Shown: piece by piece, positions 1 to 64,000 of the stretch | How positions within the stretch are numbered: the stretch's first letter is position 1 | Layout of the letters: the number at the start of each line of letters is the position of its first letter | Origin: Nitrososphaeraceae archaeon | GTDB taxonomy: Archaea; Thermoproteota; Nitrososphaeria; Nitrososphaerales; Nitrososphaeraceae | Direction: 5' to 3' | Assembly: GCA_031316115.1 (NCBI GenBank) | Contig: JALDRC010000002.1 | Location: 310,001-374,000 of the forward strand | DNA: 64,000 nt | The notes under the pieces: model-generated | Databases searched by the model: none | Told to the model about the DNA's origin: nothing | The model's input: the letters and a program-made list of their open reading frames with translations, nothing else | Program-made: the position numbers and the translations under genes

Positions 1-1262
1 TACCTAGTCATGAGGTCTTTAAATATTAAATTTTACATCATCAATAATGAGATATAATGCTCAGGTTATACTATTTGCTACTTTAAAAAAATGGTTATTT
101 TCATCTTCCAATAATGGTTTATTGTAGAATAATGTTAAACATTTATCGATACTTGTAAGATTTATTCTCGAAACATCCTGACAGCCAGCTTTCAACATAA
201 AGAAATTCTAAGAATGATTCTTCCTAACCAAAGGAAAAGAATTTAGGATTAAATATTTAGAAATTGTCTATGTCATTTTATTATTTATAGTAATCTAATT
301 CATCTTTTAAAAATATTTTCAATATATAAAAGTGATTTTATCCGTTGTAACCTTAAAATTAATGTTTATTGAAAAAATATCTATTTCATTTTTTTCTTTT
401 TTTGCTTATGTACTCTTTTTTTAATTTGTATTTAAATCACTGCTTCACTAATTGTTGTTATTTTTTCTGTGTCTAAGCATTATTTATAGATATTTCTACT
501 AATGTCATTTAACCCATTCAGAGTCGTTAACTTTATTATGTATTGTCATCTACCGTTTCTTTTATTTTACGGATAATTTTTTGTATTGTTCGATGCCTGT
601 AATTTCTGTTATCTTGTTATTCTTTGAATCATTCTTATATTGGACGTGTTTAATCATTTGTATAATCATATTTTATTTGAGTTATGTCATTCTATCAATT
701 TTGTTCCTTAATTGTATTTCATTTAATGAATTTGAAGTTCAATCTCGTAATTCCATTGTTGTCTCTCGTATACCCTATTTTAGTACTAAAAGACAGAATA
801 AAATCAGAATTAATTGAAAAGGTAAAGTAAATTTAAATAAATTATTAGTTATTCATATAAATTTCTTTAAATATACCAGAGAATTGCCTCTATTTTTTAC
901 TTGATATTTCTTGATGTATTTAATCATATCTTCGAGTGATAATGGGGAATCAAGAGAATCCTAATCTAGCACAGATCGATTTCTTTTATTTACTTTTAAC
1001 TCGCAGCGAAGAATAAAGAACAGGTGGAAGTGTAAATTACTATTTTTATGCATTACAGATATAAAAAATATGTATTATTCACTTAAAATTATTAAAAATA
1101 TACTAATTATCACACAGCTTTTCTAACAAGATTTGACCATTTATTAATTAGATAGTGATTCAAAATCAGCATCTACAAAATAAAAAAATAAAATCTGCTA
1201 TTTGATATCAAATTAAAACGATATCTACTAATAATCTTTTACCTTCAATAATTAAGTTTGAT
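1..1262. other. AT-rich intergenic stretch, no supported gene
   Basis: No convincing coding region, RNA gene or repeat can be seen. A hydrophobic 78-codon frame at 581-817 starts with TTG, has no ribosome binding site and is typical of what AT-rich noncoding DNA yields by chance. The promoter of the stress protein at 1263 should lie in the last 60 bases. Confidence 0.5.
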
Positions 1263-1739
1263 ATGTTAAGTAATGACAAAACATTTACTAAAATTATGGT
1301 TGCAATTGATGGTTCAGAACATTCTTTTAAAGCTTCAGACTATGCGATAGACATAGCAATCAATCAACAACAAACAGATACACACTTGATCGCAGTAACC
1401 GTGATAGAACTTGTAAAACTCAATCTAGGTACATTTCTAGCAGCACCCACCTATGGATTAGAAGATCTTAAAAGACGCAGAGAAGAAGCTGAAAAGTGGT
1501 TAAGAAAAATTGAGAAAACAATTCAAGCTAAAAATAATTACATTAACTTCAAGACAGAAATTCTAGAAAATCCTTCATTAAAAGTTAGTTCTTTGATTCT
1601 AGATTATGCAGAAAAAGAAAATGTAGATCTGATAATCGTAGGGAGTAGAGGGAGACACGGTCTCAGCAGATTATTATTAGGGAGTGTCGCATCAGATATT
1701 GTAACTTATGCACATTGTCTTGTATTAGTAGTAAAATAA
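1263..1739 (+). CDS. Universal stress protein, single UspA domain
   Basis: This 158-residue protein is one UspA domain (HUP superfamily alpha/beta fold). The N-terminal strand with V-A-I-D-G-S is at residues 13-18. The ATP-binding signature G-x2-G-x9-G-S is intact (G127, G130, G140, S141), so it should be an ATP-binding Usp rather than the non-nucleotide UspA type. Such proteins are cytoplasmic, usually dimeric, and respond to stress; the exact client is unknown. It stands alone between long gaps. Three related single-domain Usp genes lie elsewhere in the window (9329, 27860, 28513). The domain assignment is secure; the physiological role is not. Confidence 0.93.
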   Translation: MLSNDKTFTKIMVAIDGSEHSFKASDYAIDIAINQQQTDTHLIAVTVIELVKLNLGTFLAAPTYGLEDLKRRREEAEKWLRKIEKTIQAKNNYINFKTEILENPSLKVSSLILDYAEKENVDLIIVGSRGRHGLSRLLLGSVASDIVTYAHCLVLVVK

Positions 1740-1997
1740 CAAAAAATAATCTTATAATTTTTGAGATGGAATGACTACTGATTTCAAAAAATTTTAATCA
1801 ACGTATTTTTTTGAATTCTGAATAAAAATTACTAGCATTATATTGACGACAGCTCCTGCCGATAATCAATATCAATATCTTATAACCTTTATAGACCTAC
1901 TTCAAAAATATAGCTTAATTATTTTTATTGTTTGTCTAATCTTAATAATCAATGAATTTGAATTGATTTCTAGTTTGGTAACTAATTTTGTTATTTT

Positions 1998-3407
1998 TTA
2001 TTGAATACTACATCGATTAGGTCCCAATTCAAGATTTGGTATTTCTTCTTGGAGCAAGGGAATCACTCCTTTATTGATCTGAATTATTCTTGTATAATTT
2101 TTAGGTCGAGGAGTTGAGATTTTGACAATTTCATTTACAAAATCATTTTCAGAAAGTTCTAATATTTTATTTTTTCTAGCAATTTCGATCGTGGCTTTAT
2201 AAATCCCATATTTATTTGGACTAACTGATTCCCCGTGATGTGTAGGATATATGTTGACCTTTAAAGGTAACTTGAAAATTTTATTATGTAATGAATGATA
2301 AAGATCATGGGAAAAATCATAAATCTTGTCCCTTAGATCAGGCCTACCAACACTCTCAATAAACAATATATCTCCAGTAAAAAGATACTTATCATTAACT
2401 AGATAACACAAACTGCCAGGAGTATGTCCAGGTGTATGAATTACTTTAAGAAAAGAGTTTCCGAATTTGATTACATCCTTATCTTTAAGAAATTTTGTTG
2501 GAAAATCCCATGATTCATATCCACTTTCGTACCATTCTGCTCCTGAAATTTGTGCCAAATCATTAGCAGCAGATATATGATCTGCATGCTGATGAGTATT
2601 GAGGACTTTGGTTATTTTGAAACCTTCGCTTGTAGAAATTTCTAAATATTTTTCTATAGGATACAGGGGATCAATCACTACAGCTTCTTTTTCGGAAACT
2701 ACAATATGTGAAAGGCATCCTTTACCTATTTTATGTACTTGAATGATAAGTGGATCACTATCTCCATCCTTTCTATCGATAAGAACTTGGTTCCAGTTAG
2801 CCAAACCGCCTTTCAATGTCTTTGACTCAATGTTATTATTTTCTAACATAAATGAGGCGATCTTCGCTCTATTCCCGTGAGGACATATAGTGATGATCTG
2901 TTTATCATGAGGGAGATTATCTAAGTTTTCTTTTTTAGTTAATTCTTGTAATGGAAGATTTATACTACCAGCGATTCGAAAATCAGCATATTCTTCAGGT
3001 TCTCTTACATCAAGTAATAATAAATTATCGTATTCATCTTTATCATTCAATTTCTTCCATAAATCGACAGAAGAAATACTATCAGAGATAGATCCAGATA
3101 CAATATTGCCATTCCAATTATTCATTCCTCCATCTAAGTAATAAGAATCAAACTGCATAGTCCTCATCATTTCTGCAGTTTCTTTTGAAACGGTACCATC
3201 GTCATCAACTAAAATTATTTTAACGTTTTTAGGAATTTTTGGCATAATTGTTTCTTTTGTTTTAGAGTCACAGACTGCATGAGAGGCACCAGTTATATGA
3301 CCATGATTATATTTTTCTTGGGATCGTAAATCAAAAAGTAAAAACAATTCCTTGTTTGCTATTAATTTTGATAGTGTACTTGGAGATATTGATATTACTT
3401 TATCCAT
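1998..3407 (-). CDS. Rhodanese-rhodanese-metallo-beta-lactamase fusion (persulfide dioxygenase-like)
   Basis: Three domains can be read in 469 residues. Rhodanese 1 (about 5-105) has Asp residues (V-D-D-D, 67-70) where the catalytic Cys is expected, so it is probably inactive. Rhodanese 2 (about 113-212) has the active-site loop C175-P-H-G-N-R. The metallo-beta-lactamase domain (about 222-430) has H272-Q-H-A-D-H277, H324 and H328 in H-T-P-G-H, and D346 in T-G-D, as in ETHE1-type persulfide dioxygenases and glyoxalase II. Known fusions of this kind oxidise glutathione or protein persulfides and transfer sulfane sulfur. Order differs from the bacterial Blh/CstB fusions, where the lactamase domain comes first. 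The gene stands alone. The acceptor thiol in this archaeon cannot be read from the sequence. Confidence 0.85.
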   Translation of the reverse strand: MDKVISISPSTLSKLIANKELFLLFDLRSQEKYNHGHITGASHAVCDSKTKETIMPKIPKNVKIILVDDDGTVSKETAEMMRTMQFDSYYLDGGMNNWNGNIVSGSISDSISSVDLWKKLNDKDEYDNLLLLDVREPEEYADFRIAGSINLPLQELTKKENLDNLPHDKQIITICPHGNRAKIASFMLENNNIESKTLKGGLANWNQVLIDRKDGDSDPLIIQVHKIGKGCLSHIVVSEKEAVVIDPLYPIEKYLEISTSEGFKITKVLNTHQHADHISAANDLAQISGAEWYESGYESWDFPTKFLKDKDVIKFGNSFLKVIHTPGHTPGSLCYLVNDKYLFTGDILFIESVGRPDLRDKIYDFSHDLYHSLHNKIFKLPLKVNIYPTHHGESVSPNKYGIYKATIEIARKNKILELSENDFVNEIVKISTPRPKNYTRIIQINKGVIPLLQEEIPNLELGPNRCSIQ

Positions 3408-3698
3408 ATCTAAATTAGATTCTCTAAAATATAAAATTCTTTTGAGATCATTTTACAAAATTTAAAATGTATTAATCAACTATACAAGTTAATAAAAATT
3501 TACTTATCTTGCCTAAGATGGTATTATCATAAGTTTTTAGACCTAGAAATAGGTTTAATATGAATAGACAATAGGAACGTAGGTCTTTTCATATATATTG
3601 AATATTTCCTTGAACTTTTTTTTTTAATGTACTTTATCCTTAAAAATAACGTAAGTTAAAATTATTTAAAGTTGGATTAGTCAATATTAATTTTGAAG

Positions 3699-4043
3699 TT
3701 ATATCGCTAAATCGTTTCTATTCCCTGAGCCAATGTCATATGCTTCAAATACATCGTAAACAAAAATTTTACCATCAGAAACAGATCCAGTAGTTAATTT
3801 TGCTAAAAGTTCATCTATAATTTTTTTTGCTAGGGAATCCTCTACAAGAACTTCTACTTTGGTTCTAGTACCATATTTAGGAGTATAAGTCATTACACCT
3901 CTTCCGACTGGTACGGGTTTAAACTTTGTTTTACCGCGTCCATTCACGTGATAAAATGACATTCCTCCTACCCCAAATTTTTCCAGAATTTCATCGGCAC
4001 TATCTAAACGTTCATGAGGTATGATTAATTCTATTCTTTTCAT
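3699..4043 (-). CDS. P-II family nitrogen regulatory protein
   Basis: This 114-residue protein has the P-II trimer-subunit layout: N-terminal strand K-R-I-E-L-I-I, a T-loop at about 36-55 starting G-R-G-K, the T-P-K-Y and K-V-E strand after the loop, and the C-terminal G-K-I-F-V-Y-D-V strand (about 91-98) with the A-Y-D-I-G end. P-II proteins sense ATP/ADP and 2-oxoglutarate and act on ammonium transporters or glutamine synthetase. A tyrosine (Y53) sits near the uridylylation site of bacterial GlnB, but the surrounding residues differ, so modification cannot be assumed. No ammonium transporter (amt) gene is adjacent, so the target is open. The family call is firm. Confidence 0.9.
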   Translation of the reverse strand: MKRIELIIPHERLDSADEILEKFGVGGMSFYHVNGRGKTKFKPVPVGRGVMTYTPKYGTRTKVEVLVEDSLAKKIIDELLAKLTTGSVSDGKIFVYDVFEAYDIGSGNRNDLAI

Positions 4044-4180
4044 ACAGTTATAAATCCTGTCTTATTATAAAAAATTTTGTATAAGTTAAAGACGATCTAT
4101 TATTCAAAAATTACTAATTTTTAGATAGTTCGAAAAATTATGAAAGTAAACAGGTCTATTTATTTTTAGGTCCTCATAAC

Positions 4181-4815
4181 AACATGGAATAGATTTAGCT
4201 CTGAACATTCTATTCTAGCAGCATATATTGTTAAGATTTTAGAGACAGAACATCCACTATTGTCTTAATGCATTCTCTTTATCTGTATTTTCTTGCTTTG
4301 AATTCAAGTAATTTATCTAAAGCACTTGAACTGTTCAAGGACAAAAAACAAGTTATGTTGCAATTTATAAGTGGATTCAAAGATTCGAATATTTACAATT
4401 TTATAACAAGTATAGAAGAGTCTCTATATTCATTATAGATGAAATTATTATTCAGATCGATAATCAACAATTCTAGTTATGGATTTGTATTGAACCTGTT
4501 TACACACCCGTGCTTGGTATCGGCATTTCGCAATATAGAAACATGTTTGTAGGAAAGAATTTTATGATCTTCTGCAACTAAATATAGAAAACATGTTGTT
4601 TATCTGACGTAGACACGTGTTATCCACAAGCACGTAACTTTTTACATCTAGAACATAAGATGCATTCACCATTTGAAAATAGTCTGATTGAAAAAGGTTG
4701 CATTATTTTAAGGATAGAAGAGAATTCTTTGTTGATTATTATCCTGGTATCAAAAACCAAAATGGAAATTGTAATCTATTACATGTATACAATTGGATTA
4801 AATTAGTAATACATC
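4181..4815 (+). pseudogene. Decayed IS6/IS240-like DDE transposase
   Basis: Several frames must be joined to read this gene. In order they give an N-terminal stretch (N-R-F-S-S-E-H-S-I-L-A-A-Y), F-L-A-L-N-S-S-N-L-S-K-A-L near 4290, the first catalytic block I-I-D-E-I-I-I-Q near 4432, L-W-I-C-I-E-P-V after a stop near 4476, R-N-M-F-V near 4540, the second block D-V-D-T-C-Y-P-Q-A near 4610 and the last, E-N-S-L-I-E-K, near 4676. These are the order and spacing of archaeal IS240-type DDE transposases (IS6 group). Several stops and frameshifts show it is dead. I found no terminal inverted repeats around it, so the ends of the element are lost or outside the read boundaries. Confidence 0.75.
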
Positions 4816-4830
4816 TATAAAATGTAAATC

Positions 4831-5135
4831 TTCGAAATTATATTATGTGCTATACGAGAGATTGAATATCACTATTAAAAGCATCTATTATCGAATTAAA
4901 ATATCAATCTATTTTGCTTGTTACAACTTTTTAAAATTTCTCAATTGTTTTTATCATGAATTTTTAATATATCCGATGCAAATTAATAACCATTAAAAAA
5001 TAATCCATAAACTATAATACTATTGTATGGATAAGTATCTTTATTTTTTCGAAAAATTTGTGGTATGAAAAGTTTGGGATTTTAAAAAATTTAAAGTACA
5101 ATAACATTTTTAAACTAATATTAACTTTTCAACAT
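4831..5135. other. AT-rich gap before a secreted protein gene
   Basis: No gene, repeat or RNA is visible. A T-rich stretch and a TATA-like segment lie near 5015-5035, a plausible promoter for the gene at 5136. Confidence 0.4.
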
Positions 5136-5657
5136 ATGCTAAGTAAATTTATAATTTTTACTATTGTATCGATAATAACTACTTCAAATGGTTATTCCTT
5201 TGCTCAACTTTCAGATTCCATTGAAATCGAATCTAAATTAAAAGAAGGAAATTTAATTCAGTCCTATCTATATTTTCAAGAAACGAATATCACATTTGGG
5301 GAGGGTAATGAACTCTGTTCCCAAAATGATTGTTTATATGAATTTGAAAAAACTTCTTTTGATGATTTGTTTGGAGATGATTCTAGAACCTTTTCGGGAA
5401 CATTAAAAATAGAAAATAAGAAGAAATCAGATACTGATTCTATATCATATGATTATTACAAATTGTCAGGGACGTTGAACTTAATTAACACAGATGAAAA
5501 TCCGGAAACAGGAAGCAAGATTCTTATTTATGAAGGTAATATTGTGTTTGAATTAAATGATGAAATTTCGGCCACTAAAAAAATTGAATATACTTCTCAG
5601 GTGAAATTATATCAACCAGATAACAAATTTGAATTAATCGGAAGAAGTAACGAATAA
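5136..5657 (+). CDS. Secreted protein of unknown function
   Basis: The ATG at 5136 is preferred over an upstream in-frame TTG at 5058 because it places a typical signal peptide at the N-terminus: M-L-S-K, a hydrophobic core of about 15 residues, then S-F-A-Q as a likely signal peptidase site near residue 23. The mature part (about 150 residues) is acidic and rich in Asn, Ser and Glu, with predicted beta-strand alternation and no membrane segment. One Cys pair lies in C-S-Q-N-D-C, perhaps a disulfide. I do not recognise a family. It stands alone. Confidence 0.65.
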   Translation: MLSKFIIFTIVSIITTSNGYSFAQLSDSIEIESKLKEGNLIQSYLYFQETNITFGEGNELCSQNDCLYEFEKTSFDDLFGDDSRTFSGTLKIENKKKSDTDSISYDYYKLSGTLNLINTDENPETGSKILIYEGNIVFELNDEISATKKIEYTSQVKLYQPDNKFELIGRSNE

Positions 5658-6128
5658 AATAAAATACGAATTTCTGTTCTCCATCAATAACTAACTCAAT
5701 CTTATGCTTTTTTTTATTTATCAAAACTCATATAATTTATTTTTTAATTATTATAGACAATCAATTAGGAAAAATTTGATATTCGTTTTTAATAAATGAT
5801 CTTATGCAATCAAAACTATCGGTATTTTATTAATTAATCAAGATTTCCAAATATCAAAAAGAAAAAATAATGCTAGAATAGATAAAAAAACAAATTAGAG
5901 ATATGAAATCAAGTTATGAATGAAAAAACATTTAGGTATATTGTCATGAAAATCGAAATTAAAAATAGATTTCTAAGGTTTATAAGATCAGAATCCAGTA
6001 GTTGCATTAATTCAGTTAGATATCCGTTAGTCAACAACTTAATCTCATACTATAGTAAGTTTGTAAAAAGTTGATAAAATACTTTTATATCCATTCCATA
6101 TACCCTAAAAATTAAAATCTAGAGGACT
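5658..6128. other. AT-rich intergenic region
   Basis: No supported feature apart from a probable promoter in the last 60 bases, upstream of the UvsE gene. A purine-rich segment directly before the UvsE ATG (AGAGGACT) may serve as a ribosome binding site. Confidence 0.4.
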
Positions 6129-7061
6129 ATGAAAATAGGCTATCCATGTATAAATTATTCAATTGGGAAAAAAACGATATCGACATTTAGATTATCCTCA
6201 TATTCAGAAGAAAAGTTGATTCAATCTATAAAATATAACCTGAATACTCTTCTAGAAATCCTGAACTACAATATAGATCATAATCTAATGTTTTTTCGAA
6301 TTAGTTCAGACATCGTACCTTTTGCTTCTCATCCTCTTTGTACTTTTAACTGGCAGGACTTATTCAGAACTGATTTTAAAAAAATCGGAGAATTTATCCT
6401 AAAAAATAATTTGAGAATATCAATGCATCCAGATCAATTCGTTATTATAAATGCTAAGGACAAAAATATAGTTGAGAGAAGTATTGGAGAATTAGAATAT
6501 CACAGAGAAATCTTAGATTTAATGAATCTTGATAATTCTGCGAAAATCCAGATACATATAGGAGGGGTTTATGGAGAAAAAGAATTATCAAAAAAAAGAT
6601 TCATCTCAAACTTCGATTTACTGTCAGATCGGTTAAAAAAAAGATTAGTTATTGAAAATGATGATCATCTTTACCACTTGAATGATTGTTTAGAAATTCA
6701 TGACGAGCTCGGAATACCGGTACTTTTTGATACATTTCATCATGAGTGTTTTGGAGATGATCTAGATTTGATTGAGGCAATAAAAAAAGTTGATCATACA
6801 TGGAATCATTCAAAGGACGGGATTATGATGATTGATTATAGTAATCAAGAAAAAGATAAGAGAAAAGGGAAACATTCTAAAACGTTACTTTTAAAAAATT
6901 TTTTAGAATTCATTCGTTTATGCAGTTTTACTGATTTTGATATTATGCTAGAAGTAAAAGATAAAGAACAAAGCGCCAAAAAGGCAAGGAAACTGTTAGA
7001 TCAAATCAATAACGATTCGACGATGTTTAAAAATAAAATATTCTACTATAAAGAGTCATGA
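6129..7061 (+). CDS. uvsE: UV DNA damage endonuclease
   Basis: The 310-residue protein matches the UVDE/UvsE family of TIM-barrel endonucleases, which nick DNA 5' of cyclobutane dimers and 6-4 photoproducts and start alternative excision repair. Family blocks visible: M-K-I-G-Y-P-C at the start, F-F-R-I-S-S-D near residue 55, S-M-H-P-D-Q-F near 98 (metal-binding His), the H-I-G-G-V-Y-G block near 143, I-E-N-D-D near 176, F-D-T-F-H-H near 198 and a late M-L-E-V-K-D-K. The length fits the catalytic core. The gene is monocistronic. UvsE is known in several archaea of soil and surface habitats, in keeping with light exposure. Confidence 0.93.
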   Translation: MKIGYPCINYSIGKKTISTFRLSSYSEEKLIQSIKYNLNTLLEILNYNIDHNLMFFRISSDIVPFASHPLCTFNWQDLFRTDFKKIGEFILKNNLRISMHPDQFVIINAKDKNIVERSIGELEYHREILDLMNLDNSAKIQIHIGGVYGEKELSKKRFISNFDLLSDRLKKRLVIENDDHLYHLNDCLEIHDELGIPVLFDTFHHECFGDDLDLIEAIKKVDHTWNHSKDGIMMIDYSNQEKDKRKGKHSKTLLLKNFLEFIRLCSFTDFDIMLEVKDKEQSAKKARKLLDQINNDSTMFKNKIFYYKES

Positions 7062-7401
7062 GAAAAAAGTATATAATATCTCAAATATGATAAACACACT
7101 AATTGGATTATTGTTTCATATTTCAATTGATTTTCACATTATGAAGTTAATTTGTTCCAAGATTTAGGAAATTCTTTTATAATAATTTTAACAATATTAT
7201 AAAACCATTATATTGGTAATAAAATAAGCTTTATTTTGACATACTCATAGTTAATATATATCACCTCAATCGTTAACAAGGTATCTTGTCCCCAAAACAA
7301 AATCTATTCATTTTCCTATCTATGTAAAGATGAAAGTGTAACATCTTTTCGAATTTGATGTAAATAAATAAGTTTAGTATTTTAAAAAATCTCGAAATTA
7401 A
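7062..7401. other. Convergent intergenic region
   Basis: The gap between the 3' ends of uvsE and the CoA-transferase gene. It holds only T-rich tracts that could end transcription on either strand; nothing else is visible. Confidence 0.4.
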
Positions 7402-9048
7402 TTATTTTTTAAAAAGTTGAGTGATGTTTTCTTTGATATTCATTTTATCTTCATGAAATAGTTTTTTGTCCATTTCCACAAGATCAGAATTAACAATTGG
7501 CGTAAAATTCATCTTCGCAATAATATCTTTTTCTATATCTACACCAGGTGCGATTTCTTTTAATATTAGTCCCTTGTCCTTCAATTCGAAAACCGCTCTT
7601 TCCGTAATATACTTGATAGAATGTCCATATTTTAATGCTTGATTTCCACTGAACACTACCTTGTAAACATTTTCAACAAACTTCTTTATGATTCCATCAT
7701 TTTGAATTCTTAAACTATTATTTAAAACAAAAATTTTACTAGTTCCACCTGTAAATGACCCTGCAAAAAAAGTCCTAGGTGCTCCACCTGCAATGACAGG
7801 AAATCCTCCGGGCCCATATATCCTATTAGGCAGGATAGATGGATTTACATTTCCGTATTTGTCTATTTCTAAAAACCCAAGTGAAGCCGCATCTATAATA
7901 CCACCCTCAAAATTAGAAAAAACATCGGGAATAGTTGAGAGAGCGAAAGGACTTATGGCTGCTCCAAAGTCATTCCCAGAGAGAGCGAGGCCACCCCATT
8001 GTCCTGACTCAAGTATCGTCACGATGTATTCTGATACTTCTTCTTCAGTTGCGATAGATGAAATAAGAGCTGGTATTCCTATTCCTAGGTTGACCAATAC
8101 AGGAGCTTGTTTTTTCTCCAAAATTTTGATCAATTCTAAAAGAACTCTTCGCGCTATTACTTTTTCATGATATTTCATTGATATTTTTGTAATTTTATTA
8201 AACAATTCGCCAGTCAAAGGAGGTAAAATCTTATAGGAAAGTTTGGGATCTGATTCGATAGTCCCGCTTTGCCAGTGATATTTGGCAGGAGAAATTATAA
8301 CATAATCTATGAGCGGACTGGGAACCTCTACCTTACGAGGATGAATTGAACCATATCTTGTTATCCATTTTACCTGGGCAATTACTGTTCCTTGATGTGG
8401 ATTAGCTTTCGTAGCTTGGGCAATACTCAAAATTGTCCCTTTTAATCCTTCGTCGTCCATGGATAAATTTCCCATTTCGTCAGAAGTCGATGCCCTTATA
8501 AACGAATAATTTGGCTCTGGAGCTTGATATAAAAGACATTCTATTCCTCCAACTTGGATCAGACTTACTTTGCATGTTGCATTTTCTTTGCCTAAGTTAT
8601 TTAATGCGGCCCCTTCTCTCCTAGGATCTAAAAATGTATCTATCCCTATTTTCGTTATTAATCCTGGTCTTCCTGATGCTATCTCTCTAAACCAATATGC
8701 AGTTATTCCTATGGGCCATCCATAATATTCTATCTTCTCATTAATTATCATCTTTTGAAGAAAAGGAGAGAAACCTAAGAAAGGCATCAATACTCCTTTA
8801 ATAAACTCTTGATTAGATTCCAGAAATAATTTCTCTGCAACATAATCCAAGGCTCTTCCGGGAACAGCAGGTAACGCATCAGAAATAATGAAAATATTTT
8901 TAGGATGTCCCTCTTTGTTGTAGCGTCTAAAAAGTTCAATGATTAGGAATTCAGGTGTTGTTGCCATATTAAAACCGGATATTGCGATTATACAGTTATC
9001 TCTTATTTGAGAAACAGGAACACTAATATCAATAATTTTTTTTCTCAT
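7402..9048 (-). CDS. Family I acyl-CoA:carboxylate CoA-transferase
   Basis: The two halves of a family I CoA-transferase are fused in 548 residues, as in propionate CoA-transferase and YdiF. The N-terminal half has the T-P-E and D-A-L-P segments. The C-terminal half has N320-L-G-I-G-I-P (oxyanion/CoA site) and the catalytic glutamate E347 in L-E-S-G-Q-W-G-G. The enzyme moves CoA between an acyl-CoA and a carboxylate through a glutamyl-CoA thioester. The substrate is not readable; short-chain acids are usual in this family. The gene stands alone with no beta-oxidation or other acyl-CoA genes next to it. Confidence 0.85.
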   Translation of the reverse strand: MRKKIIDISVPVSQIRDNCIIAISGFNMATTPEFLIIELFRRYNKEGHPKNIFIISDALPAVPGRALDYVAEKLFLESNQEFIKGVLMPFLGFSPFLQKMIINEKIEYYGWPIGITAYWFREIASGRPGLITKIGIDTFLDPRREGAALNNLGKENATCKVSLIQVGGIECLLYQAPEPNYSFIRASTSDEMGNLSMDDEGLKGTILSIAQATKANPHQGTVIAQVKWITRYGSIHPRKVEVPSPLIDYVIISPAKYHWQSGTIESDPKLSYKILPPLTGELFNKITKISMKYHEKVIARRVLLELIKILEKKQAPVLVNLGIGIPALISSIATEEEVSEYIVTILESGQWGGLALSGNDFGAAISPFALSTIPDVFSNFEGGIIDAASLGFLEIDKYGNVNPSILPNRIYGPGGFPVIAGGAPRTFFAGSFTGGTSKIFVLNNSLRIQNDGIIKKFVENVYKVVFSGNQALKYGHSIKYITERAVFELKDKGLILKEIAPGVDIEKDIIAKMNFTPIVNSDLVEMDKKLFHEDKMNIKENITQLFKK

Positions 9049-9297
9049 TAGTATACCAATTCCATTGTATTATATCTAAATATTCTCGGATTAGGTTATA
9101 ATATTATTTCTTGTAATCTTAATAACATAACTTTGGTAAAAATGATATTAATAGGATTATTTTAGTTAAAAACATACAGAACATTTTTCGATCATTTTTA
9201 TATCAACAATATGGTATCCAATAGTTTAATCTAGATTTGTTATCTAAGTTGAAATATCATTTTGTTTGACTAACGTCAAAATAGAGGATTTGTAAAG

Positions 9298-9307
9298 CTT
9301 AAATTTA
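9298..9307 (+). promoter_or_regulatory. TATA-like promoter element of the stress-protein gene
   Basis: The segment CTTAAATTTA is centred about 27 nt before the TTG codon at 9329. That is the archaeal TATA-to-start spacing, which predicts a leaderless transcript starting at or next to the TTG and supports this rare start. Confidence 0.4.
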
Positions 9308-9328
9308 TGATGATTCTAATACATTAAA

Positions 9329-9793
9329 TTGTCCGAGAACATTGGAAAATTTCATAAAATACTAGTATTAGTTGATGGTTCGGAGTATTCTATTATTGCG
9401 TTGGAACATGCTAGTAATATATCCAAGCGATACAATTCTGAATTAATAGCATTATATATTCTATCGCCTAAGATGAGGTATGATGAGCTATTTGTAGATA
9501 AAAAACAAGGTGAAACTATTCCTTCTTTAAATAAGTTGATTGAATTATCTTATCTAGAATCTCATAATTGGTTAAATGAACTAAAAGATAAAGTCAATGG
9601 TAAATTAGCGACAGATGTGATCATTGCCAAAAAATCAGTAGTGACCGAAATCGTTGAATATGCAGAAGAACATAATATTGATTTGATAGTAATGGGTACT
9701 CGTGGTAGAAGTGGTCTTAAAAAATTACTTCTAGGTAGTACTGCACAGGGCGTTATTACCTATGCACATTGCCCCGTCTTAGTAGTAAGGTAA
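9329..9793 (+). CDS. Universal stress protein, single UspA domain
   Basis: This is a 154-residue UspA domain with an intact ATP signature: G123, G126, G136 and S137 in M-G-T-R-G-R-S-G-L. The N-terminal L-V-D-G-S lies at 14-18. The start is TTG, supported by a TATA element 27 nt upstream and by the lack of a better codon before the conserved first strand. It is closer in its C-terminal motif (L-L-L-G-S-T-A-Q) to the Usp at 27860 than to the one at 1263. A convergent gene begins its 3' end 52 bp downstream. Confidence 0.92.
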   Translation: MSENIGKFHKILVLVDGSEYSIIALEHASNISKRYNSELIALYILSPKMRYDELFVDKKQGETIPSLNKLIELSYLESHNWLNELKDKVNGKLATDVIIAKKSVVTEIVEYAEEHNIDLIVMGTRGRSGLKKLLLGSTAQGVITYAHCPVLVVR

Positions 9794-9844
9794 TCTGGAA
9801 AAATATTAGTTGTAAGGAAGATTTAGAAACCACTATTTTTAATA

Positions 9845-10849
9845 TTAGAATTGTTTGGTATATTCTTTTGCTAGCTCAAAATGGAGTTTCGCTTCTTTTA
9901 AATATTTATGCTTTTTATTCCATAACACTTCATTTGCCCGGAATAGTGAAACTTTACCTCTTACACAAGCTTTATAACACATCATAAAGAAAATCATTTT
10001 CTTGATATCATAATCTTTTGTTCTGTTTATATAGTAAGAAATGAAATTTTGACTTAAATCTGATCGATTGTGGAAATCTAAGTCCATTGCAAGATGAGCC
10101 ACATCTTCCATAATATCTGCATATCTGAGGGAATCGTTAAACTCTATTCTATCATATAGATAAAAACAGTCATCTAATATGAAAATATTTCTTAGATACA
10201 AATCTCCATGTATATCACGAATTTTATATTTCTTCATTCTTTGATAAAATAAATCTAAATTATTTTCTATGAATATGTTCAATCTATCCTCTAAAAATGA
10301 ATCTATTTGATAGAATTTTGATATTGTTCTAAAATTTTCATTGACCTTCTCTCTCATAAAATCTGGGTGACCAAAACTTGTAATTTTATCACTAATCATA
10401 GCGGATTCATGAAATTTAAATAAAATATTAGTTAAATTATCAATTATAGTGTTATCGACTTTTTTATTCTTCACCAAGTTATCCATTCTGAATTTTTGTG
10501 GAATTTCTAGCATTTTTACAGCATATTCTAATGGCTTGCCTTTTTGGTTTAATTCTACTATCTTATATATGTTATTCTCGAATACGATTTTAACTACTTT
10601 TTGATACATCTCTCCACATAATGGTCTATTCAAAAGAACCTCTTTTTCACAACATATTTTTCGGAGTTGAAGATTAGAAAAATCAAGAACCTGTCCAAAT
10701 TTAATATTTTTTTTTATTTTGTAGGCAAAATTACCAGTTAGGATAATCCATGAAATATGTGTTTCAAGAATCCTGAACTTTGAAATAGGATGATCATATG
10801 ATTTTTTATCTTTTAAGTTTTGAACGATATTAGATTGATTAATATTCAA
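9845..10849 (-). CDS. Aminoglycoside phosphotransferase-fold protein (COG2187-like)
   Basis: The 334-residue protein has the kinase-like fold of the COG2187 group. Visible motifs: A-Y-K-I-K-K (42-47), likely holding the ATP lysine; H214-G-D216 with N221 as the catalytic loop (I-H-G-D-L-Y-L-R-N); and D233 in Y-D-R-I-E-F as the metal site, followed by Y-A-D-I-M-E-D-V-A-H-L. Many COG2187 proteins carry a second P-loop ATPase domain at the C-terminus; here the protein ends after the phosphotransferase half. The substrate is unknown, and a resistance role should not be assumed. The gene stands alone. Confidence 0.82.
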   Translation of the reverse strand: MNINQSNIVQNLKDKKSYDHPISKFRILETHISWIILTGNFAYKIKKNIKFGQVLDFSNLQLRKICCEKEVLLNRPLCGEMYQKVVKIVFENNIYKIVELNQKGKPLEYAVKMLEIPQKFRMDNLVKNKKVDNTIIDNLTNILFKFHESAMISDKITSFGHPDFMREKVNENFRTISKFYQIDSFLEDRLNIFIENNLDLFYQRMKKYKIRDIHGDLYLRNIFILDDCFYLYDRIEFNDSLRYADIMEDVAHLAMDLDFHNRSDLSQNFISYYINRTKDYDIKKMIFFMMCYKACVRGKVSLFRANEVLWNKKHKYLKEAKLHFELAKEYTKQF

Positions 10850-12050
10850 TATTATAATTAATAGATAAACTAATACATCTGATTTAAATTAATTGGTTAT
10901 GGTTGGACCTTCTTAGCATATTAGATAAGTACTGAAAACACATTTGATTAAAACTACTACATATTCAGAATCTAGTTTTTAAATCTTAAACTTAAAATTT
11001 TTAATTAATAAAATTTTGTTATATATTATAAATTTAAGGAAATGAAAAAAGACAAATTAATAGTATACTTATATAAACAAAAATTTATGATAATACCTTG
11101 AAAGAAAGAATAAAAATTCTAGAATTAAGAATTTTGTATGATATAATAACTCAATTCCTAAACATAATTTGAAAATAAACGGATACAATTATTTAGTTTT
11201 ATTGGAATTCTCAAATTTATGACTAATAATATAACCTAAAAAAAATAATTGTTGCTATATTGATGTTTAATATACTATTTTGGTTCTAGTACTTTAACAT
11301 TTTTATATTTAATGAAGCTAATTATAAATTTTCAATCCTAGTTATCTTCATAATATAAGATTTAGACCTGTCACTTCCAAAATTATCACGTTTAACAAAT
11401 CTTATATTATATCGATCTTTTATATTCTTGAACTTAAACGAATATCTAAATATTCGTTAATTTTATTGAATATCATAATTAAAGATAACTTTTTTAATCA
11501 AATATACTTTAGTAGTTTTCCTATTACAAAATAATGATCTAAAATCAACAATTTTGATATTAAATTTTTCAAAAGAAATTCTATCATTGTTAAAAATTGA
11601 AATAATACTAATACATCAAAAAAATTGCATTATCAATTCATATAATATCTAACTGCTTAAAATATAATTGTAATAAAAAAAATCAACATGAATTTGGTCC
11701 AATAAGAATCTATAAAAAATTTTACAAAAACCATAGATAAACAACAATTTGATGCAGTTTAGAGTGATGAATTTTTGAAATGTTTGATAAATAGATTTAG
11801 ATAATGAATATAATAAAAAAATCAAGAAAAAAGATATATTTATTTTAAAAATCTAAGTTATTGTATTAAAAATTATTAGTCTGGAAGAAAAAATCACTTT
11901 TATCTAATTGGATTTCATTAAAATGATCTTTGTATATATCTTACTTCCAGCTGATGACTAACATTAAATGATTAATTTTATTTTAAAAACTACTATTAAA
12001 CTGTGTCTTAATCTTAATAATATCCTGAGTATTAATACATTTAAAGCCCA
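10850..12050. other. 1.2-kb AT-rich gap with no supported feature
   Basis: The stretch is extremely AT-rich, with stops in all frames and no tRNA-like or repeat structure that I can see. It may contain promoters for both flanking genes and small RNAs, but nothing can be supported from the sequence. Confidence 0.5.
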
Positions 12051-13040
12051 TTGTATCCTGATATTGGTTTATTTCAACGGTATTCTAAAAATCCTATATT
12101 AACTCCTAATTCTCATAATTTGTGGGAATCCAAGGCAGTCTTTAATTGTACCACACTAAATCATGGTCATCAAATAAAGATGCTTTATCGTGCAGTAGGT
12201 GAATATGAATATTATATATCTAGAGTAGGATATGCATCTAGCGGAGACGGTTACCATTTTGAGAGGAAAAATGAACCGGTAATCGATATCTCTGAGAACT
12301 ATGAAAAATTTGGAATCGAAGACCCTCGAGTGACTATGATCGATAACGAGATCTTTATTACATACGTGGTCCTATCCGATTATGTCAAGAATACACCAAG
12401 AGTATCATCTGCATTAGCATTGACAAAGGATTTTATCGAATATTCTAAACTGGGATTTATTAGTGAAGAATTTGAAGATAATAAGGATATAGTTTTTTTC
12501 CCGCAAAAGTTCACATTCAACAAGAATATAAAGAATGAAAATGCCAGTATGTATGTATCATTACAAAGACCTAGTTCCTTTATAGGATCTAAATATGGTA
12601 CAGAATCTCCTAGCATTTGGCTTTATAAAGGAACCACGTTTAGAAATATGAATGGACATCTATTATTGATGAAACCAGAGCAAGATTGGGAATGTCTAAA
12701 ACTAGGAGCTGGACCTTCACCAATAAAGACAAAAAAAGGCTGGTTAATAATTTACCATGGTGTTGATCAGTATAAGGTATATAGAGCAGGTGCAGCAGTT
12801 TTGGATTTAAATGATCCTTCCAAAGTAATAGCAAAAACTACTAGCCCTATTTTAGAGCCATTAGAACCCTATGAAAAATTTGGTGACGTAAATAATGTGG
12901 TTTTTCCAACTGGAACAGCAATACTAGATGGGAATCTTTTGTTATATTATGGTGGTGCTGATAAAGTTTGCTGTGTTGCAACTGCTAATCTCGATACTTT
13001 ATTAGATTATATATTAGATCCATTTTCATTAAAAAAATAA
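12051..13040 (+). CDS. Glycoside hydrolase family 130 (mannoside phosphorylase-like)
   Basis: The 329-residue five-bladed propeller protein resembles GH130 beta-mannoside phosphorylases and hydrolases. Family marks: N-P-I-L-T-P near residue 14, the conserved F-G-I-E-D-P-R block near 86-92 (Asp as general acid), a W-L-I-I-Y-H-G-V segment near 230 and G-D-V-x-N-V-V-F-P-T-G near 282 before the closing L-L-L-Y-Y-G-G-A-D-K. GH130 phosphorylases release mannose-1-phosphate from beta-mannosides. Whether this member uses phosphate or water cannot be judged here. The start is TTG, chosen because the first conserved strand (F-Q-R-Y-S-K-N-P) follows at once. No sugar operon surrounds it. Confidence 0.85.
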   Translation: MYPDIGLFQRYSKNPILTPNSHNLWESKAVFNCTTLNHGHQIKMLYRAVGEYEYYISRVGYASSGDGYHFERKNEPVIDISENYEKFGIEDPRVTMIDNEIFITYVVLSDYVKNTPRVSSALALTKDFIEYSKLGFISEEFEDNKDIVFFPQKFTFNKNIKNENASMYVSLQRPSSFIGSKYGTESPSIWLYKGTTFRNMNGHLLLMKPEQDWECLKLGAGPSPIKTKKGWLIIYHGVDQYKVYRAGAAVLDLNDPSKVIAKTTSPILEPLEPYEKFGDVNNVVFPTGTAILDGNLLLYYGGADKVCCVATANLDTLLDYILDPFSLKK

Positions 13041-13451
13041 TATAATAAATTACTAAAAAGAGATAAGATAAAAAAATAGCAGTAATAATTGTTTACTTTG
13101 TATCTAATGAATTTGATTACAAAATTTCAATTTTTTGTAATAATAAAATAGATGTATATTCAAACGAAATGATGAAAAATATGTTTTGTAATACAATATT
13201 TAAATTATAATATAACTACAATAAACATAATAATGACAAATCAACAACTTTCTGAGTTGATAGATAATTGATTATGTTATAATCCATAATATTATTATTC
13301 AAAATACATTTACAGACGATCGGGGGCAGGATAAATTTTTTTTGGTTTTTAAAATATTAATTAAAAAATAAATTATGACTTCATTTTTTAGTTTTATTTT
13401 TATTTGAAAGAGTTGACTCTTTCAAATAGATAAAATTAATATTAATCAATA
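13041..13451. other. Intergenic region containing a perfect hairpin
   Basis: AT-rich noncoding DNA apart from a small G-rich patch near 13321-13328 and the inverted repeat listed separately at 13401-13428. Confidence 0.5.
13401..13428. promoter_or_regulatory. 12-bp inverted repeat upstream of a CBS-domain gene
   Basis: TATTTGAAAGAG pairs perfectly with CTCTTTCAAATA around a TTGA loop. It lies 24 bp before the first possible start of the CBS gene. It could be an operator for a dimeric regulator or a leader hairpin; there is no T-tract on the + side that would make it a factor-independent terminator. Confidence 0.5.
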
Positions 13452-13928
13452 ATGATGATAATATTGATAATGGAACATGAAGAAATCATTACTGTTACTA
13501 ATATTATGACTCCGTTACCCTTACAAGTTGTTAATAGTCTTACTAATGCCACAAATGTTTCATTAATTATGAAAGAATATAAAATAGGGTCTGTAATAGT
13601 AATCGATACAGAAAATCATCCAATTGGTATTGTAACTGAGCGTGACATCGTAAGGCGAGTAGTTTGTGAAAGAAAAAATCCATCAACAACAAAGGTTGAC
13701 TCTATAATGTCTAAACCAGTAATTACAGCAAAACATACAACAGCGATTGACAAGGCAATTAATACAATGATTAAAAACAAAATTCGAAGACTACCTATAG
13801 TAAAAACAGGTATTTTACATGGCATAATAACTTCAACGGATTTGGTAAAATTTTCATGTAAAAAGGAACAAGATCGGTATAAAATTTTAAAATGTTTATG
13901 TAGATATCACAAATATTGGGAAGAATGA
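13452..13928 (+). CDS. CBS-domain pair protein
   Basis: The 158-residue protein is two CBS motifs forming one Bateman module: repeat one around V-T-N-I-M-T-P to T-E-R-D-I-V-R (about 15-70), repeat two around S-I-M-S-K-P-V-I-T to I-I-T-S-T-D-L-V (about 83-137). Such modules bind adenosyl nucleotides and act as energy or redox sensors, often for a partner enzyme. The ATG at 13470 (M-E-H-E-E) is an equally likely start, since the first six residues M-M-I-I-L-I look unlike the family. The C-terminus carries a short Cys-containing tail (C-K-K, C-L-C). A second CBS pair protein is at 39869. Confidence 0.85.
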   Translation: MMIILIMEHEEIITVTNIMTPLPLQVVNSLTNATNVSLIMKEYKIGSVIVIDTENHPIGIVTERDIVRRVVCERKNPSTTKVDSIMSKPVITAKHTTAIDKAINTMIKNKIRRLPIVKTGILHGIITSTDLVKFSCKKEQDRYKILKCLCRYHKYWEE

Positions 13929-14054
13929 AATTAGGTTTAATCAAATTAAGGATTTAATTATATTATACGAATTTTTAAAAACAATTGAAGTACTTAAAAG
14001 ATATTCGATCCGGATGTATTTTTATAAATATGAGTTCACTCCTTTATAGAAAAT

Positions 14055-14915
14055 ATGATTATTAATGGAATTGAAGTATCTACAAAGTTAAAAAGTAGTT
14101 TAAGAACTAAAGTTGATTTATTAAAGAAACAAGGTACACATCCTTGTTTAGCTACAATTTTAGTTGGAAATGATCAGGCTTCTTCAATTTATGTTAAAAA
14201 TAAACATAAAGCCTGTTATGATCTTGGAATATCTACCAAGGATAATAAGCTGGATTCATCAATAACTGAAAATGAATTACTAAAAAAGATCATCGACTTA
14301 AATAATGATGATTCAGTACATGGTATTTTAATACAACTACCTCTACCAAGACACATAAATCAGTTTAAGGTAATAAATACTATAAATCCATTAAAAGATG
14401 TTGATGGCCTGACTTATTATAATGCTGGTTTGTTATTTAATAAAAAACCCTTATTCATTCCATGTACTCCGCTAGGAATTATTGAATTATTCAAATATTA
14501 TAATATAGAACTTAAATCTAAAGACATTCTAATTATCAATAGAAGCATTTTAGTAGGAAAACCTCTCTCATTGTTGCTACTTGATAGAGATGCAACAGTG
14601 ACAGTTTGTCATTCAAAAACAATGTTTTTAGAAGAGAAATTAAAAGTAGCAGATATAATCATCACTGCAGTTGGTAATAGGAACATATTCACCCTAAAAG
14701 AAGAAAATGTCAAAGAAGGAGTGGTAATCATTGACGTTGGAATCTCTCGATTATCAGGGAAAGTAGTGGGTGATACTGATTTTGAATCTTTATTACCTAA
14801 GGCATCTTGGATAACGCCGGTACCGGGAGGGGTAGGACCAATGACTATTACAATGTTATTGAACAATACAGTTAAAGCTGCAACAAGAAAATCTTTTAAT
14901 TTATTAGATATTTAA
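14055..14915 (+). CDS. folD: Methylenetetrahydrofolate dehydrogenase/cyclohydrolase
   Basis: This 286-residue FolD interconverts 5,10-methylene-, 5,10-methenyl- and 10-formyl-tetrahydrofolate with NAD(P). The catalytic set is present: Y46, K50 (Y-V-K-N-K), Q94 in Q-L-P-L-P, and D117 in K-D-V-D-G. The dinucleotide-binding segment near 163 reads N-R-S-I-L-V-G-K-P, with Asn where most FolD have Gly. The C-terminal P-V-P-G-G-V-G-P-M-T loop is complete. The formyl-THF cyclo-ligase gene follows after 2 nt, so the two form a C1-folate operon. Their product 10-formyl-THF is what PurN (21190) uses. Confidence 0.96.
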   Translation: MIINGIEVSTKLKSSLRTKVDLLKKQGTHPCLATILVGNDQASSIYVKNKHKACYDLGISTKDNKLDSSITENELLKKIIDLNNDDSVHGILIQLPLPRHINQFKVINTINPLKDVDGLTYYNAGLLFNKKPLFIPCTPLGIIELFKYYNIELKSKDILIINRSILVGKPLSLLLLDRDATVTVCHSKTMFLEEKLKVADIIITAVGNRNIFTLKEENVKEGVVIIDVGISRLSGKVVGDTDFESLLPKASWITPVPGGVGPMTITMLLNNTVKAATRKSFNLLDI

Positions 14916-14917
14916 CT

Positions 14918-15502
14918 ATGTCTCCTATCAATCCAAAAGAAATTATAAGAAAAAATGTTTTAGAAATAAGAAACCAATTATCTGATATTGATATAATAAA
15001 ATTTAGCAAGATTATAAACAAAAAAATAATTACCTCAAAAGAATTTAAAAATGCAAACTGTATTGGAATCTATTATCCTATAGGTTCAGAAGTACAAACA
15101 TTTGATATTATACGGGAATCTTTACTAATGAATAAACAAATTGGTCTGCCAAGGGTAATAAATTCAGAAATAATAAAATTTTATCTTATATTAGAAAAAT
15201 CTCTAGGTCAGATTAAACTTACCAAAGAAAAATATGGTGTTATGATAAATAGTGATTCAAACGTCGATTTAGAATCGATAGATCTGCTACTTATTCCTGG
15301 AGTAGCATTTGATAAAAAATGTAATCGAATTGGATATGGGAAAGGCTTTTATGATAAGTATATTCAAACTACTAATCAGGCAAAAAAAATTGGATTGGCT
15401 TTTCAAAAACAAATAGTCGAACAGATCCCGATAAATAAGCATGACAAAAAGCTTGATCTAATTGTTACTGAAAAAAATAATTATTATTATAAAACGAACT
15501 AA
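14918..15502 (+). CDS. 5-formyltetrahydrofolate cyclo-ligase
   Basis: The 194-residue protein belongs to the MTHFS/YgfA family, which converts 5-formyl-THF to 5,10-methenyl-THF with ATP. Family marks: the N-terminal K-E-I-I-R-K region with basic residues, G-I-Y-Y-P-I-G-S-E-V near residue 51 and the ATP/Mg motif R-I-G-Y-G-K-G-F-Y-D-K near 138. It starts 2 nt after folD and should be translated from the same mRNA. Together they salvage the storage form of the cofactor. Confidence 0.93.
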   Translation: MSPINPKEIIRKNVLEIRNQLSDIDIIKFSKIINKKIITSKEFKNANCIGIYYPIGSEVQTFDIIRESLLMNKQIGLPRVINSEIIKFYLILEKSLGQIKLTKEKYGVMINSDSNVDLESIDLLLIPGVAFDKKCNRIGYGKGFYDKYIQTTNQAKKIGLAFQKQIVEQIPINKHDKKLDLIVTEKNNYYYKTN

Positions 15503-15977
15503 TATACTTAAAATATTAATTACAACTAAATCTTTAAAACATGTTACTTCAGGTTTTTAAATCACCATCTCGGAGCACACTATTTTAATTTCTACAAATT
15601 TTGCTATTTTCTATTTGATATATTGTTATTATAACTTTCTATTTATTTTCTTAATTGATCAAATATCACCTCAAAACATATGACTTCAGATTTGTTGTCA
15701 CTACTCTCAATTTGTTCTACCTATAGAGCAAAATCTTTTTGATAGATCTAAAAACCATAAAAAATTTTATATAAAATATGTCGCTCTTATGCACAAATCC
15801 TATTGGTATATATTAATACTTGAAAACTTAAATCTAAAATCCAATATTTTAACAAATATTGATTAATTTATTTTAATTGTTATATTTCTTTGTATGAAAT
15901 ATTTTTAAGATCTAATTTTCCTCTATTATGTAAATAAAAATTAATGTTATGGCTTTGGAGTTTTTAAATAAATTTCA
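15503..15977. other. Convergent AT-rich intergenic region
   Basis: No supported gene or structure. It separates the 3' ends of the folate operon and the VOC gene. Confidence 0.4.
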
Positions 15978-16397
15978 TCATTCTGGTGCAAAGCCATGAT
16001 AATATGGTATCTGAGAAAATTCTTCTGTTGGTTTTGGTTCGTTTAGCGAAATTAGATAACCATCTGGGTCTTCTACTATTACGTTTTTGCCATAAGGACC
16101 TTCATTTACCTTACGATAAAATTTTATATTATTTGTAACAAGAACGTTATGTAGCTCATCAAAGTTCGTTATCATGAAAGTTATCATTATGTTTCCATTT
16201 GAAGAGTCAGATTTACTTTCATTTTCAGGAGTATTCTTACCTAGAGTTATATTGATACTTTCTCCTCCTTTATAAGCGAATTCTATTCTATCTTCTGTTT
16301 TTTGGTTTATTTGCATTCCTAATATTCCATTGTAGAATTCTAATGATCTCTTTACATCTGTAACCAATAACGATATGCCTTTTATTTTGTAAGACAT
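15978..16397 (-). CDS. VOC superfamily (glyoxalase/dioxygenase fold) protein
   Basis: A single VOC domain of 139 residues starts M-S-Y-K-I-K-G-I-S-L-L-V-T-D-V, followed by S-L-E-F-Y-N-G-I-L-G-M and ending with V-E-D-P-D-G-Y-L-I-S-L-N-E. These are the two beta-alpha-beta-beta-beta modules of glyoxalase I, fosfomycin-resistance and ring-cleavage enzymes. Substrate cannot be assigned. An ATG 15 nt further upstream exists, but a TATA element centred near 16421 would start transcription at about 16395, so the inner ATG gives a leaderless mRNA and is chosen. Confidence 0.82.
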   Translation of the reverse strand: MSYKIKGISLLVTDVKRSLEFYNGILGMQINQKTEDRIEFAYKGGESINITLGKNTPENESKSDSSNGNIMITFMITNFDELHNVLVTNNIKFYRKVNEGPYGKNVIVEDPDGYLISLNEPKPTEEFSQIPYYHGFAPE

Positions 16398-16416
16398 ACC
16401 ATTTGTTATCAATAAC

Positions 16417-16426
16417 TTATATATAA
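16417..16426 (-). promoter_or_regulatory. TATA element of the VOC gene
   Basis: The + strand TTATATATAA is nearly self-complementary. Read leftwards it is centred about 25 nt before the inner ATG at 16397, which decides the start of that gene. Confidence 0.4.
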
Positions 16427-16752
16427 CTTAATGTTAAAGAATTTTTTTTCCTTAAAATCCTATCTCATTTTTCTTCTTTTTAGTCTCGTTATGGTACTTT
16501 CAATGGGTTACCCATCAATAGATTTCATTATTTCATAAACCTTCTAAACCAGAATAACAAAAAATAAATATATAAATGTTGTAAAAACTACAAATTTTTT
16601 TGACTTTATTCAAAATCCTTCATTAAATTGAAATATTTATGAATTCTATCTGAAAATGCATAAATATAGTCTAACCCTTTTTAAATAAACGTGGGGATAA
16701 ATAAATTTCCAATATTAATAAACCACTTGAAAAGTTTAGAGAGGAGAAAATT
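16427..16752. other. Divergent intergenic region
   Basis: Promoter region for genes on both sides. Near 16735-16752 lies a purine-rich stretch with GAGAGGAG, a good ribosome binding site for the oxidoreductase ATG at 16753, so that mRNA has a leader, unlike many genes here. Confidence 0.45.
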
Positions 16753-17835
16753 ATGACAATAAAATTCGGTTTTACTCAGGGGCTTAATGTTGCAAGATTG
16801 GGTTTGGATGAAACTCAGATCATTACAGCGTGTCAGATGGCAGATAGGTTAGATTATGATTCTATTTGGGCAATGGACCATACTAATGTTCCTCAATGGA
16901 AAAATGCAGTCGTAAATGATGCTTGGTTATTGCTAGCAGCAATAGGAGCATTAACAAATAAAGTTGAGCTAGGTACTTGTGTTACCGATGCGATAAGAAG
17001 ACATCCGTCTACTATAGCTTTAGCAACTGTAACTTTAGATAGGTTAACAAATGGTCGAGGAATACTCGGAATAGGCGCGGGGGAAGCTCAAAATGTAGTC
17101 GATTTTGGTATTGAATTTAACAAGCCAGTAACAAAATTAAAGGAACAACTTGAAGTTATTGACAAGCTTTTTCAGTCTGATCCCGATAATAGAGTAGATT
17201 ACGAAGGTAAATACTATAAATTGGATAATGCCTGCCTCCAAGCTGCTAGTATCAGAAAACCAAGACCTCCAGTTTATATCGCAGCTGGTGCACCTAAAAC
17301 CCTGGAACTATGTGCTAAATATGGGGATGGTTGGATTCCAATAGGTTATACTCCTGAATTATTTAAAGCACATGCGAATGTTATAAAAGACCATGCTAAA
17401 ACTGCAGGCAGAGATATAACTAACTTTCAATTTGCTAATGATGTAGATATTTATTTCACCGAAGACGGTGAAGAAGCTTGGAATAAAATGAAAAATGCGG
17501 TAAAGGTAAGTTTATTCAAACCTGAATTACTTAAGGTACACAATATACAACAAGATTCTGAATTTGATTTTAGAAAATACTTTACTGAATATGCAATGAA
17601 CAAACCAGAGCTTATGGAGCAAATGAAGAAGGCAGCATTAAAAATTCCAGATAGTGTTGCACGAACTGCAATCGGGGTTGGAAAGCCTGATGATGTAATA
17701 GAAATGTTAGAACGTTTCATTAACGCTGGTGTAAATCATTTCATTATTAGGTTTTGGGGAGATGGGTATTTCAAAAATATAGAAATGTTTGGTAAAAAAG
17801 TTATTCCTTACTTTAGAGGAAAAAATAAGAAATAA
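16753..17835 (+). CDS. LLM-class F420-dependent oxidoreductase
   Basis: The 360-residue TIM-barrel protein belongs to the luciferase-like monooxygenase class, near the methylene-tetrahydromethanopterin reductase (Mer) and F420-dependent glucose-6-phosphate dehydrogenase branch. Visible blocks: D-Y-D-S-I-W-A-M-D-H near residue 38, L-G-T-C-V-T-D-A-I-R-R-H-P near 77 (the conserved C-V-T-D and R-H-P), G-R-G-I-L-G-I-G-A-G-E near 105 and P-P-V-Y-I-A-A-G-A near 176. Nitrososphaerota make F420, and such proteins are abundant there. The actual substrate is unknown; a Mer role in C1 metabolism is possible but unproven. A strong ribosome binding site precedes the ATG. Confidence 0.85.
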   Translation: MTIKFGFTQGLNVARLGLDETQIITACQMADRLDYDSIWAMDHTNVPQWKNAVVNDAWLLLAAIGALTNKVELGTCVTDAIRRHPSTIALATVTLDRLTNGRGILGIGAGEAQNVVDFGIEFNKPVTKLKEQLEVIDKLFQSDPDNRVDYEGKYYKLDNACLQAASIRKPRPPVYIAAGAPKTLELCAKYGDGWIPIGYTPELFKAHANVIKDHAKTAGRDITNFQFANDVDIYFTEDGEEAWNKMKNAVKVSLFKPELLKVHNIQQDSEFDFRKYFTEYAMNKPELMEQMKKAALKIPDSVARTAIGVGKPDDVIEMLERFINAGVNHFIIRFWGDGYFKNIEMFGKKVIPYFRGKNKK

Positions 17836-17875
17836 ATTATTTATCAAATGACTTGTCTAATGATAATTAATAACA

Positions 17876-18952
17876 TTAACCGAAAAAAGAATCTAAAATT
17901 GGATTTTTCTTAATTTTTTTCAAATTGGCATTTTTATTATTTTTTTGACTCTTCGTTGTTTCTTTCTTTTTATGTCCATTTGTAATAGGTTCTGCCTCAT
18001 ATCCAAGATCTCTAAGAGTTCTAGCAAAATCTTCAGAAAAACCATGAATTGTATAAACCTTCTTTGGGTTACTATTTTCTACCACTTCCAAAAGCTCATT
18101 ATAATCACAATGGTCACTTAAAGGCATAGCATAATCTAACCCCATCATATACCTGTAGCCAGGGTTACATGCCCATCCGCTGAAACCTATAGTAATCGCA
18201 TTATATTTCTCTTTAAGGCTTTGTAAAAATTTAGACCTGCCAGTCATAAGGGACGACAACATAATCCATGGTTTTTTAGATAGACAATAATTTTTTTCTG
18301 CTTCACTATAAGTTATCAAATCTCTAAGAGGGATTTTCATTTTTCTATAAATAGTATTTATGTTTTCGATAGAATCTGAAACATAAAATGGATCCCAGTG
18401 TCTAAATAAGTCTACTAACAATTGAGCCTTTCCAAGAGAATATCCCATGATAATGACAGGGATACCTTTTTCATAAGCATCTGAAATAATTTGATTGGTT
18501 TCATGGACTATTTCCTTTGGATCCGGAAAAATAAATTCAGGTTTTCCAAATGTTGATTCTATTATTAATTTATCTACTTTTGGAATTTTGTTTTGATGTA
18601 TCATAAATCCCCTTTTTCTTATAGATATATCCCCGGTATAATATACTTCATTAAATGCTAGTAAACCTTTGGATCCTAGTATGTGTCCAGTATCTATTAG
18701 TTCTAAATTCTTTTCCTCGTATATAGGATTAGAGATCTCATATCCTCTTGCATTAGCAATTAACTCTGTTTCTTTAGAAACTAGAGTCTTGACTTTTGTT
18801 TTATTTTTAGGTTTTTTATAAATGTGGTCAGAATGAGCATGTGAAACAAATACAAAATTATCGTTATGGATTTTAGACGGATCTAGTAAAATTTTTGAAT
18901 TTTCATTATGTATTGCGAGACCTTCGTTACTTACTTTAATACTAGAAACCAT
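17876..18952 (-). CDS. Metallo-beta-lactamase-fold RNA/DNA exonuclease-like protein (COG1236)
   Basis: A metallo-beta-lactamase core is followed by a beta-CASP-like region, as in the COG1236 group of 3'-end processing exonucleases. The metal motif is F-V-S-H-A-H-S-D-H, then a shortened T-G-D in Y-Y-T-G-D-I-S, I-I-E-S-T-F-G and a late H in L-S-D-H-C-D-Y, with I-H-G-F near the end. The ATG at 18952 is chosen over an in-frame TTG at 19021, because the homologous first strand S-S-I-K-V starts there and the upstream residues are a non-conserved basic hydrophobic stretch. The tail is lysine-rich. Nucleic-acid processing is likely; the substrate is unknown. Confidence 0.8.
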   Translation of the reverse strand: MVSSIKVSNEGLAIHNENSKILLDPSKIHNDNFVFVSHAHSDHIYKKPKNKTKVKTLVSKETELIANARGYEISNPIYEEKNLELIDTGHILGSKGLLAFNEVYYTGDISIRKRGFMIHQNKIPKVDKLIIESTFGKPEFIFPDPKEIVHETNQIISDAYEKGIPVIIMGYSLGKAQLLVDLFRHWDPFYVSDSIENINTIYRKMKIPLRDLITYSEAEKNYCLSKKPWIMLSSLMTGRSKFLQSLKEKYNAITIGFSGWACNPGYRYMMGLDYAMPLSDHCDYNELLEVVENSNPKKVYTIHGFSEDFARTLRDLGYEAEPITNGHKKKETTKSQKNNKNANLKKIKKNPILDSFFG

Positions 18953-19021
18953 AGAAAGTTTTTTTATTGCCTTTATTTTAACTATTGTTTTTATACTTAA
19001 ATGCAATAGAACACTTTTCAA

Positions 19022-19386
19022 TGATTTAATATTTTATAATCATTATGATATCTATTTATAGTTCTATTAAATTAATCTTTACTAAAGCAAAATATCAAGT
19101 ATTTTTCATACATGTGTAGAACATTCCTACTAAATTGTTTATTCTCATATATTGTATCCACTACATTGAAAATAAAAATCTATATTCAGTTAATAAATAT
19201 AAATGACATTTATATAATTATTAATTTCTTATTATTTAGTGAGTAAATTGGATTTTAAAGATTTAAACTCAAAAACTACATAACTAGTTAATTAACAAAC
19301 ATATGATCAATATGTCCAGCCAAATGAAACTAATCATAAATAAAAAAATGAACACAGAATTATCATTAACACGATTAATAAAAACT
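19022..19386. other. AT-rich intergenic region
   Basis: It lies between the COG1236 gene and the 3' end of purD, both read leftwards. No gene or structured element is visible; the promoter of the COG1236 gene probably lies between 18985 and 19040. Confidence 0.4.
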
Positions 19387-20661
19387 TTAGGTCATATTTA
19401 GTTTCCCTATGTCAGTTCTAAAATATTGTTGATTCAGACCCCAATTAATATGCTTAATTATATTATAAGCATTGCCTCTTGCTTCATTAAAATCTTTACC
19501 CAATGCAGTGATTCCCAAAACACGGCCACCATTTGTAAGAATGTTGCCATCTTTATCCTTTATAGTTCCAGCATGGAAGATCATTGTTTTGTCTGAAACG
19601 GGGGTATCTAAACCGTTGATTAAATTTCCTTTTTCGTGTTTTATTGGATAACCTCTTTCAGCCATAACAACACAAATAGCCGGATTTGGATTCCATTCTA
19701 ATTCAGGTAAGTTATCTAGATTTTTTTCTATTGTTGCCTGAAGATACAGATATAAATCAGATTTCAATCGCATCATTATGGATTGACATTCAGGGTCACC
19801 CATTCTTACATTATATTCCAGCACATATGGCTGACTTGTTTCTTTCTCTATCATTAATCCTGCGTAAAGAAATCCTTTAACGGGATTGTTATCATTTCTC
19901 ATAGAATGTATAGTTTTATTCATTATTCTATTCATAATTTGAGAAAATAACTCCTCATCTACAAGAGGAGAAGGTGAAAAACTTCCCATTCCTCCGGTGT
20001 TTGGACCTTTATCATTGTCATATATTCTTTTATAATCTTGACTAGTTGCAACAGGAATTATATTATTACCATCAGAAATACCAATAAAAGAAACCTCATT
20101 TCCAAAGATTCTTTCTTCTATTACTATTTTTTCGCCTGACAGTCCAAACTCTTTTCGTATCATGATCCTTTTTACTGCTTCTATGGCATCATTTTCTGAA
20201 TCACACACAATAACCCCTTTTCCTGCAGCTAAACCATCTGCCTTGATAACTAAAGGTTTATCCGATTTTCGAATATAATCAATAGCTTTGTCCGGATTTG
20301 TGAACACAGAAAAACTTGGAGTTGGAATATTATTTTCTTTCATAAAATTCTTTGCAAATGATTTACTTGATTCTAATCTTGAAGCTTCTTTAGTTGGACC
20401 GAATATTTTGACATTCCCCGAAAGTTCATTAACAATACCTTTTGTTAATGGTTCCTCTGGACCTACGACAACCATGCAATCAAATTCCAGAGCAAATCTC
20501 TGAATTTTTTCGAATTTATTAATATCAAAGTCAAGATTATTAAATGTACCACCGTTGCCTGGAGCATAATAGATGTTATTTACAAAATTACTTTTAGAGA
20601 GTTTCCATCCAAGCGCATGTTCTCTTCCACCTGAACCTACCATTAATATATTTTTAGTCAA
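19387..20661 (-). CDS. purD: Phosphoribosylamine-glycine ligase (GAR synthetase)
   Basis: The 424-residue ATP-grasp ligase catalyses the second step of purine synthesis, joining glycine to phosphoribosylamine. The N-terminal G-S-G-G-R-E-H-A-L block (residues 8-16), the V-V-G-P-E-E-P-L block near 60, the ATP-grasp K-A-D-G-L-A-A-G-K-G-V near 141, N-T-G-G-M-G-S near 221 and the E-Y-N-V-R-M-G-D-P-E-C metal segment near 283 are all complete. Length is typical. It is co-oriented with purN and the SWIM protein gene upstream, with a 182-bp gap that may hold its own promoter. Confidence 0.97.
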   Translation of the reverse strand: MTKNILMVGSGGREHALGWKLSKSNFVNNIYYAPGNGGTFNNLDFDINKFEKIQRFALEFDCMVVVGPEEPLTKGIVNELSGNVKIFGPTKEASRLESSKSFAKNFMKENNIPTPSFSVFTNPDKAIDYIRKSDKPLVIKADGLAAGKGVIVCDSENDAIEAVKRIMIRKEFGLSGEKIVIEERIFGNEVSFIGISDGNNIIPVATSQDYKRIYDNDKGPNTGGMGSFSPSPLVDEELFSQIMNRIMNKTIHSMRNDNNPVKGFLYAGLMIEKETSQPYVLEYNVRMGDPECQSIMMRLKSDLYLYLQATIEKNLDNLPELEWNPNPAICVVMAERGYPIKHEKGNLINGLDTPVSDKTMIFHAGTIKDKDGNILTNGGRVLGITALGKDFNEARGNAYNIIKHINWGLNQQYFRTDIGKLNMT

Positions 20662-20843
20662 TTGTATTCTCTAAAATTAAGAGGCATAATATTTGTTATC
20701 CAATTTATCGTGGTTTCATGACAAAGAAATAAATAATTAAATAATTAAATTTGGATTTTAGGAATAAAACTAAAATTAAGAAGATAAAGTTTTCAAATCA
20801 AATTTCTCACTAGTGTTTTTAAATAATGAATCAAGATTAAAAT

Positions 20844-21161
20844 TCATTTAGTTAAAGTATAATTCCATGATAAAATGTCTTTGAACAAAGATATCAAGAA
20901 ATCATCATATTCATTATCTTTAAATTTTATCGTTTCGTAGTTATTAGTTCTTATTCTATCGTTTAGGATTTTCAAATGTATGCAATTATGTTGTCCAGAT
21001 AAAGTTTTAAAAAAATAATATTTACAGGTACAATAATCTAAATCTAGATCTAACCAATATTCGTTATTTTTGGTAATAATTGTCCATAATTTTCTATTGC
21101 TGGGAATGAAGAGATGAAGCTTCACTCTCGTTAAATTGAAATCACATATCATTTCAGCCAA
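20844..21161 (-). CDS. Small SWIM-type zinc finger protein
   Basis: The 105-residue protein has the SWIM pattern C44-x-C46, then C60-x-H62 (C-T-C ... C-I-H), preceded by the usual two beta-strands (L-W-T-I-I, Y-W-L-D-L-D-L). SWIM domains bind zinc and take part in DNA or protein contacts, for example in Shu2-type recombination partners. The rest of the protein shows no known domain. It starts 28 nt after purN and is probably co-transcribed, but no purine role is implied by the sequence. Confidence 0.75.
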   Translation of the reverse strand: MAEMICDFNLTRVKLHLFIPSNRKLWTIITKNNEYWLDLDLDYCTCKYYFFKTLSGQHNCIHLKILNDRIRTNNYETIKFKDNEYDDFLISLFKDILSWNYTLTK

Positions 21162-21189
21162 AACTTGTTAAAGCTTGTTTAAAGGAATC

Positions 21190-21816
21190 TTATTCGTCAT
21201 TTGTAACTATTACTTTCCTTCCAACTATCTTTAGTTTATTCTCTGCAAATAATTTTATTGCTTTTGGGTACAATTTATGTTCTAATTCAAGAATCCTCTT
21301 CGAAATTTCGTTTTCTGTATCTTTTGAATAAATCTTAACCGGTTCTTGAAGGATGATGGGTCCAGAATCAACTCCTTCATCAACGAAATGTACCGTACAT
21401 CCTGTAATTTTTACCCCATAGTCTAATGCTTGTTTTTGTGCATGTAAGCCTTTAAAAGAGGGTAATAATGCCGGATGTATGTTCATTATCCTAAATTTAT
21501 ATTTGTTTACAAATTCAGAACTAATTATTTTCATGTAACCAGCTAGACAGATTAATCCATCAGAGGGAAGAACACCGTGTAGATTCAATACCGAATCAAG
21601 ATGTTTGTCGTAATCCCATCCTTTTTTCCCGTTAGGTAGAATCAATGATGTAGGAATATCATATTCCTTCGATGCGATAGACAACCCTGCTGCATCCCTG
21701 TTATTTGAAATCACAACACGTGGATTTACATTTTTGATTTCTCCGGAAGTGATAGAAGAAAGAATGGATTTCATATTGCTACCTCTTCCAGAAATAAGAA
21801 TAGCAAGATTTATCAT
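21190..21816 (-). CDS. purN: Phosphoribosylglycinamide formyltransferase (GART)
   Basis: The 208-residue folate-dependent enzyme transfers formyl from 10-formyl-THF to GAR. Marks: L-I-S-G-R-G-S-N-M near residue 7 (phosphate loop), V-I-S-N-N-R near 35, the catalytic N-I-H-P-A-L-L-P-S-F-K-G block near 112 (Asn and His) and T-V-H-F-V-D-E-G-V-D-S-G near 140 with the catalytic Asp. It is the first gene of a leftward set purN-SWIM protein-purD. Use of PurN rather than PurT ties purine synthesis to the folate genes at 14055-15502. Confidence 0.96.
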   Translation of the reverse strand: MINLAILISGRGSNMKSILSSITSGEIKNVNPRVVISNNRDAAGLSIASKEYDIPTSLILPNGKKGWDYDKHLDSVLNLHGVLPSDGLICLAGYMKIISSEFVNKYKFRIMNIHPALLPSFKGLHAQKQALDYGVKITGCTVHFVDEGVDSGPIILQEPVKIYSKDTENEISKRILELEHKLYPKAIKLFAENKLKIVGRKVIVTNDE

Positions 21817-22060
21817 AGATTAATTCTTAATTGATTTATAGTGTATATAACTTTTGATCCAATATACGAATAAATTACTATTTTCATGATGAATTAAAAT
21901 CTAATCTACTTAATTTCTAAATTGATAACTATCTAATAAGATTAAAATCCTCAAAAGAGAACTAAATATCCTAAAATTTCTTACTGATACCTGTTATAGA
22001 AAGAAATTATTGTAAAATTAATAGAAATAAAATTATATATCAGATTTAAATTAAAATTGA

Positions 22061-22699
22061 TTGACGAATAAATGGCTTTCTTGGGTTCGAGCTAATGATA
22101 AGGAGATTTTTGATAATTTAGAAATACAAGGCTCTAATTTAGTAAAATCAACCTCTATTTTGGTAGAAATCATAACAAATTATGGTGAATTACTGCAGGA
22201 AAAAAAACAAAAGATAACAGAGTTGGAACACAACGGCGATGAAATATCCCATAAACTATATACTATATTATCACAAACATTTGTAACTCCTATTGATAGG
22301 GAAGATATCTCTAAACTTACGAGTGCGATAGACGAAGTTCTAGATTATGTCGATGGAATTTCGGAGAGATTTATTCTTTTCAAGATCAAGAAACCTACCC
22401 CATACATGATGGAGTTAGCGAAAATCATCCTCTCATCGTCACAGGAAATTTATACATTGGTAAAACTACTTAACAAACAGAAGGATCGTAACAAGTTACT
22501 AGATTACTGCTCCACCATAAAGAAGTATGAACATGACGGCGATAAGATATATAGAAATGCTATAGCTGAATTATTTGAAACAAATGAACCAATCGAAATT
22601 ATAAAATTGAAAGAGGTATACGATAATCTTGAAGAAGCACTTGATAAATGTCAAGATGTTGCAGACATTGTGGAAGATATCTCTTTAAAATATGGATAG
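22061..22699 (+). CDS. DUF47 (PhoU-like) phosphate transport regulator
   Basis: The 212-residue all-helical protein belongs to the DUF47/YkaA family, distant relatives of PhoU. Charged repeats E-H-N-G-D-E-I-S-H (near 57) and K-Y-E-H-D-G-D-K-I-Y (near 156) are the metal-binding helices. It starts with TTG, since no ATG precedes the W-L-S-W segment. The Pit transporter gene follows 31 nt downstream, the usual operon of this family, so it most likely gates or regulates phosphate uptake by that transporter. Confidence 0.92.
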   Translation: MTNKWLSWVRANDKEIFDNLEIQGSNLVKSTSILVEIITNYGELLQEKKQKITELEHNGDEISHKLYTILSQTFVTPIDREDISKLTSAIDEVLDYVDGISERFILFKIKKPTPYMMELAKIILSSSQEIYTLVKLLNKQKDRNKLLDYCSTIKKYEHDGDKIYRNAIAELFETNEPIEIIKLKEVYDNLEEALDKCQDVADIVEDISLKYG

Positions 22700-22730
22700 A
22701 TACTGTTCTATAAAAGGAAAGAATTGATCT

Positions 22731-23741
22731 ATGGTCTTTGATGCATCTATAGCTCTGATTGGGGGTATTCTTACTGCTCTGTTTTTTGATTTCGTAAATG
22801 GATTTCATGACTCTGCAAATGCTATAGCAACTGTTGTCGGAACTAGGGTTTTAAAACCTATTCAAGCTGTTTTTATTGCAGCAATCGCAAATTTTGTTGG
22901 ACCATTCATATTTGGTACAGCAATAGCGGCTACAGTAGGCAAAGGAATAATAAATCCAGAATTCTCTACATTTGAAGTAATAATAGCTGGTTTAATAGGC
23001 GCAATTGTCTGGGACCTAATCACTTGGTTTTTTGGTCTTCCATCATCCAGTAGTCATGCATTAATAGGCGGATTAATAGGATCGGCTTTAGTGGCAGGTG
23101 GAATGGAGGCATTAGTATTTACGGGGATTCAAAAGGTTATTACGTTTATAGTTGTGTCCCCTGTCCTTGGTTTTTTTGTCGCATTGTCTTTCGCAGTTAT
23201 TATAATGTATTTTCTTAGGAATCGTAAACCTGTCAGCATCAACAGAATATTTGGAAAGTTACAAATAGGATCTTCTATTTTTTTTTCATTAACCCATGGC
23301 GCAAATGACGGACAAAAAACAATGGGTATTATCACAGCTTTGTTAATAGCAGGAGGTGTTTTGCAGAGCGAATCATTTATTGTACCTATATGGGTTATTT
23401 TGGTATCTGCAGCAGCTATGGCCCTAGGCACATTTATGGGTGGATGGAGAATTGTTAAAACTATGGCTTTCAAAATTACTGAATTAAGACCATTCCAGGG
23501 TTTCTGTGCGGAAACTGGAGGAGGCGTAATTTTAACTGCAATGGCTTGGTTAGGTATACCAGTAAGTACTACTCATGCTATTACTGGAGCGATTATGGGT
23601 GTTGGTTCTACTAAAAGGTTATCAGCCGTAAGATGGGGAATAGGTAAACGAATTATTTATGCTTGGATAATTACTATACCTGCTAGTGCAGGAGTTTCTG
23701 CTCTGTGTTTATTATTAATAAAAATAATACTAGGGAATTAA
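22731..23741 (+). CDS. Pit-family inorganic phosphate transporter
   Basis: The 336-residue membrane protein has about ten hydrophobic segments and the two inverted PiT signatures: F-V-N-G-F-H-D-S-A-N-A-I-A near residue 21 and T-H-G-A-N-D-G-Q-K near 190. P-S-S-S-S-H-A-L-I-G-G and its partner P-V-S-T-T-H-A-I-T-G are also present. Pit proteins take up metal-phosphate driven by protons or sodium. A purine-rich stretch (AAAGGAAAG) about 11 nt before the ATG can act as the ribosome binding site. It is translated with the DUF47 gene upstream. Confidence 0.95.
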   Translation: MVFDASIALIGGILTALFFDFVNGFHDSANAIATVVGTRVLKPIQAVFIAAIANFVGPFIFGTAIAATVGKGIINPEFSTFEVIIAGLIGAIVWDLITWFFGLPSSSSHALIGGLIGSALVAGGMEALVFTGIQKVITFIVVSPVLGFFVALSFAVIIMYFLRNRKPVSINRIFGKLQIGSSIFFSLTHGANDGQKTMGIITALLIAGGVLQSESFIVPIWVILVSAAAMALGTFMGGWRIVKTMAFKITELRPFQGFCAETGGGVILTAMAWLGIPVSTTHAITGAIMGVGSTKRLSAVRWGIGKRIIYAWIITIPASAGVSALCLLLIKIILGN

Positions 23742-23968
23742 TGTTGTTGTTCTGACGATCTGATACATTTTTGACAGACTCTTTTTAGGAAAGGAGTTTC
23801 TTCTATATCGCTTTCCTTATATAGATCGTAGGTTGCTAACTCGATTTTACAGAAATCACACCTAATTATTTGCAGAGCAACAACATCTGGAGATATGGAT
23901 TCAATTCTTGTTTTCTTTAAGAGTTGTATTTCCAATATTCTATATTGGAGAAAGATGATATTATACAT
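23738..23968 (-). CDS. Small protein with two CxxC pairs
   Basis: The 76-residue frame overlaps the 3' end of the convergent Pit gene by 4 nt. The C-terminal part has C-D-F-C and C-Q-K-C, a zinc ribbon-like pair about 27 residues apart. The ATG at 23968 gives a non-conserved-looking N-terminus; a TTG at 23935 (M-E-I-Q-L-L-K-K-T) is as likely. A 19-bp palindrome at 23931-23949 covers that region. Function is unknown; it may be a small regulator or RNA-binding protein. Confidence 0.55.
   Translation of the reverse strand: MYNIIFLQYRILEIQLLKKTRIESISPDVVALQIIRCDFCKIELATYDLYKESDIEETPFLKRVCQKCIRSSEQQH
23931..23949. repeat. Perfect inverted repeat, 8-bp arms
   Basis: TCCAATAT pairs with ATATTGGA around a TCT loop. 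It sits at the possible TTG start of the small zinc protein gene and could be an operator or a hairpin at the 5' end of its mRNA. Confidence 0.45.
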
Positions 23969-24895
23969 TACACATATATTCTATATAGAGAAAATAAATT
24001 ATATAGTTTATACATAACGATGTTATTTTTTTGTCCAAAGAATCTCATTTTAAAAAAAAATATATTTAAATATTTTCTAATATATTATAAAATCAATAAA
24101 ACTTTATTTATTGTTATGGCTTTTACTAATTAATTTCTACACCATAACTTAAAATCGTTTGTTTAAAAACTATAATATTTTTTTGGCAGCGGTAATGACT
24201 ATTCTCTTAAATTAATTTTAATGGATAATAGGTTGTATTTCTGTATCAAATTAAACTCAAGGATTTGATTCATCTTAAGCTCATAAAAGGCAAGTTCTGT
24301 TTCCAAAATAGATGGAATTACCATTGAAATTTTTTACCGTTATTATTTATCGATAGTAGTTGATCTATTAGGTAAAATCGATAATTATTAAACTATAAAT
24401 TCACGAATAGGGATACGTTCAATTCTTAATTAAATAATTAGTTGAGGGATATGAAATATCTACCATATTCAGGGATTCTTCTGCCTGGTGATCTAAATAT
24501 TAACATCTGTTCAAATTGAAATATTATTTAGATTTAGAAATATAAATAAAAATTATCAGAGATAGTGTAGTATTCTCAAAAATAATTCAATTTTTCTAGG
24601 ACTAATTAGAACATTGATCAAAAATATTAACATTAGATCCATGTGTATAATTGTACAGAACTATTTGTAATATGATATAAGGAAATACTTGTGTCATTGA
24701 ATTACCATTTTATAAATATAATACACATGATAAAGCCTTATCTAAATATTAATACTTTTTAAAAGGTTTTCTTTTTTTCAATATTAAAAGACCAATTTGT
24801 ATATTTAATCCATGTCTATTTGATTGCGAAGTAAATGTATATTTTTCAAAAAATAGGGGAAAAATTTTTATAAGAATCTTCTATATTACACATAA
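23969..24895. other. Long AT-rich gap with no supported gene
   Basis: About 930 bp with stops in every frame. A 69-codon frame over 23924-24133 is low-complexity and judged spurious. The promoter of the secreted protein at 24896 probably lies at 24840-24875. Confidence 0.45.
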
Positions 24896-25165
24896 ATGTT
24901 AAGAAAAACAAAAATATTCTTTTTTATAGCGTTAGGTACAATAGCCTCATTCGCGATAAGCGGGATGTATGTAAATCAAGCGAATGTTATGGCACAAACT
25001 GAAACAGCCGAAGAATTTGCAGATGTAATAGAAGGAAATGATACTCAAGTAATTGAAAATGACACAATGATTAGTAATCCAAATAATACCTTAGTCGATT
25101 CTACCGAAGTCAATATAGAAGAAGATTGTATGACATTAGAAGACGGTAGTCAATACTGTCCTTAA
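24896..25165 (+). CDS. Small secreted acidic protein, unknown
   Basis: The 89-residue protein begins with a signal peptide: M-L-R-K-T-K, a hydrophobic core of about 18 residues and V-M-A-Q as a likely cleavage site near residue 34. The mature part is about 55 residues, very acidic, with repeated N-D-T and N-N-T segments (possible N-glycosylation) and two cysteines at the end (D-C and Y-C-P), perhaps a disulfide. I recognise no family. Confidence 0.6.
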   Translation: MLRKTKIFFFIALGTIASFAISGMYVNQANVMAQTETAEEFADVIEGNDTQVIENDTMISNPNNTLVDSTEVNIEEDCMTLEDGSQYCP

Positions 25166-25294
25166 TCTATTTTTTTAGACGATTTTAATCTACTTTATAA
25201 TAAAAATCTTTAATTTATCTCATAAACATATATTTTTTTTATATTATCAATTATTTGATAACAAGATATTATTTTAAAAATTTTCTAAAGAATA

Positions 25295-25304
25295 TTTATA
25301 TAAT
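25295..25304 (+). promoter_or_regulatory. TATA element of the HTH regulator gene
   Basis: TTTATATAAT is centred about 28 nt before the ATG at 25328, so the transcript is predicted to be leaderless. Confidence 0.45.
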
Positions 25305-25327
25305 TTTACATTCTTTATAAAACCATA

Positions 25328-25735
25328 ATGCTTTTACCTTCTGAGATTGAAGCTAAATCACTTATTCCAGCTATCAGGGCAATTCTTGCAAAAAAATTGA
25401 TAAAAGAATACAAAATGAAAGAAGAGATTGTTGCAAAAGTTTTAGGTGTAACTCAGGCAGCCATAAGTAATTATGTGAGAGGGATAAGAGGTGATATTGA
25501 ACTGATAGATAAATTATTATCAGTTCCTGAGGTAATGCGTAAAGTAGACGATATCGCTCAAGATTTGGTATCTAACAAAGCCTATACACCAAGTACCATG
25601 GCTAAATTTGTGGAGTTGTGTAATTTCATGAGGTATTCGTTTATTATTTGCGAGGTTCATCACAAAATTGAATCAAATATCGATGAACAAGTTTGTGAAT
25701 TATGCAAAGATAATCTCATTGGAAGCAAGTTCTGA
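25328..25735 (+). CDS. HTH transcriptional regulator (COG2522-like)
   Basis: The 135-residue protein has a Cro/XRE-like helix-turn-helix at about 30-58 (V-A-K-V-L-G-V-T-Q-A-A-I-S-N-Y-V-R-G), typical of the archaeal COG2522 group. The C-terminal half ends with C-E-V-H-H and C-E-L-C, which may bind a metal. The thiamine-regulator ThiR has a similar N-terminus but carries a ThiN domain that is missing here. Targets are unknown. The gene is convergent with apgM, only 4 nt apart. Confidence 0.85.
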   Translation: MLLPSEIEAKSLIPAIRAILAKKLIKEYKMKEEIVAKVLGVTQAAISNYVRGIRGDIELIDKLLSVPEVMRKVDDIAQDLVSNKAYTPSTMAKFVELCNFMRYSFIICEVHHKIESNIDEQVCELCKDNLIGSKF

Positions 25736-25739
25736 TATA

Positions 25740-27023
25740 TCATGATTTTGTTAATTTAGAACAATTTGCCATCTCTATGGCTGTATTTAAAACCTCAGCA
25801 CCCATTATTGTTCCGATATGACCATCTCTTGCTTCTTTCTCTGTGAATCTTTTAGTTCCATCTTTGTGAATTTTATTACCTGATACTAAAAGAGGTACAG
25901 GATCATCTGAATGACTTTTTTTAACACAAGGGGTAGAATGATCTCCAGATACAATTATTATTGTATCATCGGTTTGTAATCCATTAATCAATGTTCCAAA
26001 AAAGTCTTTATCTATTTTTTCTATGTTTTTTTGCTTTCCCATTGCATCCCCATCATGGCCAAATTCATCTGGTCCCTTTATATGTACATAAATGAGGTCA
26101 TATTTTAATAAGTTTTGGATGGTTATTTCTGCTTTTTTAGCATAGTCATTTAAGTTATCCGATTTAATTATGTCCATTCCTACTATTTTAGCAATTCCGA
26201 TTTCTACAGGCATATCTACAATACTTGCTGTATTTAGACCATATTTTTCTTTTATAGGTAAATACGATGGAAATTTATTACCGGCATCTCTGACCAAAAT
26301 ACAATTCATGGGGTTTAGACCACGTTTAGTTCTGGAAATATTTACCGCATGATTCTTTGTAAGAGAGATAACTTGATTTGTAAAATCATTAACTATAGCC
26401 GCAGAATGTTTGGATTGCTCTGTACTATCTTGAGGTTTTGATTTCTGTACATGAAAGTCATCTATGTTGGTTTTAGCTATCCCAATACCTTCTATTTTGT
26501 CATATGCAGGGTCTGTATTTGTTATTTGTTCCGATAATAAAATTTTATTATGTCTAAACCTAATAGTGACTCTATGTGCTATTGTAGGAATTACTAAAAC
26601 AGAAGCATCAGGATCCTGTAATTTTATATTGTTATTCAGAGTATCACAAATCGATCCTGCTTCTTTATCGTCAATGATTCTGCCTGCCCTACGATCTTTG
26701 ATTTCAAGATCATCATCTATTGTAGCAAAATTACCTCTTAATGCAAGATCACCATCTCTAAAATCCAAACCACATCCTATTGATTCTACAACTCCACGTC
26801 CTACATATGGTCTATCTTTAAAATTATATCCTAACATATTAAAAACTGCAATATCTGATTGAGGTGCAATCCCTTGTCCAACAGTGATCACTTGACCCAT
26901 ACTTCCATTTTTGGCAATAATATCTAGGTTTGGAGTTACTGCTGATTCTAACGGTGTTTTATTACTTAGGGATTCATGTGGTAAATCACCAATTCCATCC
27001 AAAATAACATATACAATTTTCAT
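25740..27023 (-). CDS. apgM: 2,3-bisphosphoglycerate-independent phosphoglycerate mutase, archaeal type
   Basis: The protein is of the archaeal ApgM class (alkaline-phosphatase superfamily) and interconverts 3- and 2-phosphoglycerate. It starts M-K-I-V-Y-V-I-L-D-G-I-G-D with the metal Asp, then G-I-A-P-Q-S-D-I-A-V with the catalytic Ser, G-R-G-V-V-E-S-I-G-C-G and the metal residues in H-I-K-G-P-D-E-F-G-H-D-G-D and V-S-G-D-H-S-T-P-C. An in-frame ATG nine codons upstream (27050) is less likely because the conserved first strand starts at 27023. It serves gluconeogenesis and glycolysis. Confidence 0.95.
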   Translation of the reverse strand: MKIVYVILDGIGDLPHESLSNKTPLESAVTPNLDIIAKNGSMGQVITVGQGIAPQSDIAVFNMLGYNFKDRPYVGRGVVESIGCGLDFRDGDLALRGNFATIDDDLEIKDRRAGRIIDDKEAGSICDTLNNNIKLQDPDASVLVIPTIAHRVTIRFRHNKILLSEQITNTDPAYDKIEGIGIAKTNIDDFHVQKSKPQDSTEQSKHSAAIVNDFTNQVISLTKNHAVNISRTKRGLNPMNCILVRDAGNKFPSYLPIKEKYGLNTASIVDMPVEIGIAKIVGMDIIKSDNLNDYAKKAEITIQNLLKYDLIYVHIKGPDEFGHDGDAMGKQKNIEKIDKDFFGTLINGLQTDDTIIIVSGDHSTPCVKKSHSDDPVPLLVSGNKIHKDGTKRFTEKEARDGHIGTIMGAEVLNTAIEMANCSKLTKS

Positions 27024-27129
27024 CGGATTTTTATTTCCTTTATTATTCACAAGAAAAGGGATAAATTCACTAAATTTATTTTATTTGATGCTAAAAATAA
27101 AAAAGAAAGATAAATTACTCAATACAGTA

Positions 27130-27339
27130 CTACTTAGTATCTCCCTTCCTCCAAACTTGGATTTGTCCACCATAAACGTCATTATTGTATATAAAGGCTG
27201 GAATTTGTGCGTAATATCCTTCCCTTCCACTGCTAAAGGTTTTCTTTACCAAGGGAATTTCATAATTTTTCCCATCAGGCATAGATAAGTTTGCAATGAC
27301 AATATTCCTAGTTTGTTTTTCTTCTGCATTTTCTGACAT
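27130..27339 (-). CDS. Small conserved-looking protein, unknown
   Basis: The 69-residue protein reads as an alternating strand-rich domain (I-V-I-A-N-L-S-M-P-D-G-K-N-Y-E-I-P, G-Y-Y-A-Q-I-P-A-F-I) with a charged end. Codon use and an ATG with an upstream AT-rich promoter make it likely to be real. I cannot name a family. It sits 107 bp upstream of apgM in the same direction and could share its transcript. Confidence 0.6.
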   Translation of the reverse strand: MSENAEEKQTRNIVIANLSMPDGKNYEIPLVKKTFSSGREGYYAQIPAFIYNNDVYGGQIQVWRKGDTK

Positions 27340-27859
27340 ATTAATATCCTATTTGTATTGTATAGATATAAAAATAATAACTCTAGAATTAGTCAATAGG
27401 AATATAAAGTAAGTTGATTTTTTTAAAAAACATAATTCCTTGATTTGAATTAAATGATACTAATTGAAAAAATACAATTGTATTATATCGAATTAGTAAA
27501 AATTTAACTGCCTTGGACCAAATTTTTTGCCTTAATATGATACCTCTATGTCATGGTTTAAAAACATGTGCAATTTATTTTGTGGCGTTATCTCTACTTT
27601 TTGCTCCAATGAGTATATTGTTATACAAAAGGATTTATAAAAAGCCGATTGATCCGATATCTCATTCGATTTTTACTAGAAAATTTTAATAAATATTTGA
27701 AAGGATTTTATTTATTTATCCGAAATAAAAACTATCTTAAATTTATAAATATACCACTCATTACTCATGTAATCTTCGTTGTAAATTTTAAACAGAATCT
27801 GTCCGAAGAATATATTAAAAAGATAAGAAATATTTTAAAAAATATATATTTTCAAGTAG
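27340..27859. other. Intergenic region with one possible small gene
   Basis: AT-rich DNA between genes read leftwards. A 50-codon frame with one membrane segment at 27537-27689 is listed separately; a 72-codon low-complexity frame at 27649-27867 is rejected. Confidence 0.4.
27537..27689 (+). CDS. Possible small single-pass membrane protein
   Basis: A 50-codon frame from ATG encodes a hydrophobic segment (C-A-I-Y-F-V-A-L-S-L-L-F-A-P-M) followed by a basic stretch (Y-K-R-I-Y-K-K). No ribosome binding site is clear. It is richer in G and C than the flanks, which is the main reason to list it. It may still be chance. Confidence 0.3.
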   Translation: MIPLCHGLKTCAIYFVALSLLFAPMSILLYKRIYKKPIDPISHSIFTRKF

Positions 27860-28315
27860 TTACCTGACAACCATAACTGGGCAATGTGCATAAGTCACTA
27901 TTTCTTGTGCCGTACTTCCAATTAACAATCTTCTTAGTCCTGTTTTTCCTTTAGTTCCCATGACTATTAGATCAACATTTTTGCTTTCTCCATATTCCAA
28001 AATAGCACTAGAAACAGATAAAGGACTGGTAATTACCTCTGTAATAATTTTGTCTAAATTAAATTCATTACTTTTTATTGTATTTTTTAGTTGTTCAAAC
28101 CACATTTCTGCTTCTTTTTTATATTTATCAAAATATTTCGGAGGTACCATGCCAAAATAACCAGATGAATCACCGTATTTTATCTTTGAAGGTAAAATGG
28201 AAATAATATGTATTTCAGATAAAAATTTTATCGCTAATTCTAATGCATAACTGGCGGCAGATAGTGAATGCTCTGATCCATCTATGGGCGTAAGAATTTT
28301 TTTAAATTCCTTCAT
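27860..28315 (-). CDS. Universal stress protein, single UspA domain
   Basis: This 151-residue Usp has the full ATP signature (M-G-T-K-G-K-T-G-L, then I-G-S-T) near residues 119-134 and the N-terminal T-P-I-D-G-S. The domain is closed by A-H-C-P-V-M-V-V-R. It lies 197 bp from the next Usp gene at 28513 in the same direction, so the pair may have arisen by tandem duplication followed by divergence. Confidence 0.93.
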   Translation of the reverse strand: MKEFKKILTPIDGSEHSLSAASYALELAIKFLSEIHIISILPSKIKYGDSSGYFGMVPPKYFDKYKKEAEMWFEQLKNTIKSNEFNLDKIITEVITSPLSVSSAILEYGESKNVDLIVMGTKGKTGLRRLLIGSTAQEIVTYAHCPVMVVR

Positions 28316-28512
28316 ATATTGGATAGAAATTCACATTATCTTTTATTCTTTTACATTTGGGTTACAAAAAATTTATACAAATTTCGCCTATTGAACAAAA
28401 GATTTGTTAAATTCTAATCCTAAAACTGTATTTTTTAGAACCGCCTAGCAAAATAAAACTATTAATTAAATATAAGCAAAGATAATGATTTATTATCTTA
28501 GATTTCACAACC

Positions 28513-28992
28513 TCATTTTACTACTAAAACTGGACAATGAGCGTAGGTTATAACTCCTGAAGCTGTACTACCAAGCAGGAGTTTTTTCAGCTTTGTTTTA
28601 CCCTTGGTTCCAATAACGATTAAATTAATTTTTTTATTTTCTGCGTATTGGGTTATCTCACCGTACGGAGTAAGACCAGTTAAAATGACGTCAGTTAAAA
28701 TTTCAATCTTGTTATTTTCACTATTTTGATGCTCTTTTATTCTATCAAACCATAAATTTGTTTCTTTTTTAACATCAAATATGATTTTATCAATTTGTTT
28801 TGGCGTTACTAATCCACTCAGATTAGCATATTCATGTGGTTGAGGAGAAACAATAACATGCAGACATATGATTTGTGATTTGAATTTGTGTGCTATTGCT
28901 ATTGCGAACTGAGCTGCTTTAAATGAAGATTCAGAACCATCTATCGGAACTAAAATCTTTGAAAATTTTTTATTTTCATCTAATTCCATCAT
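28513..28992 (-). CDS. Universal stress protein, single UspA domain
   Basis: The 159-residue Usp has V-P-I-D-G-S at the N-terminus and the ATP signature I-G-T-K-G-K-T-K-L with L-G-S-T-A-S. The middle part (V-S-P-Q-P-H-E-Y) differs from the other three copies. It is the upstream member of a same-strand pair with 27860. The start could be the first or second ATG codon. Confidence 0.93.
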   Translation of the reverse strand: MMELDENKKFSKILVPIDGSESSFKAAQFAIAIAHKFKSQIICLHVIVSPQPHEYANLSGLVTPKQIDKIIFDVKKETNLWFDRIKEHQNSENNKIEILTDVILTGLTPYGEITQYAENKKINLIVIGTKGKTKLKKLLLGSTASGVITYAHCPVLVVK

Positions 28993-29304
28993 CTAATTTT
29001 ATCATGATAAATCATATTTATCTATTGATGAAAAGATGTATTGGGAAAACACATTATTAGCACAAATAACCTTTTGCTAACATTTTCTTAACAAATTGGT
29101 TATTTGATTTATATGATTAATAAAAATTAAGGAATGATTGAAGTACAAAATTAGCGGTAATTGCATTTCGTTACTTATGCAATATTGTTACAGTAACAGA
29201 TACAGTTAATTTAATTAAAATAGAAATAATTAGGGGTATGAATATGATTTTCTAATACTCAAGGGATTCATGTAAAAGAAATAAACAATAATTATTTTGG
29301 TAGA
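28993..29304. other. Divergent intergenic region
   Basis: Promoters of the Usp gene to the left and the PHP gene to the right should lie here. No other structure is visible. Confidence 0.4.
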
Positions 29305-30309
29305 TTGAAACTTAAAATTCTTAAATCCTGGTTAGATAATGATATATTAGAGATAAGTAAAAGAATCTTAAGGTTATCAGATACGACTCAATTATTACGA
29401 TCAGAATTGCATTGTCATAATACTTACTCTAATTTTATGAATTGTTCTACCAGAGTACCTTTTGATTGTGGTGTTAGTATTGAACAACAATTATATTTAG
29501 CCTATAAAAAGGAAATCAATGTCCTATTTGTCACAAATCACAATACTTTGAATGGCTATCAGCAAATATGTGAATATAAAAATAACCATGAGAAATTTAA
29601 TAATATTAAAGTATACCCAGCGGAGGAGATAACGGTCAATACAAACGGACATATTCTTGCTTTTGGTATAGATAAGGAAATTAAACCTGGTATGACAATT
29701 GACGAGACAATCGATGAAATACACAAATACAACGGGATTTCTTGCGCAGCTCATCCTTTTGCTGTTTCAAATGGGATTAGAGAAAATGCTAGAAAATGCA
29801 ATATTATAGAATCTTTCAATAGCAATAATATAGACTGTTATTCCAATATAGTTGCAGAAAAATTTGCTAGTGAAAATAAAATGATTAGAATCGCCGGAAG
29901 TGACTCACACGTTGAATCTACTTTTGGAAGATGTACTAACACAATAGAATCAGAAAATAATCTTGATTCGATTTTACAGTCTATGCTCAAGGGTTTAATA
30001 AACATAGAAAAAGAAGAATATGCTTTAAAAAAAGAGCTTTTTGAACATGCTCATTATATTTTGTCTTCTTCCAAAGATCAAATATTAAATTATGTTTCTG
30101 AAAACCATAGGTCTAAATACACAATCGTAAAGTGGGCTTTGAATTCCTTTCTCTCAAATCCTAATAGTCATTTATGGAAAACGTTAGGATCACTAGGTCT
30201 ATATCTTTCTAAAAGAATGTCCCATAAAGTTAACATCAAGGGTTTAAATCCTCTTGTCTTTGAAAATAGGTCTTGGAAAACATTAATCTCTCTAAGCCTA
30301 ATACCTTAA
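29305..30309 (+). CDS. PHP-domain phosphoesterase-like protein
   Basis: The 334-residue protein has the PHP metal motifs: H36-C-H38 in E-L-H-C-H-N-T-Y-S, V-T-N-H-N-T near 77, P-A-E-E-I near 106, A-A-H-P-F near 150, and G-S-D-S-H near 198-202. PHP proteins of this kind (COG0613) hydrolyse phosphoesters, for example histidinol phosphate or 3'-5' bisphosphates. The last 110 residues form a helical extension with no recognised domain. The start is TTG, as no ATG precedes the domain. Substrate is unknown. Confidence 0.82.
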   Translation: MKLKILKSWLDNDILEISKRILRLSDTTQLLRSELHCHNTYSNFMNCSTRVPFDCGVSIEQQLYLAYKKEINVLFVTNHNTLNGYQQICEYKNNHEKFNNIKVYPAEEITVNTNGHILAFGIDKEIKPGMTIDETIDEIHKYNGISCAAHPFAVSNGIRENARKCNIIESFNSNNIDCYSNIVAEKFASENKMIRIAGSDSHVESTFGRCTNTIESENNLDSILQSMLKGLINIEKEEYALKKELFEHAHYILSSSKDQILNYVSENHRSKYTIVKWALNSFLSNPNSHLWKTLGSLGLYLSKRMSHKVNIKGLNPLVFENRSWKTLISLSLIP

Positions 30310-30657
30310 TTTACTTACACAAACTAATCAAAGGCTTTGATAAAATAATTATAAATACTAAAATTTAGATTCAGAAAACATATTGATAATACTTGACTTT
30401 ATTATCAATCGTTCTATCAAATATTTAATTGTTAATTAATGGTTAGTAGAAGAATGAACTATCTATTTTATACCAAATTAAAAATTTAAAGTAAAAACAT
30501 ACACTGATTACTCTACATATGAAAATTATTTAATCTATAAATTCGAGGTTAAAACTCATAAATTCTATTTAAATAATGATAATCTTAATCTATAACCACT
30601 ATATTATATCCAATATTTTTTAGAAATCCTTTTAGTATAGGAGAACAATATCATATT
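30310..30657. other. AT-rich intergenic region
   Basis: No gene is visible. A run AGGAG 10 nt before the ATG at 30658 is a good ribosome binding site for the PepSY-like gene. Confidence 0.4.
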
Positions 30658-31128
30658 ATGAAATATTACACAAATATAGGACTTTTAATTATAGGATCGA
30701 TAGTTGGTACTATATTCTTAATAACAGGCAACTTTTTAGTCGGTGTATATGCTCAAAATACAACAAACTTTACGAGTAACGATCAGGGAAATTGGACTGG
30801 TTCGATTGAAATTAACTCTGTAATTAGAAATGCTTTTGATCCACTTATTCAGATAACATTATCTGATGCTGCATTGTCTGCTGAAAAACATGTCGGAGAA
30901 AATGCTTCTACTATAGCAGCATTTATTCATCCCTTAAATGGCTACCTAGTTTATATGACATACGTTCTAAATGGTAACGATGAGATCACAAAGGTAATCG
31001 TAGATGCAGGGAACGGTAAGGTATTACACACCAAACAAATGTCAATAGATGAATTTATGAATAAATTCCATCCTAGCTCGTACTCTATGAAACCATCAAT
31101 GTATATGCAAGGACATTCGGGAAAATAG
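30658..31128 (+). CDS. Secreted or membrane-anchored PepSY-like protein
   Basis: The 156-residue protein has an N-terminal hydrophobic segment (about 8-31) ending in V-Y-A-Q, either a signal peptide or an anchor. The rest looks like a PepSY domain: A-L-S-A-E-K-H-V-G-E-N-A, a Y-L-V-Y strand pair, and the hallmark V-D-A-G-N-G-K-V-L. Such domains occur in peptidase inhibitors and lipoproteins outside the membrane. The tail is rich in Ser, Met and His (S-M-K-P-S-M-Y-M-Q-G-H), which could bind metal. Preceded by a clear AGGAG site. Function is unknown. Confidence 0.7.
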   Translation: MKYYTNIGLLIIGSIVGTIFLITGNFLVGVYAQNTTNFTSNDQGNWTGSIEINSVIRNAFDPLIQITLSDAALSAEKHVGENASTIAAFIHPLNGYLVYMTYVLNGNDEITKVIVDAGNGKVLHTKQMSIDEFMNKFHPSSYSMKPSMYMQGHSGK

Positions 31129-31497
31129 TTTTGTTACAATATAAACCAAATCATTTAATTTACTTTTTTATATTCTACAAAGCTTTAAAAAACAATCAAG
31201 TTTGAAAAATACTTTTTTAGGCTATGATTTTTATAAATCTAATATTGGAATTTTTTAACTATTTTGCAAGTTTTTGACTTTAATTATTTTTTCATTATCA
31301 ATTGGTACTACAAAATTTGCTGGGATACTTTGATATCGAATAACGAACCAATCTCATATTATGTGTTAGTATAAGAAATACTTGATTAAGATTCACTAAA
31401 AATATTGATTAATCTGATATACTATTTATGGTAATGTTTTGAGATGAAAATTCAATATCAGAATTACATTGTCTTGCGATTTTTTTTAATTGTTACT
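31129..31497. other. Convergent intergenic region
   Basis: T-rich stretches near 31195-31275 may end transcription of the PepSY-like gene. Nothing else is visible. Confidence 0.4.
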
Positions 31498-32277
31498 TCA
31501 ATTATCTTTCAAAGTAATAATTTTTCTTGCGAAAACCAAATAGGTGGTATGTCCTATCATTCTCATAGAAGGTCTTGACATTCCTTCCCTTGCTTCGATA
31601 TTTCTAATTAATAATTCCACACATTCTATATCTACAAAATTATTTTCTTTTAAAGTTACAGCCGTTTTCTCTACTTGGTTCATCGTAGGACATATTGATA
31701 AAAAGGCACCACTCCCTTTTAATGATGCATATACTTGTTCTACTACTGTCCACGGATCTCCTAAATCTACTATTGCAACATCCATCTCCGTCAAACTAAT
31801 GCCATTATGGATATCATATTCATGCATGGTAACATATTGATCGATGTTTGCTTTAATCAAATTTTTTTGAGCTATTTTCATAAACCTAGGATTAATATCA
31901 TAAGTAAATACATGTCCATTTGGTTTGACTATGCTAGCTAAAAAAGTAGTTAATGCACCACTGCCTGTTCCTATTTCTAACACTCTCGAACCATTTTGAA
32001 TTCCAGTCCTAATAGCAATAAAACCAAGGTCTTTTGGATAAATTATTTGTGTACTTCGTTCCGATTTCATAATAAAATCATGTATTGTAGGTTCAATTAG
32101 GTAAATCTTTTTTTCCAGTGTAGTCATGATATATGATCCGTATTGCATCCCAATAATAGCAGACAAATCTATTATTCCGATATGGGTGTGCATTTTCTTT
32201 TCTTTTTCTACTTTTACAAGCCATTTTTTTCTAGAAGTATGAAATAATAATACGTAATTTCCCTCAGATATTTCCAT
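31498..32277 (-). CDS. trmI: tRNA (adenine-57/58-N1)-methyltransferase
   Basis: The 259-residue protein has the two-part TrmI layout: an N-terminal beta domain with I-Y-P-K-D-L-G near residue 80 and a Rossmann methyltransferase with E-I-G-T-G-S-G-A-L (about 100) as the SAM loop, Y-D-I-N-P near 125 and V-D-L-G-D-P-W near 170, the TrmI-specific motif. It methylates N1 of A58 (and A57 in archaea) in the T-loop of tRNA. A good match in length. It is downstream of argS in the same direction with an 83-bp gap, so the tRNA-related genes may be co-expressed. Confidence 0.94.
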   Translation of the reverse strand: MEISEGNYVLLFHTSRKKWLVKVEKEKKMHTHIGIIDLSAIIGMQYGSYIMTTLEKKIYLIEPTIHDFIMKSERSTQIIYPKDLGFIAIRTGIQNGSRVLEIGTGSGALTTFLASIVKPNGHVFTYDINPRFMKIAQKNLIKANIDQYVTMHEYDIHNGISLTEMDVAIVDLGDPWTVVEQVYASLKGSGAFLSICPTMNQVEKTAVTLKENNFVDIECVELLIRNIEAREGMSRPSMRMIGHTTYLVFARKIITLKDN

Positions 32278-32360
32278 ATTTTCGTATTTAAATTCTTTTC
32301 AATTAATATTTGTTATAGTGATTCGTTGATTAAAAAAAGGAAATTTCATTCAGTTTAACT

Positions 32361-34337
32361 TTACAGTTTATTCAAAACCTCGATACCCAATAACAAAAAA
32401 ATTCCTCTAAATAGTATTGTAAAAGATTTAACTAATGACAATCTTGCAAGTTTTAAATCAATATTTTCTACCTGTAAGACTTGTACGCTTTCATAAAATA
32501 CATTAAACTTTGCAGCTAGTTCATTAGCATATCTAGCTAAAATTTTTGGGCTTAGGGTTTCAATTGCTTTTTCGATAATAATATCATATTTCAGAATTTC
32601 TTTGATAATCTCTTTTTCAATATCTTTGTTTAATAATCCTAAATTAACCGGTTTCTGAATTGTTAAATGTTCTGCCTTTTCTAGTATTCTAATCGCCCTT
32701 GCGTATGAATATTGAAGATATAAAGATGTATCTCCATCTAACTTTAATTCTTCCTGCATGTCAAATGTAATCATTTTATCACGATCTCTTTTTATCAGAC
32801 TATATCTTAGAGCAGAAATTGCTATCTTTTCAGCAATAAAGTCTATATCTTTCTCTGTCATTGTGGAGTTTCTTGACTTGATCTCTTTAGCTGACTTTTT
32901 CCTTAATTGATCAAGAATATAATCTCCACTAATGTAAATTCCCTTTCTTCCTGACATATGAATTACTCGTTTATTTTCATTTTGCAGACCAAGCCCAATT
33001 TCTTTGACGGTTTGTTGGCTAAGAGCAACGGTTTCATAGTTGAGATAGCAATATTCTTGTTTTGTCGAATCCAGTCTTTTAATTATTTCAAGGAGAATAT
33101 TTTGTAATCTAGCTTGTCTAGAATCTATAATAGTTATTACTTTATCAATTTTTTTTTTAGGTTGTATTAATATTTCTTCAAGAGTATTATTCTCAATCTT
33201 ATCTTTGTTTTCTATTTGGTTTATACTGCCGTTCTTTAAGATTTCTGTCTTCAGTAAAGTTGTACCATCCCATTGTTCTGCAAAAAAAACATACCTAAAA
33301 GGGTCATTAAATATACTTAATTTCCATAATGCATATGGTATATCTTTTGCCACATAAGTAGCTGTTCCATCGCTTCGGACCAGAACCTTTTCTTCTTCCC
33401 TCTCCGGTTTAAACACCCAGCAATTTTTATTCTTCCCATCAGTAACGTATTTTATTATATCTTTTTGTTTAAGTAACTCAAATGTTTTATCCCATAATCC
33501 AGATGCAATTATTTGTGATTCAATATTCAATATATCATATCTTGCTTTTATTCTCCAACATGTCTTTAACTGCTCTAATAACACTTCTTTAACAATTTTC
33601 CAAGTAAATTCAGATACTTTGTTATTTCCTTCTTCGATCTGTTTGATTATGAAATTTCTTTTATTGATCAAGCTCGTCTCAACTTGATAAATATCATTTA
33701 TTTTAGAATATATTTCGCCACAATATTCATCAAATTTTAAATTTTTATTAATTGACTTGGATTCAAATCCTTTGAATAAAAACGCTACTATTATATCTGC
33801 TACCTGTACTCCTGAATCATCAATATAGTTAAGAACATGAACATTGTGATTAGTACACTTAAATAGTCTATAAAGTGTATCTCCTATAACAATATTTCTT
33901 AGATGTCCGATATGAAGAGGTTTATTAGGATTTACACTTGTATGCTCTATTCTGATTGTTTTTCCTTTCCCAATATTTAAAAATCCAAATTCCTCTCTTT
34001 CGATTAGTTTCACTAAGAATTTGCTAAAAATATGGTAATTTATTTTAAAATTAATATGGCCTGCAGGATGAGCTTCTGCCAACTGGAGAACTGAAACATC
34101 ATTTTTATTAATAAACTCAATTCTAGGAACAATTATCTTTTCAACTATTTCTCTTGCAATGAAACTAGGTTTTTTTTTTGTCTTTTTTGCTAGCAAAAAA
34201 GCTATGTTGGTTGTTAGATCACCAAATTCTTTTAGTGGAGGTTCAGTAACTTCATATTCAATTTTAGGGTACTGTAGCTCAGAGAAGGTTAAATCTAATA
34301 AATTATTAATTTCCTTTATCACGCTAGATAGAGTCAA
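32361..34337 (-). CDS. argS: Arginyl-tRNA synthetase
   Basis: The class I synthetase of 658 residues has the N-terminal additional domain (1-110, with F-G-D-L-T-T-N), the signature H142-I-G-H145 preceded by N-P-N-K-P-L, the Y-V-A-K-D-I-P-Y-A segment near 330 and a C-terminal DALR anticodon-binding helix bundle (S-L-Y-L-Q-Y-S-Y-A-R-A onwards). A lysine-rich insert near 370-400 (E-N-K-D-K-I-E-N-N) is unusual. The gene overlaps the phosphatase gene upstream by 4 nt, so the two are translationally coupled. Confidence 0.97.
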   Translation of the reverse strand: MTLSSVIKEINNLLDLTFSELQYPKIEYEVTEPPLKEFGDLTTNIAFLLAKKTKKKPSFIAREIVEKIIVPRIEFINKNDVSVLQLAEAHPAGHINFKINYHIFSKFLVKLIEREEFGFLNIGKGKTIRIEHTSVNPNKPLHIGHLRNIVIGDTLYRLFKCTNHNVHVLNYIDDSGVQVADIIVAFLFKGFESKSINKNLKFDEYCGEIYSKINDIYQVETSLINKRNFIIKQIEEGNNKVSEFTWKIVKEVLLEQLKTCWRIKARYDILNIESQIIASGLWDKTFELLKQKDIIKYVTDGKNKNCWVFKPEREEEKVLVRSDGTATYVAKDIPYALWKLSIFNDPFRYVFFAEQWDGTTLLKTEILKNGSINQIENKDKIENNTLEEILIQPKKKIDKVITIIDSRQARLQNILLEIIKRLDSTKQEYCYLNYETVALSQQTVKEIGLGLQNENKRVIHMSGRKGIYISGDYILDQLRKKSAKEIKSRNSTMTEKDIDFIAEKIAISALRYSLIKRDRDKMITFDMQEELKLDGDTSLYLQYSYARAIRILEKAEHLTIQKPVNLGLLNKDIEKEIIKEILKYDIIIEKAIETLSPKILARYANELAAKFNVFYESVQVLQVENIDLKLARLSLVKSFTILFRGIFLLLGIEVLNKL

Positions 34338-35044
34338 CTATTCTTTACCTCACTGAGAAAATTTAGAACAATATGGTCTAATGCTTCTACCAATCCTGTA
34401 CCGCTGGAACCAGAAACTACATGGTTTGCTTTGTTTTTAACAATGTCTTCTGCATGATTAAGAGCTATACTATAACCACAAAACTCGAATAATGGAATAT
34501 CAGTTTCACTGTCTCCTATAGAGATCGTTTCAGACGGTTTGAGATCTAATATTTCTAGAGCTTTGCTTAAACCTAATGCTTTGTTCACATTGCTGCTATT
34601 AATATGAAAAGAAAATTTGGAATCTGTTAAAGAAACATCTATTTGATTTTCTTCTAATATTTTTTGTCCCTTCTTTAAATCAAATGTTCTATTTAAAACT
34701 ACTTCAGTCATCCGGTTAAATACATTTTTTAGTTCGACTGTTTCAATTGATTTTTTAAGGATGTTGTACCCTTTAATACATTCTTCTTTGTTACCTAAAA
34801 GTATATGATTAACAGGTCCAGTGCTAACTACTCCACCATTTTCCCCAATTGCTATTTTTGTGGTCCCACTAAAGATCGACAAGACTAATGCTTCGATAGA
34901 TGATCTTCCTGTCACATAAATTACTTTATACCCTAATCTTTCTAAATTTCTCAAATTTTGAATTGCAGGTAAATGTACTAGTCCACCTCCATTTTCAGTG
35001 AGAGTACCATCAATGTCGATAGCTAATGCCTTAACTGAATACAA
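34334..35044 (-). CDS. Phosphoglycolate phosphatase, archaeal HAD type
   Basis: The 236-residue HAD-IIB hydrolase has the nucleophile motif D10-I-D-G-T-L-T, motif II V-T-G-R-S near 45, a C2B cap and motif IV I-G-D-S-E-T-D near 178. This subgroup (TA0175 type) hydrolyses 2-phosphoglycolate and related phosphates in archaea, but other sugar phosphates are possible. It is the first gene of a leftward pair with argS, overlapping it by 4 nt; the two are linked by translation rather than by an obvious shared pathway. Confidence 0.88.
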   Translation of the reverse strand: MYSVKALAIDIDGTLTENGGGLVHLPAIQNLRNLERLGYKVIYVTGRSSIEALVLSIFSGTTKIAIGENGGVVSTGPVNHILLGNKEECIKGYNILKKSIETVELKNVFNRMTEVVLNRTFDLKKGQKILEENQIDVSLTDSKFSFHINSSNVNKALGLSKALEILDLKPSETISIGDSETDIPLFEFCGYSIALNHAEDIVKNKANHVVSGSSGTGLVEALDHIVLNFLSEVKNS

Positions 35045-35165
35045 ACAAAAAAAACATAATTGATTAAAAATATAAATTTATTTTAATCTTTAACATTCCT
35101 GTTCTTTTCATAAGTCAAATGTTATAAAAAATAAAGTTGATTTTTATTTTTTTATCGTTTTATTT

Positions 35166-36614
35166 TTATGGATCTTCTCCTTTTATTTCCTCCCTTGTTC
35201 TAAATTTTGGAGTTATTCCTAGGGGAGTATAATCACCTGTTGAACATGTAAAACATAGCTCATTTTCTGGTATCCCTATGGCTTTGGCAAGGTTACTAGT
35301 ATCATTATAGTAAACTTTATCTGCACCAACTAATTTCGCTATTTTACTATTCAAATCTTCTTTTCTTTTCTTTGGTATATTAGTTGTTTCTTTATTAGCT
35401 AAAAGTTCCCCCATTGATGGAAAATCAATTCCTGCATAACAAGGGAACTTTACTGGAGGATAGGTTATTATCATGAAAATTTTCTTTGCACCTGCATTCC
35501 TTAGAGTCTGAATTATAGATGCCGAGCTGGTACCTCTTATTATACTATCATCAATCACTACCACTTTTTTACCTCTGATAACATCTTCTATTGGTAAGAT
35601 ACCTTTGTTAATTTGAACTCTGTCTGTTTGATAAGGTTCAATAAAACTACGTAGAGCTCCTTTGCTAATATGCCTATCCTTTACCAAACCCTCTTCAAAC
35701 GGTAATCCTGTTTCTTGGGCATAACCAAGTGCCGCAGGTCTTGCAGAATCTGGGACCGGGACCACAATATCCGCTGAACGTATAGGGAATTTTTTACCTA
35801 AATAATGACCTATTCTCTTTCTTGCCAAATAAATATTAATACCTTCCATAATGCTAGTAGGATGAGCAAAATAGGTATACTCAAATGCACAATGAGCATG
35901 AGGCTTTTCGGAGGCAAATATTTCTGTTTCTACCCCGTTAACACTTAATTTTATTAATTCTCCAGGTTTCACATCTCTGATTAAATGTGCGCCAACAGCC
36001 GAAAAAGCGCATGATTCGGATGCAATTATGTAGGTATTAGTTTCTTTATATTGACCTAAAACCATTGGCCTAAATCCTTTCGAATCCCTAGCAGCATATA
36101 CGCTTCCTTTGTCAGTTAAAAAAGTAAAACAAAAAGAACCAATCATTTCTTTTTTTAATATTTTTAAAGATTCAAAAAGATTCATATTGTTAGAAAGATG
36201 TCCGACCAATCTCTTTGCAGCAACAAGTGTATCACTCATAGTTTGAGGGGTAAATGAACAACCGCCTACTACATTATTAAGTTCCTCTACATTTGCAATT
36301 GTTCCATTATGAGCGACACATAAGTCTCTTATCTTCAATGGTTGGGCATTTTCTAGAGTGCTTTTCCCAAAAGTTGAATACCTGACATGACCAATGGCAG
36401 CATGAGATCTGTACTTTTTAATTAAGTGTTTGAAATGATCTGCGTAACTCGAAACTAAACCGAGTTGCTTAAATGGTTCTTTATTAGGAATAGCTATACC
36501 CCATGATTCCTGTCCTCTATGTTGTAATGATCTTAAACAATCTATTACTATAGGTATAACATTCTGATGATCTAGAGAAAATGCCCCAACTACTCCGCAA
36601 TTTTCTTTTACCAT
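35166..36614 (-). CDS. purF: Amidophosphoribosyltransferase
   Basis: The first committed enzyme of purine synthesis (482 residues). The nucleophile C6 is exposed after removal of a five-residue propeptide (M-V-K-E-N). The glutaminase half has L-Q-H-R-G-Q-E-S-W and the phosphoribosyltransferase half has the PRPP loop V-V-V-I-D-D-S-I-I-R-G-T-S. Cysteines in H-A-H-C-A-F-E, K-F-P-C-Y-A-G and C-F-T-C match the 4Fe-4S ligands of the Bacillus-type enzyme, suggesting an oxygen-sensitive cluster. It follows purL in the same direction after 129 bp. Confidence 0.97.
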   Translation of the reverse strand: MVKENCGVVGAFSLDHQNVIPIVIDCLRSLQHRGQESWGIAIPNKEPFKQLGLVSSYADHFKHLIKKYRSHAAIGHVRYSTFGKSTLENAQPLKIRDLCVAHNGTIANVEELNNVVGGCSFTPQTMSDTLVAAKRLVGHLSNNMNLFESLKILKKEMIGSFCFTFLTDKGSVYAARDSKGFRPMVLGQYKETNTYIIASESCAFSAVGAHLIRDVKPGELIKLSVNGVETEIFASEKPHAHCAFEYTYFAHPTSIMEGINIYLARKRIGHYLGKKFPIRSADIVVPVPDSARPAALGYAQETGLPFEEGLVKDRHISKGALRSFIEPYQTDRVQINKGILPIEDVIRGKKVVVIDDSIIRGTSSASIIQTLRNAGAKKIFMIITYPPVKFPCYAGIDFPSMGELLANKETTNIPKKRKEDLNSKIAKLVGADKVYYNDTSNLAKAIGIPENELCFTCSTGDYTPLGITPKFRTREEIKGEDP

Positions 36615-36743
36615 ACAATTAGATTAATTATATATTAATAAAATATTTTAACTATGTTAATCTTAACCAACAACAAAGCCTATCATAACAGATTTTCCTG
36701 AGAATCTTCTTCTGGAGATTATATTAAACTAGTGAGAAAGTAT

Positions 36744-38978
36744 TTAGCAATTTTTATCCATTAAGTCATTAAGTATCTCATACTTTTGCCTTAGTTTACC
36801 TATCGAGATCTCGATTATTTTTTTATTTTTACTTTTTAAAGTTAATTTATCATCTCCATTTGATTTTTTTGTAATCCCTATTTTAGAATATGTAAGATTT
36901 TTTTCCTTACTCAAATACCTTTCTAGTTTTTGCGGTTCTTTGGTTCCTATAATAAATCTGGATGGTGTTTCAGAAAATAGTAGATAATCCCATCTATTAC
37001 AATTATTGGGAATTTGGTCTAAATCTATGTGAATTGGTATTTCACTACCAATAGCCATTTCAGCTAACGTTATTGCAAGTCCTCCTTTTGAACAATCATG
37101 TGCACAACTAATTAATCCCATTCTGATTGCTTTCAAAACAACATGCGAATTTAAGGTATCTTTTTTTAGATCTACTTCAGGAACTTTCGAACCTGTAAAG
37201 TTGTGGATATATTCAAAATACTCAGATCCACCCATTTCTTGAGTTGTGTTCCCTATAATAAATAATGACTGCGATTCACCTGGAATTGATTTTGTAATAT
37301 ATTTTTTATCTTCAATTAACCCTATCATTCCTATAACCGGCGATGGTTTTATAGGTCCTTTAGTTGTCTCATTATAAAGACTAACTTTGCCTCCTACAAC
37401 TGGTATATTATTTTCTCTACTAAATACTATGATGCCTTCTACACTCTTCTTGAATGTCCAAAAAATTTGCGGGTTTTCAGGATTTCCAAATTGAAGATGA
37501 TCGACTATACCTATTGGCTCTGCACCTGAGCACACAATGTTTCTTTTTGCCTCAGAAAGACATGATAAAACTCCTTGAAACGGATCCAGATAACATATTT
37601 TAGAATTTCCATCTAGATTTGCAGCTAAAAATTTTTGTCTATTTAATTTTAAAACTGCTGAATCAGTTATTCCAGGTTTTAAAATAGTTCTTAATCCAAT
37701 TTCATGATCATATTGTTCATATATCCATTTTTTTGAAGCAATATTAGGATTAGAAATTAATTCTAAGAGAACATAATCGAGATTTTCAGGCAAACTAAAC
37801 TCATATCTTCTCTTTTTAAGATTTTCTAAATAAGGTGGTTTTATTGTTTTTCTGGTCAATAATGGTGAATGGGCAATGAGGGAAGAAGGCATTCCTGCAA
37901 TTCTTCTTTTATTTTTAAAAATTACAAGATTATTGTGTTTTTTAACTTCCCCAATAATTGCAGAATTCAATTCATATTTTTTAAAGATATCTAGTAATCT
38001 ATTATATTTCTCTCTACTTGTAATAAAAAGCATTCTTTCTTGAGATTCAGAAATCATGATTTCATAAGGTTGCATATCAAGATATTTTGTAGGCACATTT
38101 TCTAAGGTAATATCAAAACCAAGTCCTAAATTTGAAGAAGCTTCAGAAAGACAGCACGATAATCCTCCTCCCCCTAAATCTTTTAGAGCTTTAACTAAAT
38201 TATTTTCTATTGCTTCTCGAGTTGCTTCTATTATTAATTTTTCTAAAAATGGATCAGGAATTTGTACGGCCGACCTATCTTGATCATTTTGTAGTTTTTT
38301 TGAAGCAAATGATGCTCCATGTATGCCATCTCTACCAGTCAATCCACCAACTAAAATAATAAGATCCCCTTCTTTTGCAGTATTTTCGATTAGTTCACTT
38401 TTTTTTCCAAATCCAATTGATGCCACATCTACCAAGCAGTAATTTTCGAAAGAAACATCGAATTCTACTTCTCCGCCTATAGTAGGTATTCCAATACAGT
38501 TACCATAATCTGCAATTCCTTTTACTACATTTTTTAATAACCATCGCGCATGTGAAATTTTTTTTTGCTTTATCTTCTCTAATTTGCCATACTTATTATT
38601 GGGATAATTAATATGTCCAAATCTTAAGGCATTTAAAATTGCTATTGGAATAGTTCCCATAGAAATAATATCACGAATTACTCCTCCTACACCGGTTGCT
38701 GCTCCTCCATATGGCTCGACAGCAGAGGGATGATTATGACTCTCTAAGTGAATTGTTACTACATATCCATCTCCAACGTCAACAACACCTGCGTCATAAC
38801 CTGGACCCACTATTATCCTATCACCTGCAGTTGGAAGTAATTTTATTAGGTTTTTAGAAGATTTATAAGAACAATGTTCTGACCATTCTGCTCCTATTAT
38901 CTCTTTTTCTAAGTTATTTGGCTTCCGACCTAATTTGTTAGTTAAATAATTTAATTCTGATTGAGTTAATACATTCAA
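36744..38978 (-). CDS. purL: FGAM synthase, large subunit
   Basis: The 744-residue short-form PurL makes formylglycinamidine ribotide with ATP and ammonia from PurQ and needs PurS as bridge. Family blocks: W-S-E-H-C-S-Y-K-S near 30, H-L-E-S-H-N-H-P-S-A-V near 78-88, G-G-A-A-T-G-V-G-G, a glycine-rich G-G-G-G-L-S near 263, and the second AIRS-like half with A-H-D-C-S-K-G-G-L near 630. purQ lies 35 bp upstream and purF downstream, so purQ-purL-purF form a leftward unit. Confidence 0.97.
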   Translation of the reverse strand: MNVLTQSELNYLTNKLGRKPNNLEKEIIGAEWSEHCSYKSSKNLIKLLPTAGDRIIVGPGYDAGVVDVGDGYVVTIHLESHNHPSAVEPYGGAATGVGGVIRDIISMGTIPIAILNALRFGHINYPNNKYGKLEKIKQKKISHARWLLKNVVKGIADYGNCIGIPTIGGEVEFDVSFENYCLVDVASIGFGKKSELIENTAKEGDLIILVGGLTGRDGIHGASFASKKLQNDQDRSAVQIPDPFLEKLIIEATREAIENNLVKALKDLGGGGLSCCLSEASSNLGLGFDITLENVPTKYLDMQPYEIMISESQERMLFITSREKYNRLLDIFKKYELNSAIIGEVKKHNNLVIFKNKRRIAGMPSSLIAHSPLLTRKTIKPPYLENLKKRRYEFSLPENLDYVLLELISNPNIASKKWIYEQYDHEIGLRTILKPGITDSAVLKLNRQKFLAANLDGNSKICYLDPFQGVLSCLSEAKRNIVCSGAEPIGIVDHLQFGNPENPQIFWTFKKSVEGIIVFSRENNIPVVGGKVSLYNETTKGPIKPSPVIGMIGLIEDKKYITKSIPGESQSLFIIGNTTQEMGGSEYFEYIHNFTGSKVPEVDLKKDTLNSHVVLKAIRMGLISCAHDCSKGGLAITLAEMAIGSEIPIHIDLDQIPNNCNRWDYLLFSETPSRFIIGTKEPQKLERYLSKEKNLTYSKIGITKKSNGDDKLTLKSKNKKIIEISIGKLRQKYEILNDLMDKNC

Positions 38979-39013
38979 GTGTTAAGAAGAATAGGAATTT
39001 ACCATTTATGAGC

Positions 39014-39697
39014 TTATTTTTTTAAATAATTTATCATGGATTCAAAGATTTTCATAGCTGTAGTTTTTAACCCCAATACTGCCATTTCGTTTTGACATGT
39101 TCTTTCTGGATGCGGCATCATTCCCATTACATTTCCAGATCTATTAATAACACCTGCGATACCCTCTAACGATCCATTTGGATTATCATGATAATAAGTA
39201 AATACTATCTGTTTATTCTTCTTCATCTCTCTGAATTCACTATCTGGTACAACATATCGTCCTTCTGCATGAGCAAGGGGAATTCTAATGATTTGTTTTT
39301 TCTTAAATGATTTAGTAAAAAGTGTGTCATTTTGAACTACCTGAATATCTATCCATTTACATACAAATTTTAAAGAATCATTTGATATAAGTGAGCCAGG
39401 CAATAGTTGGGATTCTACTAAAATCTGAAAACCATTACAAATTCCTAAAATTGGAGTTCCTTCCTTCGCTAACCTTTTTATCTCCTTGATTATAGGACTA
39501 TGGGCAGCGATAATTCCTCCTCTCAACCTATCTCCATAGGAGAACCCTCCTGGAATTATTATGGCGCTATAATCAGAGATTTTATCCTTGGTATGCCAAA
39601 TCAGATCCGTCTTTACTTTATAAATATTCGAAAATACGTAATTAATATCCTTATCGCAATTACTACCTGGAAAAACGGGGATACCAATCTTTATCAA
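39014..39697 (-). CDS. purQ: FGAM synthase, glutaminase subunit
   Basis: The 227-residue class I glutamine amidotransferase supplies ammonia to PurL. C87 in G-I-C-N-G-F-Q-I-L is the nucleophile; the His and Glu of the triad are in M-P-H-P-E-R-T. The N-terminal V-F-P-G-S-N-C-D and G-G-F-S-Y-G-D blocks are typical of PurQ. It is the first gene of the purQLF unit. purS lies 1.0 kb away with a CBS-domain gene between them. Confidence 0.97.
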   Translation of the reverse strand: MIKIGIPVFPGSNCDKDINYVFSNIYKVKTDLIWHTKDKISDYSAIIIPGGFSYGDRLRGGIIAAHSPIIKEIKRLAKEGTPILGICNGFQILVESQLLPGSLISNDSLKFVCKWIDIQVVQNDTLFTKSFKKKQIIRIPLAHAEGRYVVPDSEFREMKKNKQIVFTYYHDNPNGSLEGIAGVINRSGNVMGMMPHPERTCQNEMAVLGLKTTAMKIFESMINYLKK

Positions 39698-39868
39698 TAA
39701 TACATTAAACTATTGTTTTAAAATAAATTAATGTCTTTTGGTAAGATTGACTCAATTTTCTTAATTTATAAAAAAAATATTCACTAAAAAAAAATTCGTA
39801 TTCTATTAGCAGGTAAACTTAATTGATAGAATTATAAGGTTTTCGATTCTAATAACCAATGAATTTCA

Positions 39869-40279
39869 ATGGCGGAACAGATTAAAGATATTATGACCAA
39901 AGAGCTTGTTACTATTTCAAAGGATCATTCTGCTCTAGAAGCCGCTAAAATAATGACAGAAAAAGGTGTAAGTTCATTGATAATCTTAGCAGGAGATCAA
40001 CCAGTTGGAATAGTAACAGAAAGAGATTTTATTAAGAAAATTTGCCTAAAGGAATTACAATTATCTACAGTAAAGGTGGGTGAAATTATGTCAAAGATAA
40101 GAACTTCAGCCCCGCCAGATATGTCCATTGAAGTTGCTGTTCAGAGAATGATAAATAATAGAATCAGACGTCTTCCAATTATAGATAATGGTAAATTAGT
40201 TGGCATAATTACAGTTACAGACCTCGCAAAACATTTAAGGACGATATTACTATTAAATGGAACACTTCGTTATAGCTAA
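39869..40279 (+). CDS. CBS-domain pair protein
   Basis: The 136-residue protein is one Bateman module: K-D-I-M-T-K-E-L-V-T to T-E-R-D-F-I-K-K (about 7-58), then I-M-S-K-I-R-T to I-I-T-V-T-D-L-A (about 73-126). It resembles the one at 13452 in layout, including the R-R-L-P-I segment. It probably binds an adenylate and signals energy state to an unknown partner. It lies divergent from purQ, so a shared promoter region at 39698-39868 is possible. Confidence 0.88.
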   Translation: MAEQIKDIMTKELVTISKDHSALEAAKIMTEKGVSSLIILAGDQPVGIVTERDFIKKICLKELQLSTVKVGEIMSKIRTSAPPDMSIEVAVQRMINNRIRRLPIIDNGKLVGIITVTDLAKHLRTILLLNGTLRYS

Positions 40280-40725
40280 ATTAATAAGATATTGCGATAT
40301 TCATAAAATTCTAGAGTTTATTTCTTAAATTTATTTAAACAGGTTGAAATTATGCTCCGATTATATAAACAATTCATGTTAATATAGCCCTGAAAATTTT
40401 TTAGGATGCAAACACAATATAGACTCAGTACATCGATTATAGTTATAAAAAAGATATCTAATACCAAATTCAGCAATACTTGATGATTAGCCTCCAACAC
40501 GAACTACGTTTCTGCGCTCAAAGTTAAAAATGGATTAAGGTTAATGTATAAATGTAGTTTTTCTACGTTATTTTTTAGCTATAAAATAAATTTTAAAAAT
40601 CATAAATACCTAGATCTTAGTAACAAATCTAATTAAATGAAATTGCAATCTGCAAAAAAATCTTTTTAATCAAGCCTAATAAATTGTAAATTTTATGATT
40701 TCATTTAATAAATTAATTCAATCTT
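40280..40725. other. Convergent intergenic region
   Basis: No supported gene. A 60-codon frame at 40318-40500 lacks codon bias or motif and is rejected. Confidence 0.4.
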
Positions 40726-40983
40726 TTAGGTAAGAGTTGTAACTGTACAATTACTTACTATAGGATTGTAAATTCTTAGATCATCGCACATTTTTTTTAT
40801 CAACTCAGATGCTTCAAGAGAACTTTTGGCATGAACTTGTAATTTAAGAACTTTAGCGGTTCTAACAGATTTGATGTTGGAATATCCACCCTTTAGAATC
40901 AAGTCTTTGTGTATAGTTTCTCCCTCTGGATCATTAATAAAATTTTTATTCTCAATAGTAACTACAACCTCAAATGACTTCAA
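40726..40983 (-). CDS. purS: FGAM synthase, small subunit PurS
   Basis: The short protein has the PurS pattern F-E-V-V-V-T-I-E-N-K, then D-P-E-G-E-T-I-H (DPxGxTI), the G-Y-S-N-I-K-S-V-R-T-A-K strand and a closing V-T-T-L. PurS dimers link PurL and PurQ. Two in-frame TTG codons can start it, at 41001 and 40983; the second gives 85 residues, the usual size, and lies about 30 nt from a TATA element centred near 41013. purS is not next to purLQ but separated by 1.0 kb. Confidence 0.88.
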   Translation of the reverse strand: MKSFEVVVTIENKNFINDPEGETIHKDLILKGGYSNIKSVRTAKVLKLQVHAKSSLEASELIKKMCDDLRIYNPIVSNCTVTTLT

Positions 40984-41007
40984 ACAATAATTTAAAATCA
41001 AATGACT

Positions 41008-41020
41008 TAATATATTTTAA
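41008..41020 (-). promoter_or_regulatory. TATA-like element of purS
   Basis: The segment TTAATATATTTTA is AT-only and about 30 nt upstream of the TTG at 40983. It favours that TTG as the start of a leaderless purS mRNA. Confidence 0.35.
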
Positions 41021-41072
41021 TTATTAACAAAGAATTAATTATAGCTTCAATAAAAATTCGATAGAATTTCTT

Positions 41073-41150
41073 GGTCATGTAGCTCAGCCTGGTCAGAGCG
41101 AAGGTTTTGTAAACCTTAGGTCGTGGGTCCAAATCCCACCATGACCTCCA
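41073..41150 (+). tRNA. tRNA-Thr (anticodon TGT), CCA encoded
   Basis: A full cloverleaf can be drawn: acceptor GGTCATG with CATGACC, D-stem GCTC/GAGC, anticodon stem AAGGT/ACCTT around loop TTTGTAA (anticodon TGT), T-stem GTGGG/CCCAC, discriminator T and an encoded CCA. The T-loop reads TCCAAAT where TTCAAAT is usual, so position 55 is C rather than U. No intron is present. It faces the 3' end of the transporter gene with 17 bp between. Confidence 0.95.
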
Positions 41151-41167
41151 GATATGTTAGAATAAGG

Positions 41168-41914
41168 TCAACTCTCTCTCCAAATTGCTTTTATTTTTGC
41201 CAATAAGAGAAAACCTGCAGCATAGCCAATCAAAACGAAGATTCCAATGAAAATGGTCCAATTTTCCGGCACACTTAGACCCATTGAATACTGAATCATT
41301 AATGATGCATGTGTAGTAGGTACTGCATAAGCTACATATTGTAACCATTCAGGTAATCTTTCTATAGTATAATACACAGGAGGAAGAACAGCAAGAAATA
41401 CATTAACAAAAGAGATAATCTGTGTTGCATTTTTCATATGCAACATTCTAGATGATAAAAAAAAACCCATAGCAGAAGTTGAAACCCATATTATTAATAT
41501 AACAAAAATCAGCAGTGGAAGAAATACTAATGAGAATCCAAAATAGAATAGAATTGATACTAAAACCACCAGAGCTGGAAATCCAAAAAGAATCTCTGAC
41601 AGCGCCAGTCCTGTCATATAAGTAAGAGGAGATATAGGTGAAGCTACAAAAATATCTTGAATCTTATATTCTGTTTTGTAGTATGCAAGATCTTGACCCA
41701 ATGCCAATCCATATCCAACCAGTGCCATAACAAGACTTCCAGATACCGCAAATTGCGAATATTTGCCCCCGCTGACTACCAATAATACGAACAATATCGA
41801 AAACGGAGTTATAGCTGAAAATACCAATGATAAGGGATTTCTTCTCAACCATAAAATACCTGTAGTATATGCAATCAAAACGATTTGATTGAGGAAAAAA
41901 AATCTTGTTTTCAA
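41168..41914 (-). CDS. ABC-2 type transporter permease
   Basis: The 248-residue membrane protein has six hydrophobic segments and the ABC-2 layout: a long first cytoplasmic Y-Y-K-T-E-Y-K-I-Q-D-I-F-V-A-S-P segment after helix two and the P-P-V-Y-Y-T-I-E-R-L-P-E-W-L-Q-Y element before the last helices, as in DrrB/NodJ exporters. No ATPase gene is next to it, so its partner must be encoded elsewhere. Export of lipid, polysaccharide or drug are all possible. Confidence 0.88.
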   Translation of the reverse strand: MKTRFFFLNQIVLIAYTTGILWLRRNPLSLVFSAITPFSILFVLLVVSGGKYSQFAVSGSLVMALVGYGLALGQDLAYYKTEYKIQDIFVASPISPLTYMTGLALSEILFGFPALVVLVSILFYFGFSLVFLPLLIFVILIIWVSTSAMGFFLSSRMLHMKNATQIISFVNVFLAVLPPVYYTIERLPEWLQYVAYAVPTTHASLMIQYSMGLSVPENWTIFIGIFVLIGYAAGFLLLAKIKAIWRES

Positions 41915-42007
41915 TTAGCTTAACATTCGTATTATAAAGGTTAAAAATTCTTCTGCAGCCACTATTTTAATCGAAGAGATTTTTAGATAGCCTTCTTTTA
42001 TTAAAAT

Positions 42008-42862
42008 ATGAATTTAATACATAAAGGAAAAGTTAAAGATGTATATCAATTTGATAATGATACATTAGCGTTTGTTTTTTCAGATAGGATTTCTGCTTTT
42101 GATATAATAATGAATCAAGTAATACCACATAAAGGGAAAATACTATGTAAATTTGCAAGATTTTGGTTCGAAAATTTAAAAATGGAAAATCATATGATAA
42201 AACTTTTGGATGATAACACTATGCTTGTAAAAAAACTTGAGATGATTCCTATTGAATGTGTTGTTAGAGGTTATTTTTACGGAAGCCTTGTGGAGAGGTA
42301 TAATGATCCTATCAAGACAAAATCCAATTACGCAAAATCCCTGCTTAAAAATAATAACAATCTATCCATTGCTTCAAAACTTATATCTCCTATTTTTGAT
42401 CCTACCACCAAATCGCATGATCATGATAGAGAAATTTCTAAAAAAAATATTATTTCTTCAGGGATCCTTTCAGATAGTGACTTTGATTTTATTAAGCAAA
42501 AATCTCTTTCATTGTATGACCAAATAAGCAGGATTGTAGAAAAGGCCGGATTCATTATTTCTGATGTCAAATTCGAATTCGGTTTTGACACCAATGGCAA
42601 TATAATACTCGCTGATTCTATAGGTCCTGATGAATTTAGATTGTGGATGAAAAGTACTTATCAAGAAGGAAAAATTCAAGATAGTTATGATAAACAAATA
42701 CTAAGGGATTGGCTGATTCAGAGTGGTTTTAAGAAGACGGTGGATGAACTTGCAGGTTTTAGAAAGAAACCAGATCCACCGATTATTCCAAAGAACGTGA
42801 TAGATTCTATTTCTCAGAGATATATATTGGCATATGAAAAAATAACAGGAGAAAAATACTAA
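42008..42862 (+). CDS. purC: SAICAR synthetase
   Basis: The 284-residue enzyme couples CAIR to aspartate with ATP. It begins N-L-I-H-K-G-K-V-K-D-V-Y and has F-S-D-R-I-S-A-F-D near 25, E-C-V-V-R-G-Y near 82, S-K-S-H-D-like P-T-T-K-S-H-D near 138 and D-S-I-G-P-D-E-F-R-L-W near 200. Length and motifs match the longer, yeast-like type. The gene stands alone next to the transporter gene, divergent from it. Confidence 0.96.
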   Translation: MNLIHKGKVKDVYQFDNDTLAFVFSDRISAFDIIMNQVIPHKGKILCKFARFWFENLKMENHMIKLLDDNTMLVKKLEMIPIECVVRGYFYGSLVERYNDPIKTKSNYAKSLLKNNNNLSIASKLISPIFDPTTKSHDHDREISKKNIISSGILSDSDFDFIKQKSLSLYDQISRIVEKAGFIISDVKFEFGFDTNGNIILADSIGPDEFRLWMKSTYQEGKIQDSYDKQILRDWLIQSGFKKTVDELAGFRKKPDPPIIPKNVIDSISQRYILAYEKITGEKY

Positions 42863-42896
42863 AATAATTTGCTCTGATTTTAATTTGATAAAAAAT

Positions 42897-43319
42897 CTAA
42901 GAATCCAGAACAGTTATAATAAGAATTCCTTTGGTACTTGAATCTCTTAATTCTGAGATCATTCCCCTTGGAATTTCATTTGAAGATTTATCGCATTTTA
43001 TAGAGACTGTTCTAGGAGAAATAAAACTTGATTTTCTAAGCACAAGATCATGTCTATTGGATAAATTCAATTGACTATTTCCGAATCCATTGACTTGGAA
43101 AGAATAATTTCCGATTAGGAATTCGAATTTTACAGGAATTCCATCTGTTTGAATCAATCTCTTTAATTTAACATCAAGATCGTCACAGGATTTATTAGAA
43201 TTAATCCCAATAATGCAATCTCCATTTTCGGTCAGGTAATCATCCTTGGTTATCTCTATAGTTGCTGTATGCAATGCTGATATTTTCGGATGTCCATAAA
43301 ATACTATCTCTTCTTGCAT
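42897..43319 (-). CDS. DUF371 archaeal protein
   Basis: The 140-residue protein is the archaeal DUF371 family: F-Y-G-H-P-K-I-S-A-L-H at the start, I-G-I-N-S-N-K-S-C-D-D-L, a G-F-G-N-S-Q strand and R-K-S-S-F-I-S-P-R-T, I-K-C-D-K-S-S near the end. The family is nearly universal in archaea and its biochemical role is unknown. It is divergent from psmA, with 66 bp between the starts. Confidence 0.88.
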   Translation of the reverse strand: MQEEIVFYGHPKISALHTATIEITKDDYLTENGDCIIGINSNKSCDDLDVKLKRLIQTDGIPVKFEFLIGNYSFQVNGFGNSQLNLSNRHDLVLRKSSFISPRTVSIKCDKSSNEIPRGMISELRDSSTKGILIITVLDS

Positions 43320-43385
43320 TACGAGCTCATGATTAGGATGACTAAGGTAAATTTAAATTAAACACTACAAAGTAGTAATATCGAT

Positions 43386-44132
43386 TTGTTACCCGCAGCA
43401 GCAGGATATGATAGAGCTATAACAGTATTTTCACCTGATGGTAGATTATATCAGGTTGAGTATGCAATTGAAACGGTTAGAAGAGGAACCCTCGCTATAG
43501 GGATAAAATGTAATGAAGGGGTTATCCTAGCAGTAGAAGAAAAAACAAGAAAGCTACAAGTTTCTGATGTAACTCAGAAGATCTTTCAAATTGATGATCA
43601 TATAGGAGTAGCTGCCGCAGGTTATATTCCTGATGCAAGAGCTCAAGTCGATCATGCGAGATTTTTTGCTCAAAGCAATAAACTGATTTATGATGAACCA
43701 GTAGATATAGAAGTAGTCGCAAAAAATATTGCAGACATGTCACAACAATTAACCCAATATGCAGGTGTTAGGCCATTTGGCGTCGCCTTGATAATCGCAG
43801 GTGTAGATAATACAGGAGGAGGATTATTCCTTACCGATCCTAGTGGCACTTTCATAGGATATGATGCTATTGCAATAGGACAGGGAAGTGATCAGGTAAA
43901 TGAGTTTCTTGAAAAGTCGTATAAACATGATCTTCCATTTGATGATGCTGGAAGATTGGCACTAGAATCTATCTCCATGGTCAGCGAAGAAAAAACTGGT
44001 ACAGCTCATATAAAGATGTCGATAATTGAAAATAAAACCAAAATAATGAGAAAAGTAACTAGTGATGAAATCGAAAGATTTTCAAAACTAGTGCGAGATA
44101 ACCCTAAATCTCCGAAAAATTCTTCTTCGTAA
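43386..44132 (+). CDS. psmA: Proteasome alpha subunit
   Basis: The 248-residue protein forms the outer ring of the 20S proteasome. The N-terminus G-Y-D-R-A-I-T-V-F-S-P-D-G-R-L-Y-Q-V-E-Y is the gate segment and is not processed. L-Q-Q is not seen; G-V-A-A-A-G-Y near 75 and G-G-G-L-F-L-T-D-P-S-G near 140 are the family strands. The start is TTG, chosen because the HbYX gate residues follow directly. The next gene starts 44 nt downstream on the same strand. Confidence 0.96.
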   Translation: MLPAAAGYDRAITVFSPDGRLYQVEYAIETVRRGTLAIGIKCNEGVILAVEEKTRKLQVSDVTQKIFQIDDHIGVAAAGYIPDARAQVDHARFFAQSNKLIYDEPVDIEVVAKNIADMSQQLTQYAGVRPFGVALIIAGVDNTGGGLFLTDPSGTFIGYDAIAIGQGSDQVNEFLEKSYKHDLPFDDAGRLALESISMVSEEKTGTAHIKMSIIENKTKIMRKVTSDEIERFSKLVRDNPKSPKNSSS

Positions 44133-44176
44133 TACTTTACCATACATTTTTTATTTTTATAGGATCGTGATTAATT

Positions 44177-44839
44177 TTGAGAGTAGCAATAGGATCAATC
44201 GCACCTAATATTCATGTATCTAAATGGGTACAAGGTTTGCCTACAAATATTGATATAAATAAAGGTAAGGTTGTTTTAGTAGAAGTATTTCAAGTAAATT
44301 GTCCGGGTTGTTTTATTTATGCATTTCCGAGTGCTATAGAATTATATAAAAAATATGATAGAAACGACCTCATTGTTTTAGGACTCGCTACTGCATTTGA
44401 GGATTTTGATAAAAATACTCTTGAAAATCTCGAACTATTGTTGACCTCAGGAGAAGTCATTGGAGAAACTTTTAATACACTAAATCAGTATGGTCATCTC
44501 ATAAATAGTAACAAAATACCATATAAAATTCCATTCCCAGTTGGTATGGATATTGTAAGAAAAAATGATCGAATTTTAACTGAAAACGATATCCTAGATT
44601 TTATCTCTTCTAACATTGAGAACTACAACACTTACCAAGAATCAGATAGAAAAATTATTTTTGAAAGAGTTAAACATTATTTAAAAAACAAAGTTTATAC
44701 TGCTCAAACTTTCGATGAATACCAATTACAAGGTACTCCGTCAGCCATCTTAGTTGATAGAGAAGGAATATTGAGAAATGTTTCTTTCGGTGTTAATTAT
44801 CATTTAAAGGATCTGATTCAACAACTAATAAATGCATGA
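44177..44839 (+). CDS. Thioredoxin-fold redoxin (TlpA-like)
   Basis: The 220-residue protein has a thioredoxin fold with the redox motif C42-P-G-C45, the strand V-V-L-V-E-V-F before it and the cis-Pro loop G-T-P-S-A-I-L near 188. A long insert of about 100 residues between them is unlike short thioredoxins and resembles TlpA/ResA-like redoxins. No signal peptide is present, so it acts in the cytoplasm. It starts with TTG and its end overlaps the methyltransferase start by 4 nt, so both are made together. Confidence 0.8.
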   Translation: MRVAIGSIAPNIHVSKWVQGLPTNIDINKGKVVLVEVFQVNCPGCFIYAFPSAIELYKKYDRNDLIVLGLATAFEDFDKNTLENLELLLTSGEVIGETFNTLNQYGHLINSNKIPYKIPFPVGMDIVRKNDRILTENDILDFISSNIENYNTYQESDRKIIFERVKHYLKNKVYTAQTFDEYQLQGTPSAILVDREGILRNVSFGVNYHLKDLIQQLINA

Positions 44840-45855
44840 ATACAGATAACAACAACCATATTAACCTTGAAGTTGCCATTCCAAGCTCTTCACTCGTAAA
44901 TGATAAAACCTTAAGAGATAAAACCTTAAAAATATCAAAATTTGCGCGTTCGTTTTCAATTTTTGGTGTAAGGACTGTCTATATTTATCAGGATAATTAT
45001 TTAAACCATAATAAGAAATCTAAAACCCCAGAAAAAAACAGATATAAATTTAAAATATTTACGGATGAAAGTTCATTTTTAAAACTAATTTTAGAATATC
45101 TTGACACGCCTCAATATCTGAGGAAGTTGTTATATCCAATGTCTCCAGAGTTGAAGTATGCTGGGTTATTGGAACCTTTGAATTCCCCTCATCATATGGA
45201 AAGAATTAAAATAGATGCAATAAAAGAGGGAGATTTACGGATTGGTGTTGTTAGGAATTACCAGGATAATTCTAAAATTTTCAAAAAGATCTCAAAATAT
45301 GGAATAGTAAATAACCAAAGTTCTAAAAGTAAACCTAGTATTCATCAAAACATAACTAATAGACCAAATTCCCAATTTGTTGATGTTGGCTTGGATCATT
45401 TAATTCCTTTCATAGGAAAAAGCCATGTGGGTAAGAAATTAACTGTAAAATTTTTTGGAAGGTTCCCTAATATCATTGCTCAAGAGGCTTCTGAGAAAGA
45501 TTTAAAAAAAAAGTATTGGGGATATCAAGTTTATGTCTGTAATTCTTTGTATGATTTTCTAAAAAAACAAATCAATAAAAAATGTATTTTATTAACATCG
45601 AGAGAGGGAAAGAATCTAAAAGAAGTAGAATCTGATTTCAAAAAGCTTCTAAATTATTATAATAATAATCTACTGGTAGTATATGGTTCTCCTAAAAAAG
45701 ATCTTAATGAAATTTGCACAAACATCTCAAAAGTAGTAGATATTAACTCAGGTATGTACTTAAATCTCTTTTCAGAACAACACACAAAGACAATAAGACT
45801 AGAAGAAGCTATATTAGGTTCGCTTTCCATACTTAATTATATTTTAAAACCATAA
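44836..45855 (+). CDS. SPOUT-fold RNA methyltransferase (COG2106)
   Basis: The 339-residue protein is the archaeal SPOUT methyltransferase that precedes L3 in many archaea. Blocks: A-I-P-S-S-L-V-N-D near the start, P-Q-Y-L-R-K and S-P-H-H-M-E-R near 95-120, an OB-like insert starting V-D-V-G-L-D-H, and the knot region with V-V-Y-G-S-P-K-K-D-L and L-R-L-E-E-A-like I-R-L-E-E-A-I-L-G-S near the end. Relatives methylate N3 of uridine in rRNA. It is coupled by a 4-nt overlap to the redoxin gene. Confidence 0.88.
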   Translation: MNTDNNNHINLEVAIPSSSLVNDKTLRDKTLKISKFARSFSIFGVRTVYIYQDNYLNHNKKSKTPEKNRYKFKIFTDESSFLKLILEYLDTPQYLRKLLYPMSPELKYAGLLEPLNSPHHMERIKIDAIKEGDLRIGVVRNYQDNSKIFKKISKYGIVNNQSSKSKPSIHQNITNRPNSQFVDVGLDHLIPFIGKSHVGKKLTVKFFGRFPNIIAQEASEKDLKKKYWGYQVYVCNSLYDFLKKQINKKCILLTSREGKNLKEVESDFKKLLNYYNNNLLVVYGSPKKDLNEICTNISKVVDINSGMYLNLFSEQHTKTIRLEEAILGSLSILNYILKP

Positions 45856-45966
45856 TGGTTTGAATTGTTGTTAATTATAGGATTGAATGGATTAAAATTT
45901 TAATAGGTAATAGCAAAATTAAATTATAGACTTATTAAAGGGATCAGAAAATTTTTTGCTGTATTC

Positions 45967-46986
45967 ATGGGTCATAGAAAGTATAGTACTCCGCGGCGAG
46001 GTAGCCTTGCATTTTATCCTAGAGTAAGAGCTAAAAGTTTCGAATCTAGGATCCGAACATGGCCTGAACAAGAAACTGAGAAGAATGCACTTCTAGGTTT
46101 CGCAGGTTTTAAAGCTGGTCAAATTCAATTAATAACTCTGGACGATAAGGAAAAGACTCCAAATTATGGTAAGCAACTTGAAAATTCCTCTACAGTAGTA
46201 GCTACTCCTCCTATAAATATTATCGGCATTAGATGTTATAAAGAAGATGGATATGGATCCAACGTACTTTTAGATGTATTTTCAAAGGAGTTGCCTAAAG
46301 AAGTAGAAAGGAAGTTTAAAACTAAATATAATGAAGAATCATTCAAAAATATTGAATCTTCAATTGAATCAATTTCTTCTATATTTGCAATCGTTTCAGT
46401 TTCACCTAAAAAAGCAAATTTATCCCAAAAAAAACCATTTGTTTTTGAAATAGGTGTTTCAGGTAAAGATAATAAATCAAAATATGAATACCTCAAAAGT
46501 ATTCTCGGCAAAGAAGTTAGAATTTCAGAAATTTTCCAAACTGGTCAATTTATTGATGTTTCTGGAATTACTAGAGGAAAGGGGATTGAAGGTCCAATCA
46601 CAAGATTTGGTGTGAAAAGAAAACAACATAAATCTAGAAAGAGTGTTCGTGCTCTGGGAACATTAGGACCAATTTCTCCAGCAGTAGTAATGTATTCTGT
46701 ACCTAGGCAAGGTCAGAGAGGATTTCACCAAAGAACAGAGTATAATAAAAGGATCTTAGTCATATCGTCATCGGATGCGGCTAGTCAATCGTCAAAAGAA
46801 CTTTCCATAGAAAATCTTAATCCAAAGGGAGGATTCAAACACTTTGGATTGGTAAATTCTGACTATATTATTATCAAAGGATCTATTCCAGGTGTACCAA
46901 AGAGATTAATTAAAATGAGACAACCAGTAAGAAATAAATCTAGAAAGGTTTTAGAGCCTAAAGTTTTAGAGGTACTAGTCAGATGA
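45967..46986 (+). CDS. rpl3: Ribosomal protein L3 (uL3)
   Basis: The 339-residue archaeal L3 begins G-H-R-K-Y-S-T-P-R-R-G-S-L with the usual basic N-terminus and has the central G-I-T-R-G-K-G and G-F-H-Q-R-T-E-Y segments (the latter near the peptidyl transferase). It is the first gene of the S10-type cluster. A 111-nt gap upstream may contain a promoter. Overlaps L4 by 4 nt. Confidence 0.97.
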   Translation: MGHRKYSTPRRGSLAFYPRVRAKSFESRIRTWPEQETEKNALLGFAGFKAGQIQLITLDDKEKTPNYGKQLENSSTVVATPPINIIGIRCYKEDGYGSNVLLDVFSKELPKEVERKFKTKYNEESFKNIESSIESISSIFAIVSVSPKKANLSQKKPFVFEIGVSGKDNKSKYEYLKSILGKEVRISEIFQTGQFIDVSGITRGKGIEGPITRFGVKRKQHKSRKSVRALGTLGPISPAVVMYSVPRQGQRGFHQRTEYNKRILVISSSDAASQSSKELSIENLNPKGGFKHFGLVNSDYIIIKGSIPGVPKRLIKMRQPVRNKSRKVLEPKVLEVLVR

Positions 46987-47783
46987 GCAAGATTTTAGAT
47001 TTAAATGGAAAGGAAGAAAAAGATATCGAACTTCCTCCAATTTTTGATACTCCTTACCTTCCAAAAGTGATTCAACATGTCTACAATTGCCTAAATTCCC
47101 ATACTTTTCAAATACAAGGTAGATATCCAGGAGCAGGTCAGATCGTTAGCGCTGAATCTAGAAACACTGGGTTGGGCATAGCAAGAATCGCTAGGGCAAA
47201 AGGGGAAGGTTTTCCGAGAGCTGGTCAAGCTGCAGGCGTTGCGGGAGTAAGAAAGGGAAGAGTAGCTCATCCCCCGGTTTCGTGGAAAAAAATTTATAAA
47301 AAAGTAAATAAAAAAGAAAAACTTTTAGCTTTCTGTTCAGCTGTTGGGGCGACATCCGAAAGAGATCTAGTTAGATTTAGAGGGCACTCTATTAATGATA
47401 ATATTACATTACCCATAATTGTTTCAAATAATCTAGAATCAGTTGTAAAAACTAGAGAACTTCAACAATTCATAGAAAAAATAGGTTTGAAAGATGACCT
47501 CCTTAGAACACATAATAAAAGGAATAAATTTGTGAGAAAGCACAAGCCTAATAGAAAATCTCCTTTATCTGTACTAATTTTAGTAAGTAATGGAGAGAAT
47601 ATTTGCAGGTTAGATAACTCTCTACCCGGTGTCTCTGTTAAAACTGTAAAAAATGTGAGTCTACTGGATTTGGTACCAGGTTCAAGAGGTATACGTCTTA
47701 CAATTTTTTCTGAAAATGCTATAGAAGAATTAAATAATATAAAATCTAACCAAACTATTCTTATGGAGATGGTTAAAACTTGA
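46983..47783 (+). CDS. rpl4: Ribosomal protein L4 (uL4)
   Basis: The 266-residue protein has the extended loop R-Y-P-G-A-G-Q and R-A-K-G-E-G-F-P-R-A-G-Q that lines the exit tunnel, then H-P-P and the C-terminal globular part. Length fits archaeal L4. It overlaps L3 by 4 nt at the start and L23 by 4 nt (TTGA) at the end, so the three are translationally coupled. Confidence 0.97.
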   Translation: MSKILDLNGKEEKDIELPPIFDTPYLPKVIQHVYNCLNSHTFQIQGRYPGAGQIVSAESRNTGLGIARIARAKGEGFPRAGQAAGVAGVRKGRVAHPPVSWKKIYKKVNKKEKLLAFCSAVGATSERDLVRFRGHSINDNITLPIIVSNNLESVVKTRELQQFIEKIGLKDDLLRTHNKRNKFVRKHKPNRKSPLSVLILVSNGENICRLDNSLPGVSVKTVKNVSLLDLVPGSRGIRLTIFSENAIEELNNIKSNQTILMEMVKT

Positions 47784-48121
47784 AAAAAATTATATCAATT
47801 AAGTCTTCAAGGATAAGCACTAAAAAAACTAAAACGAGGAACACAGAAAATGAGGTCAAAGATTTACACAAGAAACCTATTATTATTACGCCTTATATGA
47901 CAGAAAAAGCATTCAATTTAATTGAAAAGGAACAAAAATTAACCTTCATAGTTGATGAAAAAGCCGATAAAATTTCAATAAAAAACGAATTAAAAGATCT
48001 TTACGAAGTTGAAGCTGTTGAAATAAATACTACCAGAACTATTGATGGAAAAAAGGCATTGGCTAAGTTTAAAGATCTAGATACTGCGCGAGACCTGGCT
48101 ACCAAATTAGGATTAGTATGA
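47780..48121 (+). CDS. rpl23: Ribosomal protein L23 (uL23)
   Basis: The 113-residue protein has the L23 core (P-Y-M-T-E-K-A onward, V-E-A-V-E-I-N-T) behind an N-terminal extension of about 32 residues rich in Lys, Ser and Thr. The TTG start is supported by GGAGATGG about 11 nt upstream inside L4. L23 marks the exit-tunnel docking site. In most archaea L2 follows; here S19 does. Confidence 0.95.
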   Translation: MKKIISIKSSRISTKKTKTRNTENEVKDLHKKPIIITPYMTEKAFNLIEKEQKLTFIVDEKADKISIKNELKDLYEVEAVEINTTRTIDGKKALAKFKDLDTARDLATKLGLV

Positions 48122-48211
48122 AATTTTTTTTGGTTATTTGTGAAGACTTATTCCTGTTAGTTTTGTTACTAGTTAGATTTAAAAATAAGACGTTGGAGGA
48201 ATACTGTAGGA

Positions 48212-48619
48212 TTGGTTAGGGAATTCAAGTTTAGAGGATATAATAAAGAACAGTTGAAATCACTTTCGATTGAGTCTATATTGCCTTTATTCAATGCGCG
48301 ACAGCGTCGTTCTTTGAACAAAAGGGTAGGAAAATATATGAATGATCAAAAAAGAAAACTTAGAGAAGAGATAAAGCTTGCTAGAGAAGGTAAATTAGAA
48401 AGTAAATTAAAAACTCATGTTAGAGATATGATTATATTGCCTGATATGATTGGGCTATTGATTAGTATTCATAATGGTAAAGAATTTTATGACGTTACTA
48501 TAAAACCTGAAATGGTAGGTCATTATTTGGGTGAATATGCTATCACTAATAAACGTGTCCAACATGGATCGCCAGGTGTCGGATCGTCTAGATCTAGTCT
48601 TTACGTTCCATTGAAATAA
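48212..48619 (+). CDS. rps19: Ribosomal protein S19 (uS19)
   Basis: The 135-residue protein shows the archaeal S19 core: L-P-D-M-I-G-L, N-G-K-E-F-Y-D-V-T-I-K-P-E-M-V-G-H and L-G-E-Y-A-I-T-N-K-R-V-Q-H-G-S-P-G. TTG start, with GGAGG about 12 nt upstream. A 90-nt gap follows L23; it contains no L2 gene or remnant of one. Confidence 0.95.
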   Translation: MVREFKFRGYNKEQLKSLSIESILPLFNARQRRSLNKRVGKYMNDQKRKLREEIKLAREGKLESKLKTHVRDMIILPDMIGLLISIHNGKEFYDVTIKPEMVGHYLGEYAITNKRVQHGSPGVGSSRSSLYVPLK

Positions 48620-48636
48620 TTTGAGGTAAAAGAAAA

Positions 48637-49113
48637 ATGCCAAATTATGGTTACGCATACAAGAATTTTGATAAAAGCAGGCAAGTAAGATCTGCTTTGA
48701 GAGAATTAGATATCTCACATAAACATGCTAGAGAAATTGCCGTTTCAATAAAAAATATGTCAATTGACAAGGCACGTGTCTATCTAGAAGCTGTATTAAA
48801 TAAAGAAATAGCAGTTCCTTTTCGGAGACATAATAATGAAGTAGCTCATAGATCCAACATAAAGGATGGCTTTAGTGCAGGTAGATTTCCTTCAAAAGCT
48901 ACAAGAGAATTCCTGAAACTACTTGATAATCTTGAGAGCAATGCAGAGTATAAAGGAATGGATCTTGATAGACTAAAAATAGTAAATACTGTTGTACATA
49001 AAGGAACTAAACTTAAGCGATTTACACCACGAGCCATGGGAAGAGCTAGTCCAAAATTTGATACTCTAGTACATGTAGAAATTGTTGCTCAAGAGGGGAG
49101 AATAATAGAATGA
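48637..49113 (+). CDS. rpl22: Ribosomal protein L22 (uL22)
   Basis: The 158-residue archaeal L22 has the N-terminal H-K-H-A-R-E-I-A core helix, the tunnel loop around R-R-H-N-N-E-V-A-H-R and the C-terminal H-V-E-I-V beta-strand. TTGAGGTAAA upstream of the ATG is the binding site. It overlaps S3 by 4 nt. Confidence 0.95.
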   Translation: MPNYGYAYKNFDKSRQVRSALRELDISHKHAREIAVSIKNMSIDKARVYLEAVLNKEIAVPFRRHNNEVAHRSNIKDGFSAGRFPSKATREFLKLLDNLESNAEYKGMDLDRLKIVNTVVHKGTKLKRFTPRAMGRASPKFDTLVHVEIVAQEGRIIE

Positions 49114-49979
49114 ACGCTGCGAAAAATTTAATGTTTAATAATTATAAGAATATGGAATTAGACAGTTATTTAAAGGAAAAATTGAGAGAAAGTGGATATG
49201 GGGGTGTTGAAATTCAGAAAACTCCAATAGGGACGAGAATCACATTATATGTTACAAGACCTGGGTTAGTTATAGGAAGGAAGGGAGTAGGGATCAAAGA
49301 TCTTACAACAAAACTTGAATCTAATTTTGGATTAAACAATCCTCAGGTTTCAGTAATGGAAATTGAAATACCAGAACTGAATGCAAAGATAATGGCTAAC
49401 AGAATAGGTCAACTCATAGAAAGAGGTACAGCATTTAGAAGAGCTGCCATTTGGACCTTAAACACCGTAATGAATGCTGGGGCACTTGGGACTGAGGTAA
49501 GTATTGCAGGAAAACTAAGAAGTGAACGTGCTCATTTTGAAAAACATTCTGTAGGAATAATTCCCAAGAGTGGTGATTTGGCTGATAGAGTCGTAAAAGT
49601 GGCAGTAACAAATGTTCTTACTAAAATGGGATTAATGGGAATACAACTTAGAATAGTATTAAAAAATGAAATACCGACTGAATTTCAATTTAACGAAGAA
49701 ATAAAAGAAAAGGAATCTACGGAAAAAACAGATGACTCTTCCTCTACATTGGACAAAGAGGATGACCAAAATTTACCTATCGGTTCAACACCAGATAACA
49801 AAGATACCCATTCAAAACCCAAGAAACAAGAGAAAAAAGATATTTCTAAACAATCTAATTCTGCTGATGTTGTTCAACATCAAAATAATACTGCAAAAAA
49901 ATCGATATCAGATTCGGATAACCATATAAAATCCAATAATAATACAAATCAAGTTATAGAAGCTAAAAGTGTTTCATAA
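49110..49979 (+). CDS. rps3: Ribosomal protein S3 (uS3) with a long disordered tail
   Basis: The N-terminal KH domain has the R-P-G-L-V-I-G-R-K-G-V-G motif near 49-60, followed by the S3 C-terminal domain up to about 195 (I-P-T-E-F). The last 95 residues are low-complexity, mixed acidic and basic, rich in Lys, Asp, Ser, Asn and Gln, with no predicted fold. Archaeal S3 often has a shorter tail. Overlap of 4 nt with L22. Confidence 0.95.
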   Translation: MNAAKNLMFNNYKNMELDSYLKEKLRESGYGGVEIQKTPIGTRITLYVTRPGLVIGRKGVGIKDLTTKLESNFGLNNPQVSVMEIEIPELNAKIMANRIGQLIERGTAFRRAAIWTLNTVMNAGALGTEVSIAGKLRSERAHFEKHSVGIIPKSGDLADRVVKVAVTNVLTKMGLMGIQLRIVLKNEIPTEFQFNEEIKEKESTEKTDDSSSTLDKEDDQNLPIGSTPDNKDTHSKPKKQEKKDISKQSNSADVVQHQNNTAKKSISDSDNHIKSNNNTNQVIEAKSVS

Positions 49980-49981
49980 GT

Positions 49982-50188
49982 ATGGCTCGAATGAAATTAA
50001 AAACATTAAAGGAAATGAATGATAATGATCTACAAGATAAATTACTTGAATTTAAAGTAGATCTTTCAAAGCTTAGGTCGGAAGGGGAGAAAGGAACCCT
50101 GAAAAAACAAACATCGAGTATTCGATGGGTAAGAAGAGATATCGCAAGAATACTTACAATACTGAATGAAAGAAAATTAAAAAAATGA
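49982..50188 (+). CDS. rpl29: Ribosomal protein L29 (uL29)
   Basis: The 68-residue protein is the two-helix L29: L-K-T-L-K-E-M-N-D, K-V-D-L-S-K-L-R, then the archaeal R-R-D-I-A-R-I-L-T-I-L-N-E-R-K. It starts 2 nt after S3. L29 sits beside L23 at the tunnel exit. Confidence 0.94.
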   Translation: MARMKLKTLKEMNDNDLQDKLLEFKVDLSKLRSEGEKGTLKKQTSSIRWVRRDIARILTILNERKLKK

Positions 50189-50234
50189 AAATTAGATATT
50201 TAAAAAGGAAACAAATTAAGAAAAGTGATATAAT

Positions 50235-50507
50235 TTGATAACAATAGATAATGTACTTCACCATGAGCTTATAGGACTTTATATCAAGATTCTTCACAGT
50301 AAGCAAATTAATTGTAGTAATTTGCTTGGTAAGATAGTTTTCGAAACAAAAAATATGTTAGTTTTGAGAACTAACCAAGGCGTTAAAAAAATTCCCAAAA
50401 ATACAATTATAATTTGTGCTCTGTATCTGCCATTAAACGTTTGCTTTATAAGTGGTTATAGTATGATAGGAAGACCAGAAGATAGGGTATTAAGAAATAG
50501 GAGATGA
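50235..50507 (+). CDS. rnp1: RNase P protein component 1 (Rpp29/Pop4)
   Basis: The 90-residue Sm-like protein has L-I-G-L-Y-I-K-I near residue 11, G-K-I-V-F-E-T-K-N-M-L-V-L near 32 and the closing G-R-P-E-D-R. It binds RNase P RNA for tRNA 5' maturation. Placement between L29 and S17 is the classical archaeal arrangement. TTG start with AAGTGAT upstream. Confidence 0.92.
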   Translation: MITIDNVLHHELIGLYIKILHSKQINCSNLLGKIVFETKNMLVLRTNQGVKKIPKNTIIICALYLPLNVCFISGYSMIGRPEDRVLRNRR

Positions 50508-50508
50508 T
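50499..50508 (+). promoter_or_regulatory. Strong ribosome binding site deciding the S17 start
   Basis: AGGAGATGAT covers the stop of rnp1 and matches the 16S-complementary GGAGGTGAT at 8 of 9 positions. It leaves 6 nt before the ATG at 50515 and none before the alternative TTG at 50509, so the ATG is chosen. Confidence 0.55.
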
Positions 50509-50514
50509 TTGTGT

Positions 50515-50853
50515 ATGGTTAGAAATATAGGTATAATGGTTTCACTGCCCAAAAAGGCATGTGAGAATAGTTTATGTCCATTTCATGGGAGCCTTTCTAT
50601 ACGAGGAAGGTTGTTTTCTGGCATAGTAGAAAGTAACAAAGCAAATAAAATGATAGTGGTGTCTAGAGAATATAACCGATTGGTTGGAAAATATAAGAGA
50701 TATGAAAGATGTAGATCTAAAGTTCATGCATTTTTACCTGATTGTATATCTGTTAAGGAGGGAGAGAAGGTAAAGATAGCTGAATGTAGACCTCTTTCCA
50801 AATCTATTTCATTTGTTGTAGTTCAAGGAGAAGAAACAAAAGATGGCATCTAA
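50515..50853 (+). CDS. rps17: Ribosomal protein S17 (uS17)
   Basis: The archaeal S17 (112 residues) has the OB-fold segments I-R-G-R-L-F-S-G-I-V, K-M-I-V-V-S-R-E-Y and K-I-A-E-C-R-P-L-S-K-S-I-S-F-V. The start at ATG 50515 rests on the binding site just upstream. The end overlaps L14 by 11 nt. Confidence 0.95.
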   Translation: MVRNIGIMVSLPKKACENSLCPFHGSLSIRGRLFSGIVESNKANKMIVVSREYNRLVGKYKRYERCRSKVHAFLPDCISVKEGEKVKIAECRPLSKSISFVVVQGEETKDGI

Positions 50854-51277
50854 ATCACGAGCAGTTTCTGCTAAAGGGGCAGCCGAATTTAGACCTTATG
50901 TTACAAAAGCACTTCCTGTATCGTCTAATGTGGTATGTGCAGATAATACAGGTGCAAAAATTTTAAAAATAGCTCAGGTATCAAAATATAAAGGAAGGCA
51001 TTCAAGACAACCTTCTTGTTCGGTAGGAGACTTGGTAACAGTAACGGTAAAAAAAGGTCCAGCACAACTTAGAAAACAGATATTTGGTGCTGTAATAATT
51101 AGACAAAAATATCCAGTAAGAAGATTAAACGGTACAAGGGTTGTTTTCGAAGATAATGCTGCGGTTTTAGTCACACCTGAAGGGGAAATTAAAGGAACGG
51201 ATATTAAAGGTCCAGTAGCGGCTGAAGCAGCTGAGAAGTGGCCTAGAATTGCTAATCTTGCACATATGATAATTTGA
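50843..51277 (+). CDS. rpl14: Ribosomal protein L14 (uL14)
   Basis: The 144-residue L14 shows C-A-D-N-T-G-A-K, V-G-D-L-V-T-V-T-V-K-K-G and the K-G-P-V-A-x-E-A-A-E-K-W-P-R-I-A segment common to archaeal L14. GGAG about 12 nt upstream is read inside the S17 gene, which overlaps it by 11 nt. Confidence 0.97.
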   Translation: MASKSRAVSAKGAAEFRPYVTKALPVSSNVVCADNTGAKILKIAQVSKYKGRHSRQPSCSVGDLVTVTVKKGPAQLRKQIFGAVIIRQKYPVRRLNGTRVVFEDNAAVLVTPEGEIKGTDIKGPVAAEAAEKWPRIANLAHMII

Positions 51278-51304
51278 GTGTGTAATTATTTTGGAGATAA
51301 AAAA

Positions 51305-51820
51305 ATGTTAGAAATTAATTCAAATATGTTTTTAAACAAACACAAACGTTCTGCTCAAATTAGGTCACCATTATCAAAAAATTTAGGAAATGAATATGGA
51401 AAGGGAAATGCTCGTGTAGTGAAAGGCGATACAGTCAAGATCCTAAGAGGAGAATATAAAAATGTGGAAGGTAAGGTCGAGAGGGTAAATACTGAACGCA
51501 GCACTTTGATAATCGAAGGAGTCCAAAAGGAAATAGCTAAGGGAGGTAAGGTCAAAGTACATATACATTCATCAAATGTGATGATTACATCGATAAATAC
51601 ACAAGATCCTAGAAGGAAAAATACGATACAAAAAATGAAAAAGCAAAATAAAAACAAAGTCTCAAATTCAAAAGACAAAAAGAAACCTAACTCAGAAAAA
51701 GAATCGAGCAAGGTAAAGAAAAGTTTGAGAGTGGATAAGATTATCAAAAGACAAGGTAGAAAATCAACTACTTCGAATATACAAGAAAATAATAAGGATA
51801 AAACTCAGAAAGGAACATGA
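51305..51820 (+). CDS. rpl24: Ribosomal protein L24 (uL24) with a basic tail
   Basis: The KOW domain is clear: V-V-K-G-D-T-V-K-I-L-R-G-E-Y-K, E-G-K-V-E-R-V and the archaeal N-terminus H-K-R-S-A-Q-I-R-S-P-L. About 65 lysine- and serine-rich residues follow the domain (K-M-K-K-Q-N-K-N-K onwards). The ATG at 51305 has GGAGATAA upstream and fits other archaeal L24, so it is preferred over a codon right after L14. Confidence 0.93.
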   Translation: MLEINSNMFLNKHKRSAQIRSPLSKNLGNEYGKGNARVVKGDTVKILRGEYKNVEGKVERVNTERSTLIIEGVQKEIAKGGKVKVHIHSSNVMITSINTQDPRRKNTIQKMKKQNKNKVSNSKDKKKPNSEKESSKVKKSLRVDKIIKRQGRKSTTSNIQENNKDKTQKGT

Positions 51821-51822
51821 TC

Positions 51823-51942
51823 ATGATGATATCAGATGATTATAACAAAATAGTAACTATTAATAAAACAGGTAAGGTTATGCTAATCATGGAAGTTATG
51901 CTATCTCAACTTATGAACGGAGGTTTAATACAATATGGGTAA
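51823..51942 (+). CDS. Possible 39-codon leader frame overlapping the S4e start
   Basis: An ATG 2 nt after L24 opens 39 codons that end 8 nt inside the S4e gene, in another frame. The peptide (M-M-I-S-D-D-Y-N-K-I-V-T-I-N) has no known homologue I can name. The S4e binding site GGAGGTTT lies inside it. It may only be an open spacer, but its stop position suits translational coupling. Confidence 0.3.
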   Translation: MMISDDYNKIVTINKTGKVMLIMEVMLSQLMNGGLIQYG

Positions 51943-52657
51943 TAAAGGTGGTCAAACTACTTTAAAAAGGCAATCTGCTCCTGGGTTCTGGAATATCAGA
52001 AGGAAAGAAGGACGTTTTGTTCCGAAGGTTAGTGCTGGTCCGCATTCAAAGGATAGATCCTATGCCTTGGGAGTAATACTTAGAGACGTTTTAAAAGCTG
52101 TACAGAATATGAATGAAGCCAAAAAAGTACTTAACGCGGGAAAGATAAAAGTAGATAATGTGCCTCGATATAGTCATAATTTTCCTGTCGGTCTTATGGA
52201 TGTCATTGAATTGATTCCATCTAAACAGATTTATAGATTAGTTTCGAAAAATTCAACAATAATATTTCCAATTGAAATTAATGAGACAGAAAAAAATCAA
52301 AAATTGGTAAAGGTGATTAGGAAGAATAAAGTATGTGGAAATAAAATACAATATGGATTTCATGATGGCAAAACTTTACTTTCTGAAAAGGAATTGAAGA
52401 TCGGAGATTCTTGTCTTTTGAAACTTCCCGAATTAGAGATCCAAGAAACCTTTACATTGCAGGAAAATTCATTGATTTTAATAATTAGAGGAGACAATTC
52501 TGGAAAAATAGGTAGGGTAAATGAAATAAAACAAGGAACATTTTCACTTCCTAAACGAGTGATTGCATCTTTTGAATCTAGAAGTCTGGAAATACCGCTT
52601 GACATGATTATGATTATAGGGAATGAAAATCAAGAACCTATTATAAGGGTGAGTTAA
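51935..52657 (+). CDS. rps4e: Ribosomal protein S4e (eS4)
   Basis: The 240-residue archaeal/eukaryotic-specific S4e begins with the basic G-N-K-G-G-Q-T-T-L-K-R segment, has the S4 RNA-binding part (A-L-G-V-I-L-R-D-V-L, K-V-D-N-V-P-R) and the KOW-like R-G-D-N-S-G-K-I-G-R-V near 185. GGAGG lies 11 nt upstream of the ATG. Its presence places the organism in archaea. Confidence 0.96.
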   Translation: MGNKGGQTTLKRQSAPGFWNIRRKEGRFVPKVSAGPHSKDRSYALGVILRDVLKAVQNMNEAKKVLNAGKIKVDNVPRYSHNFPVGLMDVIELIPSKQIYRLVSKNSTIIFPIEINETEKNQKLVKVIRKNKVCGNKIQYGFHDGKTLLSEKELKIGDSCLLKLPELEIQETFTLQENSLILIIRGDNSGKIGRVNEIKQGTFSLPKRVIASFESRSLEIPLDMIMIIGNENQEPIIRVS

Positions 52658-52658
52658 T

Positions 52659-53240
52659 TTGCAAGAAGACTTAGAAAACAAGGTAAATACCAGTAACCAG
52701 GTTAATAATAATACAGATAGAACGACTGGGAATAACGAAAATACGATGAGAAAAATAGAAATCGAGAAAGTAGTAATAAATATAGGAGTAGGGAAATCGG
52801 GCGATCCCATCGAAAGGGCAAAAATGGCATTAGTAGAACTTACCGGGCAAAATCCTAGTATAAGAGGCGCGAAAAAATCAGTGAGGGATTTCGGAATACA
52901 TAAGGGTGAACCGATAGGAACAATGGTTACTTTAAGGCGAAATACTGCAATTGAATTTTTAAAGAGAATATTTGATGCTAAATCTAATTCAGTAAAAGGT
53001 TCTTCGATAGATATGAATGGAAATCTCTCAATCGGAATTAAAGAACACATTGATATACCAGGTATAAAATATAACCCAGACATAGGGATCTTTGGAATGG
53101 ATGTCTGTATATCATTAAAGAGGCCAGGTTATAGGGTCGCTAAACGATCTAATCGAACCAAGATTGGAAAGTTCCACAGGATAACGAAGGAGGAATCCTC
53201 GAAATTTTTCCAAGAACATTTTGGAGTTGAGGTTGTATAG
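52659..53240 (+). CDS. rpl5: Ribosomal protein L5 (uL5)
   Basis: The core L5 runs from M-R-K-I-E-I-E-K-V-V-I-N-I-G-V-G through the G-T-M-V-T-L-R and K-E-H-I-D-I-P-G-I-K segments. A TTG start adds a polar extension of 29 residues; GGTGA with exactly 6 nt spacing before the TTG supports it, although an ATG at the core (52746) would fit family length better. One nt lies between S4e and the TTG. Confidence 0.93.
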   Translation: MQEDLENKVNTSNQVNNNTDRTTGNNENTMRKIEIEKVVINIGVGKSGDPIERAKMALVELTGQNPSIRGAKKSVRDFGIHKGEPIGTMVTLRRNTAIEFLKRIFDAKSNSVKGSSIDMNGNLSIGIKEHIDIPGIKYNPDIGIFGMDVCISLKRPGYRVAKRSNRTKIGKFHRITKEESSKFFQEHFGVEVV

Positions 53241-53420
53241 ATGCCAAAACCAAGAGAGTATGCTGAAACAGGTAGGAAAAAACTTCCACATGGTAAAGGA
53301 AATCGATGGTGCAAAAGATGTGGTTCATATAATGGGTTGATACAACAATATGATATCATGTTATGTAGACAGTGTTTTAGAGATGTAGCTGGCGGAATGG
53401 GATTTAGAAAATTTGAATAA
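53241..53420 (+). CDS. rps14: Ribosomal protein S14, zinc type (uS14)
   Basis: A 59-residue protein too short for many gene finders. It reads [12 protein letters not shown], then C-K-R-C and C-R-Q-C as a zinc ribbon, ending G-M-G-F-R-K-F-E. The start follows the L5 stop with no gap. Four intact cysteines suggest a Zn-bound S14, as is usual in archaea. Confidence 0.95.
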
Positions 53421-53435
53421 TAATAGGTGAATATT

Positions 53436-53504
53436 ATGAAATATAACCATATTAACTTGAAAAATATTGGACAATTAGTTTGTATAAATGGGATGATTAA
53501 TTAA
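53436..53504 (+). CDS. 22-codon mini-ORF between S14 and S8
   Basis: ATAGGTGAA lies 6 nt before an ATG that opens M-K-Y-N-H-I-N-L-K-N-I-G-Q and stops 1 nt before the S8 ATG. A GGTGA site at good spacing is stronger than the site of S8 itself, which falls inside the mini-ORF. It may serve translational coupling rather than make a functional peptide. Confidence 0.4.
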   Translation: MKYNHINLKNIGQLVCINGMIN

Positions 53505-53505
53505 A

Positions 53506-53898
53506 ATGCCTGCATTAAATATTGTATCTAACTTATTTAATACTCTTTATAACAATGAGGCAAGGAGAAAAAAAGAATGCCTAGTTGTCCCATCTTCTAG
53601 GTTTGCTAGCGAAATATTGCGTGTGCTCCAAAAATATCGATTTATTGGAGAATTTGAACAAATTGACGATAATAGAATGGGAAAATTTCGAATTCAATTA
53701 CTCGCTAAAATAAATAAATGTGGAATTATTACACCAAGATACAATGTAAAAAAAGATGAATATTTGAATTGGGAAAGACAATTTTTACCAGCATATAATT
53801 TAGGGCTTTTGTTGGTATCCACAAGTAAGGGTATTATGTCTCATCATGATGCACAAAAGCAGGGTTTAGGGGGTGTATTGATAGGTTATGTCTACTAA
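53506..53898 (+). CDS. rps8: Ribosomal protein S8 (uS8)
   Basis: The 130-residue S8 has the start P-A-L-N-I-V-S-N-L-F-N, V-L-Q-K-Y-R-F-I-G-E-F and the C-terminal G-I-M-S-H-H-D-A segment of archaeal S8. The end overlaps L6 by 11 nt, so L6 is translated in concert. Confidence 0.95.
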   Translation: MPALNIVSNLFNTLYNNEARRKKECLVVPSSRFASEILRVLQKYRFIGEFEQIDDNRMGKFRIQLLAKINKCGIITPRYNVKKDEYLNWERQFLPAYNLGLLLVSTSKGIMSHHDAQKQGLGGVLIGYVY

Positions 53899-54442
53899 AG
53901 GAAAAAAAACATTAGGTGAAATCAACATACCTGAAGGAACAGAAGTAACTAAAGAAGGTAATATATTAATAGTAAAAGGTAAAAAAGGAAAACTACAAAA
54001 GGATTTTACTAAAATACCCACTACCATGGTCTTTGAAGAAGGTAAGATTATTATAAAACCACCAGGAAAACGAAAGAAAGATCTCGCTCTTATCAATACC
54101 GTAAGAAGTATCATTAACAACATGATAATAGGTGTAGAGAATGGATTTACCTACAAACTCAAAATAGTATTTTCACATTTCCCGATTTCTGTTAAGGTAA
54201 AAGATAATCAAGTAATCGTTGATAATTATTTTGGCGAGAGATCTTCAAGAATCTCTAGAATTGTAGGTGATTCTACCAATGTTACTGTGAGCGGGGATGA
54301 TATTATTGTCAAAGGCCCGAATCTTGAAGCAGTTTCTCAAACTGCATCGAATATAGAATCATCAACAAAAATAAAAAATAAAGATCTTCGTGTCTTTTTA
54401 GATGGTGTATATGTATATTCTAAAGAAAAAGGAATGGAGTAA
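53888..54442 (+). CDS. rpl6: Ribosomal protein L6 (uL6)
   Basis: The 184-residue protein has the two L6 domains: V-T-K-E-G-N-I-L-I-V-K-G-K-K-G in the first and the archaeal I-R-N-like I-S-R-I-V-G-D, V-S-G-D-D-I-I-V-K-G in the second. It is the last ribosomal gene of the cluster here; in many archaea L32e, L19e, L18 and S5 follow, but a 169-bp gap and a reversed gene come next. Confidence 0.95.
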   Translation: MSTKGKKTLGEINIPEGTEVTKEGNILIVKGKKGKLQKDFTKIPTTMVFEEGKIIIKPPGKRKKDLALINTVRSIINNMIIGVENGFTYKLKIVFSHFPISVKVKDNQVIVDNYFGERSSRISRIVGDSTNVTVSGDDIIVKGPNLEAVSQTASNIESSTKIKNKDLRVFLDGVYVYSKEKGME

Positions 54443-54611
54443 GAATTTACTGACATTTATCTTCCTAAATCTATTTTAGACATTTATTTGAAAAATTGAA
54501 GGACTGTAAAAATAATTTTCAACTGTGATGATTTATAGGATTTATAGGTTAGTTTTATTTTGTGGCAGTAAGAAAAGATATATTTAGAATTACTTGATTT
54601 AACCCTAAAAC

Positions 54612-55610
54612 TCAGATAGGCAGTACATTCAAATTTGTTAATTCTGCTAATTGTTGTACAAGTTGTTTACTTGATTTGTCTTCTACATTTCTTGTTACCA
54701 AGTTTAACTCATTTTTTGCTTTATTAGAATAAGATTTGTATAAAATTTCCATATTTTTTACGAATACTTTTGAGTAATTTTTTTGTCTCATTAATAAATT
54801 AAATAACCTCTCTTCATTATTCCAGTCTTCTAAATCATCATGAATTTGATATGCTATTCCTATCAGATTACCAAAATTTCCCATAGCTTGAATATCTTCA
54901 TCATTACCCCCACCTAATATCGCACCAATCCTTGCAGAAGATTCAAACAAAGCAGCAGTTTTATTTTCTAATACTTTAATATAATCTGTTTCAGTTATGT
55001 TGTTATCTTTATTTAACTTCATTTCCATAACTTCACCTTCGCTCATTCTAATTGATGCTTTTGCTATTTCAGACGATATTTTTGGGTTGTTGAGTTTTGA
55101 CGTAATATTTAAAATAATCCCTAAGACAAAATCTGCTGTAAGAATACTTTTATTATACCCATATTTGACATGAAAGGAAGGTTTTCCTCTCCTGACTAGA
55201 TCTTTGTCAATAATATCATCATGTATTACTGACTCTGTATGTAAAAGTTCAATAGCAGAAGCTGCAAGGTAAACTTTTTGATCGATATCGTTTGATTCAT
55301 TTATAATATTTTTAGAATAATCATTTCTTGATGTTTTCGAGTCAAATCTATCTTTACTCAGGAAATAACTAGTATTAGGTTGATATTTAGAACGAATTAT
55401 TTCAGATGATAACACGAGTATTAGTGGACGTATACGCTTTCCTCCCTCGCAAGCATATTTAAGAGGAGAATAAAACTCGGACCAAGAATAAATATCTAAT
55501 TCTCTAGTCAAGTCATTTTCAATTTTAAATAGGAAATTACTAAATTGCTCTATCAGAGGATTAATTGATTTTTGATCTGTATTGTTACTTTCAATAGAAT
55601 TGACGTCCAA
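54612..55610 (-). CDS. Geranylgeranyl diphosphate synthase (polyprenyl synthetase)
   Basis: The all-helical isoprenyl synthase has the two Asp-rich motifs D131-D-I-I-D135 and D258-D-L-E-D262, with G-G-K-R-I-R-P near 56 and H-D-D preceding the first motif. Such enzymes make the C20/C25 chains of archaeal lipids. The chain length is set near the first motif and cannot be read with confidence. An insert of about 30 residues after R-S-K-Y (75-105) is unusual. It lies convergent with L6. Confidence 0.9.
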   Translation of the reverse strand: MDVNSIESNNTDQKSINPLIEQFSNFLFKIENDLTRELDIYSWSEFYSPLKYACEGGKRIRPLILVLSSEIIRSKYQPNTSYFLSKDRFDSKTSRNDYSKNIINESNDIDQKVYLAASAIELLHTESVIHDDIIDKDLVRRGKPSFHVKYGYNKSILTADFVLGIILNITSKLNNPKISSEIAKASIRMSEGEVMEMKLNKDNNITETDYIKVLENKTAALFESSARIGAILGGGNDEDIQAMGNFGNLIGIAYQIHDDLEDWNNEERLFNLLMRQKNYSKVFVKNMEILYKSYSNKAKNELNLVTRNVEDKSSKQLVQQLAELTNLNVLPI

Positions 55611-55704
55611 GTACTCTTATTTCTATTTACAAAATTATTAGAATATTAATGCTACTATATTGTACTACTGACAAAAAACACTCTAAGTCACCTTTTTTAT
55701 AACG

Positions 55705-55800
55705 TGCTCCGGCCGGGATTTGAACCCGGGATCTGCGACTCGAAAGGCCACAATGCTTGACCGGATTGTGCAGCAATTTTTGCCACTACACCACCGGAGC
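55705..55800 (-). tRNA. tRNA-Glu (anticodon TTC) with a probable 23-nt D-loop intron
   Basis: The minus strand gives acceptor GCTCCGG with CCGGAGC, T-arm CCGGG/CCCGG around TTCAAAT, and anticodon loop CTTTCGA (TTC) on a wobble-rich stem GTGGC/GTCGC. The mature parts sum to 72 nt, but the gene has 95 nt plus discriminator; the extra 23 nt (AAAAATTGCTGCACAA then TCCGGTC) fall in the D-loop after GTGGC. Removing them gives D-stem GTGT/GCAT and an 8-nt loop. CCA is not encoded. The exact splice sites shift by two because of flanking A residues. Confidence 0.8.
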
Positions 55801-55905
55801 GTGCAAAATTTCGTTGTTTCGATAAGTATAAAATCTTTTCTTAAACTAAATCTGAAATCCTACGATAGATCCAAAAGGTTTTTTATTATCTAATCTGAGA
55901 TTTAT

Positions 55906-56649
55906 ATGATGATACCAAATAATTATGATATTAGTAAGAGAATTTCAAATAATTTAATGTTAACGGTAAAGGAAGTAAATCGCGAGATTGAACAAAGGAG
56001 CTTGCTTAAACACCCTTTTTATAAGGCATGGACAGAAGGAAGGTTAACTACTAGTCATCTAAAGGGATATTCCAAAGAGTATTTTCAATTGGTAAAGTCA
56101 ATTCCACAGTTCGTACAAAATATTTATAATAATAAAGCAATAGATGATACTAGAGAAGAGTATTACCATTCTAACTATCTAGATAGTATTAAACAAATAC
56201 AACAAGAAGAAAACGACCATGTATCAATGTGGATAAATTTTGCTGTTGAACTAGGGGTAAATAGGAAAGAATTACTAGAATACAGAGGGACAGATGATGT
56301 TAATCAAGCCATACGCAATTTAAATAAATTATCATGCTCGAGTATAATACATGGTGCTTCTATGATGTATTCCTTGGAAAAAGAAATACCAAAGATTAGT
56401 ACTACTAAACTAGAAGGGCTTGAAAAATATTATGGAATTAATAACCAAAATGCGATAAATTACTTTAAAATCCATCAGAAGGTAGATATCGAACATACAA
56501 AGGTTTGGCATGATATCCTCACTGATTACAATATCAATAATACAAGAATAGATGAAGCCAGAAATGAGATAATAAAGAGCGGTATATTGTCATTAGAATC
56601 TCAAAATCTTATCCTTGATTCTGTTTGTGAGAATTATATTTATAATTAA
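55906..56649 (+). CDS. CADD-type (TenA/PqqC fold) putative pABA synthase for folate
   Basis: The 247-residue helical protein resembles the CADD family, whose Chlamydia and Nitrosomonas members make p-aminobenzoate for folate from their own tyrosine. Visible: H-P-F-Y-K-A-W near 36-42 (candidate sacrificial Tyr), E-E-N-D-H near 106 (iron ligands), E-K-E-I-P and T-K-L-E-G-L near 165-175 (conserved Lys), Y-G-I, and H-Q-K-V-D-I-E-H near 191-198 (iron ligands). It is a di-iron scaffold. The start may be either of the first two ATG codons. The cupin-like alternative is TenA itself, which lacks this Lys block. Confidence 0.75.
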   Translation: MMIPNNYDISKRISNNLMLTVKEVNREIEQRSLLKHPFYKAWTEGRLTTSHLKGYSKEYFQLVKSIPQFVQNIYNNKAIDDTREEYYHSNYLDSIKQIQQEENDHVSMWINFAVELGVNRKELLEYRGTDDVNQAIRNLNKLSCSSIIHGASMMYSLEKEIPKISTTKLEGLEKYYGINNQNAINYFKIHQKVDIEHTKVWHDILTDYNINNTRIDEARNEIIKSGILSLESQNLILDSVCENYIYN

Positions 56650-56756
56650 CCAGTAAAACAACTAAAATGAAAGAAGAAACACCTTATAATCGACATACTT
56701 ATACACTTAAATTGTATTTGTGAGTTTGTTTTGGTACTATCGCAAACAAGAATACA

Positions 56757-56830
56757 GGGCCTATAGCTTAGCCTGGCAGAGCGACCGGCTCATAACCGGT
56801 AGGTCAAGGGTTCAAACCCCTTTAGGCCCA
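56757..56830 (+). tRNA. tRNA with anticodon CAT (Met elongator or Ile2)
   Basis: Acceptor GGGCCTA with TAGGCCC, D-stem GCTT/GAGC, anticodon stem ACCGG/CCGGT around CTCATAA (CAT), T-arm AAGGG/CCCTT around TTCAAAC, discriminator A and no encoded CCA. The G1-C72 acceptor excludes the archaeal initiator. Ile2 with a modified C34 and elongator Met cannot be separated here. An integrase starts 47 bp downstream, so the 3' half is the probable attachment site. Confidence 0.9.
56795..56830 (+). other. Probable left attachment site (tRNA 3' half)
   Basis: The 3' part of the tRNA gene adjoins the integrase, the usual arrangement for archaeal tyrosine-recombinase elements. No second copy of the segment is found in the window, so the right end must lie beyond 64000 and the crossover cannot be placed. 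Confidence 0.45.
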
Positions 56831-56877
56831 TCTTCAAATTCTTATATACTAGGCTCAAATAATAATAACAGCATTAA

Positions 56878-58116
56878 ATGCAAATCTCCTCACAGATATC
56901 TGCATATCGAAAATTCGAATATGGTCTTAAATCTCCTGCTACCAAAAGACAATACCCTAAACGATTAGAACATTTTTTAGATTTTTTAGATCTATCAACC
57001 AAAGAAAGTAGTATTGAAGATAAAGTAAACACCCTTTACATAATGATTCAAGATAATGGCAGGGAATGGTTTGAAGACAAACTAATGCAATTTTTTCAGT
57101 TACAGAATGAACGGGTTCAAAACGGAGAAATGTCAATAAATACAATTACCAATTATTACAAACCAATCAAACTCTTCTGTCTTATGAATGGAATTATTGC
57201 TAATTGGGATTTAATATCAAAAGGAATTGTAAAAGGAAATCAAGTTTCTGAGGATAGACCTCCTACAATGCAAGAAATTCAACAATTGGTAAAATATCCC
57301 GATATCAGAGTCGAAATGATTGTTTCAGTAATGATCTCATCAGGTATAAGGTCAGGTTCATGGGATTATTTAAAATGGAAAGATCTAACTCCTATAGACA
57401 AGAATGGCGTGATAGTAGCGGCAAAACTGCGAGCATTCAATACAAAGACAAAAAAATATTATAATACTTTCATAACAGCAGAAGCCTACAATCTTGTTAA
57501 AAATTATATGGATTTTCGTCAATCTCATGGTGAAAAAATAAATGGTGAGGCTTGGCTTGTAAGAGATCTTTGGAGAATAAAGAGCCAGAGATTTGGTAAT
57601 TATTTAGGTCTTGCACAAGCACCCAAACGGTTAACCAGTCATGGAATACGTATGTTAATATCTAATGCATGGAAAGTTCAAGGAATTAGAAATAATTTAG
57701 AAAATGGCCAAACAAGATTTGAATTCAAAACAATGCATGGATTCCGTAAATTTTTCGAGACAGAATGTCAAAAGAAAATGAAATCTCTAACTTTATTTTT
57801 GTTAATGGATCATGATACAGGAATAGTGAAACACTACAATAGACCAAGAGAAGATGAACTCTTAGATGATTATCTAAATGCAGTACACTTGCTTACAGTA
57901 AATGAAGAGAATAGGTTAACAAAACAGGTACAGGAATTAAAGAAAAAAGACGAATATCAAAAATACCTAATTGACAAAAAGATAGATGAAAAGGATAAAG
58001 AGATTGCAGAAATGAAGGAAAAACTGAACAAGTATGAAGAATATGATAAAATAATGAATAATCTTCTGATCAAATTCGAGAAGTGGGAACGAGAACAAAA
58101 AAAACAAAAGGTTTGA
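56878..58116 (+). CDS. Tyrosine recombinase (integrase)
   Basis: The 412-residue archaeal-type integrase has an N-terminal SAM-like DNA-binding part (about 1-120) and the catalytic domain with R in S-S-G-I-R-S-G-S near 160, H-G-F-R-K near 285, the H in M-D-H-D-T-G near 309 and Y in K-H-Y-N-R-P near 319. A coiled-coil tail (L-T-K-Q-V-Q-E-L-K-K-K) follows. It is intact and should cut at a tRNA att site. The TGA stop overlaps the first codons of the integrase remnant downstream. Confidence 0.9.
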   Translation: MQISSQISAYRKFEYGLKSPATKRQYPKRLEHFLDFLDLSTKESSIEDKVNTLYIMIQDNGREWFEDKLMQFFQLQNERVQNGEMSINTITNYYKPIKLFCLMNGIIANWDLISKGIVKGNQVSEDRPPTMQEIQQLVKYPDIRVEMIVSVMISSGIRSGSWDYLKWKDLTPIDKNGVIVAAKLRAFNTKTKKYYNTFITAEAYNLVKNYMDFRQSHGEKINGEAWLVRDLWRIKSQRFGNYLGLAQAPKRLTSHGIRMLISNAWKVQGIRNNLENGQTRFEFKTMHGFRKFFETECQKKMKSLTLFLLMDHDTGIVKHYNRPREDELLDDYLNAVHLLTVNEENRLTKQVQELKKKDEYQKYLIDKKIDEKDKEIAEMKEKLNKYEEYDKIMNNLLIKFEKWEREQKKQKV

Positions 58117-58697
58117 TTTCAAGAATGTTCATGGTTTTAGAAAGTTTCTTTGAAACTGAATGCCAGAAAGTTATGAATCCTGTTAACATTTCTTATCTGA
58201 TTTCACATAATACTGGAATGGTTCAACAATATTACAAACCAACAGAAGATGTTTTATTACAAGATTATCTTAAGGCTATCGATGTACTAACAATTAACGA
58301 AGAATTCAGACTAAATAAACAGGTACAAGAACTTAAGCAAAGAAATGATTATCAAAAATATTTAACTGATAAAAAGATAGACGAGAAAGACGAACAAATC
58401 AGGAAACATAGTTCTAGGTTAGAAGAATATCATGAGATTCAGCAAGAAGACAGAATAATGAGTAAACAACTGATGAGAAATATATCTGATATAAATAAAA
58501 AACTAGAAGAGTTGGAAATTATCGGAAAGGAACAACGAAGACTAAACAAAGAGTATGAATATATCTCATTTGAAGATACCAATGAAGACAACCTAAAAAT
58601 AAATGATGAAAAGTTTGATAAAATGCTTCAAACTCCCAGACAAAGGATTAAAAAAACAGGGAGAACTAGAACAACATATTTTACAAACAACAGATAA
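58112..58697 (+). pseudogene. C-terminal remnant of a second integrase
   Basis: Right after the first integrase stop, the frame F-D-F-K-N-V-H-G-F-R-K-F starts, equal to F-E-F-K-T-M-H-G-F-R-K-F in the first. One extra nt then shifts to the frame F-E-T-E-C-Q-K-V-M, H-N-T-G, Q-Y-Y-K-P and L-N-K-Q-V-Q-E-L-K-Q, followed by a longer coiled-coil and a basic end. The N-terminal half and catalytic Arg are missing. It is a diverged paralogue, not a copy, so an older element at the same tRNA is likely. Confidence 0.75.
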
Positions 58698-58876
58698 ACA
58701 GATAAAACTTTAGAACAATATAATTTATTTTAACATCACATTTTTCCCTTATTAGAGTAGAAAAAATATTAATGCCAATTTCATAAATCAACTCATCAAT
58801 CCGTTTTTCAGTATTTGATTTCACTGTAATACAAAGAACTCGTGATATTATTAACGTTGAATAACCAATTATCTCA

Positions 58877-59362
58877 ATGAATAATGCAATATTAAAAGAA
58901 TTGAAGTTAGGTTATGGTAAATTAGTAGCATTTAGTGTTATCTCTATGATCCTAGTATTAATAACCTCCTTGTTATTGATAGGACAAGGTTCAGTTAGAC
59001 ATGTTCCCATCACTTACAAGGAGGTAATAAAAGCCACAGTTGCATTCAAGAATATTGATGGGGATATTAAAATAGTGGGCTTGGTAGGTAATACTGGGAT
59101 AAATCCTACTTTAATATCTAGAACAGGAGATACAGAATACTCTCTCACTGTTATAAATCAAGATAAACAGCCTCATATGTTTTACATAGATGGATTGAAT
59201 GTTCATACTAAACTATTAAGATTTGGGGAAAATGATACAATTACTATTCAACCTAAAAACGAAGCAACATACCATTACTATGACAGGGTACCAATATTGA
59301 AAAATAATGATTTATCACAACCAATAGGTGAATTTAAGACATTAAAAGTAGCAGGTGATTGA
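58877..59362 (+). CDS. Membrane-anchored cupredoxin-like protein lacking copper ligands
   Basis: An N-terminal hydrophobic helix (about 16-37) is followed by a beta-sandwich: T-V-I-N-Q-D-K-Q-P-H-M-F-Y-I-D resembles the first His strand of cupredoxins, and A-T-Y-H-Y-Y-D-R-V-P with I-G-E-F-K-T-L-K-V the last strands. Where plastocyanin-like domains have Y-Y-C-x-V-P-G-H, this has Y-Y-D-R-V-P and no His or Met ligand, so a type 1 copper site seems impossible. The start ATG has no strong binding site. It sits inside the integrated element as a cargo gene. Confidence 0.6.
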   Translation: MNNAILKELKLGYGKLVAFSVISMILVLITSLLLIGQGSVRHVPITYKEVIKATVAFKNIDGDIKIVGLVGNTGINPTLISRTGDTEYSLTVINQDKQPHMFYIDGLNVHTKLLRFGENDTITIQPKNEATYHYYDRVPILKNNDLSQPIGEFKTLKVAGD

Positions 59363-59397
<35 letters not shown>

Positions 59398-59485
59398 CTT
59401 CATTTAATGCCTAACTAATTTGTAATTTATATTCTCACTTTTCTTTTGAACATCAATAAATAAAACAAAAAATATCTTTAGTGCA

Positions 59486-59608
59486 ATGGGTGAAACAAAG
59501 TTTTTCAGTGGAACGATCTTGTCTCCAGTATTGGTAGTAGCATCTTCACTTTTGTTTGTATCTACCTATAATAGAGTCTGGAACTTTAAGAGTGAGAAAC
59601 AGAGATAA
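59486..59608 (+). CDS. Possible small membrane protein of the element
   Basis: A 40-codon frame encodes one hydrophobic segment (T-I-L-S-P-V-L-V-V-A-S-S-L-L-F-V) between short polar ends (M-G-E-T-K, K-S-E-K-Q-R). No clear binding site is seen. Short single-pass proteins are common in archaeal viruses and plasmids, but chance cannot be excluded. Confidence 0.4.
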   Translation: MGETKFFSGTILSPVLVVASSLLFVSTYNRVWNFKSEKQR

Positions 59609-59680
59609 AAATATAGAAAAAAAATCAGAATAAAATATCATAATCATAAAATTCTTGATTAAAAAACAAATTGGTGAAAA

Positions 59681-59833
59681 ATGCCCGCTGTGGTATGTCC
59701 TAAGTGTGTAAAATTGAATGAAATTGAATTTTTTAATGATAATTGGTTGTCAAAACGATGTGTGTATTGTCATTTTGCTTTTGAATTCAAGTATTCTAAC
59801 TCAGAATGGATAACCAGACCTGTTCCATCCTAA
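59681..59833 (+). CDS. Small zinc-ribbon protein of the element
   Basis: The 50-residue frame has C-P-K-C near the start and C-V-Y-C about 25 residues later, a zinc ribbon. GGTGA three nt before the ATG supports translation. Such ribbons in mobile elements are often transcription factors or nucleic-acid binders; this one is unassigned. Confidence 0.6.
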   Translation: MPAVVCPKCVKLNEIEFFNDNWLSKRCVYCHFAFEFKYSNSEWITRPVPS

Positions 59834-59951
59834 TAATTCTAGTTATTATGATTATTATTTAGGTTCAAATTTTAAAGTAAATTATGTCTAGAATAAAATA
59901 ACGTAAAATATTTTATATCTATCTATAGTTAATTAATCTTGTAGTAGTAAA

Positions 59952-60251
59952 GTGGAAGTTGTTCATTCTGCTCCTATGTCAGAACGATATTATAATAAAA
60001 CCAAAGTTAACAAAATAGATGATAATGATAATGATAAACCCGAGTCAACTATAATATATCATTTAAGACAAGAGATCAGACAACTAAAACAACAGATAAG
60101 AGAGTTTGAGTCTGGACTTAACCCATATTTACAGGATAACCAGGTTCAAATTATAATAGAAAAGCAGACCTGGAAACGATTCCGAAACTATTCAAAAGAT
60201 AATGATTCAATATCTGAAATCATAAATAAATTATTAGACTTTTATACCTAA
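59952..60251 (+). CDS. Coiled-coil ribbon-helix-helix protein
   Basis: The 99-residue protein starts with GTG. Residues 36-55 form a charged coiled-coil (L-R-Q-E-I-R-Q-L-K-Q-Q-I-R-E) and the C-terminus (V-Q-I-I-I-E-K-Q-T-W, then S-I-S-E-I-I-N-K-L-L) fits a ribbon-helix-helix fold, similar to the RHH gene at 61360. It probably binds DNA as a dimer or tetramer. Target unknown. Confidence 0.6.
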   Translation: MEVVHSAPMSERYYNKTKVNKIDDNDNDKPESTIIYHLRQEIRQLKQQIREFESGLNPYLQDNQVQIIIEKQTWKRFRNYSKDNDSISEIINKLLDFYT

Positions 60252-60302
60252 AAACATAAAGATTCTTTTATACGTTCTCCAATGCAATAAATATATTGAT
60301 AA

Positions 60303-61298
60303 TTATTGATTATGGGATTTTAACCATTCTTGTGAATCTTCTATAAACTCATGATGAGCATAGTCTTCATCCTTTTCCATATCAATATCTCTTGGTTTCG
60401 TGTTATGAAATTTTCTACTTTCTAATTCTTTAAATATATCTGGAAATACATTTTTGAATGCATTAATCAACAAGTTATAATTTTCTTCATTCATTTCCAG
60501 ATTAGACAAATTTCTAGTTTTTGAATATTTGTTGTTATAGTAATTATACTCCTCTTTTGCATCTTGATAAGCCTTAATATGAATAGAATTAATAAAATTT
60601 GTATCTTGTTTAAAACGTTCTTTATCTGCATCAGAAAATGACTCGATAATCTCTTTTGTAATACGTTTCTGGATTTCATTTAAAGACCGCGATTTTACAT
60701 ATTCTTGTCTTAATCCCTCTCTTACAAATCCCAATTTACAAAACTGTTTAAAGATTGTTTTAGGATCTATTAAATCAGATATCCATTTTTCTCTAAATGA
60801 CCCTCTATCTCTTTCTTTCATTTTTATCTCTTTAACTCGAAATCCATTTACTGAGACTGTCTGTTTTTCTGATTCAAAGGCTTTTATCAGAATATATAGA
60901 ATATATCCAGCAATTTTATTGGAGAACTCATATAATACTATCTCTTTGAATAACATATCATTACTAAATAATTCTCTATCTGGAATTTCTATTGTTGTGA
61001 ATTTATTTGGTCTCTTATGATTAATCTTCCATTTCAAAATATTGTTTAAAGTTTTATATCGATATCCTCTGTTCTTTGAATTAGATTTACTTAAATCTAT
61101 ATTAATATTTTCTGCAAATCTATATTTGCCGAATTTTCCATCTCTGACTAATATTCCCTGGTTGATTAGCATTTTACCATAGTTTCTAACTGTATCTCGA
61201 TTTAATCCCGTCTTTTCACAAAGTTCTTTCTGGGCAAGAGGTGTATCAACTAATGCCAATTTGATTTTATCAATATTATCTTCTGCATCTATACGCAT
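60303..61298 (-). CDS. Winged-helix DNA-binding protein of the element
   Basis: The 331-residue protein has an N-terminal wHTH (about 10-60: Q-K-E-L-C-E-K-T-G-L-N-R-D-T-V-R-N-Y), then a long alpha-helical part with no family I recognise. It is divergent from the RHH gene, with a 61-bp region between them. It could be the element's main regulator or a replication-associated protein. The only gene of the element on this strand. Confidence 0.65.
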   Translation of the reverse strand: MRIDAEDNIDKIKLALVDTPLAQKELCEKTGLNRDTVRNYGKMLINQGILVRDGKFGKYRFAENINIDLSKSNSKNRGYRYKTLNNILKWKINHKRPNKFTTIEIPDRELFSNDMLFKEIVLYEFSNKIAGYILYILIKAFESEKQTVSVNGFRVKEIKMKERDRGSFREKWISDLIDPKTIFKQFCKLGFVREGLRQEYVKSRSLNEIQKRITKEIIESFSDADKERFKQDTNFINSIHIKAYQDAKEEYNYYNNKYSKTRNLSNLEMNEENYNLLINAFKNVFPDIFKELESRKFHNTKPRDIDMEKDEDYAHHEFIEDSQEWLKSHNQ

Positions 61299-61359
61299 TT
61301 AATATATATAATGACGAAGTTATTCGTTATTTAAATGTAACCAAGTTATTGAGTTATAT
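61299..61359. promoter_or_regulatory. Divergent regulatory region with 8-bp direct repeats
   Basis: Between the wHTH and RHH genes, AAGTTATT occurs at 61317 and 61343, 26 bp apart, and a third partial AGTTAT at 61352. TATA-like stretches (AATATATATA at 61301; TTATATAT at 61354) point each way. Repeats of this kind are typical operators for RHH or wHTH proteins. Confidence 0.45.
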
Positions 61360-61512
61360 ATGCAACACACGAGTTTGCAAAACAAGACAAAGGTTGTCCG
61401 TATTTCTGATAAAAACTATAACAAAGTAATTTCTATTGGAAGATACGGAGAAACGTTTGACTCAATCCTGTCTAAATTTTTGAATCAGGAGGAGGCCAAA
61501 GATAATGACTGA
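61360..61512 (+). CDS. Small ribbon-helix-helix antitoxin-like protein
   Basis: The 50-residue frame reads K-V-V-R-I-S-D-K-N-Y-N-K-V, then I-G-R-Y-G-E-T-F-D-S-I-L-S-K-F-L, the pattern of VapB/CopG antitoxins of archaea. It overlaps the next gene by 8 nt. A strong GGAGGAGG within it serves the next gene. No standard toxin (PIN, RelE) follows. Confidence 0.7.
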   Translation: MQHTSLQNKTKVVRISDKNYNKVISIGRYGETFDSILSKFLNQEEAKDND

Positions 61513-61843
61513 AAAAAACAGGATGCCCTTCGCCAAGAACACCCAACGAGAAACTAGCGAGTCGTCCGTTTTATATTTGAACGAACTTCTAGATAAAACT
61601 TATGCTATCCCTGACAAGATCAAAAAATTATCAACTTTGATAACTGTACCTTACACAGGTCATGAATTCCCAATTCTGGAAGAGCAGGTTAAAGAACAAT
61701 TACGAACTGAACTAGTAGACGATTTATTTTTCATAATTGACAACCTTAACCGTCCTCAACTCCTGGGAAATAGAATGTTGAAACTGGCTAGCGCCGTACG
61801 ATATGGTTGGAATGGTCAAGGCATTCCAATACAAAAACACTAA
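61505..61843 (+). CDS. Unknown protein coupled to the RHH gene
   Basis: The 112-residue protein is mostly helical and charged (L-Y-L-N-E-L-L-D-K, E-E-Q-V-K-E-Q-L-R-T-E-L). I recognise no motif of a toxin or nuclease. GGAGGAGG lies 9 nt upstream of the ATG, inside the RHH gene, and the two genes overlap by 8 nt, so they are made together. It may be part of replication control or a toxin of an unknown type. Confidence 0.65.
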   Translation: MTEKNRMPFAKNTQRETSESSVLYLNELLDKTYAIPDKIKKLSTLITVPYTGHEFPILEEQVKEQLRTELVDDLFFIIDNLNRPQLLGNRMLKLASAVRYGWNGQGIPIQKH

Positions 61844-61862
61844 GGCTAAGAGGATTTTAGAA

Positions 61863-61976
61863 ATGCCATCACACCAGCCAAATTATTGCCAGTGCAGTAC
61901 CTGCTCGATCGTTGGCAGGGTGAAATTGGAGGAAGAATTAACTTTACCAACTCAATTAGATGGAGGGCTTGCTTAA
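61863..61976 (+). CDS. Possible 37-codon Cys-rich peptide
   Basis: The frame has C-Q-C-S-T-C in the first half and ends 3 nt before the ATPase ATG. GAGGA lies about 10 nt upstream of the ATG. A GGAGGG inside it is the likely binding site of the ATPase gene. Confidence 0.35.
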   Translation: MPSHQPNYCQCSTCSIVGRVKLEEELTLPTQLDGGLA

Positions 61977-61979
61977 GAC

Positions 61980-63365
61980 ATGATACTATACAATTCAGAT
62001 TTTAACGATAATGAAAATATTGAAAGCGAAGATATTGGGATAGCAGTAGCAAGAGAAGAGGAACTAGTGAAGGAAGATCCAGAAAAGGCATATTTTGATA
62101 TTTGGGATAAACCAATGCCTGAGATTCTAGAGAAACCTACTACTAGTAATGGCAATAGAAAATCAAGCAAGCAACAACAAAATGATAAAGAAGAGTCACA
62201 AAAAGAAGTTTACAGTCAGAAATATTCAGGAAATGATTATCTTGCAGAAGCCGTTTTAATTGGAAATAAACCATACTTTGCAACAAGCGCAAAACTAAGT
62301 GAGATTAACGATTTTCCTTCCATAGTCTTACTTGAATCTATACCATTGGATGAAACTACTATTTTAAAACCTACGGAGGTAATGTCATATCTAAATAAAC
62401 CCTATGTCTTTGATTCCAAGGAAGAATTTTATGAATATGTTGAAGAGGTCAAGAACAATGAAGATCTATATTCACTGTTTAGACAGGTAAAATCAATCTG
62501 GAAAAAATATGATGATGCAGATGATTTCCATATTTCAATTTGTGCAGCAGATACGATATTTTCATATCTACAGGATAAAATTGGATTAACTCATTACCTA
62601 TTTTTTATAGGAAATAATGGATCTGGTAAATCTAATAACTTGATAATTTTTCATTATTTAGGTTATAGAAATATGATGTCTACCGATGTAACAGCAACAA
62701 ATATCTATCAGTATTTGGGTAGTATGCAGGAAGGTATTGGAACGTTATGCGAAGATGAAGCAGACAATATAGACATAAATACAGATAAGATGAGAATCTA
62801 CAAAAATGGTTATACAAGTGGATTTCCAGTATTTAGAACAGACACCACTTTTGGAAGAAAACAATATCGATTCTTTACATATTGCATTAAAGCATTTGCA
62901 GCAGAGAAAACACCTGATTCTATAAAGGGCAAAGGATTTAATCAACGTATCTTAGAATTGCATTGTACACCTGGATTCCCACAATACGATATTTCTGAAG
63001 TCGTTAATCCTGCAGGAGAAACAGAACATGAAAAATTATTAAATGAATTATTGGAAACCAGGAAAAAGTTACTTATCTATAGGTTATTACATTTTCATGA
63101 TAAAATACCAGATATTAAACTAAATATTGAAAATAGAGAGAAACAATTGTTTAAACCAATCATTAGGATATTCCAGGACTCAAATGAGGTATTAGATGAA
63201 CTATTACCAGTTATCAGTAATTATGTAAGTCAGAAAAGGGAAAGTAACGCTGATTCTCTAACTGCTAGGATTTATCAACTTATAAAAACAATGATTAAAG
63301 AAATAAACTCACCACAATTAGAATCTGGTAAAATATGGAATAGGTGCTTTGTTGCACAACTATGA
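61980..63365 (+). pseudogene. Element P-loop ATPase (helicase/primase-like), 5' part, split by a transposon
   Basis: After a low-complexity N-terminus (about 1-85) comes a domain with Walker A G211-N-N-G-S-G-K-S218, Walker B C-E-D-E (257-260) and a downstream K-A-F-A-A-E-K-T-P-D and R-I-L-E-L segment as in virus and plasmid AAA+ helicase-like ATPases. Codon 455 (R) is the last native residue; the next six codons and the TGA belong to the insert. Removing the insert and one 8-bp duplication joins it in frame to the coding DNA after 63493. Without this it is truncated but may still be translated. Confidence 0.8.
63337..63344 (+). repeat. Target-site duplication, left copy
   Basis: GGAATAGG adjoins the left end of the miniature transposon and is repeated exactly at the right end. 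Confidence 0.92.
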
Positions 63366-63485
63366 AAATCGATAATATGATATGGAATTTTGCCAGGAAC
63401 AAATTGCAAATATAACTTCTCTCCTTTACTGTGGATGCATTTTTTTAGTCAAAATCTACGAAAATCATAGTTGTGCAACAAAGCA
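63345..63485. mobile_element. 141-bp miniature inverted-repeat transposable element
   Basis: The element starts and ends with perfect 20-bp inverted repeats (TGCTTTGTTGCACAACTATG at 63345 and its complement at 63466-63485). It is flanked by the direct repeat GGAATAGG. It contains no gene. Beyond the perfect part the repeats continue imperfectly (AAAATCG against TTTTCG). TGTTGC-type ends and 8-bp duplications are usual for the IS6 family, but the full-length partner is not in the window. Confidence 0.92.
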
Positions 63486-63493
63486 GGAATAGG
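63486..63493 (+). repeat. Target-site duplication, right copy
   Basis: GGAATAGG adjoins the right end of the miniature transposon. Deleting the insert plus one copy restores the reading frame. Confidence 0.92.
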
Positions 63494-64000
63494 GTAAAAG
63501 TAGAGTTAGAGGGTGAAGATATCAAACCTCAAACTATCCAAACCCCTGAATTTGGTACAATATCTCAAAAAATGATTATATGTATACTTAAAGATGTGTT
63601 TAAGGCTAAACCACCTAAAAGACATAACATTGCAAGAAGTCTGGTATTCGATTTAACTATATTGGAAAAGTTGGGACAGGTATATGATTTAGATATTAAT
63701 GTCAAAGTCAGGAGAAAGACAACAACAGATTTAGAAAATGGGACACATGGGACACATGAGACGCATTTTGGGAACCCTCCCGGACTAGATTCTAACATTT
63801 ATGACACGGAATTGGAAGAAACTACCCTTCTCGAGGACGAATCTACTAAAAAGCCAGAAAATAACCATGAAAAAAGTGATAATAACGCTCAATTACCTTC
63901 TCCTGAAGGGGAAAGCAGTCCAGATAGTGAAGAATCAACTCAAAGTACTACTGAAAATAATGATATTGATCGGGACTGTTCCAATAATGCGTCCCAAGCG
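63494..64000 (+). pseudogene. Element P-loop ATPase, 3' part, runs off the window
   Basis: The frame V-K-V-E-L-E-G-E-D-I-K is open for all 169 codons up to the window edge, with no stop and no good start of its own. The first 80 residues are helix-rich (M-I-I-C-I-L-K-D-V-F-K, L-T-I-L-E-K-L-G-Q-V-Y-D-L-D), like a winged-helix end of such ATPases. After that it is acidic low-complexity, with H-G-T-H-E-T-H near residue 80. It belongs with the frame ending at 63344. Confidence 0.75.

Follow-up and report, generated by a model that had tools for sequence, protein, structure and literature searches.

A 20-nt D-loop intron between positions 15 and 16 of the tRNA-Glu(UUC) gene in a Nitrososphaeraceae archaeon and its relatives

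The only tRNA-Glu(UUC) gene found in the genome of a Nitrososphaeraceae archaeon almost certainly carries a 20-nt intron between tRNA positions 15 and 16. We infer that the gene is transcribed, that the intron is recognised through a bulge-helix-bulge (BHB) motif and cut out by the splicing endonuclease EndA, and that the exons are joined by RtcB. The gene, with anticodon TTC, lies on the minus strand at positions 55705-55800 of the window, the 64,000-nt stretch of DNA analysed here, and its D-loop carries extra sequence (Table 1). Read along that strand it consists of GCTCCGGTGGTGTAG, TGGCAAAAATTGCTGCACAA and TCCGGTCAAGCATTGTGGCCTTTCGAGTCGCAGATCCCGGGTTCAAATCCCGGCCGGAGCA. A preliminary description had proposed a non-canonical D-loop intron and an uninterrupted anticodon loop. 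Both proposals hold: the same site, flanking motif and covarying hairpin recur throughout the family, and the TTC anticodon is intact in exon 2, as are the acceptor, anticodon and T arms.

Table 1. Parts of the tRNA-Glu(UUC) gene and its upstream region (window positions).
Feature	Positions	Strand	Remarks
Exon 1, GCTCCGGTGGTGTAG, tRNA positions 1-15	55786-55800	-	boundary set by the intronless alleles G038, G054 and G057
20-nt D-loop intron, TGGCAAAAATTGCTGCACAA, between positions 15 and 16	55766-55785	-	comparison with relatives
Exon 2, positions 16-73, anticodon TTC unbroken	55705-55765	-	
Exon strand GTGT (positions 10-13) of the 4-bp BHB central helix	55788-55791	-	partner 55768-55771
Intron strand GCAC of the BHB central helix	55768-55771	-	
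Inner intron hairpin GGCAA-AAA-TTGCT	55772-55784	-	stem covaries in relatives
TATA-like box, TTTTATAC, 26-33 nt upstream of the gene	55826-55833	-	from sequence; putative function

The extra sequence makes the gene easy to miss. ARAGORN, run in bacterial mode, did not report it, and the Rfam tRNA model gave the unspliced gene 27.5 bits (gathering score 29) with 26 bases of the D region left unmodelled, whereas the genes of three intronless relatives scored 56.1-58 bits. The present gene model thus corrects that of an essential tRNA, one overlooked by a simple finder. A TTTTAT similar to the TATA-like box of the window lies upstream of the tRNA-Glu genes of several relatives. Other tRNA genes of the same genome also bear introns, some of them apparently, as judged by eye, not at 37/38. 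A further candidate for a non-canonical intron is seen in tRNA-Asn (L024, G000:C1:84770-84873), which appears to have about 30 extra nt close to where the D-stem ends.

The ends of the intron were placed by comparison with relatives. Removal of TGGCAAAAATTGCTGCACAA restores a consensus tRNA that equals the natural intronless gene of G038 over positions 1-72, with one difference to the intronless allele of G054 and three to that of G057. All three intronless alleles read GTGTAGTCCGGTCAAGC. Taken alone, the window intron has a T at both junctions, which makes a shift of 1 nt indistinguishable. Among 45 unique introns of relatives the base following GTAG varies (T in 32, A in 11 and G in 2), whereas the T preceding CCGG is invariant, which makes the junction of positions 15 and 16 the most likely site of the intron. 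In every row examined (53 TTC and 13 CTC) the insert ran from GTAG to CAYAR before T, with the 3' end [AG]CA[CT]A[AG]. This intron-end motif was not part of the search pattern in the genome searches that supplied most rows; the 13 CTC rows omit the longer CTC introns of G034 and G058 and the degenerate copies of G105. Insert length among relatives ranges from 19 to 51 nt.

With these ends, the D-stem exon strand pairs with the end of the intron (G-C, U-A, G-C and U-G in the window gene). The result is a 4-bp helix, GUGU/GCAC, between two 3-nt bulges, AG/U and AA/U, that hold the splice sites, a pairing which is in part imposed by exon conservation. Archaeal EndA cuts in bulges of this layout. 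The outer side is irregular, with an asymmetric 2x3 loop between a CCGG/CCGG helix and the central helix; the strict form hBHBh', which is not required of relaxed motifs, is not present, and we regard the structure as a relaxed BHB at most. The preliminary description had been unable to show a perfect BHB by eye; once the ends are corrected, a relaxed BHB becomes evident.

The hairpin inside the intron is supported by its variation. Its letters differ widely among relatives, yet they still pair. Among the unique TTC introns, 41 of 45 have an inner stem of at least three consecutive pairs in strict register, as do 12 of the 13 CTC introns, and the mean for TTC introns was 4.3 against 0.58 in shuffled sequences. 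For covariation, 32 of the 58 unique introns were picked by hand and aligned (27 TTC-type, two of them from family f3, and 5 CTC). In this alignment 94.8% of the cells are paired and each of the five inner pairs varies on both of its sides. Long and near-duplicate introns were left out, and the omitted introns include all five whose inner stem fell below three pairs in strict register, so that the pair counts lean towards the structure. The covariation score was higher than in any of the 500 shuffles and any of the slid controls, kinship of the sequences inflating such scores. The central helix is nearly invariant, two of its four pairs never varying, because its exon side is fixed.

RNAalifold predicted the same BHB core unaided. 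Single-sequence folding with the Vienna package preferred another pairing, both for the local stretch (optimum -14.5 kcal/mol, BHB form -12.4) and for the whole precursor (optimum -38.3 kcal/mol, BHB form -33.6). This optimum was set aside in favour of the comparative structure.

The preliminary description had also pointed to a need for the BHB endonuclease, and the genome (3.16 Mb, 98.8% complete) encodes suitable machinery. Two genes of the EndA family are present. The first matches EndA chains of the crenarchaeal type, 2cv8 being the best match, and keeps the aligned Tyr, His and Lys, which are the catalytic residues of EndA. The second aligns to EndA chains with Pro in place of His, as expected of a structural partner, judging from the alignment. 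By analogy, the two products would form one alpha2-beta2 enzyme of the kind that accepts relaxed BHBs, an assembly suggested by two reviews (PMC4090602, PMC4033280), and on this footing we count an EndA of the accepting type as present. The genome also holds an RtcB-type ligase gene. Only about 200 bp separate the gene for the second EndA-type subunit from tRNA-Glu(CTC), and the two are on opposite strands (L062 and L011, G000:C12:288572-289114).

The search for a second, intronless tRNA-Glu(TTC) gene, which the preliminary description had called for, found no other UUC gene in this 98.8%-complete genome. The sole other tRNA-Glu found is a single intronless CTC copy. In seven ORFs of the window GAA codons outnumber GAG codons (81 against 21), so the cell needs tRNA-Glu(UUC), the codon reading of which rests on wobble rules. 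Together, the lack of another UUC gene, the EndA and RtcB genes and the frequency of GAA make it very probable that the window gene encodes a functional, spliced tRNA.

In the precursor, the D-stem 5' strand GUGU would pair with the intron GCAC instead of its D-stem partner, forming the 4-bp helix between the bulges AG/U and AA/U with the intron hairpin as a cap. EndA would cleave in both bulges and RtcB would ligate the exons, after which the D-arm could fold normally and the tRNA read GAA. Following excision of the 20 nt, the mature tRNA would read GTAGTCCGG.

Other readings of the insert were weighed against this one. The preliminary description had placed a 23-nt intron after GTGGC (55781-55759), with ends uncertain by up to 2 nt, which would leave the D-loop as AGTGGCAA. 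That excision also yields a D-loop with GG and, by eye, a D-stem that can be closed, but the relatives disagree with it: none of the three intronless alleles in the family has that junction, no BHB is seen at its ends, and the excised piece would enclose the conserved TCCGG. We consider it very improbable. The intron is instead the 20 nt at 55785-55766, after GTGTAG and before TCCGG, so that the earlier ends were off by 4 nt on the 5' side and 7 nt on the 3' side. That the mature tRNA keeps the insert, with a D-arm hairpin enlarged by it, is still harder to credit. The insert does fold as a stable hairpin, but its length varies widely among relatives, three of which lack it, the bulges of the BHB are kept at both of its ends, and a retained insert would tie up the 5' strand of the D-stem.

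The gene might also be a degenerate pseudogene, or something left behind by a mobile element, and give no functional tRNA. This has some precedent, as relatives do have degenerate copies and attachment-site halves of tRNA-Glu genes, and an integrase-like ORF beside the tRNA-Met of the window shows that elements insert nearby. This explanation also seems very unlikely for what is the sole UUC gene found: every stem outside the insert is intact, the exons match those of relatives, and its 3' half has no second copy in the genome.

An intron at 15/16 of tRNA-Glu(UUC) appears to be the rule in the family (f1). Of its 70 genomes, 51 carry the TTC insert at the same place and three (G038, G054 and G057) are intronless. 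In one genome (G015) the contig stops within the insert, one genome has only degenerate copies (G105), and no TTC gene was found in the remaining 14, most of which are incomplete. Within a 400-genome sample of the order, the intron pattern occurred in 51 genomes, namely 49 of 70 in f1 and 2 of 2 in f3, and in none of the other 328; intronless tRNA-Glu genes were found in many other families among the matches listed. A phylum-wide sample of 398 genomes gave seven matches, five of them in f1 and two (G419 and G441) in families f33 and f37, which look like renewed use of the same site. In public records the pattern was found in 39 stretches, all titled, as deposited, Nitrososphaeria or Thaumarchaeota, with Nitrososphaera, Nitrosocosmicus and Nitrosopolaris included. 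The tRNA-Glu(CTC) gene has an intron at the same site in 12 genomes, 11 of genus g2 and G002; in the latter, g1-like and g2-like genes occur together, perhaps through contamination.

The history of the intron was considered on a tree of five ribosomal proteins covering 30 of the 38 genomes searched, G054 not among them. Backbone support inside the family is weak (40-65), and no number of gains is therefore claimed. In genus g12, G038 and G057 are intronless and G033, the sister of G038 (support 99), has a 44-nt intron, a pattern that points to two or more losses, or else to one loss with a regain. The tree joins the intronless f9 to f1, and the intronless f2 to the intron-bearing f3, so that the introns of f1 and f3 may or may not have a common origin. 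Identical exons with and without the intron in one archaeal family offer a natural comparison for tRNA intron gain and loss. It has also crossed our minds, as a tentative and rather doubtful idea, that 15/16 of tRNA-Glu is a favoured and functionally kept intron site. The sole UUC gene would then have kept its intron in almost the entire family because splicing governs D-arm folding or tRNA-Glu supply, and a separate intron would have been placed at this site in one genus, in its tRNA-Glu(CUC), and, as it appears, in two distant families of the phylum.

As archaeal introns go, the one in tRNA-Glu(UUC) is ordinary and of a kind already known. It shares enzyme and motif logic with the canonical intron at 37/38, but lies in the D-loop and leaves the anticodon loop intact. 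According to the tRNAscan-SE 2.0 paper, Thaumarchaeota genomes hold 107 noncanonical introns and have a separate intron model (PMC8450103). Like the archaeal introns described there, the present one is short, lies outside 37/38 and has a BHB core; no passage considered names the 15/16 site of tRNA-Glu, which may already stand in the tables of individual introns. D-arm introns are likewise described for tRNA genes of Caldiarchaeum and Crenarchaeota (PMC3293823, PMC3978253); one of them, at 24/25, is proposed to have arrived together with a mobile element (PMC3293823). Those share the D-arm of archaeal tRNA genes with ours, which differs in its position at 15/16 of tRNA-Glu and in being common to most of a family and not recently gained. 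A D-loop intron in Nitrososphaeraceae tRNA-Glu is not named in the literature found, which was covered in part and without supplements or GtRNAdb, and we do not claim that it is unpublished. What is notable is the family-wide conservation, the tRNA-Glu(CUC) counterpart at the same site, and a position outside the attachment core of integrating elements.

This position is relevant to the proposal that introns protect tRNA genes from integrating elements. Lone 3' halves of tRNA-Glu(TTC) that begin at the anticodon loop or close to it adjoin unrelated DNA in G029, G033, G052, G058 (two) and G105, and look like attachment remnants of integrated elements; a further one in G002 stops at a contig end and cannot be judged. 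The attachment core would begin downstream of the D-loop intron, which means that the intron does not interrupt it. As four of these genomes (G029, G033, G052 and G058) bear the intron, it seems to give no protection against integration. No lone 3' half was found in the genome of the window. Insertions into intron-containing thaumarchaeal tRNA genes are already reported by Krupovic et al. 2019 (PMC6563490).

Rearranged copies of tRNA-Glu(CTC) were also observed. An inverted partial copy with D-arm, D-loop intron and anticodon loop occurs in three genomes (G024:C1:2792825-2792880; L088/L109 of G029; L089/L110 of G002), about 300-400 bp from the normal gene or its 3' half, and its intron matches that of the host gene. 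Copies in G029 (L106) and G002 (L107) have the D-loop intron, an insert of about 29 nt in the anticodon stem and a replaced 3' acceptor strand, and were probably disrupted by an integrated element.

Within the window, a tyrosine-recombinase-like ORF (PF00589, below cut-off; 56878-58116) directly follows tRNA-Met (56757-56830). About 16.5 kb further downstream, the same strand has a near-exact 22-bp copy of the 3' end of tRNA-Met with one mismatch (G000:C12:383295-383316, equivalent to window position 73295 and beyond the window), and an integrated element adjoining tRNA-Met probably extends past the window end. The ORF at 58083-58697 resembles the C-terminal part of the integrase-like ORF, with FETECQK and NKQVQELK in common, as if it were a duplicated or broken copy of it.

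Follow-up and report, generated by a model that had tools for sequence, protein, structure and literature searches.

The window analysed here is a 64,000-nucleotide stretch of contig C12 (JALDRC010000002.1, positions 310,001 to 374,000) from the genome of a Nitrososphaeraceae archaeon, and it contains a tRNA-Met (CAT) gene (56757..56830, plus strand) that is the integration target of a mobile element. At the 3' end of this tRNA gene lies a 23-bp sequence, attL (GTTCAAACCCCTTTAGGCCCATC, 56810..56832), which is repeated exactly as attR at C12:383296-383318 (window position 73296-73318, beyond the window), and the two copies bound a 16.5-kb integrated element. Directly beside the tRNA gene we found a tyrosine integrase gene (56878..58116, plus strand, 412 aa), the product of which carries the Arg, HxxR and Tyr motifs and matches PF00589 with an E-value of 0.00019, below the curated cut-off. 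This apparently complete gene is followed by a second, truncated integrase gene (58083-58697) that comprises the C-terminal part only and is 53% identical over 111 aa. The cargo of the element includes an NHL-repeat protein and an alpha/beta hydrolase, and no terminase was recognised among its listed reading frames. Further inwards, a gene for a winged-helix-like protein (60303..61298, minus strand) lies divergent to an ATPase module, in which a small ORF (61505..61843, plus strand) precedes an ATPase gene that is present in two parts. The upstream part (61980..63365, plus strand) specifies 461 aa with a Walker A (GNNGSGKS) and a Walker B (DEAD) motif, whilst the downstream part (63494..64000, plus strand, continuing to window position 64192 in C12) encodes a conserved C-terminal domain and a C2H2-like finger.

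Between the two parts lies a 141-bp miniature inverted-repeat transposable element (MITE; 63345..63485, plus strand), flanked on both sides by the 8-bp target-site duplication GGAATAGG (63337..63344 and 63486..63493). The first-pass annotation had described this unit and its perfect duplications correctly; its terminal inverted repeats (TIRs) are likewise perfect, as had been claimed, but measure 21 bp (TGCTTTGTTGCACAACTATGA, 63345-63365 and 63465-63485) rather than 20 bp. A reading frame of transposase size is impossible within 141 bp. When the window was scanned for perfect inverted repeats with an overall span of 60-400 bp and a flanking 8-bp direct repeat, the MITE was the sole structure with arms of ≥10 bp, and 20 shuffles of the window produced none with arms of ≥12 bp.

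The effect of the insertion on the ATPase gene can be read directly. The upstream frame takes its last six residues and its stop codon from the MITE, the TGA at 63363-63365, with which the left TIR ends, and the downstream frame is open from a GTG at 63473 in the right TIR past the window end, with its first stop at 64192. Removal of the MITE and one duplication copy (together 149 bp, which is not divisible by three) yields a single frame of 687 aa. The earlier proposals that the gene stops within the left repeat, remains open to the end of the window and closes upon excision of the unit were thus borne out. The genome also encodes an uninterrupted paralogue of 678 aa (C1:59157-60494), with which the joined protein aligns without gaps at 82% identity over 615 aa, and the DNA of the two genes aligns through the empty insertion site. 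Moreover, each of the 23 homologues exceeding 480 aa in length reads past this site, such that related ATPases do not normally end there. The homologue alignment is nearly fully occupied up to about residue 525, and what the insertion removes is a conserved domain of ~70 aa, present in nearly every homologue, together with a variable tail bearing the C2H2-like finger; both Walker motifs stay in the truncated product.

In order to trace the MITE beyond this locus we searched the 3.16-Mb genome, which is assembled in 20 contigs. Seven copies do not differ by a single letter over their 141 bp; every one is bracketed by a perfect 8-bp duplication, and the seven duplications all differ from one another (GGAATAGG, CCTTTTAC, TAATTGTG, GTTAATCA, TAATCTTG, GAATGAAT and TATTTATC). 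A chance origin of the structure is therefore excluded. Most of the identical copies other than that in the ATPase gene lie outside any long reading frame. One of them, in C14:386861-390015, is close to the 5' end of a minus-strand frame (positions 1227-2039) that appears to be the downstream piece of a gene disrupted by a frameshift, coding for a small protein that resembles a membrane anchor; this copy may therefore lie within another gene that is broken. Conserved flanks noticed at the C14:388369 copy were a chance likeness, the true duplication being CCTTTTAC. In C16:267757-270898, at about positions 1485-1505, the outer left end of an eighth copy is altered or lost whilst TCTATTAC still stands on both sides; this is possibly a dead copy.

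Several diverged copies (about 76%) also occur in the same genome, and relatives were detected elsewhere at 84% in Nitrososphaerales archaeon TH1177, of the same genus, and at 69-75% in another genus. A scan of a public genome collection for the MITE ends returned six matches, among which the sole MITE pair was in TH1177 (JAATVJ010000420.1), and the same scan of viral contigs returned none. As diverged copies and relatives coexist with identical copies, these comparisons show that the MITE family is older and has undergone a recent burst. Against the paralogue, dN/dS was 0.11 upstream of the insertion and 0.12 just after it, with no sign of decay. Given this unchanged ratio and the identity of the MITE copies, we regard the insertion into the ATPase gene as recent on sequence grounds, in keeping with what had first been proposed.

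The split ATPase is one of a large family of AAA+ ATPases from archaeal elements, in which the Walker motifs are conserved. It had no sequence match in Pfam, NCBIfam or PDB and none in phage and plasmid records, and viral contigs contained one distant relative (25%). Comparison by hhalign with DUF5906/D5-type helicases placed the nucleotide-binding motifs in register, at a probability of only 3.9% (E 0.011); a single-sequence structure model (mean pLDDT 36.8) was too poor for use. Because the family libraries give the protein no name, we can only infer that it is the replication helicase of the element. Around the paralogue, too, a winged-helix gene is divergently oriented and a small ORF lies upstream, and both are related to their counterparts beside the split gene. 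Also near the paralogue, in C1:40001-60000, is a weakly terminase-like ORF (15939-17561, minus strand; PHROGs E 0.0006), and the paralogous ATPase may for this reason be part of a provirus.

Should the ATPase indeed be its helicase, the 16.5-kb element may have lost replication. The suggestion that the element is disabled or newly trapped in the chromosome goes further than our data: the integrase beside the tRNA gene and both att repeats look intact, so that the element may still be able to excise, the upstream part continues to specify the AAA+ core, and the uninterrupted 82%-identical paralogue could act in trans. A related reading is that the split gene is still functional, be it through the truncated AAA+ protein alone, through that protein together with a re-initiated C-terminal part, or through cover by the paralogue. 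The Walker motifs of the upstream product, the in-frame GTG within the right TIR, the existence of the paralogue and the low dN/dS past the insertion would all fit. However, a domain that nearly all homologues possess has been removed, and a recent insertion alone would predict low dN/dS; on balance we think continued function unlikely, whilst giving it some weight.

As the MITE itself encodes no transposase, we looked among the insertion sequences (IS) of the genome for elements with the same ends. The 17 terminal MITE bases, TGCTTTGTTGCACAACT, were found exactly (17/17) at one end of two full-length IS5-family elements, one of 1011 bp with the duplication CATCTAAT (C14:82118-83128) and one of 1017 bp with the duplication GAAACAAA (C18:47136-48152), whilst two sister elements (C19:40767-41772 and C1:478707-479715) have slightly different ends. 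These full-length relatives measure 1002-1017 bp, carry 8-bp duplications and possess a single transposase ORF of ~300 aa that belongs to the IS5 family (NF033579, score 275.7 bits, threshold 140; also PF01609 and PF13737). For the ISH1 subgroup of this family a length of 900-1150 bp, an 8-bp duplication and one ORF are tabulated (PMC6352166), values with which the resident elements agree; they also have TGC-starting ends like those of ISH1. We accordingly call them ISH1-like, a placement drawn from size and duplication length. In these IS5-family elements the MITE has full-length relatives within its own genome, although the end identity covers only 17 bp and one end: no IS in the genome was found to share all 21 end bases or the MITE interior, and beyond ~17 bp there is no similarity. 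Diverged MITE copies end in, for example, TGCTTTGTTGCGCAATT, like the second set of IS (TGCTTTGTTGCGTAATC, TGCTTTGTTGCGCAATT), a pattern that hints at a lasting match between the ends of MITE and IS subfamilies. Taken together, the end sequences make the resident ~1.0-kb IS5-family elements the likely source of the transposase.

Two other candidates were considered. At about positions 492-1807 of C2:113200-115900, a diverged MITE copy is broken by a 1.17-kb IS with GAGxCTGGGTCATAATT ends and a 345-aa DDE transposase frame containing one TGA. Flanked by MITE-like halves (C2, 113.7-115.0 kb), this IS was tried as the autonomous partner and rejected as an unrelated, nested insertion, because its other copies end in the same GAGxCTGGGTCATAATT. 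Insertion by the IS6 family also gives 8-bp duplications, and it was on account of this length that IS6 was first suspected as the partner. The genome has 54 IS6-type (PF13610) matches, and their ends are loosely like those of the MITE (GCTxTGTT). Nevertheless, the resident IS6 elements, of about 721 bp, have ends such as GGCTCTGTTAA, which match the MITE at only ~7/10 positions, whereas the IS5-type ends match at 17/17, so that membership of the MITE in the IS6 family, with mobilisation by an IS6 transposase, is highly improbable.

The explanation we favour, with a probability of about 0.88, is that a non-autonomous MITE, moved in trans by a resident IS5-family transposase, recently split the ATPase gene of the element. 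The ends of the 141-bp unit would be recognised in trans by the ISH1-like DDE transposase of a ~1.0-kb resident IS. The MITE entered codons 453-455 of the ATPase gene in the tRNA-Met element, duplicating the 8-bp target GGAATAGG. The 149 bp gained are not divisible by three, and the left TIR brings a stop, so that the ATPase is shortened from 687 to 461 aa, with the AAA+ core retained and the conserved C-terminal domain gone. Mobilisation by the resident IS5 copies is the step that we deduce from shared ends and duplication length. It is extremely improbable that the insertion instead turned one gene into a two-gene arrangement, in which the AAA+ core would end after six MITE-encoded residues and the right TIR would supply, in frame, the GTG for re-initiation of the C-terminal domain; if true, the insertion would change rather than abolish the ATPase of the element. 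We give next to no credence to the break being an assembly artefact or the normal end of the ATPase, as we found no point in support of either, the 20 contigs of the assembly contain the MITE at seven sites, each time with a perfect duplication, and the 23 long homologues run on past the site.

A transposon breaking another mobile element is an expected and ordinary event, and the general interest of the case is accordingly modest. Its value lies in being complete and internally controlled in an archaeon of the ammonia-oxidising type, with identical copies, candidate autonomous partners and an empty site via the paralogue. The case also attests to recent activity of IS5-type elements in a genome of the Nitrososphaerales, and the split gene offers a ready test of whether this ATPase family is needed for element replication.

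Comparison with known systems places the insertion as follows. Like other prokaryotic MITEs, ours is shorter than 200 bp, has perfect TIRs and a target duplication, lacks a transposase gene, exists in several near-identical copies and has terminal bases in common with a resident IS; from the ISH1-like IS it differs in being without a transposase and in sharing only ~17 terminal bases. Archaeal MITEs are on record, for example the SM1-SM4 families of Sulfolobus (PMC10969869), but our MITE is of a different sequence family and this copy lies within a mobile-element gene. Amongst the integrated elements described in thaumarchaea (proviruses, conjugative and cryptic elements), seven carry transposon insertions (PMC6563490). 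The 16.5-kb element resembles these in its tRNA target, tyrosine integrase, AAA+ ATPase and cargo genes; in contrast to them, the insertion here is a MITE and it breaks the ATPase gene. As both transposon-bearing thaumarchaeal elements (PMC6563490) and archaeal MITEs (PMC10969869) are on record, the event is of an already known kind, of which it is a new and unusually well controlled case.
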